A stretch of DNA of 64,000 bases from a bacterium (GTDB taxonomy: Bacteria > Planctomycetota > Planctomycetia > Planctomycetales > Planctomycetaceae), in contig WGMU01000093.1 in assembly GCA_016124895.1 (NCBI GenBank), positions 1 to 64,000 on the forward strand, in the 5' to 3' direction. The notes under the pieces are model-generated. The model ran no database searches and had not been told where the DNA came from. It saw only the letters and a list, made by a program, of their open reading frames with translations. The position numbers were made by a program, and so were the translations under genes. The stretch's first letter is position 1; every line of letters begins with the position of its first letter. This document shows, piece after piece, positions 1 through 64,000 of the stretch.

Positions 1-1360
1 CGACCATGCTGATCAGCTTCGCCACAGTCGAAAGGGGTGCCCGTTCCTGCAGTAAGCGCGTCGCCGTGCAGCGGATGAAGTCGTTCGGTGCACCAAGTAG
101 TTCGATCAGCTCGTCGTCTGACATTTTCGCGAGATCAAACCCTTTCTCAACGCGCGGCGACTGTTTGTAGCGGACTCGGTACAGGCGACCTTTGGCTCGT
201 TCGATGCCCTCGGGGTCGGCGTTCGCGTCCTGGTAGCAGTGGTAGCGGTCGTACCAGTCCAGGATGTAGAGGCAGCCGTCGGGGCCGGTTTTCTGGACGA
301 CGGGCATGAACCATGCGTCGTTGGCCGTCAGGAAGTCGGGCTCGGGCAGGCCCTTGTAAGTCGAGCCGTTTTTCTCCAGCCGGTCGCTGTTGATGCAGCC
401 GCCGTGGATGTTGCCCATGTAGAGCTTGCGGCGGTACTGCTCGGGATACGCGTCGCTGTCGAACCAGTGGATGCCGCAGTAGGCCGCCTTCTGGTGCCTG
501 TGCTCGACGATCGATTCGATCTTCCAGGTAAACGGCGGATACGGCCCGCCCTGCCGGTGGTAGTAACCGGTCTCGGTGATGTGCCACAGATGGTCGATCA
601 CGCAGGCACTCAGAAACGCTTCGCCGTCGTCGTTAAACGCAATGCCCCACGGATTGCTGGTGCCTTCCGCGAAGACCTGAAACTCGCGCGTTCGCGGGTG
701 GATGCGGAACATCGCACAGGTCAGCGGCCAGCCGGGATGATCCTTGTCGAAGTTCGGATTGCTTTCGTGATAGCGAACATGGCTGTGATTGAAGACGCCG
801 TTGAGGCCGTACAGCCAGCCGTCCGGCCCCCAGGTCAGCGAGTTCGGCAGCTCGTGCGTGTCCGTCCGGCCAAACCCCGTGACGACAACCTGCGGCTTGC
901 CATCAGCGACACCGTCGCGGTCAGCATCCGGCACAAACAGGATGTCCGGCGAGTTTGCGACCCAGACGCCGCCATGCCCGACGGCCACTCCGCTGGGGAT
1001 GTTGAGACCGTCGAGGAACACGCTGACCTTGTCGACCGCTCCATCAGCGTCCGTGTCTTCGAGCACCTTGACGCGGTCGCGGCCCGGTCCTGGCGAGCGG
1101 CGCGGATACTCGAACGATTCCGTGACCCAGAAGCGGCCGCGCTCATCGATCGCCATCGCGACAGGATTCACGACGTCCGGTTCGGCGGCAACGATCTCGA
1201 CGGAGAAGCCCTCGGGCACCGTCATTTTCTTCACGGCTTCCTGAGCCGACAGCGGCGGCCCCGGTGGCTTGTCGTGACGCCGGGGAATTTCCAGTCGTTG
1301 AGCAGAAGCCGATGTTGCTGCCGTCAGAAGAAGCAGGGCTGCGAGGAAGATCGAGCGCAT
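1..1360 (-). CDS. PVC-type membrane-bound dehydrogenase-like protein (C-terminus cut by window edge)
   Basis: Read on the minus strand from the ATG at 1360, the frame is open for 453 codons to the window edge. A signal peptide (MRSIFLAALLLLTAATSASA) opens the protein. A glucose/sorbosone-dehydrogenase-like beta-propeller follows, with FSVEIVAAEPDVVNPVAMAID, a DTDADG Ca-binding-like loop near residue 100, SLTWGPDGWLYGLNG, NPWGIAFNDDG and GPDGCLYILDWYDRYH. This order is typical of the large secreted or membrane-bound dehydrogenase family of Planctomycetes and Verrucomicrobia, which usually continues into HEAT-like repeats and a CxxCH cytochrome c domain. The last visible stretch (SDDELIELLGAPNDFIRCTA) looks like the start of the helical repeats. 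The haem domain would lie outside the window. Substrate unknown. Confidence 0.9.
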   Translation of the reverse strand, partial: MRSIFLAALLLLTAATSASAQRLEIPRRHDKPPGPPLSAQEAVKKMTVPEGFSVEIVAAEPDVVNPVAMAIDERGRFWVTESFEYPRRSPGPGRDRVKVLEDTDADGAVDKVSVFLDGLNIPSGVAVGHGGVWVANSPDILFVPDADRDGVADGKPQVVVTGFGRTDTHELPNSLTWGPDGWLYGLNGVFNHSHVRYHESNPNFDKDHPGWPLTCAMFRIHPRTREFQVFAEGTSNPWGIAFNDDGEAFLSACVIDHLWHITETGYYHRQGGPYPPFTWKIESIVEHRHQKAAYCGIHWFDSDAYPEQYRRKLYMGNIHGGCINSDRLEKNGSTYKGLPEPDFLTANDAWFMPVVQKTGPDGCLYILDWYDRYHCYQDANADPEGIERAKGRLYRVRYKQSPRVEKGFDLAKMSDDELIELLGAPNDFIRCTATRLLQERAPLSTVAKLISMV

Positions 1361-1945
1361 GGCAGACTCCGCAGGGAATCGATTGCTGAGAACAGGTTCG
1401 AGACCAGATCGTCGCGGCAAGTTCTAGCAATGGCGGGTTTTCAGCAGAAGCAAGTGGTGGATGCGTGCCAATCCTGTGTCAGACTCGCGTGCGTTCCGCA
1501 ACGTGTCGGACAGATCTGGATGGAGCAGCGCTAAGACGCTGAGGCGCGAAGGTTCATTGCGTGGCCACTGACGGTTGGATTGATATTTGTGCAATCATCA
1601 ATCTGAATCGGTGTAAGGCGCAAATCATCTCAACCACAGTTAAACACGGATTCACACAGATGAGTCTGGCGGGTGTTTCCAGAAGCCACACTAATCGTCT
1701 GAGTTTTCCGCGACTGGTTTCCTGCCCGAAAAACAAGTTGTTGTTGTCGCGTAATGCGAAGGCATTGCAGACCTCTGCGTCTTCGCGCTTCAATGACCGC
1801 ATGGCTCAGGTTCAGGACGTCAGTTGTCGTCGACAGCAACCGCGACTCGCTCAGTTTTCTCCGAGTCTGCCCAGCGATTTTCTCCGAGTCTGCCCAGCGA
1901 TACGGTTCCGCTTCGCTGATCAGAGTTCACGTCGGAGAAGCTCCA
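1361..1945. other. Repeat-rich intergenic region, no gene seen
   Basis: About 585 bases with no convincing coding region. It holds two halves of the CGCAAAG-type dispersed repeat: CTAAGACGCTGAGGCGCGAA at 1531-1550, and the opposite orientation ACCTCTGCGTCTTCGCGCTT at 1771-1790. Between them is a stretch resembling the widespread CACAG...AACACGGATTCACACAGAT type of repeat at about 1633-1662. A 23-bp tandem duplication lies at 1855-1900. The promoter of the leftward dehydrogenase gene should lie close to 1361-1450. The accumulation of repeats next to a gene remnant suggests an eroded site. Confidence 0.6.
1855..1900. repeat. 23-bp perfect tandem duplication
   Basis: The unit TTTTCTCCGAGTCTGCCCAG plus CGA occurs at 1855-1877 and again, identical, at 1878-1900. 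It lies just upstream of the oxidoreductase remnant. It looks like a recent slippage event. Confidence 0.9.
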
Positions 1946-2281
1946 ATGCTGCGTTACCACCTGGCTGGTTTGCTGTCGGTCTGCCTGCTCGCTTTTCAAC
2001 TTCAATCGGCCGCGTCTGACAACACGCAATACGACGGTGTCGGCTCCAGAGGGACGTCGGCCGATGCAGCGGCGGCGATTCAGGCGGCTCGGATGGGGAA
2101 GACGACCATCGTTATCGAGCCGGGCCGGCATATCGGTGGCCTGACCAGTGGCGGGCTCGGCTGGACGGATTCGGGGAACAAGGACATCATCAGCGGGAGC
2201 TTCGCGCGAGTTCTTCAGGGCGCCATGAGCGGGCCGAGTTGGTGCGATCTTTCCCGCACCCTGCGAAAGGAGTTCCCATGA
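1946..2281 (+). pseudogene. Remnant of an FAD-dependent oxidoreductase (N-terminus only)
   Basis: The ATG at 1946 has GGAGAAG 8-14 bases upstream and a signal peptide (MLRYHLAGLLSVCLLAF...). The next part matches the dinucleotide-binding start of the secreted FAD-dependent oxidoreductase family common in Planctomycetes: AAAAIQAARMGKTTIVIEPG, then RHIGGLTSGGLGWTDSGNKD. The glycine-rich loop, normally like YDVVVYGGTSAG, reads YDGVGSRGTSADA, so it is damaged. After about residue 80 the similarity stops. The frame ends at 2281, over the start of the next gene. An intact member would be several hundred residues longer. I read it as a gene truncated by deletion, though a short protein could still be made. 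Confidence 0.75.
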
Positions 2282-3321
2282 ACCGAAATGAATTCCTGAG
2301 ACTGTCTGCGGGCGTCATTGCCGGGTTTGGGATGGCGGGTATCGACGGTGGTTGGGCGAGGGCTCGGGAGGCGGGTGGTTCAGGGGACGCGACGCTGGAT
2401 GAGTCCTGGCTGGTGAAGGGGCTCACGGCGATGGTGCAGGCGAATGGGTGGTTCGACGCTCACTGGGGAGCGGCGGTCATCGCGGGGTACTACCTGTGCA
2501 ATGAGAATGAGTTCGACGAGATTACTCGGACCGGGATCAGGCAGCAGCTTGAGACTGTGATCGAGGTGCGGGCGGAGCAGTTCACGCCGCTCCCCGAGGC
2601 GAAGGCGGACGAGCGGCGGATTCCCGAGGTCGCGGCGGCGCTGCGACCGGCTATCGAAGACGGACTGCGTGCTCACGGTCACGCGGTCATTTACGCGTCA
2701 CTCGCAACGAAGGCGCTGCGCGAGGCGCCTCACATGGCGACGCCGAAGATCATCAACGGCCTGTGCGGACTCAGCCGGCAGATCGCCCGACACAAACCTG
2801 AACGACCGCAGAATGTCGACGGGGACGGGGCCTACCCGAGTTCGCAGGCGATGATCGCAGCCACGTTCGACAGCCTCGCCCGGTTCAAGGATCTGGTTGG
2901 CGATCCGACGATCCGGCGGCCGAACTTCACGCACATGGTTACTCACACCGAAGCTCTGCTGAATCTCGACGAACTGGGTTACGCCGCGCTGGCCAGAACC
3001 GGACACCTGGGCCACCGGGCTCACATCGGAGCCCCGGTTCCGGACACCGTTCCTCACCGGAACGCTCAAGCCCAGCGGGCCAGTCTGCAGGACGTAATGA
3101 GCGGCGACTTCTGGAACGACGAGGCTCACCGCGATTCCTGGCGCCGCAAGTGGAGCATCAGCGAGAACCCGAACGGCTACTGGATCGCTGCCGGGCACCT
3201 CTTCAAGGTGCTCTACGCCTACCATCGCCTGATTCGGCACATGGAAGACGCGGAGCAGATCCGCCTCTGCAGCGCCGTCCTGCTCGAACGCTACATCAAC
3301 CCCGCCGTCCAGGGTGGTTAG
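2278..3321 (+). CDS. Hypothetical exported, mostly helical protein
   Basis: 347 residues from the ATG at 2278, chosen because AAAGGAG sits 5 bases upstream. The start overlaps the stop of the oxidoreductase remnant (ATGA). The N-terminus (MNRNEFLRLSAGVIAGFGMA) looks like a signal or Tat-like leader with only one arginine, and export is plausible. The rest is rich in predicted helix with recurring His/Trp/Tyr patterns: NGWFDAHWGAAVIAGYYL near residues 65-85, AHGHAVIYASLATKALR, GHLGHRAHI and NPNGYWIAAGHLFKVLYAYH. I do not recognise the family. The conserved-looking histidines hint at a metal or catalytic site, but that is speculation. Confidence 0.75.
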   Translation: MNRNEFLRLSAGVIAGFGMAGIDGGWARAREAGGSGDATLDESWLVKGLTAMVQANGWFDAHWGAAVIAGYYLCNENEFDEITRTGIRQQLETVIEVRAEQFTPLPEAKADERRIPEVAAALRPAIEDGLRAHGHAVIYASLATKALREAPHMATPKIINGLCGLSRQIARHKPERPQNVDGDGAYPSSQAMIAATFDSLARFKDLVGDPTIRRPNFTHMVTHTEALLNLDELGYAALARTGHLGHRAHIGAPVPDTVPHRNAQAQRASLQDVMSGDFWNDEAHRDSWRRKWSISENPNGYWIAAGHLFKVLYAYHRLIRHMEDAEQIRLCSAVLLERYINPAVQGG

Positions 3322-3366
3322 AGTGCAGGCCGGGTCCAACGCTGCGCCGCTCCGGCATCTGACTGG

Positions 3367-3383
3367 CACTGGCTGAGCCAGTG
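3367..3383. repeat. Short palindromic (REP-like) element
   Basis: CACTGGC-TGA-GCCAGTG, a perfect 7-bp inverted repeat with a 3-base loop, lies just after the stop at 3321. A near copy with one wobble pair (CATTGGC-TCC-GCCAGTG) lies at 40069-40085. There is no T tract, so it is not a classic terminator. Confidence 0.6.
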
Positions 3384-3557
3384 GCGCACGGAAGTTGCCG
3401 GAACATCGTCGCTGCGTTTCTCGGTCCGGGCTGCTGAATTCGCGAAACCAAGCCGTTTGGCGTTCTGGAAAACGCGGCGGCAGGTGCCTATTCTTCGCCA
3501 AAGGGCGGCCCAGATCTCCGGGGTGGCCCCACGAGACAATCGGTGAGAGTCAACCGA

Positions 3558-3738
3558 GCCCCGGAGGGACGTCGGAAGCCATTCAGCTTCCAGTGTCCCT
3601 GCGGGGCTTGCCCTTTTGGGGATGCGGGTTTGCGTCCTGTTCCTCGTAGCGAAACTCGCGCAGAGTTTCGGCAGCAGGTCGGGAACATTTTTTCCCGAAC
3701 CAGCTTCCGGTCGAAAGTCTTTGCGGCTTTCGCTACGG
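3558..3738 (+). promoter_or_regulatory. Hairpin-rich leader region upstream of guaB
   Basis: The 467-base gap between 3321 and guaB contains several nested inverted repeats. First, 3558-3570 pairs with 3595-3607 (GCCCCGGAGGGAC / GTCCCTGCGGGGC, one mismatch), enclosing GGAAGC-CATTCA-GCTTCC at 3574-3591. Second, CGAAACTC-GCGCA-GAGTTTCG is at 3650-3670. Third, TCGGGAA-CATTTT-TTCCCGA is at 3679-3698. A perfect 10-bp pair CGTAGCGAAA (3645-3654) / TTTCGCTACG (3728-3737) can enclose the last two, giving a multi-branched fold ending about 50 bases before the guaB start. It may be a structured 5' leader or a cluster of dispersed intergenic repeats. No known purine riboswitch signature was seen. Confidence 0.5.
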
Positions 3739-3788
3739 CAGGTTCTCTGCCCGTTTTGATTTCAGTATCGCTTTTCGCGAGGTTTCCC

Positions 3789-5276
3789 ATGGAAGACCGC
3801 ATCGTCGTCCGAGGTATCACGTTTGACGATGTCCTGCTCGAACCGGCCTTCAGTGAGGTGCTGCCGTCGGAGTGCGATGTCAGCACTCAACTGACGCGGC
3901 GGATCACGCTGAACGTCCCGGTGCTCAGCAGTCCGATGGACACCGTCACTGAGAGCGAGATGGCGATCGCGCTCGCTCAGGAAGGCGGCATCGGAATCAT
4001 CCATAAGAATCTGTCGATCGAGCAGCAGACGCTGGAAGTCGATCGCGTGAAACGCAGCGAGAACGGCGTCATCGCGGACCCGGTGACGCTGCGGCCGGGG
4101 GCGACCGTCGCTGAAGCGCGGGCGATCATGACGTCTCGAAACATCGGCGGGGTGCCGATCACCGACGCCGACGGCCGGCTGCGGGGCATTCTGACCAGCC
4201 GCGATCTGCGGTTTCAGGAGTCAGAAGACACGCCCATCGAAGAGGTGATGACGAAGGAGAACCTCGTCACGGCGCCTGCCGAGACGGATCTGGTGAGCGC
4301 CCAGAAGATTCTCCTGGAAAATAAAGTGGAGAAACTTTTACTGATTGACGACTTATACCGATTAAGGGGACTGATCACGATCAAGGATATCGACAAGAAC
4401 CTGCGCTTCCCTCGTGCTTCCAAGGACGAGCGGGGACGACTGCGGGTCGGTGCCGCGATCGGAGTCGGTGACCTGGAGCGGGCCGAAAGTCTGCTGTCGG
4501 CGGGCGTTGACGTGTTGACGGTCGATTCGGCACATGGGCACTCGAAGAACGTCATTGAGACAGTTCGGGCCATCAAGGAGAAATGGGACATCGACATTGT
4601 GGCTGGAAACGTCGCCACCGAGCGGGGGGCACGTGATCTGGTCGCAGCCGGAGCGGACGCGGTGAAGGTTGGGATCGGGCCAGGCTCGATCTGCACCACG
4701 CGAATCATCTCGGGTGTCGGAGTTCCTCAACTGACAGCGATTACCAACGCTCTGCGGGGTGTCGGGGACAGCGGTGTCCCGATCATCGCGGACGGCGGAA
4801 TTCGATACAGCGGAGATATCACCAAAGCACTGGCGGCCGGAGCCAACTGCGTCATGCTCGGCGGGTTGCTGGCGGGACTGGAAGAAAGTCCGGGCGAGAT
4901 GATCCTGTACCAGGGGCGGACCTATAAGCGGTACCGCGGGATGGGGTCGCTCGGAGCGATGGTCAAAGGCAGTAGTGACCGGTACCGGCAGGGAATCGTG
5001 GGCTCAGGGAAAGAGGCTGCGAAGAAGCTGGTTCCGGAAGGAGTTGAAGGGCGGGTCGCCTACAAGGGACCGCTCAGTCCATTTCTGTACCAGCTCATCG
5101 GTGGGCTGCGTGCCGGAATGGGGTATCTGGGAGCAAGGACGATTCCCGAGCTGCGGAACGCTCGATTCATTCAGATTTCCGCAGCTTCGGTCAGGGAGAA
5201 CCACCCCCATGACATTTCGATCACGCAGGAAGCACCTAACTACACGGCCGAGCATGCTCGACTCGATGCTCCGTAA
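3789..5276 (+). CDS. guaB: Inosine-5'-monophosphate dehydrogenase
   Basis: 495 residues, the usual IMPDH length, from the ATG at 3789. The same frame is open upstream to 3543, but the family start ([19 protein letters not shown]) fits 3789. IMPDH oxidises IMP to XMP with NAD+, the committed step of GMP synthesis, in the cytoplasm. Visible features are the (beta/alpha)8 barrel interrupted by two CBS domains (about residues 95-205), the catalytic loop [11 protein letters not shown], the phosphate-binding [19 protein letters not shown] and the flap [10 protein letters not shown]. After the usual C-terminal [14 protein letters not shown] there is a short extra tail that overlaps the next gene. 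A long hairpin-rich leader precedes it. Confidence 0.97.
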
Positions 5277-6081
5277 GGGGTTTGTCGGGACGGCGGCGCT
5301 GGTCATTCTCGTCGGAGCCGCCGGATTCGACAGCGTTCGGGCCGCGGACCCCGGTCACGAATCGTTTCTCTCGAAGCCGCTCCGCTGGCTGAAAGGCCGC
5401 TCGGCTGAGAAACGGTTCGAGGAACTCAATGCGGCCGAACCAGCACGCCCGGCCGGGACGGCTGTCGTCAATCCAACACTCGACGCGACATCGGAATACC
5501 TTCCGGCCGAAGCGTCACAGTTCCAGCACGTCTCCGGCGATTTCGGGCTGCCGGGTGCGGCCACTGCGACGGCTCCGCGAGTCGCTCGCGTCAGCATGCA
5601 GGCTCAGGTGGACAGTCCGCGTGAACTCAAACGCGTGACCAGCATCCTGCCGTACGCGGACTATCAGCCGGAAACCGCGAAGATTGATCAGCAGGTCAGC
5701 CCCGACCTGGTCGCGCCGGAAGAGGTCAGTATTGAGGCTCCCGGCGAACCGCGGCGAATGGGCGAGCCGATCCTCTATCAGTGGCACGCCTCGAACATGT
5801 ACCACTATCCATTGTATTTTGAAGACCCGTCGATCGAACGCTACGGACACACACACGTCAACTATTTCCAGCCGGTCGTGTCCGTGGCCCGCTTTGGTGT
5901 GCAGCTCGTCGGCCTGCCGTATCAGATGACAATCGACCCGGTCTGGAAACGCCGCTATACGCTCGGCTGGTACCGGCCTGGCGAGTGCGCTCCGAAGCAG
6001 TACGGTCAGATTCCGTGGAACACGAAAGCCGCGATCAATCAGGCTGGCGTGACGACCGGTCTGTGGTTCGCGTTCCCGTAG
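5209..6081 (+). CDS. Conserved-looking planctomycete exported protein
   Basis: 290 residues if started at the ATG at 5209, which has GGGAG 10 bases upstream and overlaps the 3' end of guaB by 68 bases in another frame. Starts at 5254 or 5266 would give a tidier signal peptide ([20 protein letters not shown]). The middle is low-complexity, rich in Pro, Ala and Glu. The C-terminal 110 residues look like the conserved core: [58 protein letters not shown] recall similar exported proteins of unknown role in planctomycetes but cannot name a family. It may be translationally coupled to guaB, although a functional link is not evident. A strong terminator follows at 6123. Confidence 0.8.
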
Positions 6082-6122
6082 TCGACCACGGTCTCGAAAT
6101 CGTAACAACTCGATCTTTACAA

Positions 6123-6168
6123 CAGCCTGATCGCCGTCAACCGGCGGTCAGGCTGTTTTCGTTTTACT
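6123..6168 (+). terminator. Rho-independent terminator
   Basis: CAGCCTGA-T-CGCCG, loop TCAAC, CGGCG-G-TCAGGCTG forms a 14-bp stem (6123-6155, one T-G wobble), followed directly by TTTTCGTTTT. It lies 42 bases after the stop of the preceding gene and would end the guaB transcript unit. Confidence 0.9.
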
Positions 6169-6269
6169 GCGCGTGATTCGTTCGCGGTATCGACACGCCT
6201 TGATTCGCTGGTCGGCGTCCGTAGGATGCCCGTCCGTATGGCTTTCAGTCAGTAACAAATCGGCGAATC

Positions 6270-6677
6270 ATGATTGAGAATTTTTCCGTGACCGAACCCA
6301 TTTCCCAGGCGGCGCTGATCCGGACGGTGATTGACCGGCTGCAGGCGATCATTGAGCAGGCTGAGGCGGAGACTAAGCCGCTGGAAATGGATCCGTTCCG
6401 CTCGCAGTTGTTCGAGCTGTTCGTCATGGCCGACGGAGCCGCGATGCTCGATGACTCGCTCGAGCCGAATCTCACGTCTGACTCGATCGCGAAGATTCTC
6501 GCCGAACGCTGGGAGCTGCGATCGGCGGCGGTCGAGTCGATGCAGCAGGCGTCGCCGCTGGCTCAGGAAAGCCTCTCGCGCATGCGGCTGCTGTGGTCCT
6601 TCCTGCGCATGTGGATGGAGTGGACTTACGCCTGGCAGCGCTGGCGTGAGTTTCACGACGGCGAAGCGACAGCATGA
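6270..6677 (+). CDS. Small hypothetical protein
   Basis: 135 residues, acidic and helical, starting MIENFSVTEPISQAALIRTV. The middle (FRSQLFELFVMADGAAMLDD) and the Trp-rich C-terminus (LLWSFLRMWMEWTYAWQRWR) look conserved-protein-like, but I recognise no domain. There is no signal peptide. The amphipathic Trp-rich tail could be a protein or membrane contact surface. Codon use matches the neighbours. It stands alone after the terminator at 6123. No clear Shine-Dalgarno sequence is visible before the ATG, so the start is provisional. Confidence 0.7.
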   Translation: MIENFSVTEPISQAALIRTVIDRLQAIIEQAEAETKPLEMDPFRSQLFELFVMADGAAMLDDSLEPNLTSDSIAKILAERWELRSAAVESMQQASPLAQESLSRMRLLWSFLRMWMEWTYAWQRWREFHDGEATA

Positions 6678-7149
6678 GGACCGCGGCGAGTCCTGAGACG
6701 CGGGTCGAGAGTCCTGAGACGGACAAACTCTGAACGGCGCGGGCGCCCTGTATGACCGCCCGCGGCCGATCATCTGCCTGCTCGCAGTGAGCTGCTTCCC
6801 ACTGCCGACTTGTCTCTCTGTTTACCGTTTACTGCCGCCTGTTGACGTCCCCTCCCATCCTCAAATCCGGCACAACGTGCAGCATCGACTGTGGCGTTCC
6901 GATCGCATTGCAATGAGTGCAACGGTCGCGGTGGTCTGGGAGTTGAGTAAATGCTTTCCGTTACGGCAAGAAAGTGCGCTGCCGTTTGACCGCTCATTGC
7001 CCTGAGCTATATCGCAGGTGAAATCTGGCGTGCTGCGCGCGTCAGGGATCCGCGTCAGGCGATGGTCGGGCACCTCGCCGCTCATTGGCCGGAACGTTTC
7101 TGGGCAGCAGAGTGGGACTCTGCCGTTCGCCGATCTGGAGTGATCGCTG
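6678..7149. other. Intergenic region, probable promoter of the FHA gene
   Basis: About 470 bases without a convincing gene. A 13-base direct repeat GAGTCCTGAGACG occurs at 6688-6700 and 6709-6721. Nothing else is recognisable. The promoter for the gene at 7150 presumably lies in the second half. Confidence 0.5.
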
Positions 7150-9813
7150 ATGCTGACATCGCCGACCGATACTCATCGTAAAGCTGCTGAATCGACCGAG
7201 TTCAAACCGCACGCCGTCGACGACGAACACGGCACTGACCTTGCCTCGGCTGCAGCTCTGGCGATTGAGATCGCTCATCACCGCGGCGACGCTCTTGTGC
7301 TGACTCACGGACGCTGGAGCATTGGGTCGGCAGAAAACAATTCGATTGTCATTGACGACGAAACCGTTTCTGACCGACATGCAATGATCATTGTGACGGA
7401 CCACCGCATCGTGATGACTTCCTGGTCGAATGCGACATACGTCAATGGAGAACGCTGCCGGGAATCGCTGTTGTGTGCCGGCGATCGGTTGACCGTCGGA
7501 ACGGTTGATCTGAAGATTCGTGCGGCGTCACCTCAGGAGCTGATCGCCCAGTTACCGGACGTTGATGACAAGACCGAAGTGCTGCCTGAGCATCCGGTGG
7601 TTTCAGTTGAGGCAACTCTGCGGCGACTGCAGGAGCTCGACACGGCACTCGACCTGCTCGACGACGAGCTTGCTGGACGCAACGCCTCACCCGATCGGCT
7701 CGACTCTCTCATTGGCCGCATTGAGGATGACCTGACGCTTCGATCGGAAGGAACCCTTCCGACAGCAGCTCAGCCTGACGAATTGGCTGGCCGATCAGCG
7801 GGTGACGTTCCCGCTTCGCTGCCTGCAGGTGTCTTGTCGACGCATGTCGATTCGACCGTGCAGCCGTTCAATCTCGATGACGTACTGCGCGTTGTTGAGC
7901 CAGCAGCGCAGACTTCGCGGAACCCAGGTGCAAACGCCGCGGTGACAATTGCTGAAATTGAGTCTGGCTTCGAGTCATCATCCGCCGTGTCAGATGACGA
8001 TGCGGCCGAGGAAAGTCTCCCGGAGTTCGCCAGGCTTGTCGGCGGGACATCGGTGCTCGCTCAGAACATGACGCTTAATGCGCTGCGATCGCGAGCAGAA
8101 GCCGTTCGCCAGCTCGATGAACTGATCCTCGCCGCGGCACGCGCGAACAAACCTCCGGCAAACTCTGCCGAGCCAGACGCCTGCGAGTCGGCCTGGACAT
8201 CAACTTCTTCGATGGGGGGGGCGGGAGCCGACTCTGCATCCGAATCATTTTCGTCCGACGGTGCCGCCGACTGGGACGATCTCGAAACTCGTGACGATGA
8301 ATTCGCAACGGAAGACTCGTCAGCAGCAGACTCGGACAGTACATCTGAATGTGGAGTCACTGCGGAAGCACCCGCGACGAAAACCGCAGAAGCAGTCGCG
8401 ACTGAAACGGTTGACGGCAACGACTTCGCCAGCGTCCGGAGTGCCACCGACGGCCGGGACGCGACCGAAGACAGAAACTCGACCGACGACCGGGAGGACA
8501 GCGGCGTCAGTGACGCCGGAGTAGACCGTTGGGAGCCGATGCCGCCAGACTCCGGAACGTTCGAGCCGCTCACTGCGAGCGATGAGCCCTGGCGTGCCGG
8601 TTTCGATTCTCCGAGCCACAGCAACGATGCCTCTGTGACTGAGGAAAGCGAAGCAGACGATGCCGGGTGCGAAACCATCGAGTTGTCGGCCGGCGACACC
8701 GTCAACGAAACACAGTCGCTGCTCTCGACGCTGTTCCGTTACGAAGATGCCTCCGAGACAGGTTCAACAGACTGGGAAGCTGCCGCCGGAGAGATTTCCG
8801 ACGTGGCAACAACGAGTAGTGCGCCAGCGTGGTCAGAGCCCGAGACGCCAGCTCGCGCCGACGAAGCCGGCGAATCTCGTGCAGCTTCCAGCAGCTCGGA
8901 CGACGTTCGATCGCGACTTGCGGAGATGTTCGATCTGCCCTCACTGCGGTCTGCGGAAGTGACTGACGACTCACGCAGGAATGAATGGGGCGATGTCGAA
9001 GCCGGTGCCTCGGGAAATGAATCGCCTGCTGCGCACATCAATCAGAGCGTGACGGCTCCCCTGCGGTCGTCCGTGGATCGCCAGTCGTTGACAACGTGGC
9101 TCGACGATCAGAAACGCGATCACGAGGAAGTGCCTGCTTCGCCGACCGGCCCCTCTGTGGTGCCCGACAATTCTGCTGACGACGACGATTCTGCTGACGA
9201 ACTGCGAACGACCACTGTCCAGACGACTGAGAAGGCTGAGGCAAAGCCGGCTGCACAGCACGCCGACGACAATTCCGATGAAGCTGACGACGAGATCAGT
9301 ACTTACATGCAGAGCCTGCTGGCTCGAAACCGACTGCGTACCGGACAGCCAGCCAATCCGGAGCAATATGTCATTCAGTCGGCCGCCGCGCCGGAATCGG
9401 CAGCAGGCGAATCGCAGTCGTCACCCGAACCGGACGATCCGACGGCAGATGTCGAAACCCCGGAGGACAACGACGTCCTTGCCGAAACGAAGTCGAACAA
9501 AAATCCGAACTGGCTGACTCTGCAACCGAAACATCAGCTCGACAAGAATCGTCTGCGAGCTGAAACGCAAACGCTGCGTGAGGTCGCCAATCAGACAGCT
9601 CGATCTGCGGTCTCAAAATCGACCCGGCGGCAGCTCAAAGTTCAGGTCACAGTGAAAGCCGTTGCCTCAGTGCTGATGCTCTGCTGCGGCGTGGCGGCCA
9701 GCCTGCTCGGTGTCTCGAACATTTTTGCAATCGTCGTGCAGGCAATCGGCGTGTACTTCGCCGTCGATCTGGGACTGACGATCGCTCGCAACTGGAAGGC
9801 CGTCAAAAGTTAA
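7150..9813 (+). CDS. FHA-domain protein with long acidic linker and C-terminal membrane segments
   Basis: 887 residues. Residues about 45-125 form a forkhead-associated domain, a phosphothreonine-binding module, with GRWSIGSAENNSIVI, VSDRHAMIIV and NATYVNGER. About 600 residues of low-complexity, Ser/Asp/Glu/Ala-rich sequence follow, with no recognisable fold. The C-terminal 55 residues hold two hydrophobic segments (VASVLMLCCGVAASLLGV and IFAIVVQAIGVYFAVDLGL), preceded by a basic stretch. The picture is a membrane-anchored protein whose N-terminal FHA reads Thr phosphorylation and whose linker acts as a flexible, possibly phosphorylated spacer. FHA proteins usually partner with Ser/Thr kinases, but none is encoded nearby. 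Confidence 0.85.
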   Translation: MLTSPTDTHRKAAESTEFKPHAVDDEHGTDLASAAALAIEIAHHRGDALVLTHGRWSIGSAENNSIVIDDETVSDRHAMIIVTDHRIVMTSWSNATYVNGERCRESLLCAGDRLTVGTVDLKIRAASPQELIAQLPDVDDKTEVLPEHPVVSVEATLRRLQELDTALDLLDDELAGRNASPDRLDSLIGRIEDDLTLRSEGTLPTAAQPDELAGRSAGDVPASLPAGVLSTHVDSTVQPFNLDDVLRVVEPAAQTSRNPGANAAVTIAEIESGFESSSAVSDDDAAEESLPEFARLVGGTSVLAQNMTLNALRSRAEAVRQLDELILAAARANKPPANSAEPDACESAWTSTSSMGGAGADSASESFSSDGAADWDDLETRDDEFATEDSSAADSDSTSECGVTAEAPATKTAEAVATETVDGNDFASVRSATDGRDATEDRNSTDDREDSGVSDAGVDRWEPMPPDSGTFEPLTASDEPWRAGFDSPSHSNDASVTEESEADDAGCETIELSAGDTVNETQSLLSTLFRYEDASETGSTDWEAAAGEISDVATTSSAPAWSEPETPARADEAGESRAASSSSDDVRSRLAEMFDLPSLRSAEVTDDSRRNEWGDVEAGASGNESPAAHINQSVTAPLRSSVDRQSLTTWLDDQKRDHEEVPASPTGPSVVPDNSADDDDSADELRTTTVQTTEKAEAKPAAQHADDNSDEADDEISTYMQSLLARNRLRTGQPANPEQYVIQSAAAPESAAGESQSSPEPDDPTADVETPEDNDVLAETKSNKNPNWLTLQPKHQLDKNRLRAETQTLREVANQTARSAVSKSTRRQLKVQVTVKAVASVLMLCCGVAASLLGVSNIFAIVVQAIGVYFAVDLGLTIARNWKAVKS

Positions 9814-9865
9814 AGCCGGTCTTCAGCTCTGCCGTCGGCGCCAGGGCGTCGCTTCGATACCTGGG

Positions 9866-10294
9866 TCAAACGGAATCCGTTTCGTCCGGCAGGCAGCCGA
9901 CACGCTGCTGTTTCCAGCGGACTACGACGTCATCGATTTCGACAGGCAGAACACCTGTGGCCGGACCGGCAGCGGCGGCGAAGTGAGCCTTGCGAATGAA
10001 CTCGTTGAGTTCTTCCAGCCGTTTGCGTACGACAGCCTCACTGTCGAGTTTTGCCAGTTCGGCAAGTGTCTTTTCGCGGCGAAGACGAGCTTCGATGACC
10101 GGTGGCACGACGGAGAGCTGCTCGTTGCGGAGCTTCTGTTTCAGCCACCAGTTTTCATCGAGTGGCTGATCGATGCCGGGAATCGGCTGGCCGAAACCGG
10201 GCAGTTGCGAGAACTCGCCGGCCTCCTGAGCCTGACGGATTTGACGCTCCGTAAACGACTCCCATGACTCCGCGGACGGTTTGCGCTCTGTCAT
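9866..10294 (-). CDS. DUF1992 (DnaJ-homologue C-28-like) protein
   Basis: 142 residues from the ATG at 10294 (MTERKPSAESWESFTERQIR). The same frame continues upstream, but the family begins about here. The pattern RQIRQAQEAGEFSQLPGFGQ, then DENWWLKQKLRNE and PPVIEARLRREK, is characteristic of the DUF1992 family, small proteins named after the conserved part of DNAJC28. Their function is not established. It converges on the FHA gene with 52 bases between. Confidence 0.85.
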   Translation of the reverse strand: MTERKPSAESWESFTERQIRQAQEAGEFSQLPGFGQPIPGIDQPLDENWWLKQKLRNEQLSVVPPVIEARLRREKTLAELAKLDSEAVVRKRLEELNEFIRKAHFAAAAGPATGVLPVEIDDVVVRWKQQRVGCLPDETDSV

Positions 10295-10548
10295 CAAAAA
10301 CGAATTCCTGTCTTGCCGTGAAACAAATCTGACGAACCGAATCTGAGTGATTGCGGTGACTTGATCGAGTTGTGACACTCTCCGCCGCTGACCGGACAGC
10401 GGGCAGTGAATCAGCTCGATCTCCGGCCGGGTCTTCAATCCTCGGGGGACAGTCACAGCCCTGTCCGGCCGCAGTTCCGCGGGCGTCTCTGCCGCGGTGA
10501 TTATCCACTTTCGCCATCGATTTCCAGGCAACGTTTCGGAGAGATGCC

Positions 10549-12519
10549 GTGTTGCGACGTCCCGTCTTACTGACCGTCGTTCTCACGTTTGCTGTCGTTT
10601 TACTGGCCTTTGATACGGGGACAGGTTCCGCCCAGACCCGGAAGCCGGCTTCGCGGGCGACGGCAAAGACGCGAGCGGCTGCAAAGAAGAAAACGCCGCC
10701 GCCACCAAAGGTCAACCTGCCGACGCAGATCGCGACGGAAGAGATTGAGGTCGCTCCGGTCAGTCCGACACAGCGTGACAAGGCTCTCGCATCGGCCGCA
10801 CATATTGACGCGTTACTTGAAGCGGCTCTCCGTAAAAACGGGGCCGCCCCAAACGAGATGACAACGGATGAGCAGTTTGTCCGACGGACGTACCTCGACA
10901 TCACGGGAACGATTCCGACGGCCGACCAGACACTGGCCTATCTGAAATCAACGCATCCGTCAAAACGTGTCGCACTGATCGACTCGATGCTCGGCAAGCC
11001 TGGCTACGCGAGCAACTTCTACAATTACTGGGCTGACGTGCTGAGGATCGTCGACCAGGCGGACAACAACACCTATCTGCGGCCGTACGGCGAGTGGGTC
11101 AAGGAGTGCCTGCGAGAGAACCGTCCGTGGGACGAAATGGTCCACGAGATGGTCACAGCGGAAGGCAAGGTCTGGGAAGATCCGGCCGTTGGTTTCGTGC
11201 TTCGCGACGCCGGTATGCCGCTCGACAATCTCAACAACATGATCCGTACGTTTCTGGGAACACGGATCGGCTGTGCCCAGTGTCACGATCACCCCTTCGA
11301 TCGCTGGAAGCAGAAAGAGTTCTATCAGCTTGCAGCTTTCGTCGGTGGAACGCAGTACCGGGTCGATCGCCCGCGCGGTTACAGGATCAACGACAAACAG
11401 ATTCAGGCCGCCTCGCCGGGGATGCAGTCGCAGGAGTACCGCAACGGCCGCACGATCCTGCGATACAACCGTGTCGGCGTCTGGCTGAACGCCAAAGAGA
11501 ATCTCAAGTACCCGCACGACTACGCCTACAAAGACGTCAAGCCGGACGAAATTGTCAAACCGGCGGTCCTGTTTGGCAGTGCTCCCGGCAGTTTTAAGCC
11601 GGAAGAACGGCGGCAGATTCTGGCCGACTGGATCACCAGTTACGACAACGAGCGGTTTGCCAAAACACTGGCTAACCGGCTGTGGAAACGAGCTTTCGGC
11701 ATTGGGCTGATTGAACCGGTCGACGACCTGCGCGACGACACCGAAGCGTCGAACCCCGAACTGATGAATTTCCTGATCAGCGAATTGCACCGGCTGCAGT
11801 TCAACATGAAGGAGTTTCAACGGATCATTTACTACACAAAGGCATATCAGCGGCAGGTGTCGTACGACGATCTGGATCCTGAGAAGCCGTATCTTTTTCC
11901 CGGTCCGGTCCTGCGGCGTATGACGGCCGAGCAGGTCTGGGATTCACTGCTGACGCTCACACTGAAAAAGCCCGACGCGATGGTGCGTCCGGACGACGAA
12001 GAGTACACGGCGATCCTCGACATCGATGAAAAGACGACCGTGCAGCAGGTTCTCGAAAAGGCGAAGGAACTGCAGAACTGGCGAAAGGACGACGGTGCCG
12101 AGAAACGCAAGCGGCTTTACAAAGGCGTCGAACTGCTGCGGGCATCGGAACTGCCGCAGCCGTTGCCGGAAAGTCACTTCCTGCGGCAGTTCGGTCAGAG
12201 CGATCGTGACATCACGCTCGACAGCCACACCGACGGCACCGTGCCGCAGTTGCTGACCATGTTCAACGGCCCGGTCACGCACATGATGCTCGAATACGGC
12301 TCGGTGATCTTTGACGAAGTCATGGCCCGGCGGGCGCTCGATGATCGCGTCGACGTGATGTTCCTCTCGATCCTGAACCGCTACCCGACCGACAGCGAAC
12401 GTGACGTCGCTCTGCGCGAAATCCGCCGCACGCTGCGGGACAAACAGTACCAGTACGCCGGCCACGGCAATGTTCTGTGGGCACTGCTCAATACGCGGGA
12501 ATTCCTCTTTATCCAGTAG
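10549..12519 (+). CDS. DUF1549/DUF1553 domain protein
   Basis: 656 residues from the GTG at 10549, with CGGAGAGA just upstream. The N-terminal signal peptide (MLRRPVLLTVVLTFAVVLLAF) is followed by a Lys/Pro/Ala-rich linker. The DUF1549 domain spans about residues 80-300, with QFVRRTYLDITGTIPT and the CxxCH-like GCAQCHDHPFDRWKQKEFYQ. The DUF1553 domain follows from about residue 355 (ERRQILADWITSYDNERFAK, LANRLWKRAFGIGLIEPVDD). This is one of the expanded planctomycete families. It has no proven activity and is almost always next to a DUF1501 gene, as here. GCAQCH has the haem-attachment spacing but could equally bind another metal. Confidence 0.92.
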   Translation: MLRRPVLLTVVLTFAVVLLAFDTGTGSAQTRKPASRATAKTRAAAKKKTPPPPKVNLPTQIATEEIEVAPVSPTQRDKALASAAHIDALLEAALRKNGAAPNEMTTDEQFVRRTYLDITGTIPTADQTLAYLKSTHPSKRVALIDSMLGKPGYASNFYNYWADVLRIVDQADNNTYLRPYGEWVKECLRENRPWDEMVHEMVTAEGKVWEDPAVGFVLRDAGMPLDNLNNMIRTFLGTRIGCAQCHDHPFDRWKQKEFYQLAAFVGGTQYRVDRPRGYRINDKQIQAASPGMQSQEYRNGRTILRYNRVGVWLNAKENLKYPHDYAYKDVKPDEIVKPAVLFGSAPGSFKPEERRQILADWITSYDNERFAKTLANRLWKRAFGIGLIEPVDDLRDDTEASNPELMNFLISELHRLQFNMKEFQRIIYYTKAYQRQVSYDDLDPEKPYLFPGPVLRRMTAEQVWDSLLTLTLKKPDAMVRPDDEEYTAILDIDEKTTVQQVLEKAKELQNWRKDDGAEKRKRLYKGVELLRASELPQPLPESHFLRQFGQSDRDITLDSHTDGTVPQLLTMFNGPVTHMMLEYGSVIFDEVMARRALDDRVDVMFLSILNRYPTDSERDVALREIRRTLRDKQYQYAGHGNVLWALLNTREFLFIQ

Positions 12520-12579
12520 CCAGAGCAACGCTGCCGACCGTCTGCTCCCTTCCAACCCGACTCTCTCCGGAGACGCTCC

Positions 12580-13866
12580 ATGTTCCCTTTCGATCCGTCG
12601 CAGCTCGACATTCTTTCGCGGCGCCAGTTGATGCACCGCGCCGCGAAGTTCTGTTTTGGAGTCTCGGCACTGCCGTTTGCCTTTCAGACGGCAGCGGGCG
12701 CTCCGGCTCGTACTGCCGGTGCTGGTGGTAAGGCCGAGCGTCTGATCTACCTGTTTATGACTGGAGCAATGAGTCAATTAGACACGTTCGATCCAAAACC
12801 GAAGAGTGACGTGCAGGGCGAAACGGAGGTCATCAAGACAAAGATTCCCGGCGTTCAGCTCAGCGAACACATGGCCGGCATCGCGTCAATGTCGGACCAG
12901 GTGGCCATCATTCGCTCGCTCAATACAACGACCGCCGCTCACGAACAGGCTCGCTACCTGATGCGGACCAGTTACCGGCCGCTGGCCACGACGAAGCACC
13001 CTGGCCTGGGGTCATGGATGCAGAAAATGAAGGGCCGGATCAGCAAGGAACTGCCGCCGAGTGTGCAGATTGGTGGCGGTGTCGGGCCCGGCTATCTCGG
13101 AGCCCAGTACGCGCCCGTGCCAATCGGTGATCCTGCGCAGGGGCTGCAGAACACAAAGTCACCCGCGTATCTGACCGATCAGGCCTTTGATAAACGCATG
13201 GCTCTGGCACATTCCTTCGACTCGGGTTTCCGTAAGAAGGCGACCAAAAGCAGCAAGGTCAACGGCTACGACGACCTTTACACCGACGCGATCCGCCTGC
13301 TCCGCAGCCAGGATCTCGAAGCGTTCGACATTACGAAAGAAGCCGACGATCAGAAGTCAGCGTATGGTGAAACGCGACTCGGCAGGGGCGCACTGCTTGC
13401 ACGGCGCCTCGTCGAACGCGGCGTGCGCTATGTCGAGATCTCCTTTGGGAGCTGGGATCATCACAACCAGATTTTCCAGAACGTACCTGAGAAAGCGAAG
13501 GAACTCGACAAAGTCGTCACAACGCTGCTGAAGGATCTGTCCAGCCGCGGTCTGCTGGATTCCACGCTGGTCGTGATCGGTACTGAGTTCGGGCGCAAGC
13601 CGAAACTCAATCAGAACGTCGGACGCGACCACCACCCGGCCGCGTTCTCGTCTCTGCTGGCCGGCGGCGGCATCAAAGGCGGCCAGGCGTACGGTAAAAG
13701 CGACGAAGACGCGTTTTACGTCGAGGAGGACGGTGTCTCCGTCGAAGACTTCAACGCCACGATCGCTCAGTCACTGGGGATCCCGCACGATCAGGAAATC
13801 TTCTCTCCCGACGGTCGCCCCTTCACGATCGGCAACGGCGGAACGCCCATCGCGAAACTGTTCTGA
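12580..13866 (+). CDS. DUF1501 domain protein (first of three)
   Basis: 428 residues, ATG at 12580 with CCGGAGA upstream, 60 bases after the DUF1549/1553 gene. The leader SRRQLMHRAAKFCFGVSALP contains a twin-arginine-like SRRQLM motif. The alkaline-phosphatase-like fold of the DUF1501 family is indicated by YLFMTGAMSQLDTFDPKP, RGALLARRLVERGVRYVEI, VVIGTEFGRKPKLN and GRDHHPAAFSSLLAGGGIKG. The biochemical role is unknown; sulfatase-like hydrolysis has been suggested from the fold. Conserved pairing with DUF1549/1553 suggests they act together outside the cytoplasm. Paralogues in this window lie at 42446 and 49202. Confidence 0.93.
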   Translation: MFPFDPSQLDILSRRQLMHRAAKFCFGVSALPFAFQTAAGAPARTAGAGGKAERLIYLFMTGAMSQLDTFDPKPKSDVQGETEVIKTKIPGVQLSEHMAGIASMSDQVAIIRSLNTTTAAHEQARYLMRTSYRPLATTKHPGLGSWMQKMKGRISKELPPSVQIGGGVGPGYLGAQYAPVPIGDPAQGLQNTKSPAYLTDQAFDKRMALAHSFDSGFRKKATKSSKVNGYDDLYTDAIRLLRSQDLEAFDITKEADDQKSAYGETRLGRGALLARRLVERGVRYVEISFGSWDHHNQIFQNVPEKAKELDKVVTTLLKDLSSRGLLDSTLVVIGTEFGRKPKLNQNVGRDHHPAAFSSLLAGGGIKGGQAYGKSDEDAFYVEEDGVSVEDFNATIAQSLGIPHDQEIFSPDGRPFTIGNGGTPIAKLF

Positions 13867-13954
13867 GCGAGCCATTCACTCGCCAGAAACTCGCGAGCAA
13901 CCAATCGCGACTCAACCGCTCTTTGAACCCATCCCGTAAGTTGAGGCTCCCTCC

Positions 13955-14926
13955 ATGCAGAAACCGTTGCGAGTCACTGCGGACCGAGTGGGACAGATTC
14001 TCGCGCTGAGTTTCGTCATCGGACTGAACCTTCTGCTGTTTCCGTCAGACACCGCAGCAGACGACGCCGTGAGGCATTCTTTTCTGGGCGTCGGCAAAGC
14101 GAATCGAACGGTCATTGTCGGTGAGGATGGCTCGATCGAGTGGAAGGTCGATCTGCCCGCCAGCGACGGCTGGGTTCTGCCGAGTGGCAACGTGCTGCTT
14201 GCACTGTACGGAACACCGGAATTTCCGAACGGTGGCGCTGTGGAAATCGACCGGGCGACGAAGAAGATCGTCTTTGCTTACAAAGGACAGCAGAAAGAAA
14301 CGAGCACCGTCCAGCCACTGGCGGACGGAACCTTCCTCCTGGCGGAACTTGGACCGGAACCGCGGGCGCTGGTGATTAACCGCGCTGGCGAAGTGCTCAA
14401 AACAACGCTGCTGCAGTGCCAGAAGCAGAACTTCCACATGCAGACGCGAATGCTGCGGCAATTACCGGACGGAAACTACCTGGCTCCGCATCTGCTCGAC
14501 TTTGCCGTCAGGGAATACGATCCCGACAGCGGCCAGGTGCTGAAAACGTTTCCGACAGACGACCGCGGTCGTGATAAACGGGACTGGCCGTTTACAGCAA
14601 TTCGACTGGCGAACGGCAATACGCTGATTGGTTGTACGAACGGCAATCGGGTCATCGAAGTCGACGCTGATGGCAGCATTGTCTGGAGCGTGACCAACGA
14701 AGACCTCGGCGAAAACCTGTTCGACGACGCCTGCGGCGTGCAGCGTCTGCCGAATGGAAACACCGTCGTCACCAGCTATCACGCCAGTGGTGATCGAGTG
14801 AAGCTGTTTGAAGTGACGCGTGAGAAGAAGGTCGTCTGGCGCTACTCAGGCATGAAGGCCGGCTTCCACCACTTCCAGATTCTGACGACAAACGGGAAGC
14901 TGCTTACCCAGAATACCTGGAAGTAG
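13955..14926 (+). CDS. Exported beta-propeller protein
   Basis: 323 residues, ATG at 13955 with GAGG upstream. A signal peptide or anchor (ILALSFVIGLNLLLFPSD) is followed by repeats in which the same sheet motif recurs: DGSIEWKVDLPASDGWVLPSGN, ADGTFLLAE, LPDGNYLAPHL, LANGNTLIGCTNGNRVIEVD, LPNGNTVVTSYH. This is a six-bladed or similar propeller of the PQQ-like or arylsulfotransferase-like kind. It is the third gene of the DUF1549/DUF1501 unit, 88 bases downstream, so it is probably co-transcribed. Ligand and activity are unknown. Confidence 0.85.
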   Translation: MQKPLRVTADRVGQILALSFVIGLNLLLFPSDTAADDAVRHSFLGVGKANRTVIVGEDGSIEWKVDLPASDGWVLPSGNVLLALYGTPEFPNGGAVEIDRATKKIVFAYKGQQKETSTVQPLADGTFLLAELGPEPRALVINRAGEVLKTTLLQCQKQNFHMQTRMLRQLPDGNYLAPHLLDFAVREYDPDSGQVLKTFPTDDRGRDKRDWPFTAIRLANGNTLIGCTNGNRVIEVDADGSIVWSVTNEDLGENLFDDACGVQRLPNGNTVVTSYHASGDRVKLFEVTREKKVVWRYSGMKAGFHHFQILTTNGKLLTQNTWK

Positions 14927-15038
14927 GCAGAATCAGGCAAAGCGTCACCCCGGCATTCCCTCTACAGGGGCAACCGCCGCCTGTCTGCTGGCGCATGAAA
15001 CGACTCGAAGCGCGGGCGACTGTCTGAGGCACCGCCAG

Positions 15039-17108
15039 CTACTCGCTCATTTCCCAGAAGTCGTCTTCGCCTTCGGCAAACGGATCGAGTCCCTGCTTCG
15101 GGGGGATGTCCGATTTCGGTTTTGCAGGCCGTTTCTTCTTCGGACCGACAACAGTGGCTGTCGAATTCAGCGGACGCGGCTGCGTACCGGTCGGTTGAGC
15201 GTCGGCCTTGCGCGGAGCTGGAGACTGATTTCCAGCTTCGCGAACCGGACGGACTTTGACCTTTGACGGCGTTGCGGTCTTTGCGGGAGTTGGCGGCGGA
15301 CTCTGCCGCGGCTTCTGTTCGGTCGCCTTCCGGCTGCATGATGGGCACCGGCCGCGGTGATCAAGCGGTTCGCCGCAGTCGTTGCACAGCGGGACGGGTG
15401 CGTTCGCTCCGGCAAGCCCTTCGTCTTCCGCTTCAGGCAGATCGGGCAGCACTTCCAGCAGCTCAACTTCGGCCGTGATCTGCGACTGTGGCACGGCAGT
15501 TTCGGATGGTCGCGAGGCGGAAGACGGCTTGCGTTCGGTCGCCTTCAGAAACTCCGCCGACTGGAAGTCCGTCGGACTGCTGCTCGGCATCTCTTTCACG
15601 ACAACATTTTCTTCCCGGACGATCTCCGTTGACGCCTGCTTACCGCTTGTCACGTCTTTCGCCGAAACGTGTACGCGGGCCTGTTCGTCGTAACGGATTG
15701 TGACTTCGATCTGCGAATTTTCAGGCAGGTTCTCGGGCAGGTTCTCAATGACGCACGTCCCGAGTTCGACGAAGTGCTCATCGCTGGCGGTGCCGCTTTC
15801 CACGATGCGCAGATGGACGCGGCTCTGGTTGGGAATGACGGTGCCAAACCGTTTCGAGACCGACGCCGGCAGTGCGGCGTTTGCAGGAATCAGGTAGTGA
15901 GGTACGCGGCCGTCGCGTTCGTCACGCACCAGAATGCCAAGTCCGCGGGCGCTGACACTCTGCTGCCTGATACTCGCCAGCTTCTGCGTGACTTCGGCAC
16001 TGAGGATCGAGCGGGCGAACTCGTTATTGGTCAGCAGCATCCCCGCGTAATACGTCGCTCCGTGAGCAATCGACTGGTCGGGTGAGAGCGACGTATTGAG
16101 CGTCCGCCCGCCCAGTCGTTTCAGCGCGTTGCGGATCATTGGCATTCGCGATGCGCCGCCGACAGTCAGGATCACGTCGACGTGAGCCCAGCCCATTTTG
16201 TTGTCTTTAAGCATCGACTGCGTGAGGGCACACGTCCGATCGACCAGCTTGCCGGTCAGCTTTTCAAACTGTCCCTGTTCGACCTGATACGACTTACGGT
16301 TTCCACCGTGCTGCACCGTGAGAGCCGCTCGCGGACGGACCGTCAGGCTGCGTTTCGTGTTCTCGACCTCGAGAGCCATGAACTGCAGACTTTCGGCGTC
16401 CTTCCGCGGGTCCGAACTGAATTCGCGGGTGAACTGCTTGGCGATTGCATCGAGCAGCGTCCGGTTCCAGTCGATGCCGCCGAGATTCAGGTCGCCGCTG
16501 CTGGCGATCACTTTGACCTCGTTCTTCTGATAACTGACCAGTGACAGGTCGAACGTACCGCCACCGAGATCGTAAACCAGAATCCGCTGCTCTTCGGCGA
16601 GTTCCGTAAACCAGAGACCTTCTGACCCGAGCACGTAGCACAGTGCCGCGGCGACGGGTTCATTGATCATGTCAACTCGCTTGAGCCCGGCGCGGCGTCC
16701 AGCTTCGCTCACCCATTGCCGCTGGACATCGCTGAACTGGGCAGGCACCGTGATCACGGCCTGCTCGACCTTGCCAATCTGTTCCTGCGCGGCTGCCAGC
16801 AGTTTCTGCAGGATGAGTTTCGAGACGTCGAGCGGCGTGACGACTTTGCCACCAATCTCCCAGCGTTTGCCCGGATCGCCCATATACCGTTTCGCGTTCT
16901 GAATGACGCGGTTCGGTTTGACGACGGCATTCCGCAGCGCCTCAGTACCGACAACGATCTCACCGGAATCGTCGAACAGAACAACCGACGGCGTCGACAG
17001 CTCGCCTTCCTGATTCGCCAGCGTGACAGGTTCACCGTGCTCGTTCAGATACGAAATGCACGAGTATGTTGTGCCGAGATCGATGCCGACTGCGTGAGTC
17101 TTCAGCAT
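15039..17108 (-). CDS. Hsp70 family protein with C-terminal zinc ribbon
   Basis: 689 residues. The actin-like ATPase domain occupies about 1-370: VGIDLGTTYSCISYLNEHGE, QAVITVPAQFSDVQRQWVSE, INEPVAAALCYVLG, ILVYDLGGGTFDLSLVSY and VDVILTVGGASRMPMIRN. A shortened beta-sandwich-like substrate domain follows (about 390-500). Beyond residue 510 it departs from DnaK: an acidic linker, then a four-cysteine ribbon at about 574-592 (CNDC...CPSC), then about 95 residues rich in Pro, Lys and Ala. The helical lid of DnaK is not apparent. This resembles diverged Hsp70 paralogues rather than the housekeeping DnaK, and no dnaJ or grpE lies nearby. Confidence 0.88.
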   Translation of the reverse strand: MLKTHAVGIDLGTTYSCISYLNEHGEPVTLANQEGELSTPSVVLFDDSGEIVVGTEALRNAVVKPNRVIQNAKRYMGDPGKRWEIGGKVVTPLDVSKLILQKLLAAAQEQIGKVEQAVITVPAQFSDVQRQWVSEAGRRAGLKRVDMINEPVAAALCYVLGSEGLWFTELAEEQRILVYDLGGGTFDLSLVSYQKNEVKVIASSGDLNLGGIDWNRTLLDAIAKQFTREFSSDPRKDAESLQFMALEVENTKRSLTVRPRAALTVQHGGNRKSYQVEQGQFEKLTGKLVDRTCALTQSMLKDNKMGWAHVDVILTVGGASRMPMIRNALKRLGGRTLNTSLSPDQSIAHGATYYAGMLLTNNEFARSILSAEVTQKLASIRQQSVSARGLGILVRDERDGRVPHYLIPANAALPASVSKRFGTVIPNQSRVHLRIVESGTASDEHFVELGTCVIENLPENLPENSQIEVTIRYDEQARVHVSAKDVTSGKQASTEIVREENVVVKEMPSSSPTDFQSAEFLKATERKPSSASRPSETAVPQSQITAEVELLEVLPDLPEAEDEGLAGANAPVPLCNDCGEPLDHRGRCPSCSRKATEQKPRQSPPPTPAKTATPSKVKVRPVREAGNQSPAPRKADAQPTGTQPRPLNSTATVVGPKKKRPAKPKSDIPPKQGLDPFAEGEDDFWEMSE

Positions 17109-17438
17109 GAGAACTGCTCTTCTGGATCGGAGTATCTGACGACGAGTTGCCGGAACGACCTGGCTCGACCGTTGAGAACTCGCCGCGCAAGACGTTTCAA
17201 ACGGACGTTGCCAGCCCCGCGGGCCGCGGACAGAATGCGCCGCACGTCTACACAGAAACGTGATCGCGACTGCTTTTCAACAGGTCAGTCTGACGTGATG
17301 CGAGCCATCCTAACCGCCGGAATCAGGCCTCTCCACTGCAGACGCGAGCGTCGGCACAAGCTGTCAGAATTGAACGTCGGCCCCGGTGGAACCGGAATTG
17401 TCGGAATCGTTTGCCCGGTTTGGCGGCGATGGTTTTCC
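17109..17438. other. Divergent promoter region
   Basis: 330 bases between the leftward Hsp70-like gene and the rightward STN-domain gene. It must contain both promoters. I see no clear operator, heat-shock inverted repeat (CIRCE) or RNA gene in it. The STN frame is open to an ATG at 17298, so part of it could be coding. Confidence 0.5.
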
Positions 17439-18632
17439 GTGTTCCGTTTTCAGCGTTCCGTGACGATCGCGTTCTGTCTGAGTTGTCTGTGCTGGATCGG
17501 TGAGCCGGGCTGCGGTCTCGCAGCGCGGGCTCAGGAGACGGTCAGCCAGAATGCGGACTCGACCGACTTTCTGGTTGGTAAAGCGTTTGAGGAAGCGCTT
17601 GCGCAGAACATCTCGGTCACGTGGCAGGCGCAGGATCTGAGGTCCGGATTGCGCAGCGTGGCGAACGTCCGCCGGATTGCCGTTCTGATCGATCGCCGCG
17701 TCGATCCGTCAACGGAACTGACACTGCAGGTCAAAAGCGTCACGCTGCGGGAACTCTTCGATACCGTCGCGGCGGAACTGTCACTGGGCGTGTCGCAGCT
17801 CGAAAACGCGATCATGATCGGACCGCGCGTCGCGATGCAGCGGCTGCGCACGGACATCGAGATCGCGTCAAGTCAGCTCGTTCGTCATCCCGCCGGGGGA
17901 ACTCGCACCAGCGAACTGCTGCATCGGGAATCGCTGCTCTGGCCGGACCTGACGTCGCCGCGCGAACTGCTCGATGAGATCAGTCGCCGATATGACTTGC
18001 GAATCGAGAACCCGGAACTCGTCACACACGACCTGTGGGCCGCGGGAGCGCTGCCGTCATCGAACGCCGCCGAGATACTGCTCGCTGTGCTCGCGCAGTT
18101 TGATCTGAGCTTCGTCTGGTCGGCCGATCTGAAGAGCGTGCGTCTGGTGACTCAGCCGGAAGCGCCGACACTTGAGCGGGAATTCACGCTCCGCCGCGGT
18201 GTGCCGGAATCGATCGTCGACGAACTGCGGAAATCGACACCCGGCCTGGAGATCGAACTGCGCGGCCGGAAAGTCGTCGCTCGCGGATTCGTCGAACAGC
18301 TCGAACAGATTCACGCCGCGCTGTTTCCGTCACGCGATCAGCCGGACAAAAGAGCGACCGGCCCGAAGCGAGTCACGTTTACGTTCGTGGTCCCGAATGC
18401 GCCGTTGAAGCAGTTCATGGAGAAGCTGACACAGCAGGCGGGTTACGAATTCGACTACGACGCTGAGCAACTCGACAAAGCCGGCATCCGCCTCGATCGT
18501 GCTGTCAGTCTGAAAATGAAAGACGCCACGCCGGACGAACTCTTCAAAGCCATGTTCGATCCGCTTGGTCTGGGATACGAACTGGACGGCCTCACCGTAC
18601 GGCTGCGGCCAAAGAGCCGGACAGAAAAGTAA
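17439..18632 (+). CDS. STN-domain (secretin N-terminal-like) exported protein
   Basis: 397 residues from the GTG at 17439, chosen because it directly precedes a signal sequence (FRFQRSVTIAFCLSCLCWIG). An ATG at 17298 is an alternative. Two or three copies of a short secretin/TonB N-terminal-type domain are visible: VKSVTLRELFDTVAAELSLG near residues 95-120, a similar unit around 150-230, and FVVPNAPLKQFMEKLTQQAG with DELFKAMFDPLGLGYELDG at the C-terminus. STN domains are periplasmic and mediate contacts in secretins and receptors. There is no secretin or TonB barrel here, so this is a stand-alone periplasmic adaptor of unknown partner. It lies divergent from the Hsp70-like gene. Confidence 0.8.
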   Translation: MFRFQRSVTIAFCLSCLCWIGEPGCGLAARAQETVSQNADSTDFLVGKAFEEALAQNISVTWQAQDLRSGLRSVANVRRIAVLIDRRVDPSTELTLQVKSVTLRELFDTVAAELSLGVSQLENAIMIGPRVAMQRLRTDIEIASSQLVRHPAGGTRTSELLHRESLLWPDLTSPRELLDEISRRYDLRIENPELVTHDLWAAGALPSSNAAEILLAVLAQFDLSFVWSADLKSVRLVTQPEAPTLEREFTLRRGVPESIVDELRKSTPGLEIELRGRKVVARGFVEQLEQIHAALFPSRDQPDKRATGPKRVTFTFVVPNAPLKQFMEKLTQQAGYEFDYDAEQLDKAGIRLDRAVSLKMKDATPDELFKAMFDPLGLGYELDGLTVRLRPKSRTEK

Positions 18633-18670
18633 GTGGGATCGAGCGCAACAAGTGGCTCACCCGCAACTGG

Positions 18671-18967
18671 CTATTCGTGGTAACCCTGCCCGTCCCGAGT
18701 CGCTGGCTTCTGACTTCGCGGTTTTCCAGGCACGTATTTCGCAAAGTCGACCAACCCGGCAAAACGGAACCCGGCGTCAACGTAGTGCTCGATCACGTAG
18801 AACGCGAAGTAGTAGCTGCGGCAGAACGCCCAGACGGTCAGACACAGCAGTACGGCGACGACCAGGTCGCCGGTGCGCAGGAGCAGGACGGTTGCTGACA
18901 ACAGACCCAGCAGCAGGAAGAGGCAGCCCTTCAGCCAGATGAGTTTCGGATTCCTGAGATCGCCCAT
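18671..18967 (-). CDS. Small membrane protein
   Basis: 98 residues with two adjacent hydrophobic segments (LKGCLFLLLGLLSATVLLL and GDLVVAVLLCLTVWAFCRSY), followed by a soluble tail with YFAFYVIEHYVDAGFRFAGL. I do not recognise a family. It ends 38 bases from the convergent STN-domain gene and lies downstream, on the same strand, of the PIG-L gene (66 bases away), so it may be the last gene of that operon. Confidence 0.7.
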   Translation of the reverse strand: MGDLRNPKLIWLKGCLFLLLGLLSATVLLLRTGDLVVAVLLCLTVWAFCRSYYFAFYVIEHYVDAGFRFAGLVDFAKYVPGKPRSQKPATRDGQGYHE

Positions 18968-19033
18968 TGATGCACCGTCTGACGAGCCGTTGGTCGAACG
19001 AGAGGTGGTGGGCCTCGCGGAACTCGACCCACC

Positions 19034-19861
19034 CTACAGTTGCCGTGGCAGGAACGGGAACAGGCGGCGGATCAGCGCTGCGTCCCAGGGACGCCCGTAT
19101 TCGCAGGGTTCGAAGGCTTCGACCCATTGAATCTGCTGAGCCTGATCGGCATCGTAGATTTCGATCAGCAGGTCGCGGCAGGAGCCAGCCAGCCAGGCGA
19201 TGCGATCGCGGAATAATCTGCCGAGCCATTCGCGACGGGCGGCGTCTTCCGCCGGCAGATCGTCCCAGTGATGGTTGTACGCCAGCCATTCGTAGAACTG
19301 CGACCGGTGGCAGTGCAGCATGTCAACGAGTTTTTCGATCGTCGGTCCAATGTCGACGGCGACGGCTGGCGAGAACGGATACGGCCGCTGAAATCGATCG
19401 GCGACGTACGCGATTGCCGGATTGTCCCGCAGCGGCGCGGCCTCCGGAGCAACGTTCGGCACGGTAACCATGTACGCGGCGTCGCAGACGAGCTGTGATG
19501 TGTAGCGATGGTCGGGGTGATAGTCGTTCGGCCGGTGGGTCAGAACCAGATCCGGATTGAACTCGCGGATCAACTGGATCAGCACGCAGCGTGCGTCGTA
19601 TGTTGGCTCCAGTCGCCCGTCACGGAAGTCGAGTACAGAATACTCAATGCCGAGCACCGCTCCCGCGGCGGCAGCTTCGGCACGCCGTTCGGCAATCATC
19701 GGCTCGCCAAAGCGTTCATGATGGCCGGACTCGCCGTTGGTCACCGAGACAAAGCGAACGGTGTGGCCGTGCTGCGTCCACAGTGCGGCGGTCCCGCCGA
19801 CAGTAATGTCGCAGTCATCGGGATGCGCCCCGATGGCCAGAATGCGGAGTGGTTCGGTCAT
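19034..19861 (-). CDS. PIG-L/LmbE family N-deacetylase
   Basis: 275 residues. The zinc-binding motif AHPDD is at residues 13-17 (ILAIGAHPDDCDITVGGTAA), and the second ligand region is LTHRPNDYHPDHRYTSQLVC near 105-125. These are the hallmarks of the GlcNAc-PI de-N-acetylase / LmbE family, which removes acetyl groups from N-acetyl-sugar conjugates (for example in mycothiol or bacillithiol synthesis) or other small amides. No signal peptide. The ATG overlaps the stop of the upstream gene by four bases (ATGA), so the two are probably translationally coupled. The substrate cannot be told from the sequence. Confidence 0.92.
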   Translation of the reverse strand: MTEPLRILAIGAHPDDCDITVGGTAALWTQHGHTVRFVSVTNGESGHHERFGEPMIAERRAEAAAAGAVLGIEYSVLDFRDGRLEPTYDARCVLIQLIREFNPDLVLTHRPNDYHPDHRYTSQLVCDAAYMVTVPNVAPEAAPLRDNPAIAYVADRFQRPYPFSPAVAVDIGPTIEKLVDMLHCHRSQFYEWLAYNHHWDDLPAEDAARREWLGRLFRDRIAWLAGSCRDLLIEIYDADQAQQIQWVEAFEPCEYGRPWDAALIRRLFPFLPRQL

Positions 19862-20673
19862 GGGGTGACGAGTTCGCTGCGGGCGTCGGTGCCGGTTTCG
19901 CGGGCGGTCATGTCGATCGTGACTTCCGAGGCAAACTGAAATTCACTCCGCGGGTCGACTTCACCTTTGACTTCCTCAGTCATTTTGACCGTCCAACGGG
20001 CGAGTCCGAACGGCATTTCGTCCGACCGGTACAGCGTGGTTTCGTGCAGCACGCGGACGCGGCGGCTTTCGAGTTCGATGCTGCCGCGGAGCGTTTTCGT
20101 GGCGACGTCCTGCTGACCGACGCGGACAGTTTCCTCGACATCGCCCGCTTCCATCGTCTTGTAGTGACGGATCATCGCGACGACCGGGTAGATCTGCAGA
20201 ATCCCGGAAGTGATCTCGCGCGGCGCCGGATCCTTGTCGTTTGTTTTGCGGTAACCCTTGACGATCGGCAGGTATGAAACCGGCAGACCTTCGCTGTCCA
20301 GCCAGTTGCCGATGATTTCTTTTTCGGGGACGAGCACCTTGTAAATGCGTTCGCCGACGGAGCCCGTATTGACGCCCGCGGCGCTGGTCTTGCCGGTCTG
20401 AACTTTAATCTCGATCCAGCGGCAGGGAGTCGCTTCGCCGCGGTATTCGGCGTCTTCTTTACCGACCGACTTGATGGTGACGTGCTTGACCCACTGCAAC
20501 GTCATGTTGCCTTCAGCGGATTCCGGTCGCGCTTCAATCTGCGAGACCGTGCCTTCGTAGCGGATCCATGCGCCGTCCTGCTCAGGGAGCTTCCAGATCA
20601 GACCCTGCGCCTGCGCGGAAACCAGCGGAGCGGCAAGACAAACAGCAGCGGCGATCAGAGCTGAGCGAAACAT
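19858..20673 (-). CDS. Exported protein of unknown function
   Basis: 271 residues from the ATG at 20673. The signal peptide MFRSALIAAAVCLAAPLVSA is clear. The mature part is beta-rich, with no motif I recognise. It contains WIRYEGTVSQIEA, CRWIEIKVQTG, YKVLVPEKEIIGNWLDSEGL and PFGLARWTVKMTEEVKG, reminiscent of the small secreted proteins of planctomycetes that bear on material carried in the periplasm, but this is only an impression. The stop overlaps the PIG-L start (ATGA). The two proteins would be in different compartments unless the deacetylase product is exported. Confidence 0.75.
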   Translation of the reverse strand: MFRSALIAAAVCLAAPLVSAQAQGLIWKLPEQDGAWIRYEGTVSQIEARPESAEGNMTLQWVKHVTIKSVGKEDAEYRGEATPCRWIEIKVQTGKTSAAGVNTGSVGERIYKVLVPEKEIIGNWLDSEGLPVSYLPIVKGYRKTNDKDPAPREITSGILQIYPVVAMIRHYKTMEAGDVEETVRVGQQDVATKTLRGSIELESRRVRVLHETTLYRSDEMPFGLARWTVKMTEEVKGEVDPRSEFQFASEVTIDMTARETGTDARSELVTP

Positions 20674-20964
20674 GGCAGTCACGATCCGAAGAGTTTGCGT
20701 TCGGAAACTCGAAGACGAGCGAACCAGCCGGTCGCGTTGATCGCGACAGAGCAGTCGTTCGCGCCCGGTTTTGAGTCCCTCAGTCTGCCGAGGGACGATT
20801 GGAGAAACAACCGGATTCGACAGCGGCGCAGGCAATCGATGCGGACCGCCGCTGCCAGACTGTCAGAACACGCGAGGCTGCCAGAATCCGCGAGGGCGGA
20901 AAACTCTGCGCGATGTGACAGCCCCGCCGCCGTTGCCTCATCGGTCCCTGATCTCGCTGGCCCG

Positions 20965-21435
20965 TCAACCAAAGAGCCGTTCCATGACGACATAACCCGG
21001 CTGACTGAATCCCAGCGACGAATACGTCTGCTGAGCCTGCTGGTTGCCACGTTCAACGTACAGTCGGATGCCGACGACACCGGGCGTCTGACGGGCAAGT
21101 TCTTCAAGATGGTTCGAAAGCGCTCGAAACACGCCGCGCCGCCGGAAGTCTGGATGCACATAAACGCTCTGGATCCACCAGATGTCTCCGTTCCGCCAGT
21201 CACTCCATTCAAACGTGTGCATCAACTGGCCAGCGAGCTGACCGGTCGCTTCCGCAACAAAGTACCGGCCGCGTGACGGCACTCGCAGCAGCGCATTGAC
21301 TCCGCGTTCGACGGTCGCGGGGTCGAGCGTTTTGTTTTCGGATTCTGCCGCCAGTCGACAGTTGAAGTCAGCGATCGTGGGGGCGTCGTGGATTTCGGCG
21401 GGACGAACAAAGAAACCGTCGAGTGACTCAGTCAT
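20965..21435 (-). CDS. GNAT family N-acetyltransferase
   Basis: 156 residues from the ATG at 21435 (MTESLDGFFVRPAEIHDAPT); a start at 21477 would add 14 residues. The acetyl-CoA-binding motif A is in WIQSVYVHPDFRRRGVFRAL, with the arginine/glycine loop RRRGVF. The C-terminal GIRLYVERGNQQAQQTYSSL and GFSQPGYVVMERL are typical of the family. GNAT enzymes acetylate amines of small molecules or proteins in the cytoplasm, and the substrate is open. It is divergent from the kelch protein gene at 21568. Confidence 0.9.
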   Translation of the reverse strand: MTESLDGFFVRPAEIHDAPTIADFNCRLAAESENKTLDPATVERGVNALLRVPSRGRYFVAEATGQLAGQLMHTFEWSDWRNGDIWWIQSVYVHPDFRRRGVFRALSNHLEELARQTPGVVGIRLYVERGNQQAQQTYSSLGFSQPGYVVMERLFG

Positions 21436-21567
21436 GGGGGAGACTTTCCAGAGAGGCAGCGACGTACGATGCTCCATAGAGATGAACGGATCGAATTCTG
21501 TTCGGCGTTTGACGCGGCCGCGTGGCACGCGAATACGGAGCGTTACTGCAAGAGCGGGAGAGTGCCA

Positions 21568-22710
21568 GTGTTGCGAAGTTTGATAGCAGGCCTGGCTGCC
21601 TCACTGGTCGTTGGTCTGCCATGCTGGGGTCAGACGAAATCATCGGCCGACGCCGCGGCCACGTACTCGCTCGAATGGTCCCAGATGCCGCCACTGCCTG
21701 ATCCGATCGGCTTTGCCGGACCGTTTGTCGGTGTCGCGGGCGACGCGCTGATCGTTGCCGGCGGAGCGAATTTTCCGGAGGCGGCTCCGTGGGACGGAGG
21801 CACGAAAGTCTGGCACGATCGCGTGTTTGTTTTGCCGCAGCCGACCGGTCCGTGGTTCGAAGCCGGTCGACTGACACAGCCTTTGGGATACGGCGTCGCG
21901 GTTTCGTGGCGGGACCGAATGATCCTGATCGGCGGCGGCGACGCGCAGCGACACTCGCCAGCCGTGACCGAACTGCACTGGGACGGCCGCTCCATTCAAA
22001 CGGCCGAACTGCCGGACTTGCCGCAGCCGTGTGCTTTTATGACGGGGCTGTTGCTCGGAGACTCGATCTTCATCGCCGGTGGCATCGAGGCACCCGAACG
22101 CGCAGACGCACTGCCGACACTCTGGTCGCTCAATCTGTCCGCACCGCCGAGCGAACGAAAATGGGTCAGCCTGCCGCCGCTGAAGACGGGGCGCATTCTC
22201 GCTCAGTCGGCGGTCGTCGACGGGCGGCTGCTCATCGCGGGCGGGGCGGCACTGTTTCGCGACGGCGACGGAAAAGTGCAGCGCAAGTTTCTCCGCGATG
22301 CCTGGCTGTTCGACGTCGAACGGAAACGCTGGAGCCGCGCGGCGGACCTGCCGCGTTCAATCGTCGCCGCGCCAAGCCCCGGAATCCCGATCGGTGAGTC
22401 AGCCGTTGCCTTTCTGAGCGGCGACGACGGACGTTACTTCGGGCAGGATCTGAAATATGAGCATCCGGGGTTTCCTGTCGAGACCTACGCTTATGATGCA
22501 CGCGTTGATCACTGGTCAGTCACGACGCCGTTTCCGAAGTCCTTACCGAACAACCTCGGGCCGCGGCATAATCGCGGAAGCTGGCCGCCCGTCACGACGG
22601 GAACTGTCAAATGGCGCGGTGGGTTTGTCATCGCGAGTGGCGAGATTCGTCCGGCAGTTCGCAGCCCGCTCGTCTTCAGTGTGAGAGCCGTCGCTGCCGG
22701 CAGCCGATGA
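21568..22710 (+). CDS. Exported kelch-repeat, mutarotase-like protein
   Basis: 380 residues from the GTG at 21568, with GGGAG 7 bases upstream and followed directly by the signal peptide VLRSLIAGLAASLVVGLPCW. Kelch repeats with the GG doublets are plain: GDALIVAGGANFPEAAPWDG, DRMILIGGGDAQ, GDSIFIAGGIEAP, DGRLLIAGGA. The first of these, GGANFP, is characteristic of the cyclically permuted mutarotase / N-acetylneuraminate epimerase (NanM-like) group, which equilibrates sialic-acid anomers. No sialic acid transport or catabolic genes lie nearby, so the sugar is uncertain. Confidence 0.85.
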   Translation: MLRSLIAGLAASLVVGLPCWGQTKSSADAAATYSLEWSQMPPLPDPIGFAGPFVGVAGDALIVAGGANFPEAAPWDGGTKVWHDRVFVLPQPTGPWFEAGRLTQPLGYGVAVSWRDRMILIGGGDAQRHSPAVTELHWDGRSIQTAELPDLPQPCAFMTGLLLGDSIFIAGGIEAPERADALPTLWSLNLSAPPSERKWVSLPPLKTGRILAQSAVVDGRLLIAGGAALFRDGDGKVQRKFLRDAWLFDVERKRWSRAADLPRSIVAAPSPGIPIGESAVAFLSGDDGRYFGQDLKYEHPGFPVETYAYDARVDHWSVTTPFPKSLPNNLGPRHNRGSWPPVTTGTVKWRGGFVIASGEIRPAVRSPLVFSVRAVAAGSR

Positions 22711-22930
22711 AAGCACATCGGCGCGAGCGCTCATACGCAACTGCACACGGCAGAAATCACGCTGTCAGTGTCACGATCCGTTGTGCAGCCTAAGATGACC
22801 GTCCTCTCAGTTCGTGACTTCTCTGGACGATTGGACTGGGAACGGCCGCTGCAGTCATGCCGTCGCTGACAGCAGATGGCCACAAGCGTCCGGCGCTTCT
22901 TTGTGAACGCTCAACCGGGATTCTGTTCTG

Positions 22931-26260
<3,330 letters not shown>

Positions 26261-26280
26261 GGACCGCAGCACACAAGACG

Positions 26281-26380
26281 TCCCGATTATCAGCCTCTGA
26301 ACGCTCGCCCACGGTTCTGCCAGACCGGACGCTGGCGCGTGGTGGCTGACGAGTCTGGTTGCAGATCGGGAAGTTGTTTC
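26281..26380 (-). repeat. Roughly 100-bp dispersed repeat, copy 1
   Basis: The reverse complement of this stretch matches 57273-57371 at about 80-85% by hand alignment. A 20-base block around GGTCTGGCAGAACCGTGGGC is identical. The centre is partly palindromic (CGGTTCTGCCAGACCG). It lies just after the kinase gene, between converging genes. Confidence 0.8.
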
Positions 26381-26430
26381 GGCCGCGTTTCCAATCAGCC
26401 AGCATTGCTTTCTGTGGAGACGACAGCGGA

Positions 26431-28503
26431 TCACGACTCGCGGCGCGACTTGTGTTTGCCGTGCGCTTTGGGCGGGTGCTTGCTGAATTTGCGTTTGCCG
26501 CGGACGCTGGTTTCAACGGCGTGAGCGTTCTGCGTTGGCTGCGGCGGGCGGCCGTTCACTCGGGAGATGCGCAACTGACGGCCGGAAACCCAGGTCAGTT
26601 TGAGCCGCTGAAAGATCTCCCGCGGCATCCCGAGTGGCAGGTCGACCGTGCTGAATTCGTCAAAGATTGAAACACGACCGATATGGCTGCCATCGAGCCC
26701 TGCTTCGTTCGCAATCGCACCGACGATATTGCCGGGGCGGACACCGTGCGTCAGTCCGACTTCGATGCGGAACCGCTCCATGCCTTCGTCTGGTCGGCCG
26801 GAACGCTCGCCGTCGCTATGGTCGCGACGCGGGCGAGACGGCCGATCATTCGACAAATCGTCGCGACGGTCACGCTGACGTTCGGCCTTCGGTTCCCGTT
26901 TCGGCTTCGGCGGCTCGGCCAGTAACAGTGGCGTGTTGCCCTGCAGTAGCTTCGCCAGAGCGGCTGCCACCTGCCACGGCGGTATGTTCGTTTCCTGCTG
27001 ATACTGATTGACCAGCCCGGTAAAGAATTCGAGTTCCCCGGCTTCCAGCGTGTCCGTGATCCGCTGTTTGAATTTTGCCAGCCGGACTTCGTTGACGTCG
27101 GCGACACTGGGCAACTGCATCTGTTCGATACGCTGCCCGGTAGCATCCTCGATCCGGCGGACCTGACGACGTTCCTGAGGTTTCACAAACAGGATGGCCT
27201 CGCCACTGCGGCCCGCACGTCCGGTTCGACCGATGCGATGCACGTACGATTCCGTTTCGGTCGGCACATCAAAATTGATGACGTGACTGACGCGCGAGAC
27301 GTCGAGCCCGCGGGCGGCGACATCCGTTGCCACAATCACGTCGACACGGCCAGCCTTCAGTTGTTCGACCGTCCGTTCACGCAGATTCTGAGGGATGTCG
27401 CCGTTGAGCGGCGTCGCCGAGAAGCCGCGTTCAACCAGTTGGTCGGCGAGTTCGGTCGTCGTCGATTTCGTACTGACGAAGACGATGACACCGTCCGTCG
27501 GTTCGACTTCGAGAATTCTCGCGAGAGCATCAACTTTATCCCGCCAGTTGACGATCAGGCAGCGCTGCCGCACGGTCTCGGCGGTCCGAACTTCGGACTC
27601 AATGTGAATCTCTTTGGGGTCGCGCTGATGCTCGCGCGCGATGCGGCGAATCGGGTCCGGCAATGTCGCCGAGAACAGGGCGACCTGACGTTCTTCCGGC
27701 GTCTGAGACAGCACCCAGGTAACGTCGTCAACAAAACCCATCCGCAGCATTTCGTCGGCTTCGTCGAGCACAATTGTTTTGAGTTCGTTCAGCCTCAGCG
27801 TACCGCGTTTCATGTGATCGATGACCCGGCCCGGCGTGCCGACCACGACGTGAACTCCCTGGCGGAGGTCGCGAATCTGCGGATAGAAGTCCGAGCCACC
27901 GTAAATCGCCGTGCAGCGAAAGCCGTCGAGGCCCGCACCGTAACGCTCGAACGACTCGGACACCTGCAGCGCGAGTTCGCGGGTCGGTGCAAGCACGAGG
28001 ACCTGCGGCGAACGCTGCAACAGATCAAGTCGCGAGAGCAGTGGCAGAGCGAACGCCGCTGTCTTGCCGGTTCCCGTCTGCGCCTGCCCGAAGACGTCGC
28101 GACCTTCCAGAAGATACGGAATCGTCTCGGCCTGAATCGGAGTCGGCTGCAAATAACCTCGGGCCACCAGTGTCTGGCGCAGTTCGGGCCGTAAACCCAG
28201 AGCGTCGAAACCGGTGAGTTCTTTTTCGGCTGGTGCCTCGATGGCAGGGGAACACGCAGCGTCTGGCTGATCCTCGCCGCAGGCCGCGTCTTCGGTGAGT
28301 TCGACGCACTCGACTTCTTCGGTGGGGGCACTGCACTCGATGGCGGCCGCTTCGACAGGAGCCGCATCCTCGGTGAGTTGTTCGCACTCCACGAAAGACT
28401 GTGCGCAGGCGTCCGAGCAGAGTTCTTCCGCAACCATTTCCGCGGGTTCAGAAACCGTCGACACAAACGTGCTCAGGTCATCCAGTGAAAGATCGGTCGA
28501 CAT
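26431..28503 (-). CDS. DEAD-box RNA helicase with DbpA-type RNA-binding domain
   Basis: 690 residues from the ATG at 28503. Residues 1-105 are an acidic extension rich in Glu, Cys and Ala. The helicase core follows, with the Q motif near FDALGLRPELRQTLVARGYL, Walker A AQTGTGKT, DEAD in TIVLDEADEML, SATLP and HRIGRTGRAGRSG. The C-terminal region contains a DbpA/CsdA RNA-binding fold (ERFRIEVGLTHGVRPGNIVG...FDEFSTVDLPLGMPREIF) and ends with a basic, RNA-attracting tail. Such helicases act in ribosome assembly, mRNA turnover or cold adaptation. It is divergent from gyrA. Confidence 0.95.
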   Translation of the reverse strand: MSTDLSLDDLSTFVSTVSEPAEMVAEELCSDACAQSFVECEQLTEDAAPVEAAAIECSAPTEEVECVELTEDAACGEDQPDAACSPAIEAPAEKELTGFDALGLRPELRQTLVARGYLQPTPIQAETIPYLLEGRDVFGQAQTGTGKTAAFALPLLSRLDLLQRSPQVLVLAPTRELALQVSESFERYGAGLDGFRCTAIYGGSDFYPQIRDLRQGVHVVVGTPGRVIDHMKRGTLRLNELKTIVLDEADEMLRMGFVDDVTWVLSQTPEERQVALFSATLPDPIRRIAREHQRDPKEIHIESEVRTAETVRQRCLIVNWRDKVDALARILEVEPTDGVIVFVSTKSTTTELADQLVERGFSATPLNGDIPQNLRERTVEQLKAGRVDVIVATDVAARGLDVSRVSHVINFDVPTETESYVHRIGRTGRAGRSGEAILFVKPQERRQVRRIEDATGQRIEQMQLPSVADVNEVRLAKFKQRITDTLEAGELEFFTGLVNQYQQETNIPPWQVAAALAKLLQGNTPLLLAEPPKPKREPKAERQRDRRDDLSNDRPSRPRRDHSDGERSGRPDEGMERFRIEVGLTHGVRPGNIVGAIANEAGLDGSHIGRVSIFDEFSTVDLPLGMPREIFQRLKLTWVSGRQLRISRVNGRPPQPTQNAHAVETSVRGKRKFSKHPPKAHGKHKSRRES

Positions 28504-28988
28504 AGACAAACAGTTTCCGGTGCGGAGTTGAGAGAACTCGATGGACAGGACTCCGGGCATCCGGAGCAAAGTGGGGTGGCCCGATCAGAGCGGGTGACGG
28601 TCGCCGCTTCCAGTCAGCGGCAAGGGCGAACCATCAGCGATGTCGGGAGCAGCAGATCTGCCGGGCGGGCATCTGGCAGGCGTCGCGTGAGCGAATCCGT
28701 TCAGCAGTCTGTGCCGGGCTCTGCCAGAGGGCGAGCAGCGTATCCGCAATCGGGTCCAGGAGCGAGTCGCAAAAACTGGAATTTGCCGCAGATTCGCGAT
28801 TTCGGACAGCCGCCAGACTTGACCCGCGGAACCGCTTCAACCCCGCCCAATACGCTCTCAGAAGTCCCTGCGAAGTGCTCGATTCCGTGGTGTCAGGGTT
28901 CGTTGTGAGCCCCTTCCCAGACCACTAAAATCCGCCCCGCTTTACCAGTCGGAGACTGCCCTCAGGTGTTGAGTCAGGAGACGCTGCG
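28504..28988. other. Divergent promoter region between the helicase gene and gyrA
   Basis: 485 bases. Leaders of cold-inducible helicase genes are often long, but no cold-box-like or riboswitch sequence is recognisable by eye. The gyrA Shine-Dalgarno CAGGAG lies at 28974-28979. Otherwise I see nothing. Confidence 0.5.
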
Positions 28989-31814
28989 TTGTCCGTCGGA
29001 AACGGTGAATCTGGTGACCTTTCGGTTCCGCAGGAGCGGATCCAGCAGCACGATATTCTCCAGGAGATGCGGGACTCGTACCTCACGTACGCCATGTCCG
29101 TCATCATCTCCCGAGCGCTCCCTGATGCCCGCGATGGCCTGAAGCCCTCCCAGCGCCGCATCCTCGTCGCGATGAACGACCTGAACCTCGCGCCCGGCGG
29201 TTCGACGACCAAGTGTGCCGGTATCGTCGGGGAAACGATGAAGCGGTATCACCCGCATGGTGATGGAGCAATTTACCCGACGCTCGCCCGTATGGCTCAG
29301 AACTGGGTCATGCGCGAAACGCTGATCGCCAAGCAGGGCAACTTCGGTTCGCTGGCGGGTCTGCCGCCCGCTCAGATGCGATACACCGAGGCGAAGCTCT
29401 CGGCCGCCGCGTCCGACATGCTGGCCGACCTGCAGTACGACACGATCGACTTTATTCCGACGTACGATCAGAAAGACACCGAGCCCGTCGTTCTGCCGGC
29501 GAAGTTTCCGAACCTGCTCGTTAACGGCTCGACAGGGATCGCGGTCGGCATGGCCACCAGCATCCCGCCACATAATCTGGGTGAAGTCGCCGATGCCGTC
29601 GTCACGCTGATCGATGATCCGGAAGCGTCGATTGATCAGATCATCGACGTCATGCCAGGCCCCGACTTTCCGACCGGCGGCATCATCTGTGGACGCTACG
29701 GCATTCGGCAGGGTTATCTGACTGGCCGTTCGACGCTGACCCTCCGCGCGAAGACGCACTTCGAGACGGAAAAGAACAGCGACGTCATCGTCGTGACCGA
29801 GATTCCCTACATGGATACGCGCGACCGTATTCGGGAGAAACTCGAACTGCTGGTCCGTGATGAAAAGATCAAAGGCATCTCGCGCATCGTCGATTTGACC
29901 GACCGCAAGACACCGACCTGGCAGGTGCGGCTGCACATCGTGCTGAAAAAGGGTGAAGACAAAGAAGTCGTCCTTAATCAGCTTTACCAGTTCTCACCGC
30001 TGCAGGCGACGGTCAGCGTCATCCTGCTGGCTCTGGTCGGCAACCGGCCGCAGACGCTCAATATCAAAGAGCTGCTGCAGGAATTCATTCGGCACCGCGT
30101 TGACGTGATCCGCCGCCGCACCGAGTTCCTGCTGGCCGAAGCCCGCAAACGCAAACACACCGTCGAAGGGCTGATCATCGCGCAGTCCAATATCGACGAA
30201 GTCATTGCCACGATCCGGAACTCAGCCAGTCGTTCCGCAGCCAAAGACGCGTTGCAACTGATTCAGGTGCCGGCAGAACTGATTGCCCGCGCTCTGGGCG
30301 AAGCAGGCTTCCGCAACTTCGCCGACGAACACGGCAACAGAGAGACTTACTCGCTGTCGAACAATCAGGCCGAAGCGATCGTCTCGATGCAGCTCGGCTC
30401 GCTGGCAAATCTCGAACGCGAAAAGCTGCAGGGCGAGTATCACAAGCTGCTCGAAGATATCGCCGGTTTCCTGTACCTGCTATCGGACGAGATGCACATT
30501 CTGGCCGTCGTCCGCGACGACATGCTGGAGATGAAGAAGAAGTATGGAGATCAACGGCGGACGGAAATCAGTGATGAAGAGCTGACGAACGTCAACAAGG
30601 ACGACCTGATCGCCGAAGAAAACATGGTCGTCACGCTGTCGACGCGCGGTTATGTCAAGCGTATGCAACTCGCGACATACCAGGCTCAGAATCGCGGCGG
30701 TAAAGGGATCACCGGCGGCAAAGCCAGCGACGAAGAAGACGCAATGCAGCACCTGTTCGTCGCCAGCACGCACGACTATCTGCTGTTCTTTACGAATCAG
30801 GGGAAAGTCTACTGGCAGAAGGTCTATGACCTGCCGCTGCAGAGCCGCACGGCAAAAGGTCGAGCACTCGTCAACCTGCTCAGCCTGGACGAGGGCGAAG
30901 AGGTCGAAAACTGCATCGCGGTCCGCGACTTCGACGACGAGCACTTCCTGCTGATGGCGACGCGGAATGGAACCGTCAAGAAGACGGCCCTCACCGAGTA
31001 CAGCCGGCCGCGCACCGGCGGCCTGATCGCCATCAAGCTGAAGGAAGGCGACGAACTGGTCGACGTTGTCATCGTTGGTCCCGGCGATGACGTGCTGCTC
31101 GCAACAGCCAGCGGCATGGCGATTCGCTTTCCGCATACGAACGCCCGCGCGATGGGGCGAGCCGCGGCAGGCGTTCGCGGAATCCGGCTCGGCAAAGGCG
31201 ACGAACTGGTCGGCATTGTCGTCGCGAAACCGGACATGCAGTTGCTTTCTGCCTGCGAGCACGGTTACGGCAAACGGACGCCGTTCGGGCTCGGAGGAAG
31301 CGTACCGGATCTCGACGACGTGACGGACAGCGACGCCGAAGAAGCCAGTACGGACGCGGTTGAGGCTGAAGCCGAATCTGAAGATGCCGAAGGTGAAGAA
31401 GGCGGCGAACGCAGCAACTTCTCGTACCGCTCGCAGAATCGCGGCGGCAAGGGAGTTCGCGATATTCGCACCAGCAAACGCAATGGCCGGGTGGTCGATA
31501 TTCTGGCGGTTGAAGATGGCGACGAAGTGCTGATGGTCACCGCCGGTGGCAAGATCCAGCGACTCCGCGTCAGCGACATCAGCGTCGTCGGCCGCAACAC
31601 GCAGGGCGTCCGCATTATCCGCCTCGACGACGACGACGCCCTCGCCTCAATGGCCCGCATCCCCGGCGAAATTATCGAGGAGGAAACGGCAGCGTCCGTG
31701 GCGCCGCCAGCACCAGAGGCCCCAGCCGTTGACGACGCGGTCGCATCGAGTGACGGAGATGCAGCCCCGAACAACGACGATCTCGATGCGTCCGATGACT
31801 CCGGGTCGCTGTAA
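28989..31814 (+). CDS. gyrA: DNA gyrase subunit A
   Basis: 941 residues from a TTG start at 28989, with CAGGAG 9 bases upstream. Gyrase A carries the DNA-cleaving tyrosine of the A2B2 enzyme that introduces negative supercoils. The N-terminal core is clear: [37 protein letters not shown] and the catalytic tyrosine in [11 protein letters not shown] (Tyr132). The C-terminal beta-pinwheel follows, with GyrA-box QNRGGKG at 567-573 and a second QNRGGKG at 816-822 after an acidic insert (about 776-810). The quinolone-pocket positions that are Ser83 and Asp87 in E. coli are Gly93 and Pro97 here. Longer than E. coli GyrA because of the insert and an acidic tail. gyrB is not nearby. Confidence 0.95.
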
Positions 31815-31847
31815 CCCGGAAAGGTGATCGGTCTGTGAACCGCACTC

Positions 31848-32753
31848 TCACGCAAGCTGAGCCGCTTTCACGGCGAGGATTGAACACGGCAGACGATTCA
31901 GAAGGCGTTCCGTCAGGCTGCCCATCAGGAAACCGCTGACACCCGAACGGTTGATCGAGCCCATGACGACCAGGTCCTCGTGCTCGCTCTGCACGACCGA
32001 CGGCAGAACGTCTTCCGGGTCCCCTTCGGCCATATGCAGCGTCAGTTCGGGATGTTCGGCGCGGTACGGAGCGACGAAGCGTTCGATCGCCGATTTCAGA
32101 TCGCCCGCCGACCGTCGCTTCGCCTGTTCGAGCAGGCTCTCGCTCTGCGCGGTCCGTACCTTGTGCCGCAGCGGTGCTTCGGCAAAGTAGGACCAGGCCT
32201 GAATGGCGTGCAGTTCGCTGCGTTCAAGCGTTGCCACAGACGAGGCCAGTTCCATGATCCGGCTGTTCAGAATGTCGCGTGGCGAATCGTGAGTTTCCAG
32301 ATGAAGAGCCGCCGCAACGCGTCGAAACGGAGCATCGCTCCCTTTGAGTAACCAGACTGCGCAGGGACAGCGACGCAGCAGGCGGCAATCGAGCCCGGCC
32401 GACACATCCTCATCGGCTGCCTTGACGACCAGATCAGCTCCACTTTGCTCGACGATGCGAGCGATCTCGGCACACGACCGACCGTGCAGCACCTGCGTCC
32501 GAACGGACAGCCTGTCAGCACAGTGAACGGCCATGTCGTTCAACTGCCGTTCGACCTGTGGCGTGAAGGCGTCGAGCGCCAGGCCAATCGAGTGCGGCAT
32601 GACACGTTTCGCCCAGGTTGGAACATCCTCGATCACCGAGACGATGTTCAATGTTGCGTTGCTCGCCTGCGCCATTGTCAGCACGCGGTCGAGCGCTGGT
32701 GGCGGAGCCTGGCCGGGTTCAAGGACGACGACGATCGATCGAAACCGTTGCAT
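31848..32753 (-). CDS. Universal stress protein with two UspA domains
   Basis: 301 residues from the ATG at 32753, preceded by GGGGAG. It contains two Usp folds. The first spans about 1-140, opening FRSIVVVLEPGQAPPPALDR, and its nucleotide-binding loop is degenerate. The second spans about 150-301, and keeps the ATP-binding motif GSINRSGVSGFLMGSLTERL. Tandem Usp proteins act in stress tolerance and may bind or hydrolyse ATP. It converges on gyrA with only 33 bases between stops and is divergent from the acetolactate synthase gene. Confidence 0.9.
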   Translation of the reverse strand: MQRFRSIVVVLEPGQAPPPALDRVLTMAQASNATLNIVSVIEDVPTWAKRVMPHSIGLALDAFTPQVERQLNDMAVHCADRLSVRTQVLHGRSCAEIARIVEQSGADLVVKAADEDVSAGLDCRLLRRCPCAVWLLKGSDAPFRRVAAALHLETHDSPRDILNSRIMELASSVATLERSELHAIQAWSYFAEAPLRHKVRTAQSESLLEQAKRRSAGDLKSAIERFVAPYRAEHPELTLHMAEGDPEDVLPSVVQSEHEDLVVMGSINRSGVSGFLMGSLTERLLNRLPCSILAVKAAQLA

Positions 32754-33132
32754 GCGACACTCCCCGTGAGTTACGAACTGTGACGCGACACCCATCAGTC
32801 GTTGCTGATCGCACGATTATGCCCGCACGGCATCTGATCGAAAAGCGGGAACCGGCGAATCCGCACGTTCCTCGAAATCCGTCGAATTTGTCCTTCCTGA
32901 CACTTGCAGGATCTGTTGACCTTCCTGATTCGAGCCAGCAACAGCGGCCAACCAACGCTCGTTTTGATGGGGAACCGGGATTACACTGCCCGATTCCCGA
33001 TCAGAGGCCGATGATCGACGGATCGCGAAGCGAACACCTGCCCCGTCCGCTCTGTCTGTTCGCGCACGACAACTGCGGCTCGCAGTCCCGACCGAACACC
33101 CCATTCACTTTTTCGCACTGAGGACGTAACCC
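32754..33132. other. Divergent promoter region (Usp gene / acetolactate synthase)
   Basis: 379 bases between two divergent starts. No leader peptide with Leu/Val/Ile runs or attenuator hairpin of the ilv type is apparent, and no T-box is seen. GAGGAC at 33120-33125 is the ribosome-binding site of the downstream gene. Confidence 0.5.
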
Positions 33133-34953
33133 GTGTCGACAGCTCAGGAAACATCGACCGCGACACAGACGATTTCCGGCGCCGACATTCTGGTCGAAGC
33201 ACTGATCCGCAACGGCGGCGATCTGATTTTTGCCTATCCCGGCGGCGCGAGCATGCCACTGCATCAGGCTCTGCGGAAACGCCGTGACCGAATCCGGACC
33301 ATTCTGCCGCGGCACGAACAGGGCGGCACGTTCGCCGCTCAGGGCGTTTCGCGAACGAGTGATAAGGTCGGCCTGTGCATGGCGACCAGCGGCCCCGGCG
33401 CAACGAACCTCGTCACCGGAATCGCAGACGCCAAGATGGACAGCGTTCCGCTGATCGCCATCACGGGACAGGTTCCTCAGGCGGTGATCGGGACCGACGC
33501 GTTTCAGGAAACGCCGATCGTCGAAATCTGCCGCAGCATCACCAAGCACTACTACATGATCACGGCGGACGACTACACGGATCCGGAATCCGTCCGCAAG
33601 GCTCTGCTGTCGATTCCCCGGATCGTCAAGGAAGCGTTCTTCGTCGCGAAGACGGGCCGCCCTGGCCCGGTGCTGATCGACTTCCCGAAGAACATTCAGC
33701 TTGCCGAGATCTCCGAAGACGAACTCGATTTCGATCCAACGATGCGTTTACCGGGCTACCGACCGCTGACGCGCAAGGCAGCGCCCGAGCAGATCAAGCA
33801 GGTCATCGCGGCGATCCGTCGTTCCCGCAAGCCGATTCTGTACGTCGGCGGTGGCGTGATTAACTCAGACGCGGCTGACGATCTGACAGCTTTCGCCCGT
33901 AAAGCAAGAATCCCGGTCACGACGACCGTGATGGGACTCGGTGCCTTTCCCGGAGACGATCCGCAATCGCTGCATATGCTCGGGATGCACGGCACCGTGT
34001 ATGCCAACAAGGCGATTGATCAGGCCGACCTGCTGCTGGCCTTCGGCGTCCGGTTTGACGATCGCGTCACCGGCAAGCTCGACGAGTTCGCGCTGCATGG
34101 AAAGATCGTCCACGTCGACATCGACCCATCGGAGATTCACAAGAACAAGGAAGCTCACATCCCGATCGTCGCCGACGTGAAGGAATTCCTGGCCGCGCTG
34201 AATGCCGCTTTCACAGAAAAGGACATTCCTGATGTCAAGGAATGGAACGAGCAGATCGCCGAGTGGAAGCAGCAGTTTCCTCTGAGTTACGCGGATGCGG
34301 GCGACCTGATTCTGCAGCAGCACGCGATCGAGGAACTCTGGAAGCAGACGAAAGACCGCGACGCGTACGTCTCGGTCGGCGTCGGCCAGCACCAGATGTG
34401 GGCGGCGCAGTATTACAAGTTCAACAAGCCGAAACGCTGGCTGAGCAGCTCCGGCCTGGGCACGATGGGCTTCGGCCTGCCCGCCGCGATGGGTGTCGCC
34501 GCGGTTCATCCGGAAGCTCTGTCGTTCGACATCGAAGGCGACGGCTCATTCCAGATGAATATCCAGGAACTCGGCACGCTGTTCTGCGAGAAGCTGCCGG
34601 TCAAGGTGCTGCTGCTCAATAACCAGCACCTGGGCATGGTGGTGCAGTGGGAAGACCGCTTCATGGAAGGCAAGCGGGCTCACACATATCTGGGCCCGGT
34701 CGATCATCCCGAGGCTCTTGGTGACGGCGACGGCTCACTGCTCGACGAGACGTACCCCGACTTCGTGAAGATTGCTGAAGGCTACGGCATCGCCGGCCGC
34801 CGCGTCCGCTCGAAAGCCGAACTGTCGGAAGCAATCACCGAGATGATCAACCACGACGGCCCATACCTGCTGGAATGCGTCTGCCCCTACCAGGAGCACG
34901 TCCTCCCGATGATCCCCGGCGGCAAGACCGTGCGGGATATCATTACTGAGTAG
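33133..34953 (+). CDS. ilvB: Acetolactate synthase, large (catalytic) subunit
   Basis: 606 residues, GTG start at 33133. It catalyses the thiamine-diphosphate-dependent condensation of pyruvate to acetolactate, or with 2-ketobutyrate to acetohydroxybutyrate, the first common step of branched-chain amino acid synthesis. Seen: [17 protein letters not shown], the catalytic glutamate in [27 protein letters not shown]-like sequence, VFVGGG-type nucleotide region, and the ThDP motif [15 protein letters not shown]...LLLNN. FAD-binding and ThDP domains are both present, as in the biosynthetic enzyme. No regulatory subunit gene (ilvN/ilvH) or ilvC lies adjacent. A strong hairpin follows at 35131. Confidence 0.92.
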
Positions 34954-35130
34954 CCGTAGGCAGGTTTTTCCAAAACCTGCTCTGACGCAGATGCAGTGTG
35001 ATAATTGCAAGCCACACACGACGCAGGTGCAGCAAACGCGAGGCACTTTCCCGCTGAATTTCAGAAGAGAAGCAGGTAATCCCGGTCTGCCGACAATCCG
35101 GTTTCGGAGAAACCGGACGACAGTTAGCGA

Positions 35131-35168
35131 AAGAGCCGCGTCAGGAAGTGCCTGACGCGGCTCTTTTT
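35131..35168. terminator. Strong intrinsic terminator, possibly bidirectional
   Basis: A perfect 15-bp stem AAGAGCCGCGTCAGG / CCTGACGCGGCTCTT (35131-35145 and 35151-35165) with loop AAGTG, followed by TTT. It lies between the acetolactate synthase stop (34953) and the convergent membrane protein gene. A shorter hairpin CCGGTTTC-GGA-GAAACCGG at 35098-35116 precedes it. Confidence 0.9.
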
Positions 35169-35197
35169 GGGCTTTGGTCCGAATAGCTTCCGCTTAT

Positions 35198-35740
35198 TCA
35201 GACGAAACTGTCGACGTGTCCGGCTCCTGGACTCTTGAGATCGTCGATCTTTTTCGCCCTTGCGCGAACTCGCTCGAAACCAAAAACAAGAAACATCAGA
35301 CACCCAAACGCAAACCAGCCAACTTTCGACATCGGACAGGACGGATCATCGCTGGAGCACATAAATGCTATCGCATCAAGTGCCAGCACGAATGCAAACG
35401 AAACCATGCTTACAGCTTCAGCGTGCGCTTTCGAAACCTTACTGAGCAGCGACGTTCCGATTTCCTTGCTGTGCTTCGCACGCCTGTACTCATCCTCCTG
35501 TTTTGGAAAGAATCGCCGTCGTGCGGAATCGACAACGAAACTGCTGGCTGGTTGCAAAATGTGGCCGATGACGTAGCCAGTAAAGAGGAACAAGATCAAC
35601 TCAGTGGCGTTTTGGGGTAAAGAAAACTGATCCGAAACCAGAAAGAACAATCCAAGTCCGGATACCCCAGGCAGAAGTCGCGCGTACCAGTCAAAACAGA
35701 CATCCGGAAGCTTGCCGAGTGCGTCCGTTGCGTCTGCCAT
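35198..35740 (-). CDS. Membrane protein of unknown function
   Basis: 180 residues, start ATG at 35740 with CGGAG about 7 bases upstream. Two N-terminal hydrophobic helices (LLPGVSGLGLFFLVSDQF and TELILFLFTGYVIGHILQPA) and two C-terminal ones (VSMVSFAFVLALDAIAFM and VGWFAFGCLMFLVFGFERV) flank a charged cytoplasmic stretch, RRRFFPKQEDEYRRAKHSKE. No family recognised. The codon use has more A and T than its neighbours, and it sits alone between a terminator and a planctomycete core gene. It may have been acquired recently. Confidence 0.75.
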   Translation of the reverse strand: MADATDALGKLPDVCFDWYARLLPGVSGLGLFFLVSDQFSLPQNATELILFLFTGYVIGHILQPASSFVVDSARRRFFPKQEDEYRRAKHSKEIGTSLLSKVSKAHAEAVSMVSFAFVLALDAIAFMCSSDDPSCPMSKVGWFAFGCLMFLVFGFERVRARAKKIDDLKSPGAGHVDSFV

Positions 35741-35799
35741 TAGTCAGCTCCGGTAGAGAAATCGCTCGCGGTACGAACGCTTATCTGCTCAGCCTGGAC

Positions 35800-37089
35800 C
35801 TACTTCCGGATCGCCCAGAGGGCTCCGAAGGAGCGCAGATAGATCGTTCCGTTTGAGATCGCTGGCGATGCGGTGATCGCGTCCCCGAGTTCGTTCTGGG
35901 CGACGAGTTCGAACTGCGGGCCGGCTTTGATCACGGAGACGACGCCGTCGCGGGCGGTCAGGTAGACGTGACCGTCGGCGAAGACCGGCGAGGCGCGGTG
36001 ACGCTGGCGGTGAGTCCGTTCGAAGTAGTGCTCCTTACCGGTCTTCCGATCGAGACACAGCAGGTTGCCGTCCTGTTTGCAGAGGTAGACCTCGTTGCCA
36101 ACGATCAGCGGCGACGGGACGTCCGGCGTCTGCTCGACCGACCACAGGTGAGCGGACTTGTCATTCGTGATATCGCCGTGGCCATCCGGGCGGATAGCGA
36201 GTGTCGGGCCGCGTTTGGCACTCGGCACAACGATGATGCCTTCCGCACAGGCCGGCGAAGCGACGAACCTCAGCGTGTTGTCGTACTTCGATTTGATGTT
36301 CAGGCCGCCGCAGCGCCAGATCTCTTTGCCGGTGTTGATGTCGTGAGCGATCAGAAAATCGGCTCCGTGCGTCAACAGAAACCTCAGACCGTCGTAGTCG
36401 TACATCATGGGCGAGGCGTACGAGTGTTTGTTCTCGGCCACGCCGTCCGTCTTCCGGATGTGCTTCCAGATCTGTTTGCCGCTGGCGGCGTCGAGACATG
36501 CGACCGTACCGACACTCGGCTCGTCGCTCCACTTGCCATGAATCAACTGGATGTAAAGCCGGCCGTCGTCGAGTACCGGCGTTGATGTCATGCCGAACTG
36601 AATCTCGAACGTGCCGTATTCTTTCTGCAGATCGAGTTGCCAGACCTTCTCGCCCGCGACCGTGAAGCAGGCCAGGTCGCCGTTGGCGAACATGGTCCAG
36701 ACGTGCTGGCCGTCGGTGACGGGCGAGTTCGCGGCCGAGTTGCCCTCGTCGCCACGCACGTCCTTGTTGCCCTTGCCGACGGTGCGATGCCAGCGTTCCT
36801 TACCATCCGTGCCGGCACAGATCAGGACCAGTTCGTCGCCGGCAACGGCCGTCAGAAAGATATTGTCGCCGTAAACGACTGGAGTCGCTCCGCCAGAACC
36901 TGGCAGCGGCAGTTTCCAGGCAACGTTTTTCGTAGCGGACCACTCGGTTGGTAGACTGGTTTCGCTGCTGATCCCGTTGTTGTGCGGCCCGCGCCAGCTT
37001 GGCCAGTTTTCGGCGGAAGCGTCTTGAGTTGTCGCGGCGAGAATGACGATCGCCATCAGCAAGCGGGTTTTGACAGGCAGGTTCAGCAT
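35800..37089 (-). CDS. Exported PQQ-like beta-propeller protein
   Basis: 429 residues with signal peptide (VKTRLLMAIVILAATTQDASA). The mature start WPSWRGPHNNGISSETSLPT and the repeating W/G sheet motifs (GGATPVVYGDNIFL, DGQHVWTMFANGDLACF, DGLRFLLTHGADFLIAHD, VGNEVYLCKQDGNLLCLDRK, SNGTIYLRSFGALWAI) mark the PQQ-binding-like propeller family. These are very abundant in Planctomycetes and act outside the cytoplasm. Many lack the PQQ ligand residues, and I cannot confirm them here. The closest relative in the window is the gene at 46117. Confidence 0.92.
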   Translation of the reverse strand: MLNLPVKTRLLMAIVILAATTQDASAENWPSWRGPHNNGISSETSLPTEWSATKNVAWKLPLPGSGGATPVVYGDNIFLTAVAGDELVLICAGTDGKERWHRTVGKGNKDVRGDEGNSAANSPVTDGQHVWTMFANGDLACFTVAGEKVWQLDLQKEYGTFEIQFGMTSTPVLDDGRLYIQLIHGKWSDEPSVGTVACLDAASGKQIWKHIRKTDGVAENKHSYASPMMYDYDGLRFLLTHGADFLIAHDINTGKEIWRCGGLNIKSKYDNTLRFVASPACAEGIIVVPSAKRGPTLAIRPDGHGDITNDKSAHLWSVEQTPDVPSPLIVGNEVYLCKQDGNLLCLDRKTGKEHYFERTHRQRHRASPVFADGHVYLTARDGVVSVIKAGPQFELVAQNELGDAITASPAISNGTIYLRSFGALWAIRK

Positions 37090-37119
37090 GGGGAGGGTTC
37101 CTCGGTGAGTTGCTAAGTA

Positions 37120-37197
37120 GGCCGAAACAAGCGGAGCGCCGTTCCGGCAGAGCCGAGTGAGACAGATTGCCGGAGCGGCGCTCCGCTTGATCCGGCC
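37120..37197. repeat. Long inverted repeat between genes
   Basis: 21-base arms AAGCGGAGCGCCGTTCCGGCA (37129-37149) and TGCCGGAGCGGCGCTCCGCT+T (37168-37188) pair with a single T-G wobble, and outer GGCCG / CGGCC extends the stem. It lies between the propeller gene and the ABC permease gene, without a T tract. It has the look of a dispersed MITE- or REP-like planctomycete element. Confidence 0.85.
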
Positions 37198-37207
37198 TGC
37201 ATGTGCG

Positions 37208-39310
37208 CTAACCGCTCGGCGCCGTCAGGGGTGACATGCCGGGGCGGGACTGGCGTGTTTTGACGTCTGCTCCCGGCGAATCAAAGCGTCCCAGCATTCT
37301 GTCGAACCGGAGCAGGCAGGTTGCCCACAGGCCGATGGTCACGCCTCCATAGCAGATGCTGTTGACGAAAAGCGCCATCCAGGGCTCGGTGAACTCGCGG
37401 AACTCGTTCGCTCCAATCATGATCGCCGGAATCGACATGAGGAAGTATTGAGCCCCTTCATGCCAGTGGTATCTCGTAATCTCAAACAGCGGTCCCAGCA
37501 CCAGCGCCGGCAGCAGGTTCCAGGCGACAATCGCGCCCAGCGTCGCAAAGATGGCTCGCGTCTGCGTCTTCAGCTTCAGTCCGGCCAGAATTGCGACAGC
37601 GGCGACCATCGGAAAATAGATCAGCATCGTGACGATCACCGATGCCAGATAGCAAATGGTCGGTAGAGGGACGTTTCCGTTTCGCCAGTCGGACGAACCT
37701 CCTCCATAACTGCCCCAAAGATAAGAGTCCTGACGCAGCCAGGCCTCAAAGCCATACACGGTCAGTAGTGGGACGGCCACGACGAACGTCAGCCGCAACA
37801 GTCCGCGCAGCTTCTGCCGGAACAGTTCCCGGTTCGTCAGCGGGGTTGTCAACAGAACGTCCAGCGTCTGATGAGTCCGCTCGGCCGCAAACAGGCTTGC
37901 CGAATGCACACAGATCAGCAGGATCGCGACGATCCAGACAATGAACTGCAGCAGGGCGAGCATCCCATACCATCCCGGACTGCCGCCCCCAACGGTCAGG
38001 CTGCAGATAAACAGCACGGGAAATTCGAGTCCGATAAACACGCGGACGAGATACCGCGTTGTGCCCAGCGTTTTCTTCGTGACCTCGCGCCACGCGACCG
38101 GCTGGGATTTCGGCAGCGTCTCCGAACTGCCGGACAGAACGACGCCTCGGCCGAACTGTTCGTTGAGTTGCCAGAAGACGCGGTCGAGCTTGCGGAACGC
38201 GACCAGCAGCAGATTTCGCCGCTCGACAAACGCCCGACTGACAATGAACGCACGCGTCAACAGCAGAAATACGGCGCTGAGGGTCAGGATCGGAACGCTG
38301 CGCAGAAACGGCTCCCAGAGACTCGTCCCGGAAAACATGCCGGGGCCGTTCTGAAACAGCACCATCGGCGCGAAAAACATCCCGGAAAATGTGTACTGCT
38401 GAAATCCGAGGACCGTCTGAGTGCCACAGGCAGCCTGCAGAAACTGGTACAACTCGCGAATGATGTGCGTCGTTTCGTCGAGAATGACCGGCCCGAAGAG
38501 CATCAGAAAACCGAGCACGTAAGTCGCGATGAACGCTCCAACGGTTGTCCGGAAAAAGGCCGAACACATCAGACCGAGCGTCGCGACCTGAATCACCGTC
38601 AGGCACAGAATCCAGATCGTCAGCCAGATCAGCGACTGCTCGAACCCGCCGAGCGAATATGCAAAGGCCGACAGCGGCAGCGACAGAGCCAGCAGCAGGA
38701 ACATCGGCACAAGCCGGCTGACGAGTTTCCCGACGATGATGCCCCACGGACTGAGCCGCGTCAGAAACAACAGCGAGAGCGTGTCCCGTTCCTTTTCCGA
38801 CGTCAGCAGCGGACTCGTCATTGCCGGCATGAACAAGTAAATGCCGAAAAACTGCACGCCGGCAAACATCGCAAAGAGTTCCGATCCCTGCCCCAGAATC
38901 TGAAACGGGCTGCCTGACCAGTTGCGATGCAGCGTCGCGGCACTCAACGACACGGCGGCAAAAAACGCCAGCAGCGCGTAGGCGCTGCGCAGCCACCAGG
39001 TGCGTCTCCGTGCCGCCTGTTCGAGCAGTTCTTTGACGACGATCGGCAGCCCGTTCAGGAAGCCAACAATCGCTGGCGGGATACAGAACCTCAACAACAG
39101 AAACACCGTGAGCAACAGCAGAAAACCCGCAAACGCAACTCCCGCCACGATGATGGCATCGAACCGTTCGCGTGCGAGCCAGACGCCCAGTGCCGCGAGC
39201 AGGCAGACGACGAATGACGTCAGCACGGCCAGCAGGACGAGCCAGCCGACCGAGTGTGGAATTCGCTCGTCATTGATGCGCCGCCTGGATCGGACTTCTG
39301 GCCCGCTCAT
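37208..39310 (-). CDS. ABC-2 type permease, two permease halves fused
   Basis: 700 residues from the ATG at 39310 (GGAG 9 bases upstream). The start at 39343 would overlap the upstream gene by 20 bases. About a dozen hydrophobic segments are visible. The diagnostic ABC-2 export motif occurs twice: TSEKERDTLSLLFLTRLSPW with GKLVSRLVPM in the first half, and AAERTHQTLDVLLTTPLTNR with RQKLRGLLRL in the second. A single polypeptide therefore holds two permease units. No ATP-binding subunit is adjacent. It sits 13 bases after the CxxC protein gene and is probably co-transcribed. Substrate unknown; ABC-2 exporters often move polysaccharides, lipids or drugs. Confidence 0.88.
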   Translation of the reverse strand: MSGPEVRSRRRINDERIPHSVGWLVLLAVLTSFVVCLLAALGVWLARERFDAIIVAGVAFAGFLLLLTVFLLLRFCIPPAIVGFLNGLPIVVKELLEQAARRRTWWLRSAYALLAFFAAVSLSAATLHRNWSGSPFQILGQGSELFAMFAGVQFFGIYLFMPAMTSPLLTSEKERDTLSLLFLTRLSPWGIIVGKLVSRLVPMFLLLALSLPLSAFAYSLGGFEQSLIWLTIWILCLTVIQVATLGLMCSAFFRTTVGAFIATYVLGFLMLFGPVILDETTHIIRELYQFLQAACGTQTVLGFQQYTFSGMFFAPMVLFQNGPGMFSGTSLWEPFLRSVPILTLSAVFLLLTRAFIVSRAFVERRNLLLVAFRKLDRVFWQLNEQFGRGVVLSGSSETLPKSQPVAWREVTKKTLGTTRYLVRVFIGLEFPVLFICSLTVGGGSPGWYGMLALLQFIVWIVAILLICVHSASLFAAERTHQTLDVLLTTPLTNRELFRQKLRGLLRLTFVVAVPLLTVYGFEAWLRQDSYLWGSYGGGSSDWRNGNVPLPTICYLASVIVTMLIYFPMVAAVAILAGLKLKTQTRAIFATLGAIVAWNLLPALVLGPLFEITRYHWHEGAQYFLMSIPAIMIGANEFREFTEPWMALFVNSICYGGVTIGLWATCLLRFDRMLGRFDSPGADVKTRQSRPGMSPLTAPSG

Positions 39311-39323
39311 CACTGCCGCTCCG

Positions 39324-39965
39324 TCATCGCTGGTCAGAGTCAATCAAAGACTGCACTTGTCGAAGCGTCTGCACGACAGCCGCGTCGTCGATTTTTCCCT
39401 TCGCAAACGCCAGCGTGCTGACGGCCCGCTGATCGCGATACAGCACGACAGTCGTGGCGGCTTTCTCGTGCAGTCGCAGCGAGTCCTGGCCGGCGATCGT
39501 CGTCGTCGACGCCGTCAGTGGCATCCGGATCCGTTCGTCAAACGCCATTGTCTGCAGAATGGGAACAACCGAGGCTGAATCGTCGGTGACAAGCACTCCG
39601 AAACTGCGAAGCCCGGAAACACGATTTTCGTCAACGTACCCGTCAATTGCCTTGAGCAGTTTCGGCAGTTCCGGATCGACGTCCTGGATGAACACCGCCA
39701 CGACCGGCCGGCTTCCATACCTGCACACGTAGCAGACCGACCGGTTGCGATGCGGCCCGGTGACCGCTCGCACGAAGAACGAGTGAATGGTCGCACCGAC
39801 TTCCGGCCCGGACTGCAGCGGCTTTGCGTCGGGCATTTTCTGGGCAGCGTCCGCGGCCCGTGCCTCGACGGGCAGCAAACCAGCGGGACCGACGCAAACG
39901 GCCAGCAGACAAACGGCAGACACAACCAGAGCGCGGAGGCTGCAGCAGCGGGCAGTCAGATTCAT
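39324..39965 (-). CDS. Exported thioredoxin-like CxxC protein
   Basis: 213 residues, ATG at 39965 with AAGGAG 7 bases upstream. Signal peptide LRALVVSAVCLLAVCVGPAG is followed by a short linker and HRNRSVCYVCRYGSRPVVAV near residues 70-90, where CYVC has the spacing of a redox CxxC. The next part (FIQDVDPELPKLLKAIDGYV...FGVLVTDDSASVVPILQTMA) resembles a thioredoxin-like fold. The position of the cysteines is not that of canonical thioredoxin (WCGPC), so redox activity is uncertain. It is the first gene of a unit with the double ABC-2 permease. Confidence 0.8.
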   Translation of the reverse strand: MNLTARCCSLRALVVSAVCLLAVCVGPAGLLPVEARAADAAQKMPDAKPLQSGPEVGATIHSFFVRAVTGPHRNRSVCYVCRYGSRPVVAVFIQDVDPELPKLLKAIDGYVDENRVSGLRSFGVLVTDDSASVVPILQTMAFDERIRMPLTASTTTIAGQDSLRLHEKAATTVVLYRDQRAVSTLAFAKGKIDDAAVVQTLRQVQSLIDSDQR

Positions 39966-40068
39966 TCCGCACTCCTTGACGAAACAGGCCAGCGGAGCAG
40001 CTTATGACGGTCGGTCCGAACCAGCAAGAAGGGGGATGCAAGCCGAGCCCGCAGCACATCCTGTGTGC

Positions 40069-40085
40069 CATTGGCTCCGCCAGTG
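40069..40085. repeat. REP-like palindrome, second copy
   Basis: CATTGGC-TCC-GCCAGTG, the same design as the element at 3367-3383 (CACTGGC-TGA-GCCAGTG). It lies in the divergent intergenic region upstream of the M13 peptidase gene. Confidence 0.5.
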
Positions 40086-40226
40086 CCAGACTCCCGACCC
40101 CCTGTGGCTCCAACCGGTACGACTTCGCCCTCTCGCACAACATCCTGTTGCCGCATTACGATCCGCGACTTGTGACATTCTGCGACCGTACTCCTCTGAT
40201 CTGAGATTTGAAATCCGGGATTTGAG

Positions 40227-42287
40227 ATGAAAACCAACCATCGTGTTGCATTCGCTGTCTGCTCAGCCGTTCTGACAACTCTGGCCGCGACGCTACTGAG
40301 CGCGCCTCTTGTCGCTCAGGACCGCTACTCGGGCATCGACCCCGACGGCTTTGATCGTTCGGTCAGACCGCAGGATGATCTGTTTCTGCACGTCAACGGT
40401 CGCTGGATTCAGCGGACAGAGATTCCGGCGGACAAGTCGAATTACGGTTCGTTCAATGCGCTCATCGACGCCGCCCAGGCGAACATCCGCGAGATCATCG
40501 AAGAGGCCGCTCGCAAACCGCAGGACGAGAACGGCCGGAAAGTCGGCGACTTTTTTAACAGCTACATGGACGAAGCCCGCGTCGAACAGCTCGGCCTCGC
40601 GCCGCTCAAGGCCGAGATTGCGAAGATCGACGCGCTGAGCGACGGCGAGCAGCTTCTGCGGCACTTCGGGTATTTCGAGTCGATCGGCGCGGGCAGCCCG
40701 ATCGGCTTTTACGTCGACCAGGACGACAGGGACTCGACGCGTTACCTTGCCGCCGTCGTCCAGAGTGGAACGACACTGCCCGACAAGGACTACTACCTGG
40801 CCGACGACGAAAAGTACGAGCGTGCCCGCGAGGCTCTGCAGAAGTACGTCGCCGAGTTGTTCGAGCTGAGTGGCCGCTCGGATGGCGAGGCCGCGGCAAC
40901 GGCGATCCTCAAACTGGAAACCGAACTCGCCCGCGCCCAGTGGGATCGGACCGAACTCCGCGACGCAGAGAAGCGGTACAACAAGTACGAGGTCAGCAAG
41001 CTCGACGGCCTGACGCCAGGCCTTGACTGGGCGACGTTCTTTGCGGCGGTCGGAACCGCGGACCTTCAGGAACTGAACGTCGTCACGCCGAGTTACTTCG
41101 CCGGGCTGCAGAAGATTATCACCGAGACGCCGCTGGCCACCTGGAAGCAGTACCTGCACTTTCGACTGCTTGATGCGCACGCGCCCGTTCTGCCAAAGGC
41201 GTACGTCGATGCTCACTTCGTGTTGCACGCGAAGGAACTCGGCGGCGTTCCGGAACAGGAGCCACGCTGGAAGCGCGCCGTCGACGCAACCTCCGGCGGC
41301 AGTGGCAACCGCTTTGGCGTGCTGGGCGACGCGGTCGGACAGCTTTACGTGAAGAAGCATTTCACCGAGTCCTCGCGCGAACGCATGGACCAGCTCGTCG
41401 GCAATCTGCTCAAGGCGTTTGAGCAGAGTATTCACGGGCTCGCCTGGATGACCGACGAAACAAAGCGGCAGGCGCTGGTCAAGCTCTCAAAGATCACACC
41501 GAAGATTGGTTACACCGAAAAGTGGCGAGATTACTCGAAGCTGGAAGTTCATCCCGACGATCTGCTCGGCAACGTGACGCGGTCGGCGAAAGTCGAACAT
41601 CAGCGAATGCTCGACAAGCTTGGCAAACCGGTTGACCGCACCGAGTGGGGGATGACGCCGCAGACGGTCAACGCGTATTACAACCCCGGCATGAACGAGA
41701 TCGTCTTCCCGGCCGCGATTCTGCAGCCGCCGTTCTTCGATCCGGAAGCCGACGACGCGGTCAATTACGGCGGCATCGGCGCGGTCATCGGGCATGAGAT
41801 CAGCCATGGCTTCGATGATCAGGGCAGTCGTTATGATGGCGATGGCAACCTCAGAAACTGGTGGACCGACTCGGACCGAGCGGCCTTCGAGAAACTCGCC
41901 GACCGACTGGTTGCTCAGTACGCCGGTTACGAAGCCCTTCCCGGCAAGACGCTCAACGGCCGGTTGACACTGGGCGAAAACATCGCCGACCTGTCTGGCA
42001 TGGCGATCGCGTACAAGGCGTACCGGATTTCGCTGGGCGAGGGCGACGGCCCGGTCATTGACGGCTTCACATCGAGTCAGCGGTTCTTCATCGGCTGGGC
42101 TCAGATCTGGCGACGCAAGTACCGCGATGCGGAACTCGTCCGCCGCCTCGTCGTCGACCCGCACTCGCCGTCACACTTCCGCTCAAACGGGCCGGTCACA
42201 AATCTCGACGCGTTTTACAAAGCCTTTGACGTCAAGCCGGGCGATAAACTCTTCAAGCCGAAGTCGGAGCGGATTCAGATCTGGTAA
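40227..42287 (+). CDS. M13 family (neprilysin/PepO-type) zinc metallopeptidase
   Basis: 686 residues, ATG at 40227. A signal peptide (VAFAVCSAVLTTLAATLLSA) indicates export. The family N-terminal half (DGFDRSVRPQDDLFLHVNGR) precedes the catalytic domain with the zinc motif HEISH in VIGHEISHGFDDQGSRYDGD and the third ligand glutamate in LGENIADLSGMAIAY. The typical C-terminal DPHSPSHFRSNGPVTN...W is present (ends RIQIW). M13 enzymes cleave small peptides outside the cytoplasm. Complete and unremarkable in length. Confidence 0.97.
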   Translation: MKTNHRVAFAVCSAVLTTLAATLLSAPLVAQDRYSGIDPDGFDRSVRPQDDLFLHVNGRWIQRTEIPADKSNYGSFNALIDAAQANIREIIEEAARKPQDENGRKVGDFFNSYMDEARVEQLGLAPLKAEIAKIDALSDGEQLLRHFGYFESIGAGSPIGFYVDQDDRDSTRYLAAVVQSGTTLPDKDYYLADDEKYERAREALQKYVAELFELSGRSDGEAAATAILKLETELARAQWDRTELRDAEKRYNKYEVSKLDGLTPGLDWATFFAAVGTADLQELNVVTPSYFAGLQKIITETPLATWKQYLHFRLLDAHAPVLPKAYVDAHFVLHAKELGGVPEQEPRWKRAVDATSGGSGNRFGVLGDAVGQLYVKKHFTESSRERMDQLVGNLLKAFEQSIHGLAWMTDETKRQALVKLSKITPKIGYTEKWRDYSKLEVHPDDLLGNVTRSAKVEHQRMLDKLGKPVDRTEWGMTPQTVNAYYNPGMNEIVFPAAILQPPFFDPEADDAVNYGGIGAVIGHEISHGFDDQGSRYDGDGNLRNWWTDSDRAAFEKLADRLVAQYAGYEALPGKTLNGRLTLGENIADLSGMAIAYKAYRISLGEGDGPVIDGFTSSQRFFIGWAQIWRRKYRDAELVRRLVVDPHSPSHFRSNGPVTNLDAFYKAFDVKPGDKLFKPKSERIQIW

Positions 42288-42306
42288 GCTGCTTCATCTC
42301 AGGTCT

Positions 42307-42414
42307 GACGCAAAGGCGCTGAGTCGCAAAGGATCGCGAAGAGATTTCGAAAACTCTGGGCGTTCTCGTTGTCGGCCATCTTTGCGAGCCTCTGCGACTT
42401 CGCGGCTTTGCGTC
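42307..42414. repeat. CGCAAAG-type inverted repeat between genes
   Basis: GACGCAAAG (42307-42315) pairs with CTTTGCGTC (42406-42414). The inner arms, CTGAGTCGCAAAGGATCGCG and CTTTGCGAGCCTCTGCGACT, are alike with mismatches. Related copies are at 50700-50733, 54594-54692 and 55757-55825, and halves lie at 1531-1550 and 1771-1790. Confidence 0.75.
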
Positions 42415-42445
42415 GGGATTCACAGGAACAGTCAGGAACCAGTCG

Positions 42446-43813
42446 ATGTTTCGAGTCACTGGCAGTGGGACGTGTGATCGTGAGCGTTTGACCCGGCGGA
42501 GTTTTGTCGAGGCCGGCGTGCTCGGCCTGGGTGGTCTGACGCTCGCCGACCTTCTGGCGTGTCGAACAGCGGGGGCGAATTCCGCATCAGTCGACCGTTC
42601 CAGCGACACCAGCGTGATCCTTGTCTGGATGAGTGGAGGACCTGGTCATCACGAGACGTGGGATCCAAAACCGGACGCTGTCGCTCAGTACCGCGGTCCG
42701 TTCGGCACGATCTCGACTGCCGTCGACGGCATTCAATTCAGCGAGACTTGTCCCGAGCAGGCGAAGATCGCCGACCGCCTCGCCATTCTGCGAACGGTCA
42801 ATCACGGCAGTGGCGACCACACCAAAGGCAATCACTGGATGCTGACCGGCTTTGAAGGCCCGGACTTCAACAAGCCGGATAACAAAATCCAGCGGCGGCC
42901 GGCGCTGGGCTCGGTCGCGTCGGCACTGCGCGGGCCGAACGTCAAAGGGATGCCGGCCTACGCCGCCGCACCGCATCTGCGCGGCGGTACGGACAACATC
43001 TTCCACTACGCGACGTATCTCGGCGGTGCGCACAACCCGTTCATTACGAACTCGGATCCGAATGAAGCCGACTTTCAGGTGCGCGATCTGTCGCTGTCGA
43101 GCGGCCTGACGTTTGACCGTCTCGAAGACCGTCGCTCGCTGCTGACATCGATCGACGATTACCGGCGCCGCGCCGACGTCGGTATGTCGGACATGAGCGG
43201 CCAGCAGCAGGCCGCCTTCAACCTGCTGACCAGTGCCGCTGTACGCGATGCGTTTGACGTGTCGCACGAACCTGATTCGCTGCGGGACAATTACGGCCGG
43301 CACACGTTCGGCCAGAGTGCGCTGCTGGCGCGGCGACTCGTCGAACGTGGTGTGACCTTCGTGACCGTCAACACGCAACCCTGGGATCATCACGGCACGG
43401 CGAACCGTCTGCCGACTGAGCAGGGAGCGCGCGAACTGATACCGCCCGTCGATCGAGCAATCGCTGCGCTGATTCGCGACCTGATTGACCGCGGTCTGTA
43501 CGAGAAGACGCTGGTCGTCGCGATGGGCGAGTTCGGCCGCACGCCGAAAATGAACAGCGCCGGCGGACGCGACCACTGGGGCCACACCTTCAGCGTCCTG
43601 CTGGCCGGTGGCCGGTTCCGGATGGGCCAGACAGTTGGTACGTCGGATCCGCATGGAGCCTACGTCAGCGACCGCCCGCTGCATCCCGAAGATGTCGCCG
43701 CGACGGTCTATCACCACCTGGGCATTGATGCCCGCGCGACTGCTATCCCCGACCGCATCGGCCGCCCCCGCTACCTGGTCGAACGCGGCGAGGTCATTCG
43801 CGAACTCCTGTAG
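42446..43813 (+). CDS. DUF1501 domain protein (second)
   Basis: 455 residues, ATG at 42446 with AGGA upstream. A Tat-like leader (LTRRSFVEAGVLGLGGLTLA) is followed by VILVWMSGGPGHHETWDPKP, HTKGNHWMLTGFEGPD, QSALLARRLVERGVTFVTVN, AMGEFGRTPKMNSAGGRDHW and GHTFSVLLAGGRFRMGQTVG, all family hallmarks. Probably Tat-exported and of the alkaline-phosphatase-like fold; its role is undefined. No DUF1549/1553 gene is adjacent, unlike the copy at 12580. It converges on the gene at 43845 with 31 bases between. Confidence 0.93.
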   Translation: MFRVTGSGTCDRERLTRRSFVEAGVLGLGGLTLADLLACRTAGANSASVDRSSDTSVILVWMSGGPGHHETWDPKPDAVAQYRGPFGTISTAVDGIQFSETCPEQAKIADRLAILRTVNHGSGDHTKGNHWMLTGFEGPDFNKPDNKIQRRPALGSVASALRGPNVKGMPAYAAAPHLRGGTDNIFHYATYLGGAHNPFITNSDPNEADFQVRDLSLSSGLTFDRLEDRRSLLTSIDDYRRRADVGMSDMSGQQQAAFNLLTSAAVRDAFDVSHEPDSLRDNYGRHTFGQSALLARRLVERGVTFVTVNTQPWDHHGTANRLPTEQGARELIPPVDRAIAALIRDLIDRGLYEKTLVVAMGEFGRTPKMNSAGGRDHWGHTFSVLLAGGRFRMGQTVGTSDPHGAYVSDRPLHPEDVAATVYHHLGIDARATAIPDRIGRPRYLVERGEVIRELL

Positions 43814-43844
43814 AACCGGTTCCCACCGGCCGCTTTCGTTTGTC

Positions 43845-45266
43845 TCAGAAATCGTCCGCCGTATCGCAGTCAATCGATCCAAAGCGAATGCCGAAGTCGT
43901 CAACGCCGTCGCGTGGTTGCCGATGAGCCCACATCGATTGCGGTCTGATCAGATACGACTGGTCTATTCCGTTCGCGCCGGTCGAGTACACGACGCATCC
44001 GGTTTCCGTCACCTGGTAGGAAAAGCCGTCACCAGTGGGGCTCAGAGGATTGATCGGAACCTCGTCGAGATACTGAGGACAGAGTTCCTGAAGCCGCGGG
44101 GGAAAGCGTCCGTGGTCGTCGCGGAACTGCCGCAGCGCCGCCGTGATGATCGCCAGATCGAGAAACGCCAGTCGGCGGTCGTACATGCCGAGAAAACTCT
44201 GCATGTCGAATCGGCGAGGACCTCCGCTCAGCCAGTCGGCCCGCCGCAGGTCCGCTCCAGTTACTCCTTCTTTCGTGTTCGCCGACCGGCGCAGAAAGGG
44301 ATCGTTCATCTCCGGAGTGCGAAATCGACGCGGTACATCTGCGTCAGGAATCAGCATCGCCAGATGGTGCAGATACACGCGGGTAGAGAATTCTGGCTCA
44401 GCGAGAAGAAACAGTTCGACCTGCGTCAGGTCGTGGCCTTTCCACGTTGTTGCTGATAGATAGCCTGCACGCAATTCGACGGATGTCTGTGCCCAAGCGA
44501 GGTAGTCGACAGCGAGGCACTGTGAGGCTGGTGGGATGCCACTTCTCACGTCGGTCAGCGCCGGCTTCAACTCGGCGATGACCGATTTCGGGCAGTGTTC
44601 GTCGCGAATCAGTTTGACGAACTGTTGCAACGCAAGACTCTGAAATGCCGTGCCAACATTATGGCTGATTTCGGGACCATTGCGGCTGATCAACACGGCA
44701 AACTGCAGGAGCTGCCGTAACTCTCCTGCCGCGCCAGAGTAATCTGCTTGCGAAATCCGGCGAGCGATATCGAGCTGCGTCAGACGAGCAACTTCGCGTG
44801 TGAGGCTGACATCGGGCAGTGAGTTCACGAAGTCAAGACTGTTAATCGGAAACTGCAGGTAATCGGATTTGCTGGTTCCGGCCAGAAACAACTTGAGTGC
44901 TTCCTCGTTGTTGCTCAGGTGCTGGCGAATCTTCGGTGACGCGCGATGCCAGCCGATCTTCAGAGCATCGTCGTACTCGTCCCAATCGCCGTGGAATTTC
45001 GAGAGCCGTGCCGCAGCCCGTTGGAGATCCACATGAGCGTTCTGCTCATCCGGCACGGGCGGTTTCTGAAGGAGAGCCTCAACTTCAGGTGGCAGTGACG
45101 GCGGGGGCAGCAGCGACAGGCGGTAGGCTCGGCTGCCGCAGATCACACCGACGGTCAACAGGATCAGGATCAGAGGCACGATCACATACCAGCGGAACGC
45201 AAGCATCACCAGTCGGACCAGCCGCGACGGAGACGCGTCGCGTGGTGGATGTTCGTGCTCGGACAT
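43845..45266 (-). CDS. Hypothetical membrane-anchored protein
   Basis: 473 residues from the ATG at 45266. A single transmembrane helix near residues 22-42 (WYVIVPLILILLTVGVICGS) anchors it, and the rest is outside and mostly helical: ARLSKFHGDWDEYDDALKIG, LTREVARLTQLDIARRISQA. The C-terminal 110 residues (LRQFRDDHGRFPPRLQELCP, YLDEVPINPLSPTGDGFSYQ) recall the region seen after pseudopilin-like helices in planctomycete proteins. Function unknown. It is divergent from the TadE-like gene. Confidence 0.75.
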   Translation of the reverse strand: MSEHEHPPRDASPSRLVRLVMLAFRWYVIVPLILILLTVGVICGSRAYRLSLLPPPSLPPEVEALLQKPPVPDEQNAHVDLQRAAARLSKFHGDWDEYDDALKIGWHRASPKIRQHLSNNEEALKLFLAGTSKSDYLQFPINSLDFVNSLPDVSLTREVARLTQLDIARRISQADYSGAAGELRQLLQFAVLISRNGPEISHNVGTAFQSLALQQFVKLIRDEHCPKSVIAELKPALTDVRSGIPPASQCLAVDYLAWAQTSVELRAGYLSATTWKGHDLTQVELFLLAEPEFSTRVYLHHLAMLIPDADVPRRFRTPEMNDPFLRRSANTKEGVTGADLRRADWLSGGPRRFDMQSFLGMYDRRLAFLDLAIITAALRQFRDDHGRFPPRLQELCPQYLDEVPINPLSPTGDGFSYQVTETGCVVYSTGANGIDQSYLIRPQSMWAHRQPRDGVDDFGIRFGSIDCDTADDF

Positions 45267-45510
45267 GCGTTGCTGATCCAGAAGCGGGACATGGTTTCCT
45301 CGGAGTCGAGTCGCTAACGGGCGCACGGGAAAGCAGATCCTCGCAGCGTCGCAGTAGATTGATCATGCCGGATCGGCCGGCCTGGAGTTTCCTGACAATG
45401 CGCACCGCACAGCATGATCGAATCCCTGGCCGCTTTGAACCACGAAAAAACGACGGCGATTTCCGGCAGCGGTTCTTCTCAGACCTACAGTCGTACCGAG
45501 GAGAACTGTC

Positions 45511-45963
45511 ATGAGAATTCTGCGCAAGCCGTTCGATCGTTCGTCGTCACGCCGCGGAGCCGCTGTGCTCGAAATGGCGCTGGTGCTGCCGATCTTCTTT
45601 ATGGTCGTGCTCGGCATTGTTGAGTTTGGTCGCGCGATGATGGTTGGCCAGATGGTGACCAACGCCGCGCGCGAAGCGACGCGGCTGGCCATCGTCGACG
45701 GCTCAACGAACAGTTCGGTCGAAGACTGGATTCAGGAGTTTCTACAGAGCGCGATCGGTGTCGACGCGGCTGACGTGACCGTCGATATCAATGTGACGGC
45801 TGCTCCGGGCAACGACGATCCGGGCAACGAAGTCGGCAACGCGCAGTCACGTGACCTGATCACCGTCGCGGTCTCCGTGCCATTCGACAAAGTCAGCTAT
45901 CTGCCGGGGAATTATCTCAACGGCAAACAACTCGCAGCTCAAAGCGCGATGCGACACGAATAG
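45511..45963 (+). CDS. TadE-like pseudopilin
   Basis: 150 residues, ATG at 45511 with GAGGAG upstream. The N-terminal signature of TadE/TadF proteins, RRGAAVLEMALVLPIFFMVV followed by LGIVEFGRAMMVGQMVTNAA, contains the hydrophobic helix and the conserved Glu after the processing site, as in class IV pseudopilins. In Tad systems these are minor pilins. No other tad genes are nearby, so the partners must lie elsewhere. A terminator follows. Confidence 0.9.
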   Translation: MRILRKPFDRSSSRRGAAVLEMALVLPIFFMVVLGIVEFGRAMMVGQMVTNAAREATRLAIVDGSTNSSVEDWIQEFLQSAIGVDAADVTVDINVTAAPGNDDPGNEVGNAQSRDLITVAVSVPFDKVSYLPGNYLNGKQLAAQSAMRHE

Positions 45964-45995
45964 TCGTAGGTCACTGTCTCGCGAGCAGCGGACAG

Positions 45996-46035
45996 TTCGC
46001 AACTCCTCTCTGAGATTCGCAACTCCTCTCTGAGA
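45996..46035. repeat. 20-bp perfect tandem duplication
   Basis: TTCGCAACTCCTCTCTGAGA occurs at 45996-46015 and again, identical, at 46016-46035, between the tadE-like stop and its terminator. Confidence 0.9.
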
Positions 46036-46048
46036 AGAGAGAGACCGA

Positions 46049-46086
46049 AACCGGCCTCGCAGCGCAACACGCGGGGCCGGTTTTTC
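46049..46086 (+). terminator. Intrinsic terminator of the tadE-like gene
   Basis: AACCGGCCTCGC / GCGGGGCCGGTT (46049-46060 and 46071-46082) forms a 12-bp stem with one wobble, followed by TTT. It can also serve the convergent gene at 46117. Confidence 0.85.
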
Positions 46087-46116
46087 GTTGCGCGTCTGCT
46101 GAGACTCAGGTCGCGA

Positions 46117-47586
46117 CTACTTCCGCAGGTCGTAACAGGCAATGGCGTTCTTCATACGAACGTAGAGCCGACCATCTGCAAGCGCGGGCGTCGCACAGAC
46201 AACCGGTCCCTGGCGGCCGATCTTTGCCTGATAGAGCTTTTCGGCGGCGCCCTGGTCCTGCTTTTCCAGTTCGTCGATTCCGTGCAGCGTGCGCAGGGAA
46301 GCTTCGCTGGCCAGCAGACCATCAGCGTCGATCTTTGCATTGATGACGGGTGTGAATTCGTCGGGAATCGCCGCGAAGCCGAGGAGTCCTTCCAGTGCGT
46401 AGAACACTTTGTTGTCGGCTGCGACGAGCGACGTGTACTGCGGCTGCCCGAGATCGACGGTCGTTCGCCATTCCTCATCACCGGTTTCGAGGTTCACGCA
46501 GGCGATTCGCTTTTCTCCCTGCACGAAGACGTGCCCGTTGACCACGACAGGGCTCGACCCTTTGTCCTGACAGCCATTGTAAGTCCACAGGTGAGCGGCT
46601 GCGGCTGGCGTCATGCGGAAACAGCGAACGCCCTTCTTACGACTGTTGCCGTATGTGATCAGCAGATCGCCCGCAATCACTGGCGTCGCCAGTCCGGCTT
46701 CCGAGTCAACGCGCCAGACTTCGCGGCCGGTTGTGGCTTCAAAGCAGGCGGTCTGATTGCCGTTCACGTTGACGATGACGAAGTCATGACCGTCATGCTG
46801 CCACAACACAGGGCTCGTGTGCGTTCCGCGAGACGTTTTCGCGTCGCCTTCCCAGGCAATACTTCCGTCTTTCGTGCGGACTGCGTACAGCCTGCCGGCC
46901 AGAAAGATTGCCAGGTCGTCGACCACGAGAAACGACGACTGCCAGAACTCATCACGAAACTCGACCGGCAATCGGTTATTCCACACGTCCTTCCCGGTCA
47001 GCGCGTCGATACATCGCACATGGCCGCCGGCTCCCAGAATGTACAGCCGCCCGTCGCTCACCGTCGGCGAGCCGGACTGCGGAAAACGGGTGTAAAATGA
47101 GTCCGTTTCGTTCTTCCACAGCGTGCTGCCATCGGCGGCATTCAGGCAGTAGATCGTCTCGCGGAAGATGTACGACTTTGCGATCGCCTGGTCCTCGTCG
47201 CGGCGTTTGGCTTCGTACTCGGCATACTCGGCGTCACTCATTCCGACACGTTTCTCCGGCGGCAGCCAGGGAAACTGCTTCTTCGGCACATCGCGAATCT
47301 GAATCCGTTTGTGTGTGAAGAGATACACCCGCTGTGGCGCCGTCGGGTCGCCTGGAAAGCTGGCGACCACCGGCGAACCCCAGCCGCCTTCATTTGAACC
47401 CGAACCGATCTTCTCACTGACCCAGACCGGTTTGAGGCCGCCTGCCGGAATTGACGAGAGCAGTTCCGGTGAATCAGCCGCGACGCCGTTGCGGTCGTTG
47501 CCACGCCATTGAGTCCAGTCGCCAGCGGCTCCAGACTGAGCCGCTGCAATTAGAAAAAACATTCCGAAAACGAGTGAGCGGGACAC
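46117..47586 (-). CDS. Exported PQQ-like beta-propeller protein (second)
   Basis: 489 residues from the GTG at 47586 (GGAG 8 bases upstream), followed at once by a signal peptide (SRSLVFGMFFLIAAAQSGAA). The mature start DWTQWRGNDRNGVAADSPEL and repeats such as SPTVSDGRLYILGAGGHVRC, VDDLAIFLAGRLYAVRTKDG, ATPVIAGDLLITYGNSRKKG and ALADGRLYVRMKNAIACYD identify the same propeller family as the gene at 35800. Between the first and second blades it has a charged insert (PPEKRVGMSDAEYAEYEAKR). Divergent from the Gfo/Idh/MocA gene at 47790. Cofactor binding is unproven. Confidence 0.9.
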   Translation of the reverse strand: MSRSLVFGMFFLIAAAQSGAAGDWTQWRGNDRNGVAADSPELLSSIPAGGLKPVWVSEKIGSGSNEGGWGSPVVASFPGDPTAPQRVYLFTHKRIQIRDVPKKQFPWLPPEKRVGMSDAEYAEYEAKRRDEDQAIAKSYIFRETIYCLNAADGSTLWKNETDSFYTRFPQSGSPTVSDGRLYILGAGGHVRCIDALTGKDVWNNRLPVEFRDEFWQSSFLVVDDLAIFLAGRLYAVRTKDGSIAWEGDAKTSRGTHTSPVLWQHDGHDFVIVNVNGNQTACFEATTGREVWRVDSEAGLATPVIAGDLLITYGNSRKKGVRCFRMTPAAAAHLWTYNGCQDKGSSPVVVNGHVFVQGEKRIACVNLETGDEEWRTTVDLGQPQYTSLVAADNKVFYALEGLLGFAAIPDEFTPVINAKIDADGLLASEASLRTLHGIDELEKQDQGAAEKLYQAKIGRQGPVVCATPALADGRLYVRMKNAIACYDLRK

Positions 47587-47789
47587 GGTGTCATCTCCGG
47601 GCGATGAGAGGTTGCGAGTCGATCCAGTCAAGTTGGGACAGCGTAACAGGCGGGAGTTTCGTCGCCACCTTCGCGGAGGCTCGATAGACTCGCGGCCTTC
47701 TGTCCGTAGGACGGATTGGCAATCCGTCCCACGAGGCAGCGACCATTGTCGCACCGCGTGGGCTGATCGACGTCTCAAAGGAGCAACCA

Positions 47790-49115
47790 ATGGACCGGCG
47801 AGAGTTTCTGCAGAGTTCAGCAACAGCGTCCGCAGCGGCGGCGGTGCTGGCGGGAGTTCAATCTGCAAAGGCAGCAGCCAGCGAACGTGTTCGCGTCGGC
47901 GTGATGGGTGGCGGCGGCCGAGCACTCTCGCTGAACCGCACCTTCGCCTCGAATGAGAACGTCGAGATCGTCGCGATAGCCGATATCGATCCGACCCGCC
48001 TGGCACCCGCGATCAAGGACGTCGAGCAGCGGCAGGGCAAAACGCCACGGGCTGAAAAGGACTTTCGCCGTCTGATTGATGACCAGTCGATCGACGCTCT
48101 GGTCGTCGGCACGCCGGACCACTGGCATGCCATCCCGACGATTCTCGCCTGTCAGGCCGGCAAGGATGTCTATGTCGAAAAGCCGGACGGACACAACATC
48201 GTCGAAGGCCAGCAGATGATTGCCGCACTGCGCAAGCACAAACGCATTGTGCAGATGGGCTCGCAGCATCGCTCGACGGAACGCATCAAGTCGGCGCTGG
48301 AGTTCATCAGAACAGGGACGCTCGGTCGCTGCCTGGTCGCCAAAGCATGGGAAAGCTCGAAACAGGGTTCGATTGGCTTTCCTGCCGATGAGCCGAATCC
48401 ACCGGCTGGAGTCGACTATGAAATGTGGATGGGACCGGCGCCGAAGCGGCCCTTCAACCGCAACCGCTTTCACGGCCGCTGGCGCTGGTTCTTCGATTAC
48501 GGCACCGGCGACCTGGGCAACGACGGCGTGCATCGTCTCGATGTGGCCTTCGCGGCGCTGAATGCGGCCTGCGAAGCTCAGGGCGACAAACCGCTCGTCC
48601 TGCCGAGGAAGATTCACTCAGCCGGAGGCAAGTGGTATTTCGACGACGCGCAGCAGTTTCCCGACACGCTGCAGGTTTCGTACGAATACCACGCCGGTGA
48701 TACTCCGAAGCTACTGACGTACGAGATGCGAATCTGGGCTCCGTACAGCATGGAAAGCGAATCAGAGGGTTCAGCGGTGTACGGCGACAAAGGCTACATC
48801 GTGATCGGCAACTCCGGCTGGCACGCCTACACGACGCGGAACAAACTGATCAAGGAAGTCAAAGGCGACAGCTTTGAAGGCCCGCATGTGCAGAACTTCA
48901 TTGACTGCATCAAGAGCCGCAACAAACCAGCGTGCGATCTCGAAACAGTCGGTCATCCGGCGTCGGTGCTGTGTCATGCCGGCAACATTTCTGCGCGAGT
49001 CGGTCGTCAGGTGATTCTCGACCCGGTGACCGAGACCTTCGAAAACGACCCCGAAGCAAACTCGCTCCGCACGCGCACCGAATACCGCAAACCGTGGCTG
49101 CTGCCCGACGTCTGA
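47790..49115 (+). CDS. Gfo/Idh/MocA family oxidoreductase, Tat-type leader
   Basis: 441 residues, ATG at 47790 with AAGGAG upstream. The leader MDRREFLQSSATASAAAAVL is a twin-arginine signal. The Rossmann fold begins VRVGVMGGGGRALSLNR, with VGTPDHWHAIPTILACQAG and the conserved DVYVEKPDGHN, where the EKP lysine is catalytic. The C-terminal alpha/beta domain has GTGDLGNDGVHRLDVAFAAL. These NAD(P)-dependent enzymes oxidise or reduce sugars and inositols; Tat export of the group is common in Planctomycetes. Its substrate is not predictable. Convergent with the DUF1501 gene at 49202. Confidence 0.95.
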   Translation: MDRREFLQSSATASAAAAVLAGVQSAKAAASERVRVGVMGGGGRALSLNRTFASNENVEIVAIADIDPTRLAPAIKDVEQRQGKTPRAEKDFRRLIDDQSIDALVVGTPDHWHAIPTILACQAGKDVYVEKPDGHNIVEGQQMIAALRKHKRIVQMGSQHRSTERIKSALEFIRTGTLGRCLVAKAWESSKQGSIGFPADEPNPPAGVDYEMWMGPAPKRPFNRNRFHGRWRWFFDYGTGDLGNDGVHRLDVAFAALNAACEAQGDKPLVLPRKIHSAGGKWYFDDAQQFPDTLQVSYEYHAGDTPKLLTYEMRIWAPYSMESESEGSAVYGDKGYIVIGNSGWHAYTTRNKLIKEVKGDSFEGPHVQNFIDCIKSRNKPACDLETVGHPASVLCHAGNISARVGRQVILDPVTETFENDPEANSLRTRTEYRKPWLLPDV

Positions 49116-49201
49116 AAGTCGTTGATCGCTCCGCGATCGAAACGCGGCCAATCGCGCAGGGCGGGTTCCCACCGGCCGAACCTGTCTGGGAAACGTGCCG
49201 C

Positions 49202-50542
49202 TCAGATCAGCTCTTTCATCGGGGCATAGTTGCCGATGATGTGCTGCGGTCGACCTGCCAGGTCGGGGAGCATGGTATTGGCCGGGTCGATCCCCAGGTG
49301 TCGGTACAGCGTCGCCAGAACTTCGCCGAAGTGAATCGGGCGTTCGGCGACCGCCGCCCCCAGACGATCGGTGGCGCCAATGACCTGTCCGGTGCGGAAC
49401 CCGCCACCAGCAATCAGACCGCCGCCGACCTGCGGCCAGTGATCGCGGCCAGCGTCAGCGTTGATCCGCGGCGTGCGACCGAACTCGCCCCACGCGACGA
49501 CGGCGACATCGTCTGCCATGCCGCGTTCGTGCAGATCTTCGATCAGCGCCGAGAGCCCCTGATCGAACAGCGGCAGGTGCGTGTTCTTCAGACCGCCGAA
49601 GTTGTCGCTGTGAAAGTCCCAGCGGCCAAAGTTCAGCGTGACGACGCGGGCACCGGCTTCGACCAGGCGACGTGCCATCAGGAAGTGTTCGAGGTTCCGC
49701 GGTGATCCGTCGCCGAAGTTCTTTGTGTCGCCCTTGCCGTAACGCTCGCGCACGTGCGGGTCTTCTTTTTTGAGGTCCAACGCGTCGACGAGACGGCTCG
49801 ACGTCAGAATGTCGAATGCCTGTTGCGTGATCGAATCCAGTCCCGCCAGCGTGCCCGACGCGTCAACGTCGCGACGAATCCGGTCGACGCTGCGCAATAG
49901 AGCCTGCCGGTCGTTGAGGCGGTCGGAGGTGATCCCGTTCAAGACCATGTCCTTTTGCGCCGGACCTGACGGGCGGAACGCGGCGTGTGCGACTCCCAGA
50001 AACCCCGGCAGACCCGGCGATCCGTACGGCGGATGTCCTGTGTCGGGAGCGAGTCCGATAAACGGCGGAACGGCCTGATTCGTCGGACCGAGGACTTTGG
50101 AAACGACCGGCCCGACGGCGGGTCGTCCGCCCGGCGGCTGATTCTGCGTCGACCAGCCGGTGTAGCAGATGAACGAATCGTGCGCTCCATTCGGCGAGCC
50201 ATAGACCGACCGCAGCGGAACACACTTATCCATAATCGCGGCCATCCGCGGCATATGCTCGCAGATTTCGATGCCCGGCGCGCTGGTCGGGATCGGTCGG
50301 AACTCGCCGCGAATCTCCGCCGGCGCGTCCATTTTCAGATCGTACATGTCCTGATGCGAAGGGGCTCCGCACATGTAGATCATGATGACGGCCTTGTGCG
50401 AACTACCGGCCCCGGCCGCCGCTTCCGCTCGCAACAGGTCCGTCAGCGTGAGCCCGCCGACCCCCAGCGCGCCGATCTTCAGCATCTCGCGCCGGGAAAT
50501 ACCATCGCACAAACGGTGTCTGGATCCGAGGAGATTGAGCAT
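49202..50542 (-). CDS. DUF1501 domain protein (third)
   Basis: 446 residues from the ATG at 50542 (GAGG about 7 bases upstream). The leader SRREMLKIGALGVGGLTLTD has the twin-arginine motif. Family core: AVIMIYMCGAPSHQDMYDLK, DSFICYTGWSTQNQPPGGRP, HFLMARRLVEAGARVVTLNF, AWGEFGRTPRINADAGRDHW and GGLIAGGGFRTGQVIG. It ends near RPQHIIGNYAPMKELI. As with the other two, export is likely and function unknown. It is more similar in layout to the copy at 42446 than to that at 12580. Confidence 0.93.
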   Translation of the reverse strand: MLNLLGSRHRLCDGISRREMLKIGALGVGGLTLTDLLRAEAAAGAGSSHKAVIMIYMCGAPSHQDMYDLKMDAPAEIRGEFRPIPTSAPGIEICEHMPRMAAIMDKCVPLRSVYGSPNGAHDSFICYTGWSTQNQPPGGRPAVGPVVSKVLGPTNQAVPPFIGLAPDTGHPPYGSPGLPGFLGVAHAAFRPSGPAQKDMVLNGITSDRLNDRQALLRSVDRIRRDVDASGTLAGLDSITQQAFDILTSSRLVDALDLKKEDPHVRERYGKGDTKNFGDGSPRNLEHFLMARRLVEAGARVVTLNFGRWDFHSDNFGGLKNTHLPLFDQGLSALIEDLHERGMADDVAVVAWGEFGRTPRINADAGRDHWPQVGGGLIAGGGFRTGQVIGATDRLGAAVAERPIHFGEVLATLYRHLGIDPANTMLPDLAGRPQHIIGNYAPMKELI

Positions 50543-50844
50543 CAGAGACCTCGTGGGGCGGGGGCTGACGACGACAGGAGTCACCGGACGTCAGCTCGGC
50601 AAAGGTGGGAAAGTCGAGTGAGGGAGGATCAGCGTGCTGCTTGAGACGGCATCATGCAAGAGACAATCGGCTCGTGCAGCTCAGGACCGCGGTGTCGGGT
50701 CGCAAAGTCGCTAAGATGCGAAGATTCGCAAAGAACGTTCAGTGAAAATCAGCCTGTGACTTATGAAGAGCCTCAAATCTAAAAGGAAGAGTCCACTGCA
50801 GAGCGATTTTTGCGTCAGTGTTGAAACCGTCTGCTGAGGTGTCG
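50543..50844. other. Intergenic region with a CGCAAAG-type repeat half
   Basis: About 300 bases. TCGCAAAGTCGCTAAGATGC continues to AAGATTCGCAAAG at 50700-50733, a single arm of the dispersed family. The promoter of the leftward DUF1501 gene should be at the left side. Nothing else is recognisable. Confidence 0.55.
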
Positions 50845-51894
50845 TCAGCCGCGTGTCTGATACTCGCGTTTGCCGCCGTCCGGGCCGATCTGGATGGTGT
50901 AGCTTTTGCTGTCTTTCGCAACGGACAGTTTGACGAAGAGACCGTCGCATTCGCCGAGCTGGCCGAAGTTGGCGATGTTCTCCTTCGGCGCCTGTTTCGT
51001 CAGATCGAGCTTCACGTTCTGATGAAGCTGGTACAGGTCCTTCAGCGACTTCACCTTGCGGAGCGTGTCCAATGTCAGCTCGTGCCCGCCCTTCGTCGGG
51101 CCGTTGCACATGACGGCGACGACGGGATCGATGGCGAGGACCAGAGCCGGATTGTTGCTCGTCGGCAGGCCGTGATGCGTGACCATGAAGACGTCGACCT
51201 GTCCGATCGGATTGTTCGGCGTCATCAGCTTGCCTTCGATGTTCCAGGTCAGGTCCCCGCAGGTCAGAAAGCGAAAGTCACCGAACGAAACGAGCGTACT
51301 GACGCTCGCTGCATTGTCCGACTTGTCGACTGCCTGTTCTTCGTGCAGCTTGGCGAACGGGTTGGGCTCGCCGCTGTTCGGGATGACGTCGCGGCTGGCG
51401 GTGACGACCTTCAGCGTCAGCGGCGTCGAGCCACTTTTCAGCGGCAGCAGGTCGCCAGGCTTGACGGCTTTCGACTCGTTCTGCGACGCCTTGCGGTACT
51501 CGGCAACACGTTCGAGGAACTTCGGGTCTTCCGCCAGGAAGTCCGGAATGCCGCGATCCCAGAACGATCCTATGCTGATCTTCTCGGTCAGCGCGGCGTG
51601 ATTGCCGTAATGGTCGAGGTGCCAGTGCGAGACCAGTGCGTGATCGATGTGCTGCACGCCGGCATACTTCTTCGCGACCTCGATGATGCGGTCCCGGTCG
51701 CGGTAGTCGTACTCGGGGTAACCCGAGTCAATCAGCAGACTCTCGCCCAGCGGCGTGACCAACAGCGTTGCGGCGCCGCCCTCGACATCAATGAAGTAGA
51801 TATCGAGTCGCCCGTCGTTCTGGTCAGCCTGAACGAGCGACGGCAGCAGCGAGAATGAAACGCAGGCGGCAAGCAGAAGCGAGGTCAGACGCAT
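50845..51894 (-). CDS. Exported metallo-beta-lactamase fold hydrolase
   Basis: 349 residues, ATG at 51894 with TTGGAG about 8 bases upstream and a signal peptide (TSLLLAACVSFSLLPSLVQA). The zinc motif HxHxDH is in LVSHWHLDHYGNHAALTE (near residues 88-95). The opening LDIYFIDVEGGAATLLVTPL, and the later GDFRFLTCGDLTWNIEG and DVFMVTHHGLPTSNNPALV, match ComEC/Rec2-like metallohydrolases that stand alone. The target (nucleic acid, lactone or other ester) is unknown. Divergent from murC. Confidence 0.9.
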   Translation of the reverse strand: MRLTSLLLAACVSFSLLPSLVQADQNDGRLDIYFIDVEGGAATLLVTPLGESLLIDSGYPEYDYRDRDRIIEVAKKYAGVQHIDHALVSHWHLDHYGNHAALTEKISIGSFWDRGIPDFLAEDPKFLERVAEYRKASQNESKAVKPGDLLPLKSGSTPLTLKVVTASRDVIPNSGEPNPFAKLHEEQAVDKSDNAASVSTLVSFGDFRFLTCGDLTWNIEGKLMTPNNPIGQVDVFMVTHHGLPTSNNPALVLAIDPVVAVMCNGPTKGGHELTLDTLRKVKSLKDLYQLHQNVKLDLTKQAPKENIANFGQLGECDGLFVKLSVAKDSKSYTIQIGPDGGKREYQTRG

Positions 51895-52041
51895 CGTGAG
51901 ACTCCAAGCGGATTAAAGATTGGCAGCGGCGGGCGACGAGAGTATCTGCGGCGACGGCGAGTGTCACTTCACCAGCGTGTTGCCGTCGGTCGAACTGGAA
52001 ACGCGTCTTCACTCGTCAAGATGCGGCCCGCTAGTGTTCGG

Positions 52042-52120
52042 TGTAGGCCGGACCGAGTGCAGCGAGTTCCGGCATTGCAGATGGCGCTGCCGGAACTCGC
52101 TGCACTCGGTCCGGCCTACA
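52042..52120. repeat. Perfect 33-bp inverted repeat upstream of murC
   Basis: The left arm at 52042-52074 begins TGTAGGCCGGACCGAGTGCA and ends AGTTCCGGCA. The right arm at 52088-52120 is its exact reverse complement. The 13-base loop is 52075-52087. It lies 32 bases before the murC start. As RNA it would be a very stable hairpin in the 5' region of the cluster. As DNA it looks like a dispersed miniature element. Confidence 0.97.
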
Positions 52121-52152
52121 GCTTCTGTACTTCTTCTTCGAACGCCCACCGA

Positions 52153-53574
52153 ATGCCGGTTTCCGAAGAACTGCGATCGCTGCTGAAACCCGGCTGTGTC
52201 CGGGCTGACGCAGCTCCCGTCGCGCATCTGATCGGCGTAAACGGCTCGGGCATGAAGGCGCTCGCTGAGTTTCTCCTTGATCTGGGCTGGAAAGTTCACG
52301 GTTCGGATACGCAGGCTCTGCCGAATGACCTGCCACCGGATTCCGTCTGGCACCGCGTCCGGTTTTCGCTCGGGCACGACACGGCAAATCTGGCCGACGA
52401 GACGGCGATCGTTGTTCACAGCCCGGCGATCGAAGCATCAAACCCGGAACGCGGGGCCGCGGTGCAGCGCGGGCTGCCGGTGCTTTCGTATGTCGAGATG
52501 CTCGCGGAACTGCTCAGCAGTCGGACGGCAATCTGTATTGCTGGGACGCATGGAAAGACGACAACGACGGCGATGGTCGCGACGATGTTGCGTGAAGCCG
52601 GCCTGTCGGTTTCGGCGATCATCGGCGGCGAGGCGATTGCCTACGGCCGCAGCGGCTGGGCGGGCAGTGGCGAGCTGATCGTCATCGAAGCCTGCGAGTA
52701 CCGGCGGCACTTTCTGCAGTTCGAACCGCACGTCGCCGCGATCCTCAACATCGAAGCCGACCACTTCGACTGCTTCGCGACGCTCCACGATGCTCAGGCC
52801 GCATTCGCCGATTTTGCGGCGCGTGTTTCGCCGAAAGGTCGGTTGATCCTGCCGGCCAGCGAGGCCAGTTCGCGGGCAGTCGCGAATCACGCAGCGTGTC
52901 CCGTCGAACGGGTCTCGATCGCCGCGAATGACGAATCTGCTGACTGGCGTGTGTCCGAAATCGTGGCCGTCGCCAGCGGATCGACATTCCGAGTGGAGTC
53001 TCCCGGCGGAGAATCTCAGGTCGTCACGCTGCCGGTTCCGGGGCAGCACAACGTCGGGAACGCTCTGGCAGCGATCGCAGTCTGCAGTGCGGTCGGAGTC
53101 TCGCTCGACGCGATCGCCGACGGACTGCAGACATTCCGTGGAGTTCGACGGCGTTTCGAGGTGCGTGGCGAGTTCCGCGGCGCGACGATTATCGACGATT
53201 ACGCGCACCACCCAACGGCGGCCCGGGCAACGATCGAAACGGCGCGGCGGGCCTTTCCGAACCGGCGCATCGTGGTCGCGTTTCAGCCGCATCAGGTCTC
53301 GCGGACGCAGCATCTGATGGACGAGTTTGCGGTGGCCCTGGCTCTCGCTGACGAAACACTGCTCGTCCCGATTTTTGCCGCCCGCGAGGACACGCAGATC
53401 GCCACTCGCACGCTGGGCGAACTGGCGGAGAAGACGAGCCGGAACGGGGCAAACGTGCGTGTTCTGACGTCGCTTGACCACCTGTCGGCAACTTTGGAGG
53501 ATTCCGCCCGGCCCGGCGATGTGTGGCTGCTTCTGGGTGCCGGAAACATCAATGTGTGTGCCTCGCCCAGATGA
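52153..53574 (+). CDS. murC: UDP-N-acetylmuramate--L-alanine ligase
   Basis: 473 residues from the ATG at 52153; the open frame extends upstream through the inverted repeat but without family sequence. MurC adds the first amino acid to UDP-MurNAc in peptidoglycan synthesis. Seen: the N-terminal Rossmann-like [23 protein letters not shown] motif [34 protein letters not shown] as in many MurC proteins, [10 protein letters not shown] and the DDYAHHPT region of the C-terminal domain. It heads murC-murB-ddl. Mpl is an alternative relative, but the gene order favours MurC. Confidence 0.93.
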
Positions 53575-53653
53575 GGAACGCAGTGCCCCGCGGGCGACAA
53601 CAGGTTTGCACCAGGTTGGGTTAATGCCGCCCGAAAGGGCCATCAGGTTTCCA

Positions 53654-54532
53654 ATGAGTTTGCTCGATCAATTCAGCGAGATCACGCAGGCTGACCAGCC
53701 GCTCGCACCGCTGACCTGGATGAAAGTCGGCGGCCTGGCACAGTATCTGGTCGAGCCTCGAACGCCCGACGAACTGCAGCAGGTTGTCGAGTACTGTCAT
53801 GCCGAGAGAGTGCCGGTTCACGTGCTCGGCGGTGGCTCGAACGTGCTGGTCCGCGACGAAGGTGTCAGCGGAGCCGTCATCCGGTTGACCAGTGACGAGT
53901 TTGCCCGAGTCAGCGTCAACGGCACCGTCGTCACTGCGGGCTCGGGAGCTTTGCTCTCGAACGTGATTTCTGAATCGGTCAAAGCTGGACTGGCGGGACT
54001 CGACACGCTGGTCGGAATTCCGGGAACCGTCGGCGGTGCCCTCAAAGGCAACGCCGGAGGACGCAGCGGCGATATCGGCCAGTTCGTTTCCAGCGTGACC
54101 GTGCTGACGGTCAAGGGCGATCGCTTTGTGCGGAAAGAGGACGAACTGTCATTCGCGTACCGCAAGAGCAGCATCAACGAACTGGTCGTGCTGGAAGCCG
54201 AATTTCAGTTGAAGGCAGGCGCTCCGGACGAGATCACTCAGCGGATGCGGAAGCTGTGGATCATGAAAAAGGCGTCGCAGCCGCTGGCGTCGCAGTCGGC
54301 CGGCTGCATCTTCAAGAACCCGCGTGGCCTGAGTGCGGGCGCGCTGATCGACCAGTCTGGACTGAAGGGGGCGCGCGTCGGCAATGCCGAGATCAGCGAC
54401 CGGCACGCGAACTTCATCGTGACTCACGACGGCGCGACCGCTGACGAAGTTCTGCGATTGATCGATGTCGTCCGATCCAAAGTTGCTGAGCAGTTCGGAG
54501 TCGATCTGGAGCTGGAAATTCAGATCTGGTAA
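53654..54532 (+). CDS. murB: UDP-N-acetylenolpyruvoylglucosamine reductase
   Basis: 292 residues from the ATG at 53654; an in-frame ATG at 53624 would add 10 residues. MurB is the FAD enzyme that makes UDP-MurNAc with NADPH. Seen: [60 protein letters not shown] (FAD-binding core) and the catalytic [20 protein letters not shown], where the residue at the usual Ser position is Cys, as in some MurB proteins. The short type II/III length fits. It follows murC by 79 bases. Confidence 0.95.
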
Positions 54533-54593
54533 GCCTCGCGAACGGCGGCGCGGAAGGCGTCTGGGCTCCCTCACCAAACGCCAGCATTTCTGT

Positions 54594-54692
54594 CAGGCAT
54601 TGCAGCGCAAAGACGCAGAGGCGCCAAGCAACGCCAAGAGGTCACTTTGCGAAACTCTGCGTCTTGGCGGCTTTGCGCTGAGGTTATGCCTG
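54594..54692. repeat. CGCAAAG-type inverted repeat between murB and ddl
   Basis: CAGGCAT (54594-54600) pairs with ATGCCTG (54686-54692), and CAGCGCAAAG (54603-54612) pairs with CTTTGCGCTG (54671-54680); the interior is imperfect. It lies in the middle of the cell-wall gene cluster, 61 bases past the murB stop. Confidence 0.85.
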
Positions 54693-54731
54693 TCGCCTCC
54701 GACGCTGCCAGATGAATACGTGAGGCTGATC

Positions 54732-55700
54732 ATGGATGATCTACAGCGCGTTGAATTGCCACCGCAGCGAATTGCTGTTCTGGCAGGTGGAGAGTCGGCC
54801 GAACGGAAGATCAGCCTGCAGAGCGGTGCGGCCTGCGCGGTGGCCCTCGAAGCGGCCGGCCACTGCGTCGTGACGGTCGACCCGGCGATCGCGAACCTCG
54901 ACCGCTTTGACTGGAGCCAGATCGACGTTGCTTTTCTCGCTCTGCACGGGACGTTTGGAGAAGACGGCGGCGTGCAGCAGATCCTGGAACGCCACGGCGT
55001 CACGTTCACCAGCAGTGGTTCGGAAGCGTCACGGCTGGCGTTCAGCAAGTCGGCCGCGAAGGAGCGATTTGTTCTCGCAGGAGTTCCAACGCCGAGTTGC
55101 TTCGTGATTCACGAATCGGATGACCTTGACGAAATCGCCGCTCGCGCCGATGAACTCGGCTACCCGCTGGTCGTCAAGCCGGACGCTCAAGGATCGAGCA
55201 TTGGAGTGACGATCGTTCGCTCCCCTGCTGAGCTGGCTGACGCCGTGTCACAGTGCTTCTATTTCGATGCGTACGGCCTGCTGGAAAACGCCGTCGCGGG
55301 AGAAGAGTGGACGCTCGGCGTGATTGACGACCAGCCGCTGCCGCTGATCCGGATCGGGACGAGCCATTCGTTCTTTGACTACGAAGCCAAGTACGAAGAC
55401 GACGCCACGCAGTACGAGTTCGTGGACAACCTCGATCCGGCGCTCCGCGACCGGCTGACCGAAACCGGCCTGGCTGCCTGCCGCGCCCTGGGAACCAGCG
55501 GCGTCGCCCGCGTCGATCTGATTCTCGACGAAGCCGGTCAGCCGACTGTGCTGGAAGTCAACACGATCCCCGGCATGACCGATCACAGCCTGGTCCCCAA
55601 AGCCGCCGCGAAGATCGGCCTGAGCATGAGCGACCTCTGCAACCTGATCGTCGCCAGTGCGCTGGCGGCGCAGAAAGGCGATATCCGTAAGGCGTCATGA
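54732..55700 (+). CDS. ddl: D-alanine--D-alanine ligase
   Basis: 322 residues from the ATG at 54732 with GAGG 6 bases upstream. Ddl makes the D-Ala-D-Ala dipeptide for the peptidoglycan stem peptide. Seen: the ATP-grasp fold with IAVLAGGESAERKISLQSGA, LALHGTFGEDGGVQQILER, PLVVKPDAQGSSIGVTIV, the DYEAKYED loop, and the metal-binding VARVDLILDEAGQPTVLEVN...TIPGMTDHSLVPKAA. Third gene of murC-murB-ddl; in many bacteria ftsQ follows, but here the next gene is the convergent aceF. Confidence 0.96.
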   Translation: MDDLQRVELPPQRIAVLAGGESAERKISLQSGAACAVALEAAGHCVVTVDPAIANLDRFDWSQIDVAFLALHGTFGEDGGVQQILERHGVTFTSSGSEASRLAFSKSAAKERFVLAGVPTPSCFVIHESDDLDEIAARADELGYPLVVKPDAQGSSIGVTIVRSPAELADAVSQCFYFDAYGLLENAVAGEEWTLGVIDDQPLPLIRIGTSHSFFDYEAKYEDDATQYEFVDNLDPALRDRLTETGLAACRALGTSGVARVDLILDEAGQPTVLEVNTIPGMTDHSLVPKAAAKIGLSMSDLCNLIVASALAAQKGDIRKAS

Positions 55701-55756
55701 AGACGGCGATCTGCGTCAGAAACAACTTCGGCAATCCCAGGACAACCAGCCTGCCG

Positions 55757-55825
55757 TTGCAGCACAAAGACGCGAAGTCGCAAAGATTCGCGATGACTTT
55801 GCGCTTCTTCGAGCCTTCGCGCTGC
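55757..55825. repeat. CGCAAAG-type inverted repeat after ddl
   Basis: TGCAGC (55757-55762) pairs with GCTGCA (55820-55825), enclosing GCACAAAGACGCGAAGTCGC and the opposite TTTGCGCTTCTTCGAGCCTT. It lies between the convergent ddl and aceF genes and could aid transcript ending. Confidence 0.75.
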
Positions 55826-55874
55826 AGTCAGCCTGAAAGGCGGAAGTTATTTCAGAGGCGTTTTTAGCTGACTT

Positions 55875-57191
55875 CTACGCGTGAGACGCGAGGTTGAAGA
55901 AGTCGCCCAGCAGTTCGCCGAAGCGGACGATGAATCTCGCGGCGTCGGCTCCGTTGACGACTCGGTGGTCGTACGAGAGTGACAGTGGCAGCAACAGACG
56001 CTCAGTGATCTCGCCATTAACCAGCTGCAGTTCGTTTCTACCGCGGGACATGCCGAGGATCGCGACTTCCGGGTAATTGACGATTGGCGTGAAGGCTGTC
56101 CCGCCGATGCCACCCAGATTCGTGATCGTGAAACACGCGCCCTGCATTTCGTCGAGGCCGACCTTGCGGTCGCGGGCGCGCGTCGCGACATCGGCCAGAG
56201 CGGCGGCAATTTCAGAAACGCTCTTCTGATCGCAGTCGCGGACGACAGGGACCAGCAGGCCGTTCGGCGTGTCGACGGCACACCCGATGTGGAAGTATTT
56301 CCGGTAGACGAGTTCGTTCGTCTGCGGGTCGAGACTCGAATTGAACTTCGGGAACTCCTTGAGGCAGATCGCAGCGGCTTTCATCGCGATCGCCGTCATC
56401 GTGATCTTCGGAGAGCCGGTCTTCTTCGCGATCTCGGCGGCGCGTTTGCGGGCGGCTTCGAGTTCCGTAATGTCGACGAGTTCATGCTGCGTGACGTGCG
56501 GAATCACGTTCCAGCACATGCTGAGATTCGCTGCGGCGGACTTCGCAATCTTGTTAAGCGGTTCGCGTTCGACGTCGCCCCACTTCGTGAAGTCCGGCAG
56601 CGGCGGGGGCGCGTAACCGCCTCCACCACCAGCAACCGGGGCGGCACCGCCTTCGAGGATGCCTTTCACGAAATCCTTGACGTCTTCCTGAGTAATGCGT
56701 CCACCTGAGCCGGAGCCTCTGACCAGATGCAGGTCGACGCCGAGCTGCCGGGCGAGCCGTCGCGTGGCTGGACCGGCCGGAGCGGGCTCGCGGCCATCGT
56801 TGCTGGCTGCCGCTGGCTTTGACGCTGACTGAGTGGCGGGAGCCGAGGACTTTGCAGACTCGGGAGTCGGAGCCGGCGTTTCTGCGGCAGACGCAGTTGC
56901 TTGCGCTGCGGCCGGAGCTTCCGGTGCAGACGCTACAGGAGCTGCGGGCGTGCCCACGGCTGCTTCGATCGTTAACAGCACGGAACCGACGTCGATGGCA
57001 TCGCCGGGCTTCGCGTGGATCTGCACGATTTTGCCGCCGATCGGGCAGTCGAGATCGGTCGCCGCCTTTTCGGTTTCGACTTCTGCGACGATCGCGCCGG
57101 GTTCGATGACGTCGCCGACCGAGACAGTCAGCGCTGCGAGGTCAACCGTCGTGATACCTTCGCCGATTTCCGGAACTTTATACTCGGCCAT
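55875..57191 (-). CDS. aceF: Dihydrolipoamide acetyltransferase, pyruvate dehydrogenase E2
   Basis: 438 residues. One N-terminal lipoyl domain (1-80) with the attachment lysine Lys42 in VETEKAATDLD. An Ala/Pro-rich linker is followed by the peripheral subunit-binding domain near 140-175 (ATRRLARQLGVDLHLVRGSG, SGGRITQEDV). The catalytic domain has VLVPVVRDCDQKSVSEIAAA-like sequence and the active-site YDHRVVNGADAARF (His, Asn). The Asn at the position that is Asp in E. coli is also seen in Azotobacter E2p. It transfers acetyl from E1 to CoA. Downstream of aceE on the same strand. E3 (lpd) is not in the window. Confidence 0.96.
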   Translation of the reverse strand: MAEYKVPEIGEGITTVDLAALTVSVGDVIEPGAIVAEVETEKAATDLDCPIGGKIVQIHAKPGDAIDVGSVLLTIEAAVGTPAAPVASAPEAPAAAQATASAAETPAPTPESAKSSAPATQSASKPAAASNDGREPAPAGPATRRLARQLGVDLHLVRGSGSGGRITQEDVKDFVKGILEGGAAPVAGGGGGYAPPPLPDFTKWGDVEREPLNKIAKSAAANLSMCWNVIPHVTQHELVDITELEAARKRAAEIAKKTGSPKITMTAIAMKAAAICLKEFPKFNSSLDPQTNELVYRKYFHIGCAVDTPNGLLVPVVRDCDQKSVSEIAAALADVATRARDRKVGLDEMQGACFTITNLGGIGGTAFTPIVNYPEVAILGMSRGRNELQLVNGEITERLLLPLSLSYDHRVVNGADAARFIVRFGELLGDFFNLASHA

Positions 57192-57272
57192 GTGAGTCTC
57201 TTTTGTTTAACAGTTCGCGAACCGGCAACCACTCAATCTGCAGTCACCGCTCTGCGGCCAAGGAACGCGTCA

Positions 57273-57371
57273 GAAACAACTTCCCGATTTGAAATCAGAC
57301 TCATCAGCCGCAACGCACTGGCGTCTGGTCTGGCAGAACCGTGGGCTAACGCCCAGCGGCTGATTTCGGGA
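57273..57371 (+). repeat. Roughly 100-bp dispersed repeat, copy 2
   Basis: Begins GAAACAACTTCCCGAT and ends TTCGGGA. It matches the reverse complement of 26281-26380 at about 80-85%. It lies between aceE and aceF, within a 278-base gap, so it interrupts an expected operon. Confidence 0.8.
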
Positions 57372-57469
57372 AGTCGTTTTGGGCACGTTCCTGAATCTCT
57401 GTTCGTAATCCTGGGGCTGATGCCCGGGGTGAAACGCTGTTGCCGCGGTGCGGCTTCTCTGCTGACCGG

Positions 57470-60151
57470 TCAGGCGTACTGAGGATCGACCTTTTCTGGA
57501 TCGATCTCGAGTTCTGCCAGAATCTGTGGCAGACGTTTCTCATCGAAGCACTTCTGCCGGGCGAGTGCTGCCAGCGTCGCGTACACGACGCATTCGGCAT
57601 CGATTTCGAAGTGACGCCGCAACTGCTTCCGCGTGTCCGAGCGACCGAAGCCGTCGGTGCCCAGCACGTCGTACTGGCCGGGAATCCATTTGCGAATCTG
57701 ATCGGCGACCAGTCGCACGTTGTCGCTTGACGAAATGAACGGACCGTCGATACCAGCCAGCGATTGCTGCAGAAAGCTGGTCTTCGGCTTCTCGCCCGGA
57801 TGCAGTCGATTCCAGCGTTCGACACCGGCACATTCGCGGGCCAGTTCCGAGCAGCTGGTGACGCTCCAGACGTCCGTGCCGATGCCGAACTGCGAAGCCA
57901 GAATGTCCTGAGCCCGCAGGACTTCGTTGAGGATCGTGCCGCTGCCGAACAGTTGCGGCCGCTTCTTCTGCTTACTGTCCGTCGACTCGGTCGACCTCAG
58001 TTTGTAGATGCCCTTGAGGATGCCTTCGTGCGAGCCAGCCGGCATCGGCGCCATCTGGTAGTCTTCGTTGTAAACACTGACGTAGTAAATCAGACATTCG
58101 TCGTCCTGATACATTCGCTTCAGGCCGTCCTGCAGAATCGCGATCAGCTCGTATCCGTAAGCCGGGTCGTACGCGACGCAGTTGGGAACGGTTGTCGCCA
58201 TCAACTGACTGTGCCCGTCTTCGTGCTGCAGCCCTTCGCCGTTGAGCGTCGTGCGTCCGGAAGTGCCGCCGATCAGAAAGCCCTTGGCTCGCGAATCGGC
58301 CGCGCACCAGATCAGATCGCCGACGCGCTGGAAGCCGAACATCGAGTAGAAGATATACATCGGGACCATATTGACCCCGAGGTTCGAGTACGCACAGCCA
58401 GCCGCGATGAACGACGACAGCGCGCCGGCTTCGTTAATGCCTTCTTCAAGGATCTGTCCGTCCTTCGCCTCGCGATAGTACATCTGAATGTGGCGGTCGA
58501 CGGGTTCATAAAGCTGCCCCTTGCTGGCGTAAATACCAGCCTGACGGAACAGCCCTTCCATCCCAAAGGTGCGGGCTTCGTCGGGGATGATCGGAACCAG
58601 GCGGTCACCGATCGCCTTGTTCTTCAGCAGGAAGCCGAGGAACTGCCCGAAAACGCCGGTCGTCGAGCCGGTTTTTCCTTCGAGCCGTTTATTGTGAAAG
58701 TCAATGCACTCTTCAAACGGCGGGATGTCGAGCCGCTCGGTCGTCGGACGCCGTGCCGGCAGCGAACCGCCGAGTGCCGCACGCCGCTCCTGGAGATACT
58801 TGATCTCCGAACTGTCTTCATCCGGCCGGTAAAGGTCGATGTCCTCAACATCCTCATCGCTGACCGGGATGCCGAAGCGGTTGCGGAACTCCTTCAGTTC
58901 CTGCTCGTTTGCCTTCTTGACGTTGTGGGCGACGTTGCGGCCCTCACCGGCTTCGCCGAGCCCGTATCCCTTGATCGTCTTCGCGAGGATGACTGTCGGC
59001 GAGCCTGTGTGGTCCATCGCCGCCTTGTACGCAGAGTAGACCTTCAGCGGGTCGTGCCCGCCGCGGTTCAGCTTCTCAAGCTGGTCGTCCGAGTAGTTCT
59101 CGACGAGCTTCTTCAGTTCCGGCGAGTTGAAGAAGTGCTCGCGGATGTAGGCACCGGATTCGACCGAGTATTTCTGGTACTGACCGTCGACGACTTCGCC
59201 CATCCGCCGGACCAGATGACCGTCTTCGTCCTTCTGCAGCAGTTCGTCCCAGAGGTTGCCCCAGATCACCTTGATCACGTTCCAGCCGGCGCCGCGGAAT
59301 GCCGCTTCCAGTTCCTGAATGATCTTGCCGTTGCCGCGCACCGGGCCGTCGAGCCGCTGCAGGTTGCAGTTGACGACGAACGTCAGGTTGTCGAGGTTTT
59401 CCCGCGAGGCCAGCGTCAGAGCACCGAGCGACTCCGGCTCGTCAATTTCGCCGTCGCCGAGGAAGGCCCACACGTTCGACTTCGAGGTGTCCAGCAGGCC
59501 ACGGTGCTCCATGTAGCGCAGAAAGCGGGCCTGATAGATCGCCGTGATCGGGCCGAGCCCCATCGAGACGGTCGGGAACTGCCAGAAGTCGGGCATCAGC
59601 CACGGATGCGGATACGACGAAAGGCCGACGCCACGCGGCAGTTCGCGTCGAAAGTGCAACAACTGGTCTTCGCTCAAGCGTCCTTCCATGAACGCTCGCG
59701 AGTAAACTCCCGGCGACGAGTGCCCCTGAAAGTAGACCAGGTCGCCTGTATGGTCGTCCGTCCGTGCGTGAAAAAAGTGGTTGAAGCCGATTTCGTACAG
59801 CGTTGCACAGGACGCAAATGTCGAAATGTGGCCACCGACGCCGTCGTAGTCGTGATTCGCCCGGACAACCATCGCGGCGGCGTTCCACCGGATGATGCTT
59901 TTGATGCGGCGTTCGAGTTCCCGATTACCGGGAAACGGCGGCTGGTCCTGCGTGGGAATCGTGTTGATATAGGGCGTGTTGGCGGTAAACGGCAGGTGGA
60001 CACCGCGCTGATACGCACGCTCCTGCAGCAGCGTCAGCATCGCCTGAACTTTTTCGCGCCCATAGCGGTGCAGCAGGTCGTCGAGAGACTCGAACCACTC
60101 GTCAAGCTCATCCGGTTCGAACCCGGCCGCGGGATTCTTGAAGTCGGTCAT
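57470..60151 (-). CDS. aceE: Pyruvate dehydrogenase E1, homodimeric type
   Basis: 893 residues, near the E. coli AceE length, ATG at 60151. It decarboxylates pyruvate with thiamine diphosphate and transfers acetyl to E2. Seen: NHDYDGVGGHISTFASCATL, GLSSYPHPWLMPDFWQFPTV, ThDP motif GDGEIDEPESLGALTLASRE...NLTFVVNCNLQRLDG, GLGEAGEGRNVAHNVKK and the C-terminal half with GTSGRTTLNGEGLQHEDGHS. Upstream of aceF with a 278-base gap containing a dispersed repeat. Confidence 0.97.
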   Translation of the reverse strand: MTDFKNPAAGFEPDELDEWFESLDDLLHRYGREKVQAMLTLLQERAYQRGVHLPFTANTPYINTIPTQDQPPFPGNRELERRIKSIIRWNAAAMVVRANHDYDGVGGHISTFASCATLYEIGFNHFFHARTDDHTGDLVYFQGHSSPGVYSRAFMEGRLSEDQLLHFRRELPRGVGLSSYPHPWLMPDFWQFPTVSMGLGPITAIYQARFLRYMEHRGLLDTSKSNVWAFLGDGEIDEPESLGALTLASRENLDNLTFVVNCNLQRLDGPVRGNGKIIQELEAAFRGAGWNVIKVIWGNLWDELLQKDEDGHLVRRMGEVVDGQYQKYSVESGAYIREHFFNSPELKKLVENYSDDQLEKLNRGGHDPLKVYSAYKAAMDHTGSPTVILAKTIKGYGLGEAGEGRNVAHNVKKANEQELKEFRNRFGIPVSDEDVEDIDLYRPDEDSSEIKYLQERRAALGGSLPARRPTTERLDIPPFEECIDFHNKRLEGKTGSTTGVFGQFLGFLLKNKAIGDRLVPIIPDEARTFGMEGLFRQAGIYASKGQLYEPVDRHIQMYYREAKDGQILEEGINEAGALSSFIAAGCAYSNLGVNMVPMYIFYSMFGFQRVGDLIWCAADSRAKGFLIGGTSGRTTLNGEGLQHEDGHSQLMATTVPNCVAYDPAYGYELIAILQDGLKRMYQDDECLIYYVSVYNEDYQMAPMPAGSHEGILKGIYKLRSTESTDSKQKKRPQLFGSGTILNEVLRAQDILASQFGIGTDVWSVTSCSELARECAGVERWNRLHPGEKPKTSFLQQSLAGIDGPFISSSDNVRLVADQIRKWIPGQYDVLGTDGFGRSDTRKQLRRHFEIDAECVVYATLAALARQKCFDEKRLPQILAELEIDPEKVDPQYA

Positions 60152-60589
60152 CGGTAGTCTGATTCAGTTCTGAAAGAGAGTACGAGCCACTCGACACTGA
60201 CGGGGCGCTCGGAGGCTGAGTCCCGGCCGGCGGTGGCGTCATCGTTCGTCAGTGAACGCTCAGCCGTGAGCGCGTGGAAACAGCCGAGGCAAGTGAGGAA
60301 AATCAGCGGAACTTGCTCAAATCGAAGGGATTATGGCAGTCTCCAGGTACCCCGGCAACCAACTCCCCGACCCGCCCATTAACGTCCCGGGATCGGCCGA
60401 AGACCGCCCCCGGTCATTCGCTTCAGGCCGGACAGTCTGCCCGGCGCAGAGTCTGGCAGAGGCCGTTCGGAGTTGTCGGCGACCTTGTGAAGAGTTAGTT
60501 TTTTGATTATTCAAAAACTTCATTTTGCCCGATCAAGTCGGCCCGGCCAGATTCGCCAGCGGATGTCAGAAACTTCAGGAACTTTTGCT
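60152..60589. other. Divergent promoter region (aceE / metal ABC operon)
   Basis: 438 bases. The right part holds a strikingly AT-rich patch (60495-60530) in an otherwise GC-rich region, described as the next entry. The promoter of aceE must lie in the left part. A putative TTGTGA -35-like hexamer at 60485-60490 precedes the AT patch. I see no gene. Confidence 0.5.
60500..60517 (+). promoter_or_regulatory. AT-rich dyad, candidate metalloregulator operator
   Basis: TTTTTGA-TTAT-TCAAAAA, a perfect 7-bp dyad with a 4-base spacer, lies 73 bases before the start of the metal-binding protein gene. Its location and symmetry are those of an operator for MntR/DtxR- or Fur-like repressors, but the sequence does not match a consensus that I can confirm. 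Confidence 0.4.
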
Positions 60590-61648
60590 ATGGCAACGTG
60601 TTACGGCCGATCTCGGGTGTCGGGAAAACTGTGCCTGATGCTGGCTGGACTGCTGACGCTCAGTGGGTGCGGGAGCCAGTCGGGATCAGAGATTGTCACG
60701 ACGACCGGAATGGTCTCGGATATTGTCCGCGTTGTCGCTGGCGACCGGCTGAAAGTCGATGGCCTGATCGGCGAGGGCGTCGATCCTCACCTGTTTACAC
60801 CGGGCCGGCGGGACGTCGAGCAGTTGATGGCCGCTCCGATTGTCATCTATTCGGGGCTGCATCTCGAAGGACGCATGCAGCAGCAGTTCGAGCAGCTTCG
60901 AGAGCGATCGACCAGCGACAGGCTGGTGTTTGCTGTTACGGATGGCCTCGACCACGGAACACTGCAGTTTGACCCGAAGTTCGAGGGGCATCCGGACCCG
61001 CATGTCTGGATGGACGTTTCGCGATGGAGCCAGTGCGTGCAGTATATCGCTGAGCAACTGGCCGAGCGTGACAGCGCATCGCGCGCGGTCTTCGAGGCGA
61101 ATGCGGCGGCGTACTGCGAGCAACTCAGCCAGCTCGACGACTATATCCGCGAGATCATCGCCAGCATTCCCGAGTCGCAGCGGTATCTGGTGACCGCTCA
61201 CGACGCGTTCGAGTATTTCGCCGAGGCGTACGGCATTCAGGTACGATCGATTCAGGGCATCTCGACCGACTCGCAGGCGGCGATCGCGGACGTCAATGCG
61301 TTGGTCGCGTTCATTGTCGAGAAGCAGATCCCGGCGATCTTCGTCGAATCGAGCGTACCGGAAAAAAATATCCGGGCCGTAATTGAAGGCTGTGCGGACC
61401 GCGGCTGGGGCGTGAGCATCGGCGGCGAACTCTTCTCCGACGCAATGGGGGCTCCCGGCACGTACGAGGGAACCTATATCGGTATGATGGATCACAACGC
61501 GACGAAGATCGCACGAGCCCTCGGCGGCCAGGCTCCCGAAGGCGGCTGGCAGGGAAAGCTGGCTGAGGGCGGAGGGGCGAGAGCTGAGCGTCAGAGGACA
61601 GGCGACGGGAAACCTGCAGCGGCGAATGTTGCCGAGTCCTCAGAATAG
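60590..61648 (+). CDS. Metal ABC transporter substrate-binding lipoprotein (TroA/ZnuA-like)
   Basis: 352 residues from the ATG at 60590 (AGGA 9 bases upstream); an ATG at 60563 is in frame. Signal peptide with a lipobox LLTLSGC, so a lipoprotein. The metal-ligand pattern of the cluster A-I family is visible: His67 (DPHLFTP), His138 (DPHVWMDV), His204 (TAHDAFEYF), Asp284 (LFSDAMG). Three His and one Asp are as in TroA, which binds Zn and Mn. The sequence cannot decide between Mn, Zn and Fe. First gene of the operon. The C-terminal tail is low-complexity. Confidence 0.92.
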
Positions 61649-61662
61649 TCAGCGAGCCATTC

Positions 61663-62568
61663 ATGTCAGAGCATCCCGCAAACCTCAACATTCCGGCCAG
61701 TCCGTCTTCACCGGCCGAGTCTGCCGCTGGCTCACTGCCTTCGATGCTCGACCAGCCCGCACTCGCCCCTCAGCGTTCGCCCCTCAGCGGGGAAGAACAC
61801 CCCGCGACGTGTCCGCTCTCGATCCATGACATGACCGTCGCGTATCACCGCAAGCCCGTGCTGTGGGGCATCGACTACAACGCTCCGCCGGGTAAGCTGA
61901 TCGCGATCGTCGGGCCGAACGGCGCCGGCAAGAGCACGCTGATCAAAGCCGTGCTGAATCTCGTCCCGAAGATTTCCGGCGAAGCGATGTTCTTCGGCGA
62001 GCCTTACCGCAGGCAGCGTGGCCGCGTCGGTTACGTGCCGCAGCGGAGTTCCGTCGACTGGGACTTCCCGGTCAACGCGCTCGACGTCGTCACGATGGGG
62101 CTGTATCGCCAGATCGGCTGGTTCCGGCCGGTCACAAAAAAGTGGCGGCAGCGGGCCATGCGGGCTTTGGTCCGGGTGGGAATGCAGGACTTCGCGCGAC
62201 GGCAGATCAGTCAGCTTTCCGGCGGGCAGCAGCAGCGAGTGTTCCTCGCGCGGGCACTCACTCAGGACGCGGACTTTTATCTGATGGACGAACCGTTCGC
62301 CGGCGTCGACGCGGCGACCGAACGAGCGATCGTCGATGTGCTCCGCGATCTGCGCTCCAGCGGCCGAACGGCCATGGTCGTCCATCACGACCTGCAGACA
62401 GTGCCGGAATACTTCGACGAAGTGCTGCTGCTCAACCTGCGACTCATTGCGAGCGGCCCGGTCTCGGAAGTCTTCACCCCGGAAAATCTGCGCGCGACCT
62501 ACGGCGGCAAGCTTGCTCTGCTGGATCAGGTCGGGCATCGGATGACGATGTCGGGAGAGAAGGGATGA
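61663..62568 (+). CDS. Metal ABC transporter ATP-binding protein
   Basis: 301 residues, ATG at 61663, 14 bases after the preceding gene. The Walker [21 protein letters not shown] (near 82-100), Q-loop [23 protein letters not shown] signature [18 protein letters not shown], Walker [12 protein letters not shown] and switch HHD are all present. The first 50 residues are an added, Pro/Ser-rich extension. [13 protein letters not shown] is the pattern of the manganese/zinc/iron family (MntB/ZnuC/TroB). Its stop overlaps the ATG of the permease gene (ATGA). Confidence 0.95.
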
Positions 62569-64000
62569 CTGCCCGCCAGCAATTCACTCGGCGAACGATT
62601 GTTTGTGTCGCGGCCATTCTGTTGAGCGTTCCTGCCGGGACACCCGCGACGGCAGCCGAGTCAGACAGCGGTACGCTGCTGCGCGTCCTCACGCTGCAGG
62701 ATTACAACACCCGCGTTGTGCTGTCAGGGACTCTGCTTCTGGGCGTGACAGCCGGACTGGTCGGAACGTTTACGCTGCTGCGGCGGCAGGCGCTTGTCGG
62801 CGACGTCGTCAGCCATGCCGCGCTGCCTGGCGTTGCGGTCGCGTTTCTCGCGGGAGAACTTACCGCGCCGGGCAGTGGCCGTTCACTCGGCTGGCTGCTG
62901 ATGGGAGCGGCTCTGTCGGGCACGCTGGCTGTCATCGCGATCAGCCTGCTGCGTCGCTTTACTCCGATCCGTCCCGACGCCGCGCTGGCGGCTGTGCTCG
63001 GAGTGTTCTTCGGACTGGGAACGGCCCTCTTCAAGACGGTACAGGAACTGCCGTCGGGAAATCAGGCGGGACTGCAGACGATGATCCTCGGGTCAGCCGC
63101 GACGATGACGGCCGGCGACGTACGTCTGATCGCAACCGCCGCGGTCGTCACTCTGCTCGTCACGCTGTTCCTGTTTAAAGAACTGTCGATTCTGTGTTTC
63201 GACGAGCAGACCGCCGCCGCGCAGGGCTGGCCGGTGCTGCTGCTCGATCTGTGTCTGACCGGGCTGGTCGTCGCCGTCACGGTCATCGGCCTGCAGAGTG
63301 TCGGCATTCTGATGGTCGCTCTGCTGATTACCCCGCCGTCGGCCGCGCGGTTCTGGACGGACCGACTGAGTCGCATGGCTGTCCTGGCCATTGTGATCGG
63401 CGGCTGCAGTGCCGTCGCCGGATGCCTCGTCAGCGCGACCGTGCCGAAGCTCGCGGGCGGCCCGACGATTGTTCTGGCGGGCAGTCTGTGCTTTGGCGTG
63501 AGTCTGCTGTTCGGCACTGAGCGGGGCCTGCTGCTGAAATGGCTGCGGCAGCGCCGAAACACGAATCGCATCGGCCGCGACGATCTGATCCGCGCGATGT
63601 TCGAGATTGTCGAGTCGCGAATTGCACAGGTCGATGAACCGTCAGCGAAGAACCTGTCAGCGATCGCCGTTCAGACCGACGAACTGCTGGGCAAACGCCA
63701 CTGGTCGCGGCAGCGGCTGCTGGGCCTGATCGCTCGCGCGGAACGCGACGCGATGATCCGCATGGACTCCGATTCCGGCTGGCGATTCACTCGCGACGGA
63801 GCCCGCATCGCGCGCGACACGGTCCGCAATCACCGCCTGTGGGAACTGTATCTGATCACGCACGCGCATATTCCTCCGAGCCATGTCGACCGTGACGCCG
63901 ACTTCAGTGAACACGGCCTCGACCCGCAGGCGGTTGAAGAACTCGAACAACTGCTGGCTCAGAAGGCGGCGAGCGGGGTACCGCCGAGCCCGCATCCGGT
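62565..64000 (+). CDS. Metal ABC permease fused to an MntR/DtxR-like regulator (3' end cut by window)
   Basis: The frame opens at the ATG at 62565 (ATGA overlap with the ATPase gene) and is still open at 64000, 478 codons. Residues 1-33 resemble a signal peptide ([20 protein letters not shown]). Residues 45-330 are an ABC-3 permease: [75 protein letters not shown]. From about residue 335 the sequence is MntR-like: [14 protein letters not shown], a winged helix-turn-helix ([27 protein letters not shown]), then [10 protein letters not shown] and DFSEHGLD. Metal-ligand equivalents Asp340, His423, Asp446, Glu449 and His450 are visible; the MntR Glu11 equivalent appears to be Arg. A stand-alone regulator is not encoded in the visible part. 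Confidence 0.9.

Follow-up and report, generated by a model that had tools for sequence, protein, structure and literature searches.

In the 64,000-nucleotide stretch of DNA analysed here (the window), the start of murC is preceded at close distance by a perfect 33-bp inverted repeat. The sequence-only reading of the locus had taken such perfection to imply recent arrival or strong selection, and had suggested that the hairpin formed in the leader RNA might affect expression of the cell-wall cluster. Does the repeat serve murC, or does it belong to a class of elements with a life of its own? We conclude, with a probability of about 0.9, that the repeat is a REPIN (BIME), in which one GTAG-tagged REP occurs twice, head-to-head, in a miniature unit without genes of its own. 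Four features lead to this assignment: closely spaced inverted REPs, a GTAG-footed palindrome, many dispersed copies, and variation in presence and absence between close relatives. The REPIN upstream of murC is therefore probably a mobile element of a known kind. The host appears to be a planctomycete, judging from the best named MurC relative among the matches listed (mostly to Firmicutes), a Planctomyces sp. SH-PL62 MAG at 49% identity.

Anatomy of the repeat and its setting

The arms, at 52042-52074 and 52088-52120, are reverse complements of each other (100% complementarity) around a 13-nt loop, and positions 52121-52152 lie between the end of the repeat and the murC ATG at 52153; both the repeat and its 32-nt distance to the gene are as first read. 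No perfect inverted repeat in the window is longer; of the 25 pairs listed, just one other is fully complementary, at 16 nt. Resampling the window 20 times with a first-order Markov model, with loops up to 300, gave no perfect arm above 14 nt, and perfect arms of 33 nt are far beyond chance. A genome search for GTAGGCCGGACCGAGTGCAG, the check that the earlier reading had proposed, returned six exact matches in the 8.13-Mb genome, two of them the murC-side arms, and none for the reversed control. Each arm consists of one GTAG-tagged REP (GTAGGCCGGA...TTCCGGCA), and the pair is a head-to-head dimer (Table 1). As single-stranded DNA the whole repeat folds at −49.7 kcal/mol, and a single REP arm folds weakly (−6.4 kcal/mol, z = −1.58).

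The REPIN occupies a 258-nt gap between divergent genes (51895-52152). The product of the downstream gene is identified as MurC by TIGR01082 (404.3 bits, cut-off 335.1), and the start at 52153 agrees with alignments of its relatives. The murC frame is also open upstream across the whole REPIN (51961-53574); it contains further ATGs in frame at 52021 and, within the loop, 52081. The window also holds long imperfect inverted repeats of another type, with GCAAAG.../...CTTTGC motifs, at 42307-42414, 54603-54680 and 3645-3737.

Table 1. Positions of the REP units, REPINs and flanking genes in the window
Feature	Position	Strand	Remarks
REP unit 1	52043..52074	+	Unit of the 32-nt class: GTAG tag and imperfect palindrome GCCGGA-C-C...G-T-TCCGGC; start of the perfect repeat one base earlier, at 52042
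Spacer (loop), 13 nt	52075..52087	.	Differs from spacers of other copies; contains ATG (52081) in frame with murC
REP unit 2	52088..52119	-	Inverted, identical to unit 1; the repeat ends at 52120
Second REPIN of the window	37117..37200	.	33-nt arms, 18-nt spacer, 4 mismatches; same site occupied in sibling genome G001
Third REPIN of the window, degenerate	3325..3434	.	33- and 39-nt arms, 38-nt spacer; covariance-model cut-off passed by left arm only
murC (UDP-N-acetylmuramate--L-alanine ligase)	52153..53574	+	32 nt downstream of the repeat
Metallo-beta-lactamase-fold gene	50845..51894	-	Lactamase_B domain; divergent from murC

A dispersed family of paired REPs

The arm pattern GTAGGCCGGAN{10,30}TCCGGCA has 51 matches in the genome, 25 of them forward and 26 reverse, and none in the reversed control. 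A covariance model of one REP, built from 27 arms, detected at least 118 REPs at E values up to 0.01, a lower bound given that 150 of 14650 candidates were scored. Neighbouring REPs lying within 120 nt form 42 pairs, 41 of them head-to-head, one head-to-tail and none tail-to-tail; 83 of the 118 REPs belong to a pair, with spacers of 13-50 nt. Across the 27 aligned arms G1, A3, G4 and the stem GCCGGA/TCCGGC are nearly invariant. Six of eight tested stem pairs do not vary at all, leaving the covariation count uninformative for or against the stem.

REP arms fall into three length classes (32, 33 and 39 nt). Dissection of 24 pairs showed that arms of equal length mostly have short spacers (13-19 nt in 8 of 11, the rest 22, 27 and 36 nt), and that arms of unequal length are separated by 21-48 nt. 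The murC-side copy is a 32/32 pair whose 13-nt spacer is, together with that of C34, the shortest seen, and the perfect match of its arms is explained by its two REPs sharing the 32-nt subclass and being separated by a short spacer. The sequence-only reading holds in part: a mobile copy fits a dispersed REPIN family that differs between sister species, but perfection as such does not single out this site, as 4 of the 11 same-length pairs inspected have no mismatches (the murC copy, C34, C129 and C134). The 11 same-length pairs contain 20 within-pair mismatches against a permuted mean of 27, with 180 of 10000 permutations giving 20 or fewer, a result no more than suggestive of concordance between the arms of one REPIN. 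By crude open-reading-frame calls, the 24 pairs lie in unidirectional (11), convergent (3) or divergent (1) gaps or within an open frame (6), three being undecided; the murC-side pair is counted among the six as an artefact of the N-terminal extension of its frame.

This organization closely resembles described systems. REPINs are inverted REP doublets that form hairpins, according to PMC3116915, and the elements described there share with ours the inverted doublet as unit, conserved ends, a less conserved spacer and folding into one hairpin; they differ in that the spacers here are shorter and the cognate RAYT is not adjacent in the own genome. PMC3733652 describes GTAG REPs, REPtrons and head-to-head dimers of like or unlike REPs (homo- and heterodimers); it also reports such repeats from the PVC superphylum and lists several families in R. 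baltica. The GTAG foot, the stem-loop and the head-to-head homo- and heterodimers of that superfamily all recur in the present family.

Occupied, altered and empty sites in relatives

Among 150 same-family genomes (the own genome included), the pattern GTAGGCCGGAN{10,30}TCCGGC has at least one match in 41, with 1 to 78 matches per genome, some of which are single or other palindromes (the reversed control gives between 0 and 2 per genome). In the sibling species G001 this pattern, slightly shorter than the one above, matches 78 times, against 55 in the own genome, and the exact 33-bp arms also occur there at other places.

Sixteen own REPIN sites were queried by their flanks in this sibling, the last by one flank, and nine gave a flank match. 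Four of these nine are occupied in the sibling by a REPIN whose arm classes agree with the own (L045, window position 37117, L047 and L024). The sibling REPIN at L004 has one arm of 39 nt where the own arm measures 32 nt, that at L009 has two arms of the 33-nt class, with CTCTGC, in place of the own 32/32 pair, and L020 holds a lone REP beside a multi-copy flank; only the left flank underlies the comparisons at L009, L024 and L020. The remaining two sites, L001 and L049, are empty of REPs of this family between the flanks, a partial REP match lying about 800 nt outside the flank interval at L049. These differences between the own genome and the sibling indicate that units are gained, lost and altered at fixed sites, the behaviour expected of repeats that move or convert. 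Between the sibling flanks that match L049 (L279, G001:C14) a different GTAG-tagged hairpin, GTAGCCGGGGGTCGAAGTCCCCCGGA, stands in place of the own REPIN. A second palindromic repeat, GGTGGCTGGGGTCGAGTGCAGCGAGCCCCAGC, lies about 150-260 nt to the left of the REPIN at L029 and accounts for 20 of 44 match rows in the sibling genome.

The murC leader

Given its position 32 nt before the ATG, the repeat could be read as a hairpin in the murC leader that regulates in cis, an attenuator or an element governing RNase or ribosome access, selected for control of a cell-wall gene. Folding of the RNA from 52030 to 52175 is compatible with such a role and makes a leader hairpin physically plausible: the minimum-energy structure (−93.3 kcal/mol, z = −11) leaves the start region outside the long stem. 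However, the same repeat family is present at more than 100 other places, and a scan near the repeat gave neither a sigma-70-like promoter nor a terminator. In addition, the REPIN is absent from all 25 MurC loci that were judged in relatives (L065-L089; about 400-1500 nt upstream of each gene), where the loose pattern match upstream of murC in L085 is no REP; conservation upstream of murC, which the earlier reading had proposed to look for, thus failed to appear. The sibling, the only genome of the same genus, was left out of this count, its murC contig breaking inside the gene. When the murC upstream region was searched as DNA in that sibling, the flanking gene was not found, and of 36 matches 35 were to the REP and one, short, lay inside murC. 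No close relative stands among the listed MurC matches, and accordingly no empty site was seen at murC.

Matches to Rfam also speak against a regulatory element, being sub-threshold and to long-hairpin families, mostly microRNA models. An Rfam identity was rejected on the same results: the 17 matches at E values up to 1 all fell below the gathering scores and were mostly to microRNA precursors, and any long hairpin gives such matches. We consider selection of the hairpin for murC control improbable. What stands of the earlier proposal is a physically plausible hairpin in the leader; a role specific to murC finds no support in the 25 MurC loci or in the search for promoter- and terminator-like sites. 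The tempting story of a regulator for the cell-wall operon is thereby removed, and the hairpin takes its place in a known class of intragenomic repeats.

An intrinsic or bidirectional transcription terminator, or an insulator between the divergent genes, is less probable still. The hairpin is long and GC-rich, and a part for REPs in termination and in the stability of mRNA has been hypothesised (PMC3733652), but a T-run terminator was not found at the repeat and no coding transcript ends here, because both genes diverge.

Association with RAYT transposases

The REPIN reading leads to the question of the enzyme. Several RAYT classes have been distinguished, one of them mainly in Planctomycetes (PMC6006769). 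In the relative G058, a 185-aa RAYT (L219, 2316-2873; NF047646, 174.7 bits, cut-off 80) is flanked on both sides by REPINs, at 2171-2271 and 2870-2970, an arrangement that constitutes a REPtron. REP pairs also lie beside a broken RAYT in G112 and, as the GTAGGCTGG variant, beside one in G131, so that pairs of the family or of near-variant type occur at 3 of 30 loci from the RAYT search.

The own genome contains eight Y1_Tnp genes, and no strict REP lies within 1.5 kb of any of them; the REPtron arrangement is thus missing there. One of the eight, at C52:99107-99655, encodes a RAYT of the same clade as that of G058 (54% identity; NF047646, 162.3 bits, cut-off 80) and matches the E. coli TnpA-REP structure 4er8 with E = 7.1e-40. 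The nearest match of the REP model to this gene is weak and partial and lies 1.6 kb away (C52:101272-101299, 28.8 bits). A private inverted repeat brackets the gene instead (L062, about 6070-6086 and 6667-6683; C52:99069-99085 and 99666-99682), and no further copy of it was found in the genome at up to one mismatch. Because the own RAYT is without strict REPs and is bracketed by a private repeat, it is no more than a candidate for the cognate transposase, and we infer that a RAYT moves the family in this genome. The distribution over genomes speaks against a tight link between REPs and RAYTs: strong RAYT matches (E < 1e-40) were found in 11 of 15 REP-bearing genomes and in 8 of 16 REP-free ones; G011 (79% complete, with 21 pattern matches) gave no RAYT match at all.

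The miniature inverted-repeat architecture would also be that of the ends of an IS or a MITE mobilized by another transposase family. The GTAG foot, the internally palindromic arms, the variable spacers and the RAYT lying between such units in G058 all argue against this origin, and no target-site duplication is apparent in the 20-nt flanks inspected; we regard it as very unlikely. Perfect palindromes are a known type of assembly artefact, but an artefact or fold-back chimera is the least probable explanation of all, because the same perfect structure recurs at other loci (arms without mismatches at C34, C129 and C134) and the GTAG tag and class structure recur genome-wide and in other assemblies.

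For the REPIN before murC, these associations suggest the following sequence of events. In a single-stranded state, for example on the lagging-strand template, both arms would fold into one long hairpin; a RAYT would recognise the GTAG foot and the stem and move or copy the unit; and one copy would have landed in the murC leader. Any effect on murC would then be a side effect of the insertion.

A mismatched stem position and the comparison with E. coli

The planctomycete REP stem contains a position that is seldom paired. The base following GCCGGA and the opposite base preceding TCCGGC were read in 98 distinct places, restricted to arms in the loci examined with the exact stem and the next C/G pair: they are C·T in 58 and T·C in 31, together 89 of 98. 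The other places carry four standard pairs (three A-T, one C-G) and five other mismatches. The mismatch is not universal, because A-T prevails in G011 (13 of 21 pattern rows, counted by eye). We view the mismatched position as a mild novelty.

TnpA-REP of E. coli requires a conserved mismatch in the stem of its REP to be active, and it seems to matter more that these bases are unpaired than which bases they are (PMC8266576). The parallel between this bulge and the planctomycete mismatch may serve as a lead, and the resemblance extends to other features of repeat and enzyme. The E. coli REP consensus, reverse-complemented, has GTAGGCCGGA and TCCGGC in common with the planctomycete REP (PMC12306157). 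The G160/E161 tail of the E. coli enzyme contacts GTAG, and the four RAYTs compared here all end similarly, in W-G-E (-P) (PMC8266576 and PMC12306157; PDB 4er8). The two systems also differ: E. coli REPs have a double mismatch (A12A13-G26C27), whereas a single C·T or T·C is found here, one step nearer the foot. By our reading of the alignments, E or A replaces the bulge-contacting K82 of E. coli TnpA-REP here, and the own RAYT has H in place of R104. The REPIN family carries this resemblance, to the REPs of E. coli and to their transposase, into a distant phylum.

A further reading, which we put forward only tentatively and think less likely than not to hold in full, is that the planctomycete REPs may be substrates of E. 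coli-type (group 2) TnpA-REP enzymes, with the pyrimidine mismatch kept by reciprocal change between C·T and T·C, a natural counterpart of the E. coli laboratory result. The same reading would include the joint exchange of both arms where sister species have a REPIN at one fixed site; such an exchange might point to replacement or conversion of the whole unit instead of simple insertion and decay. A stem position that keeps its mismatch and the turnover of arms at fixed sites together raise testable questions on RAYT substrate choice and copying. A 13-kb contig of a viral collection also contains a perfect REPIN (L304, 4447-4522), its stem in the A-T form.
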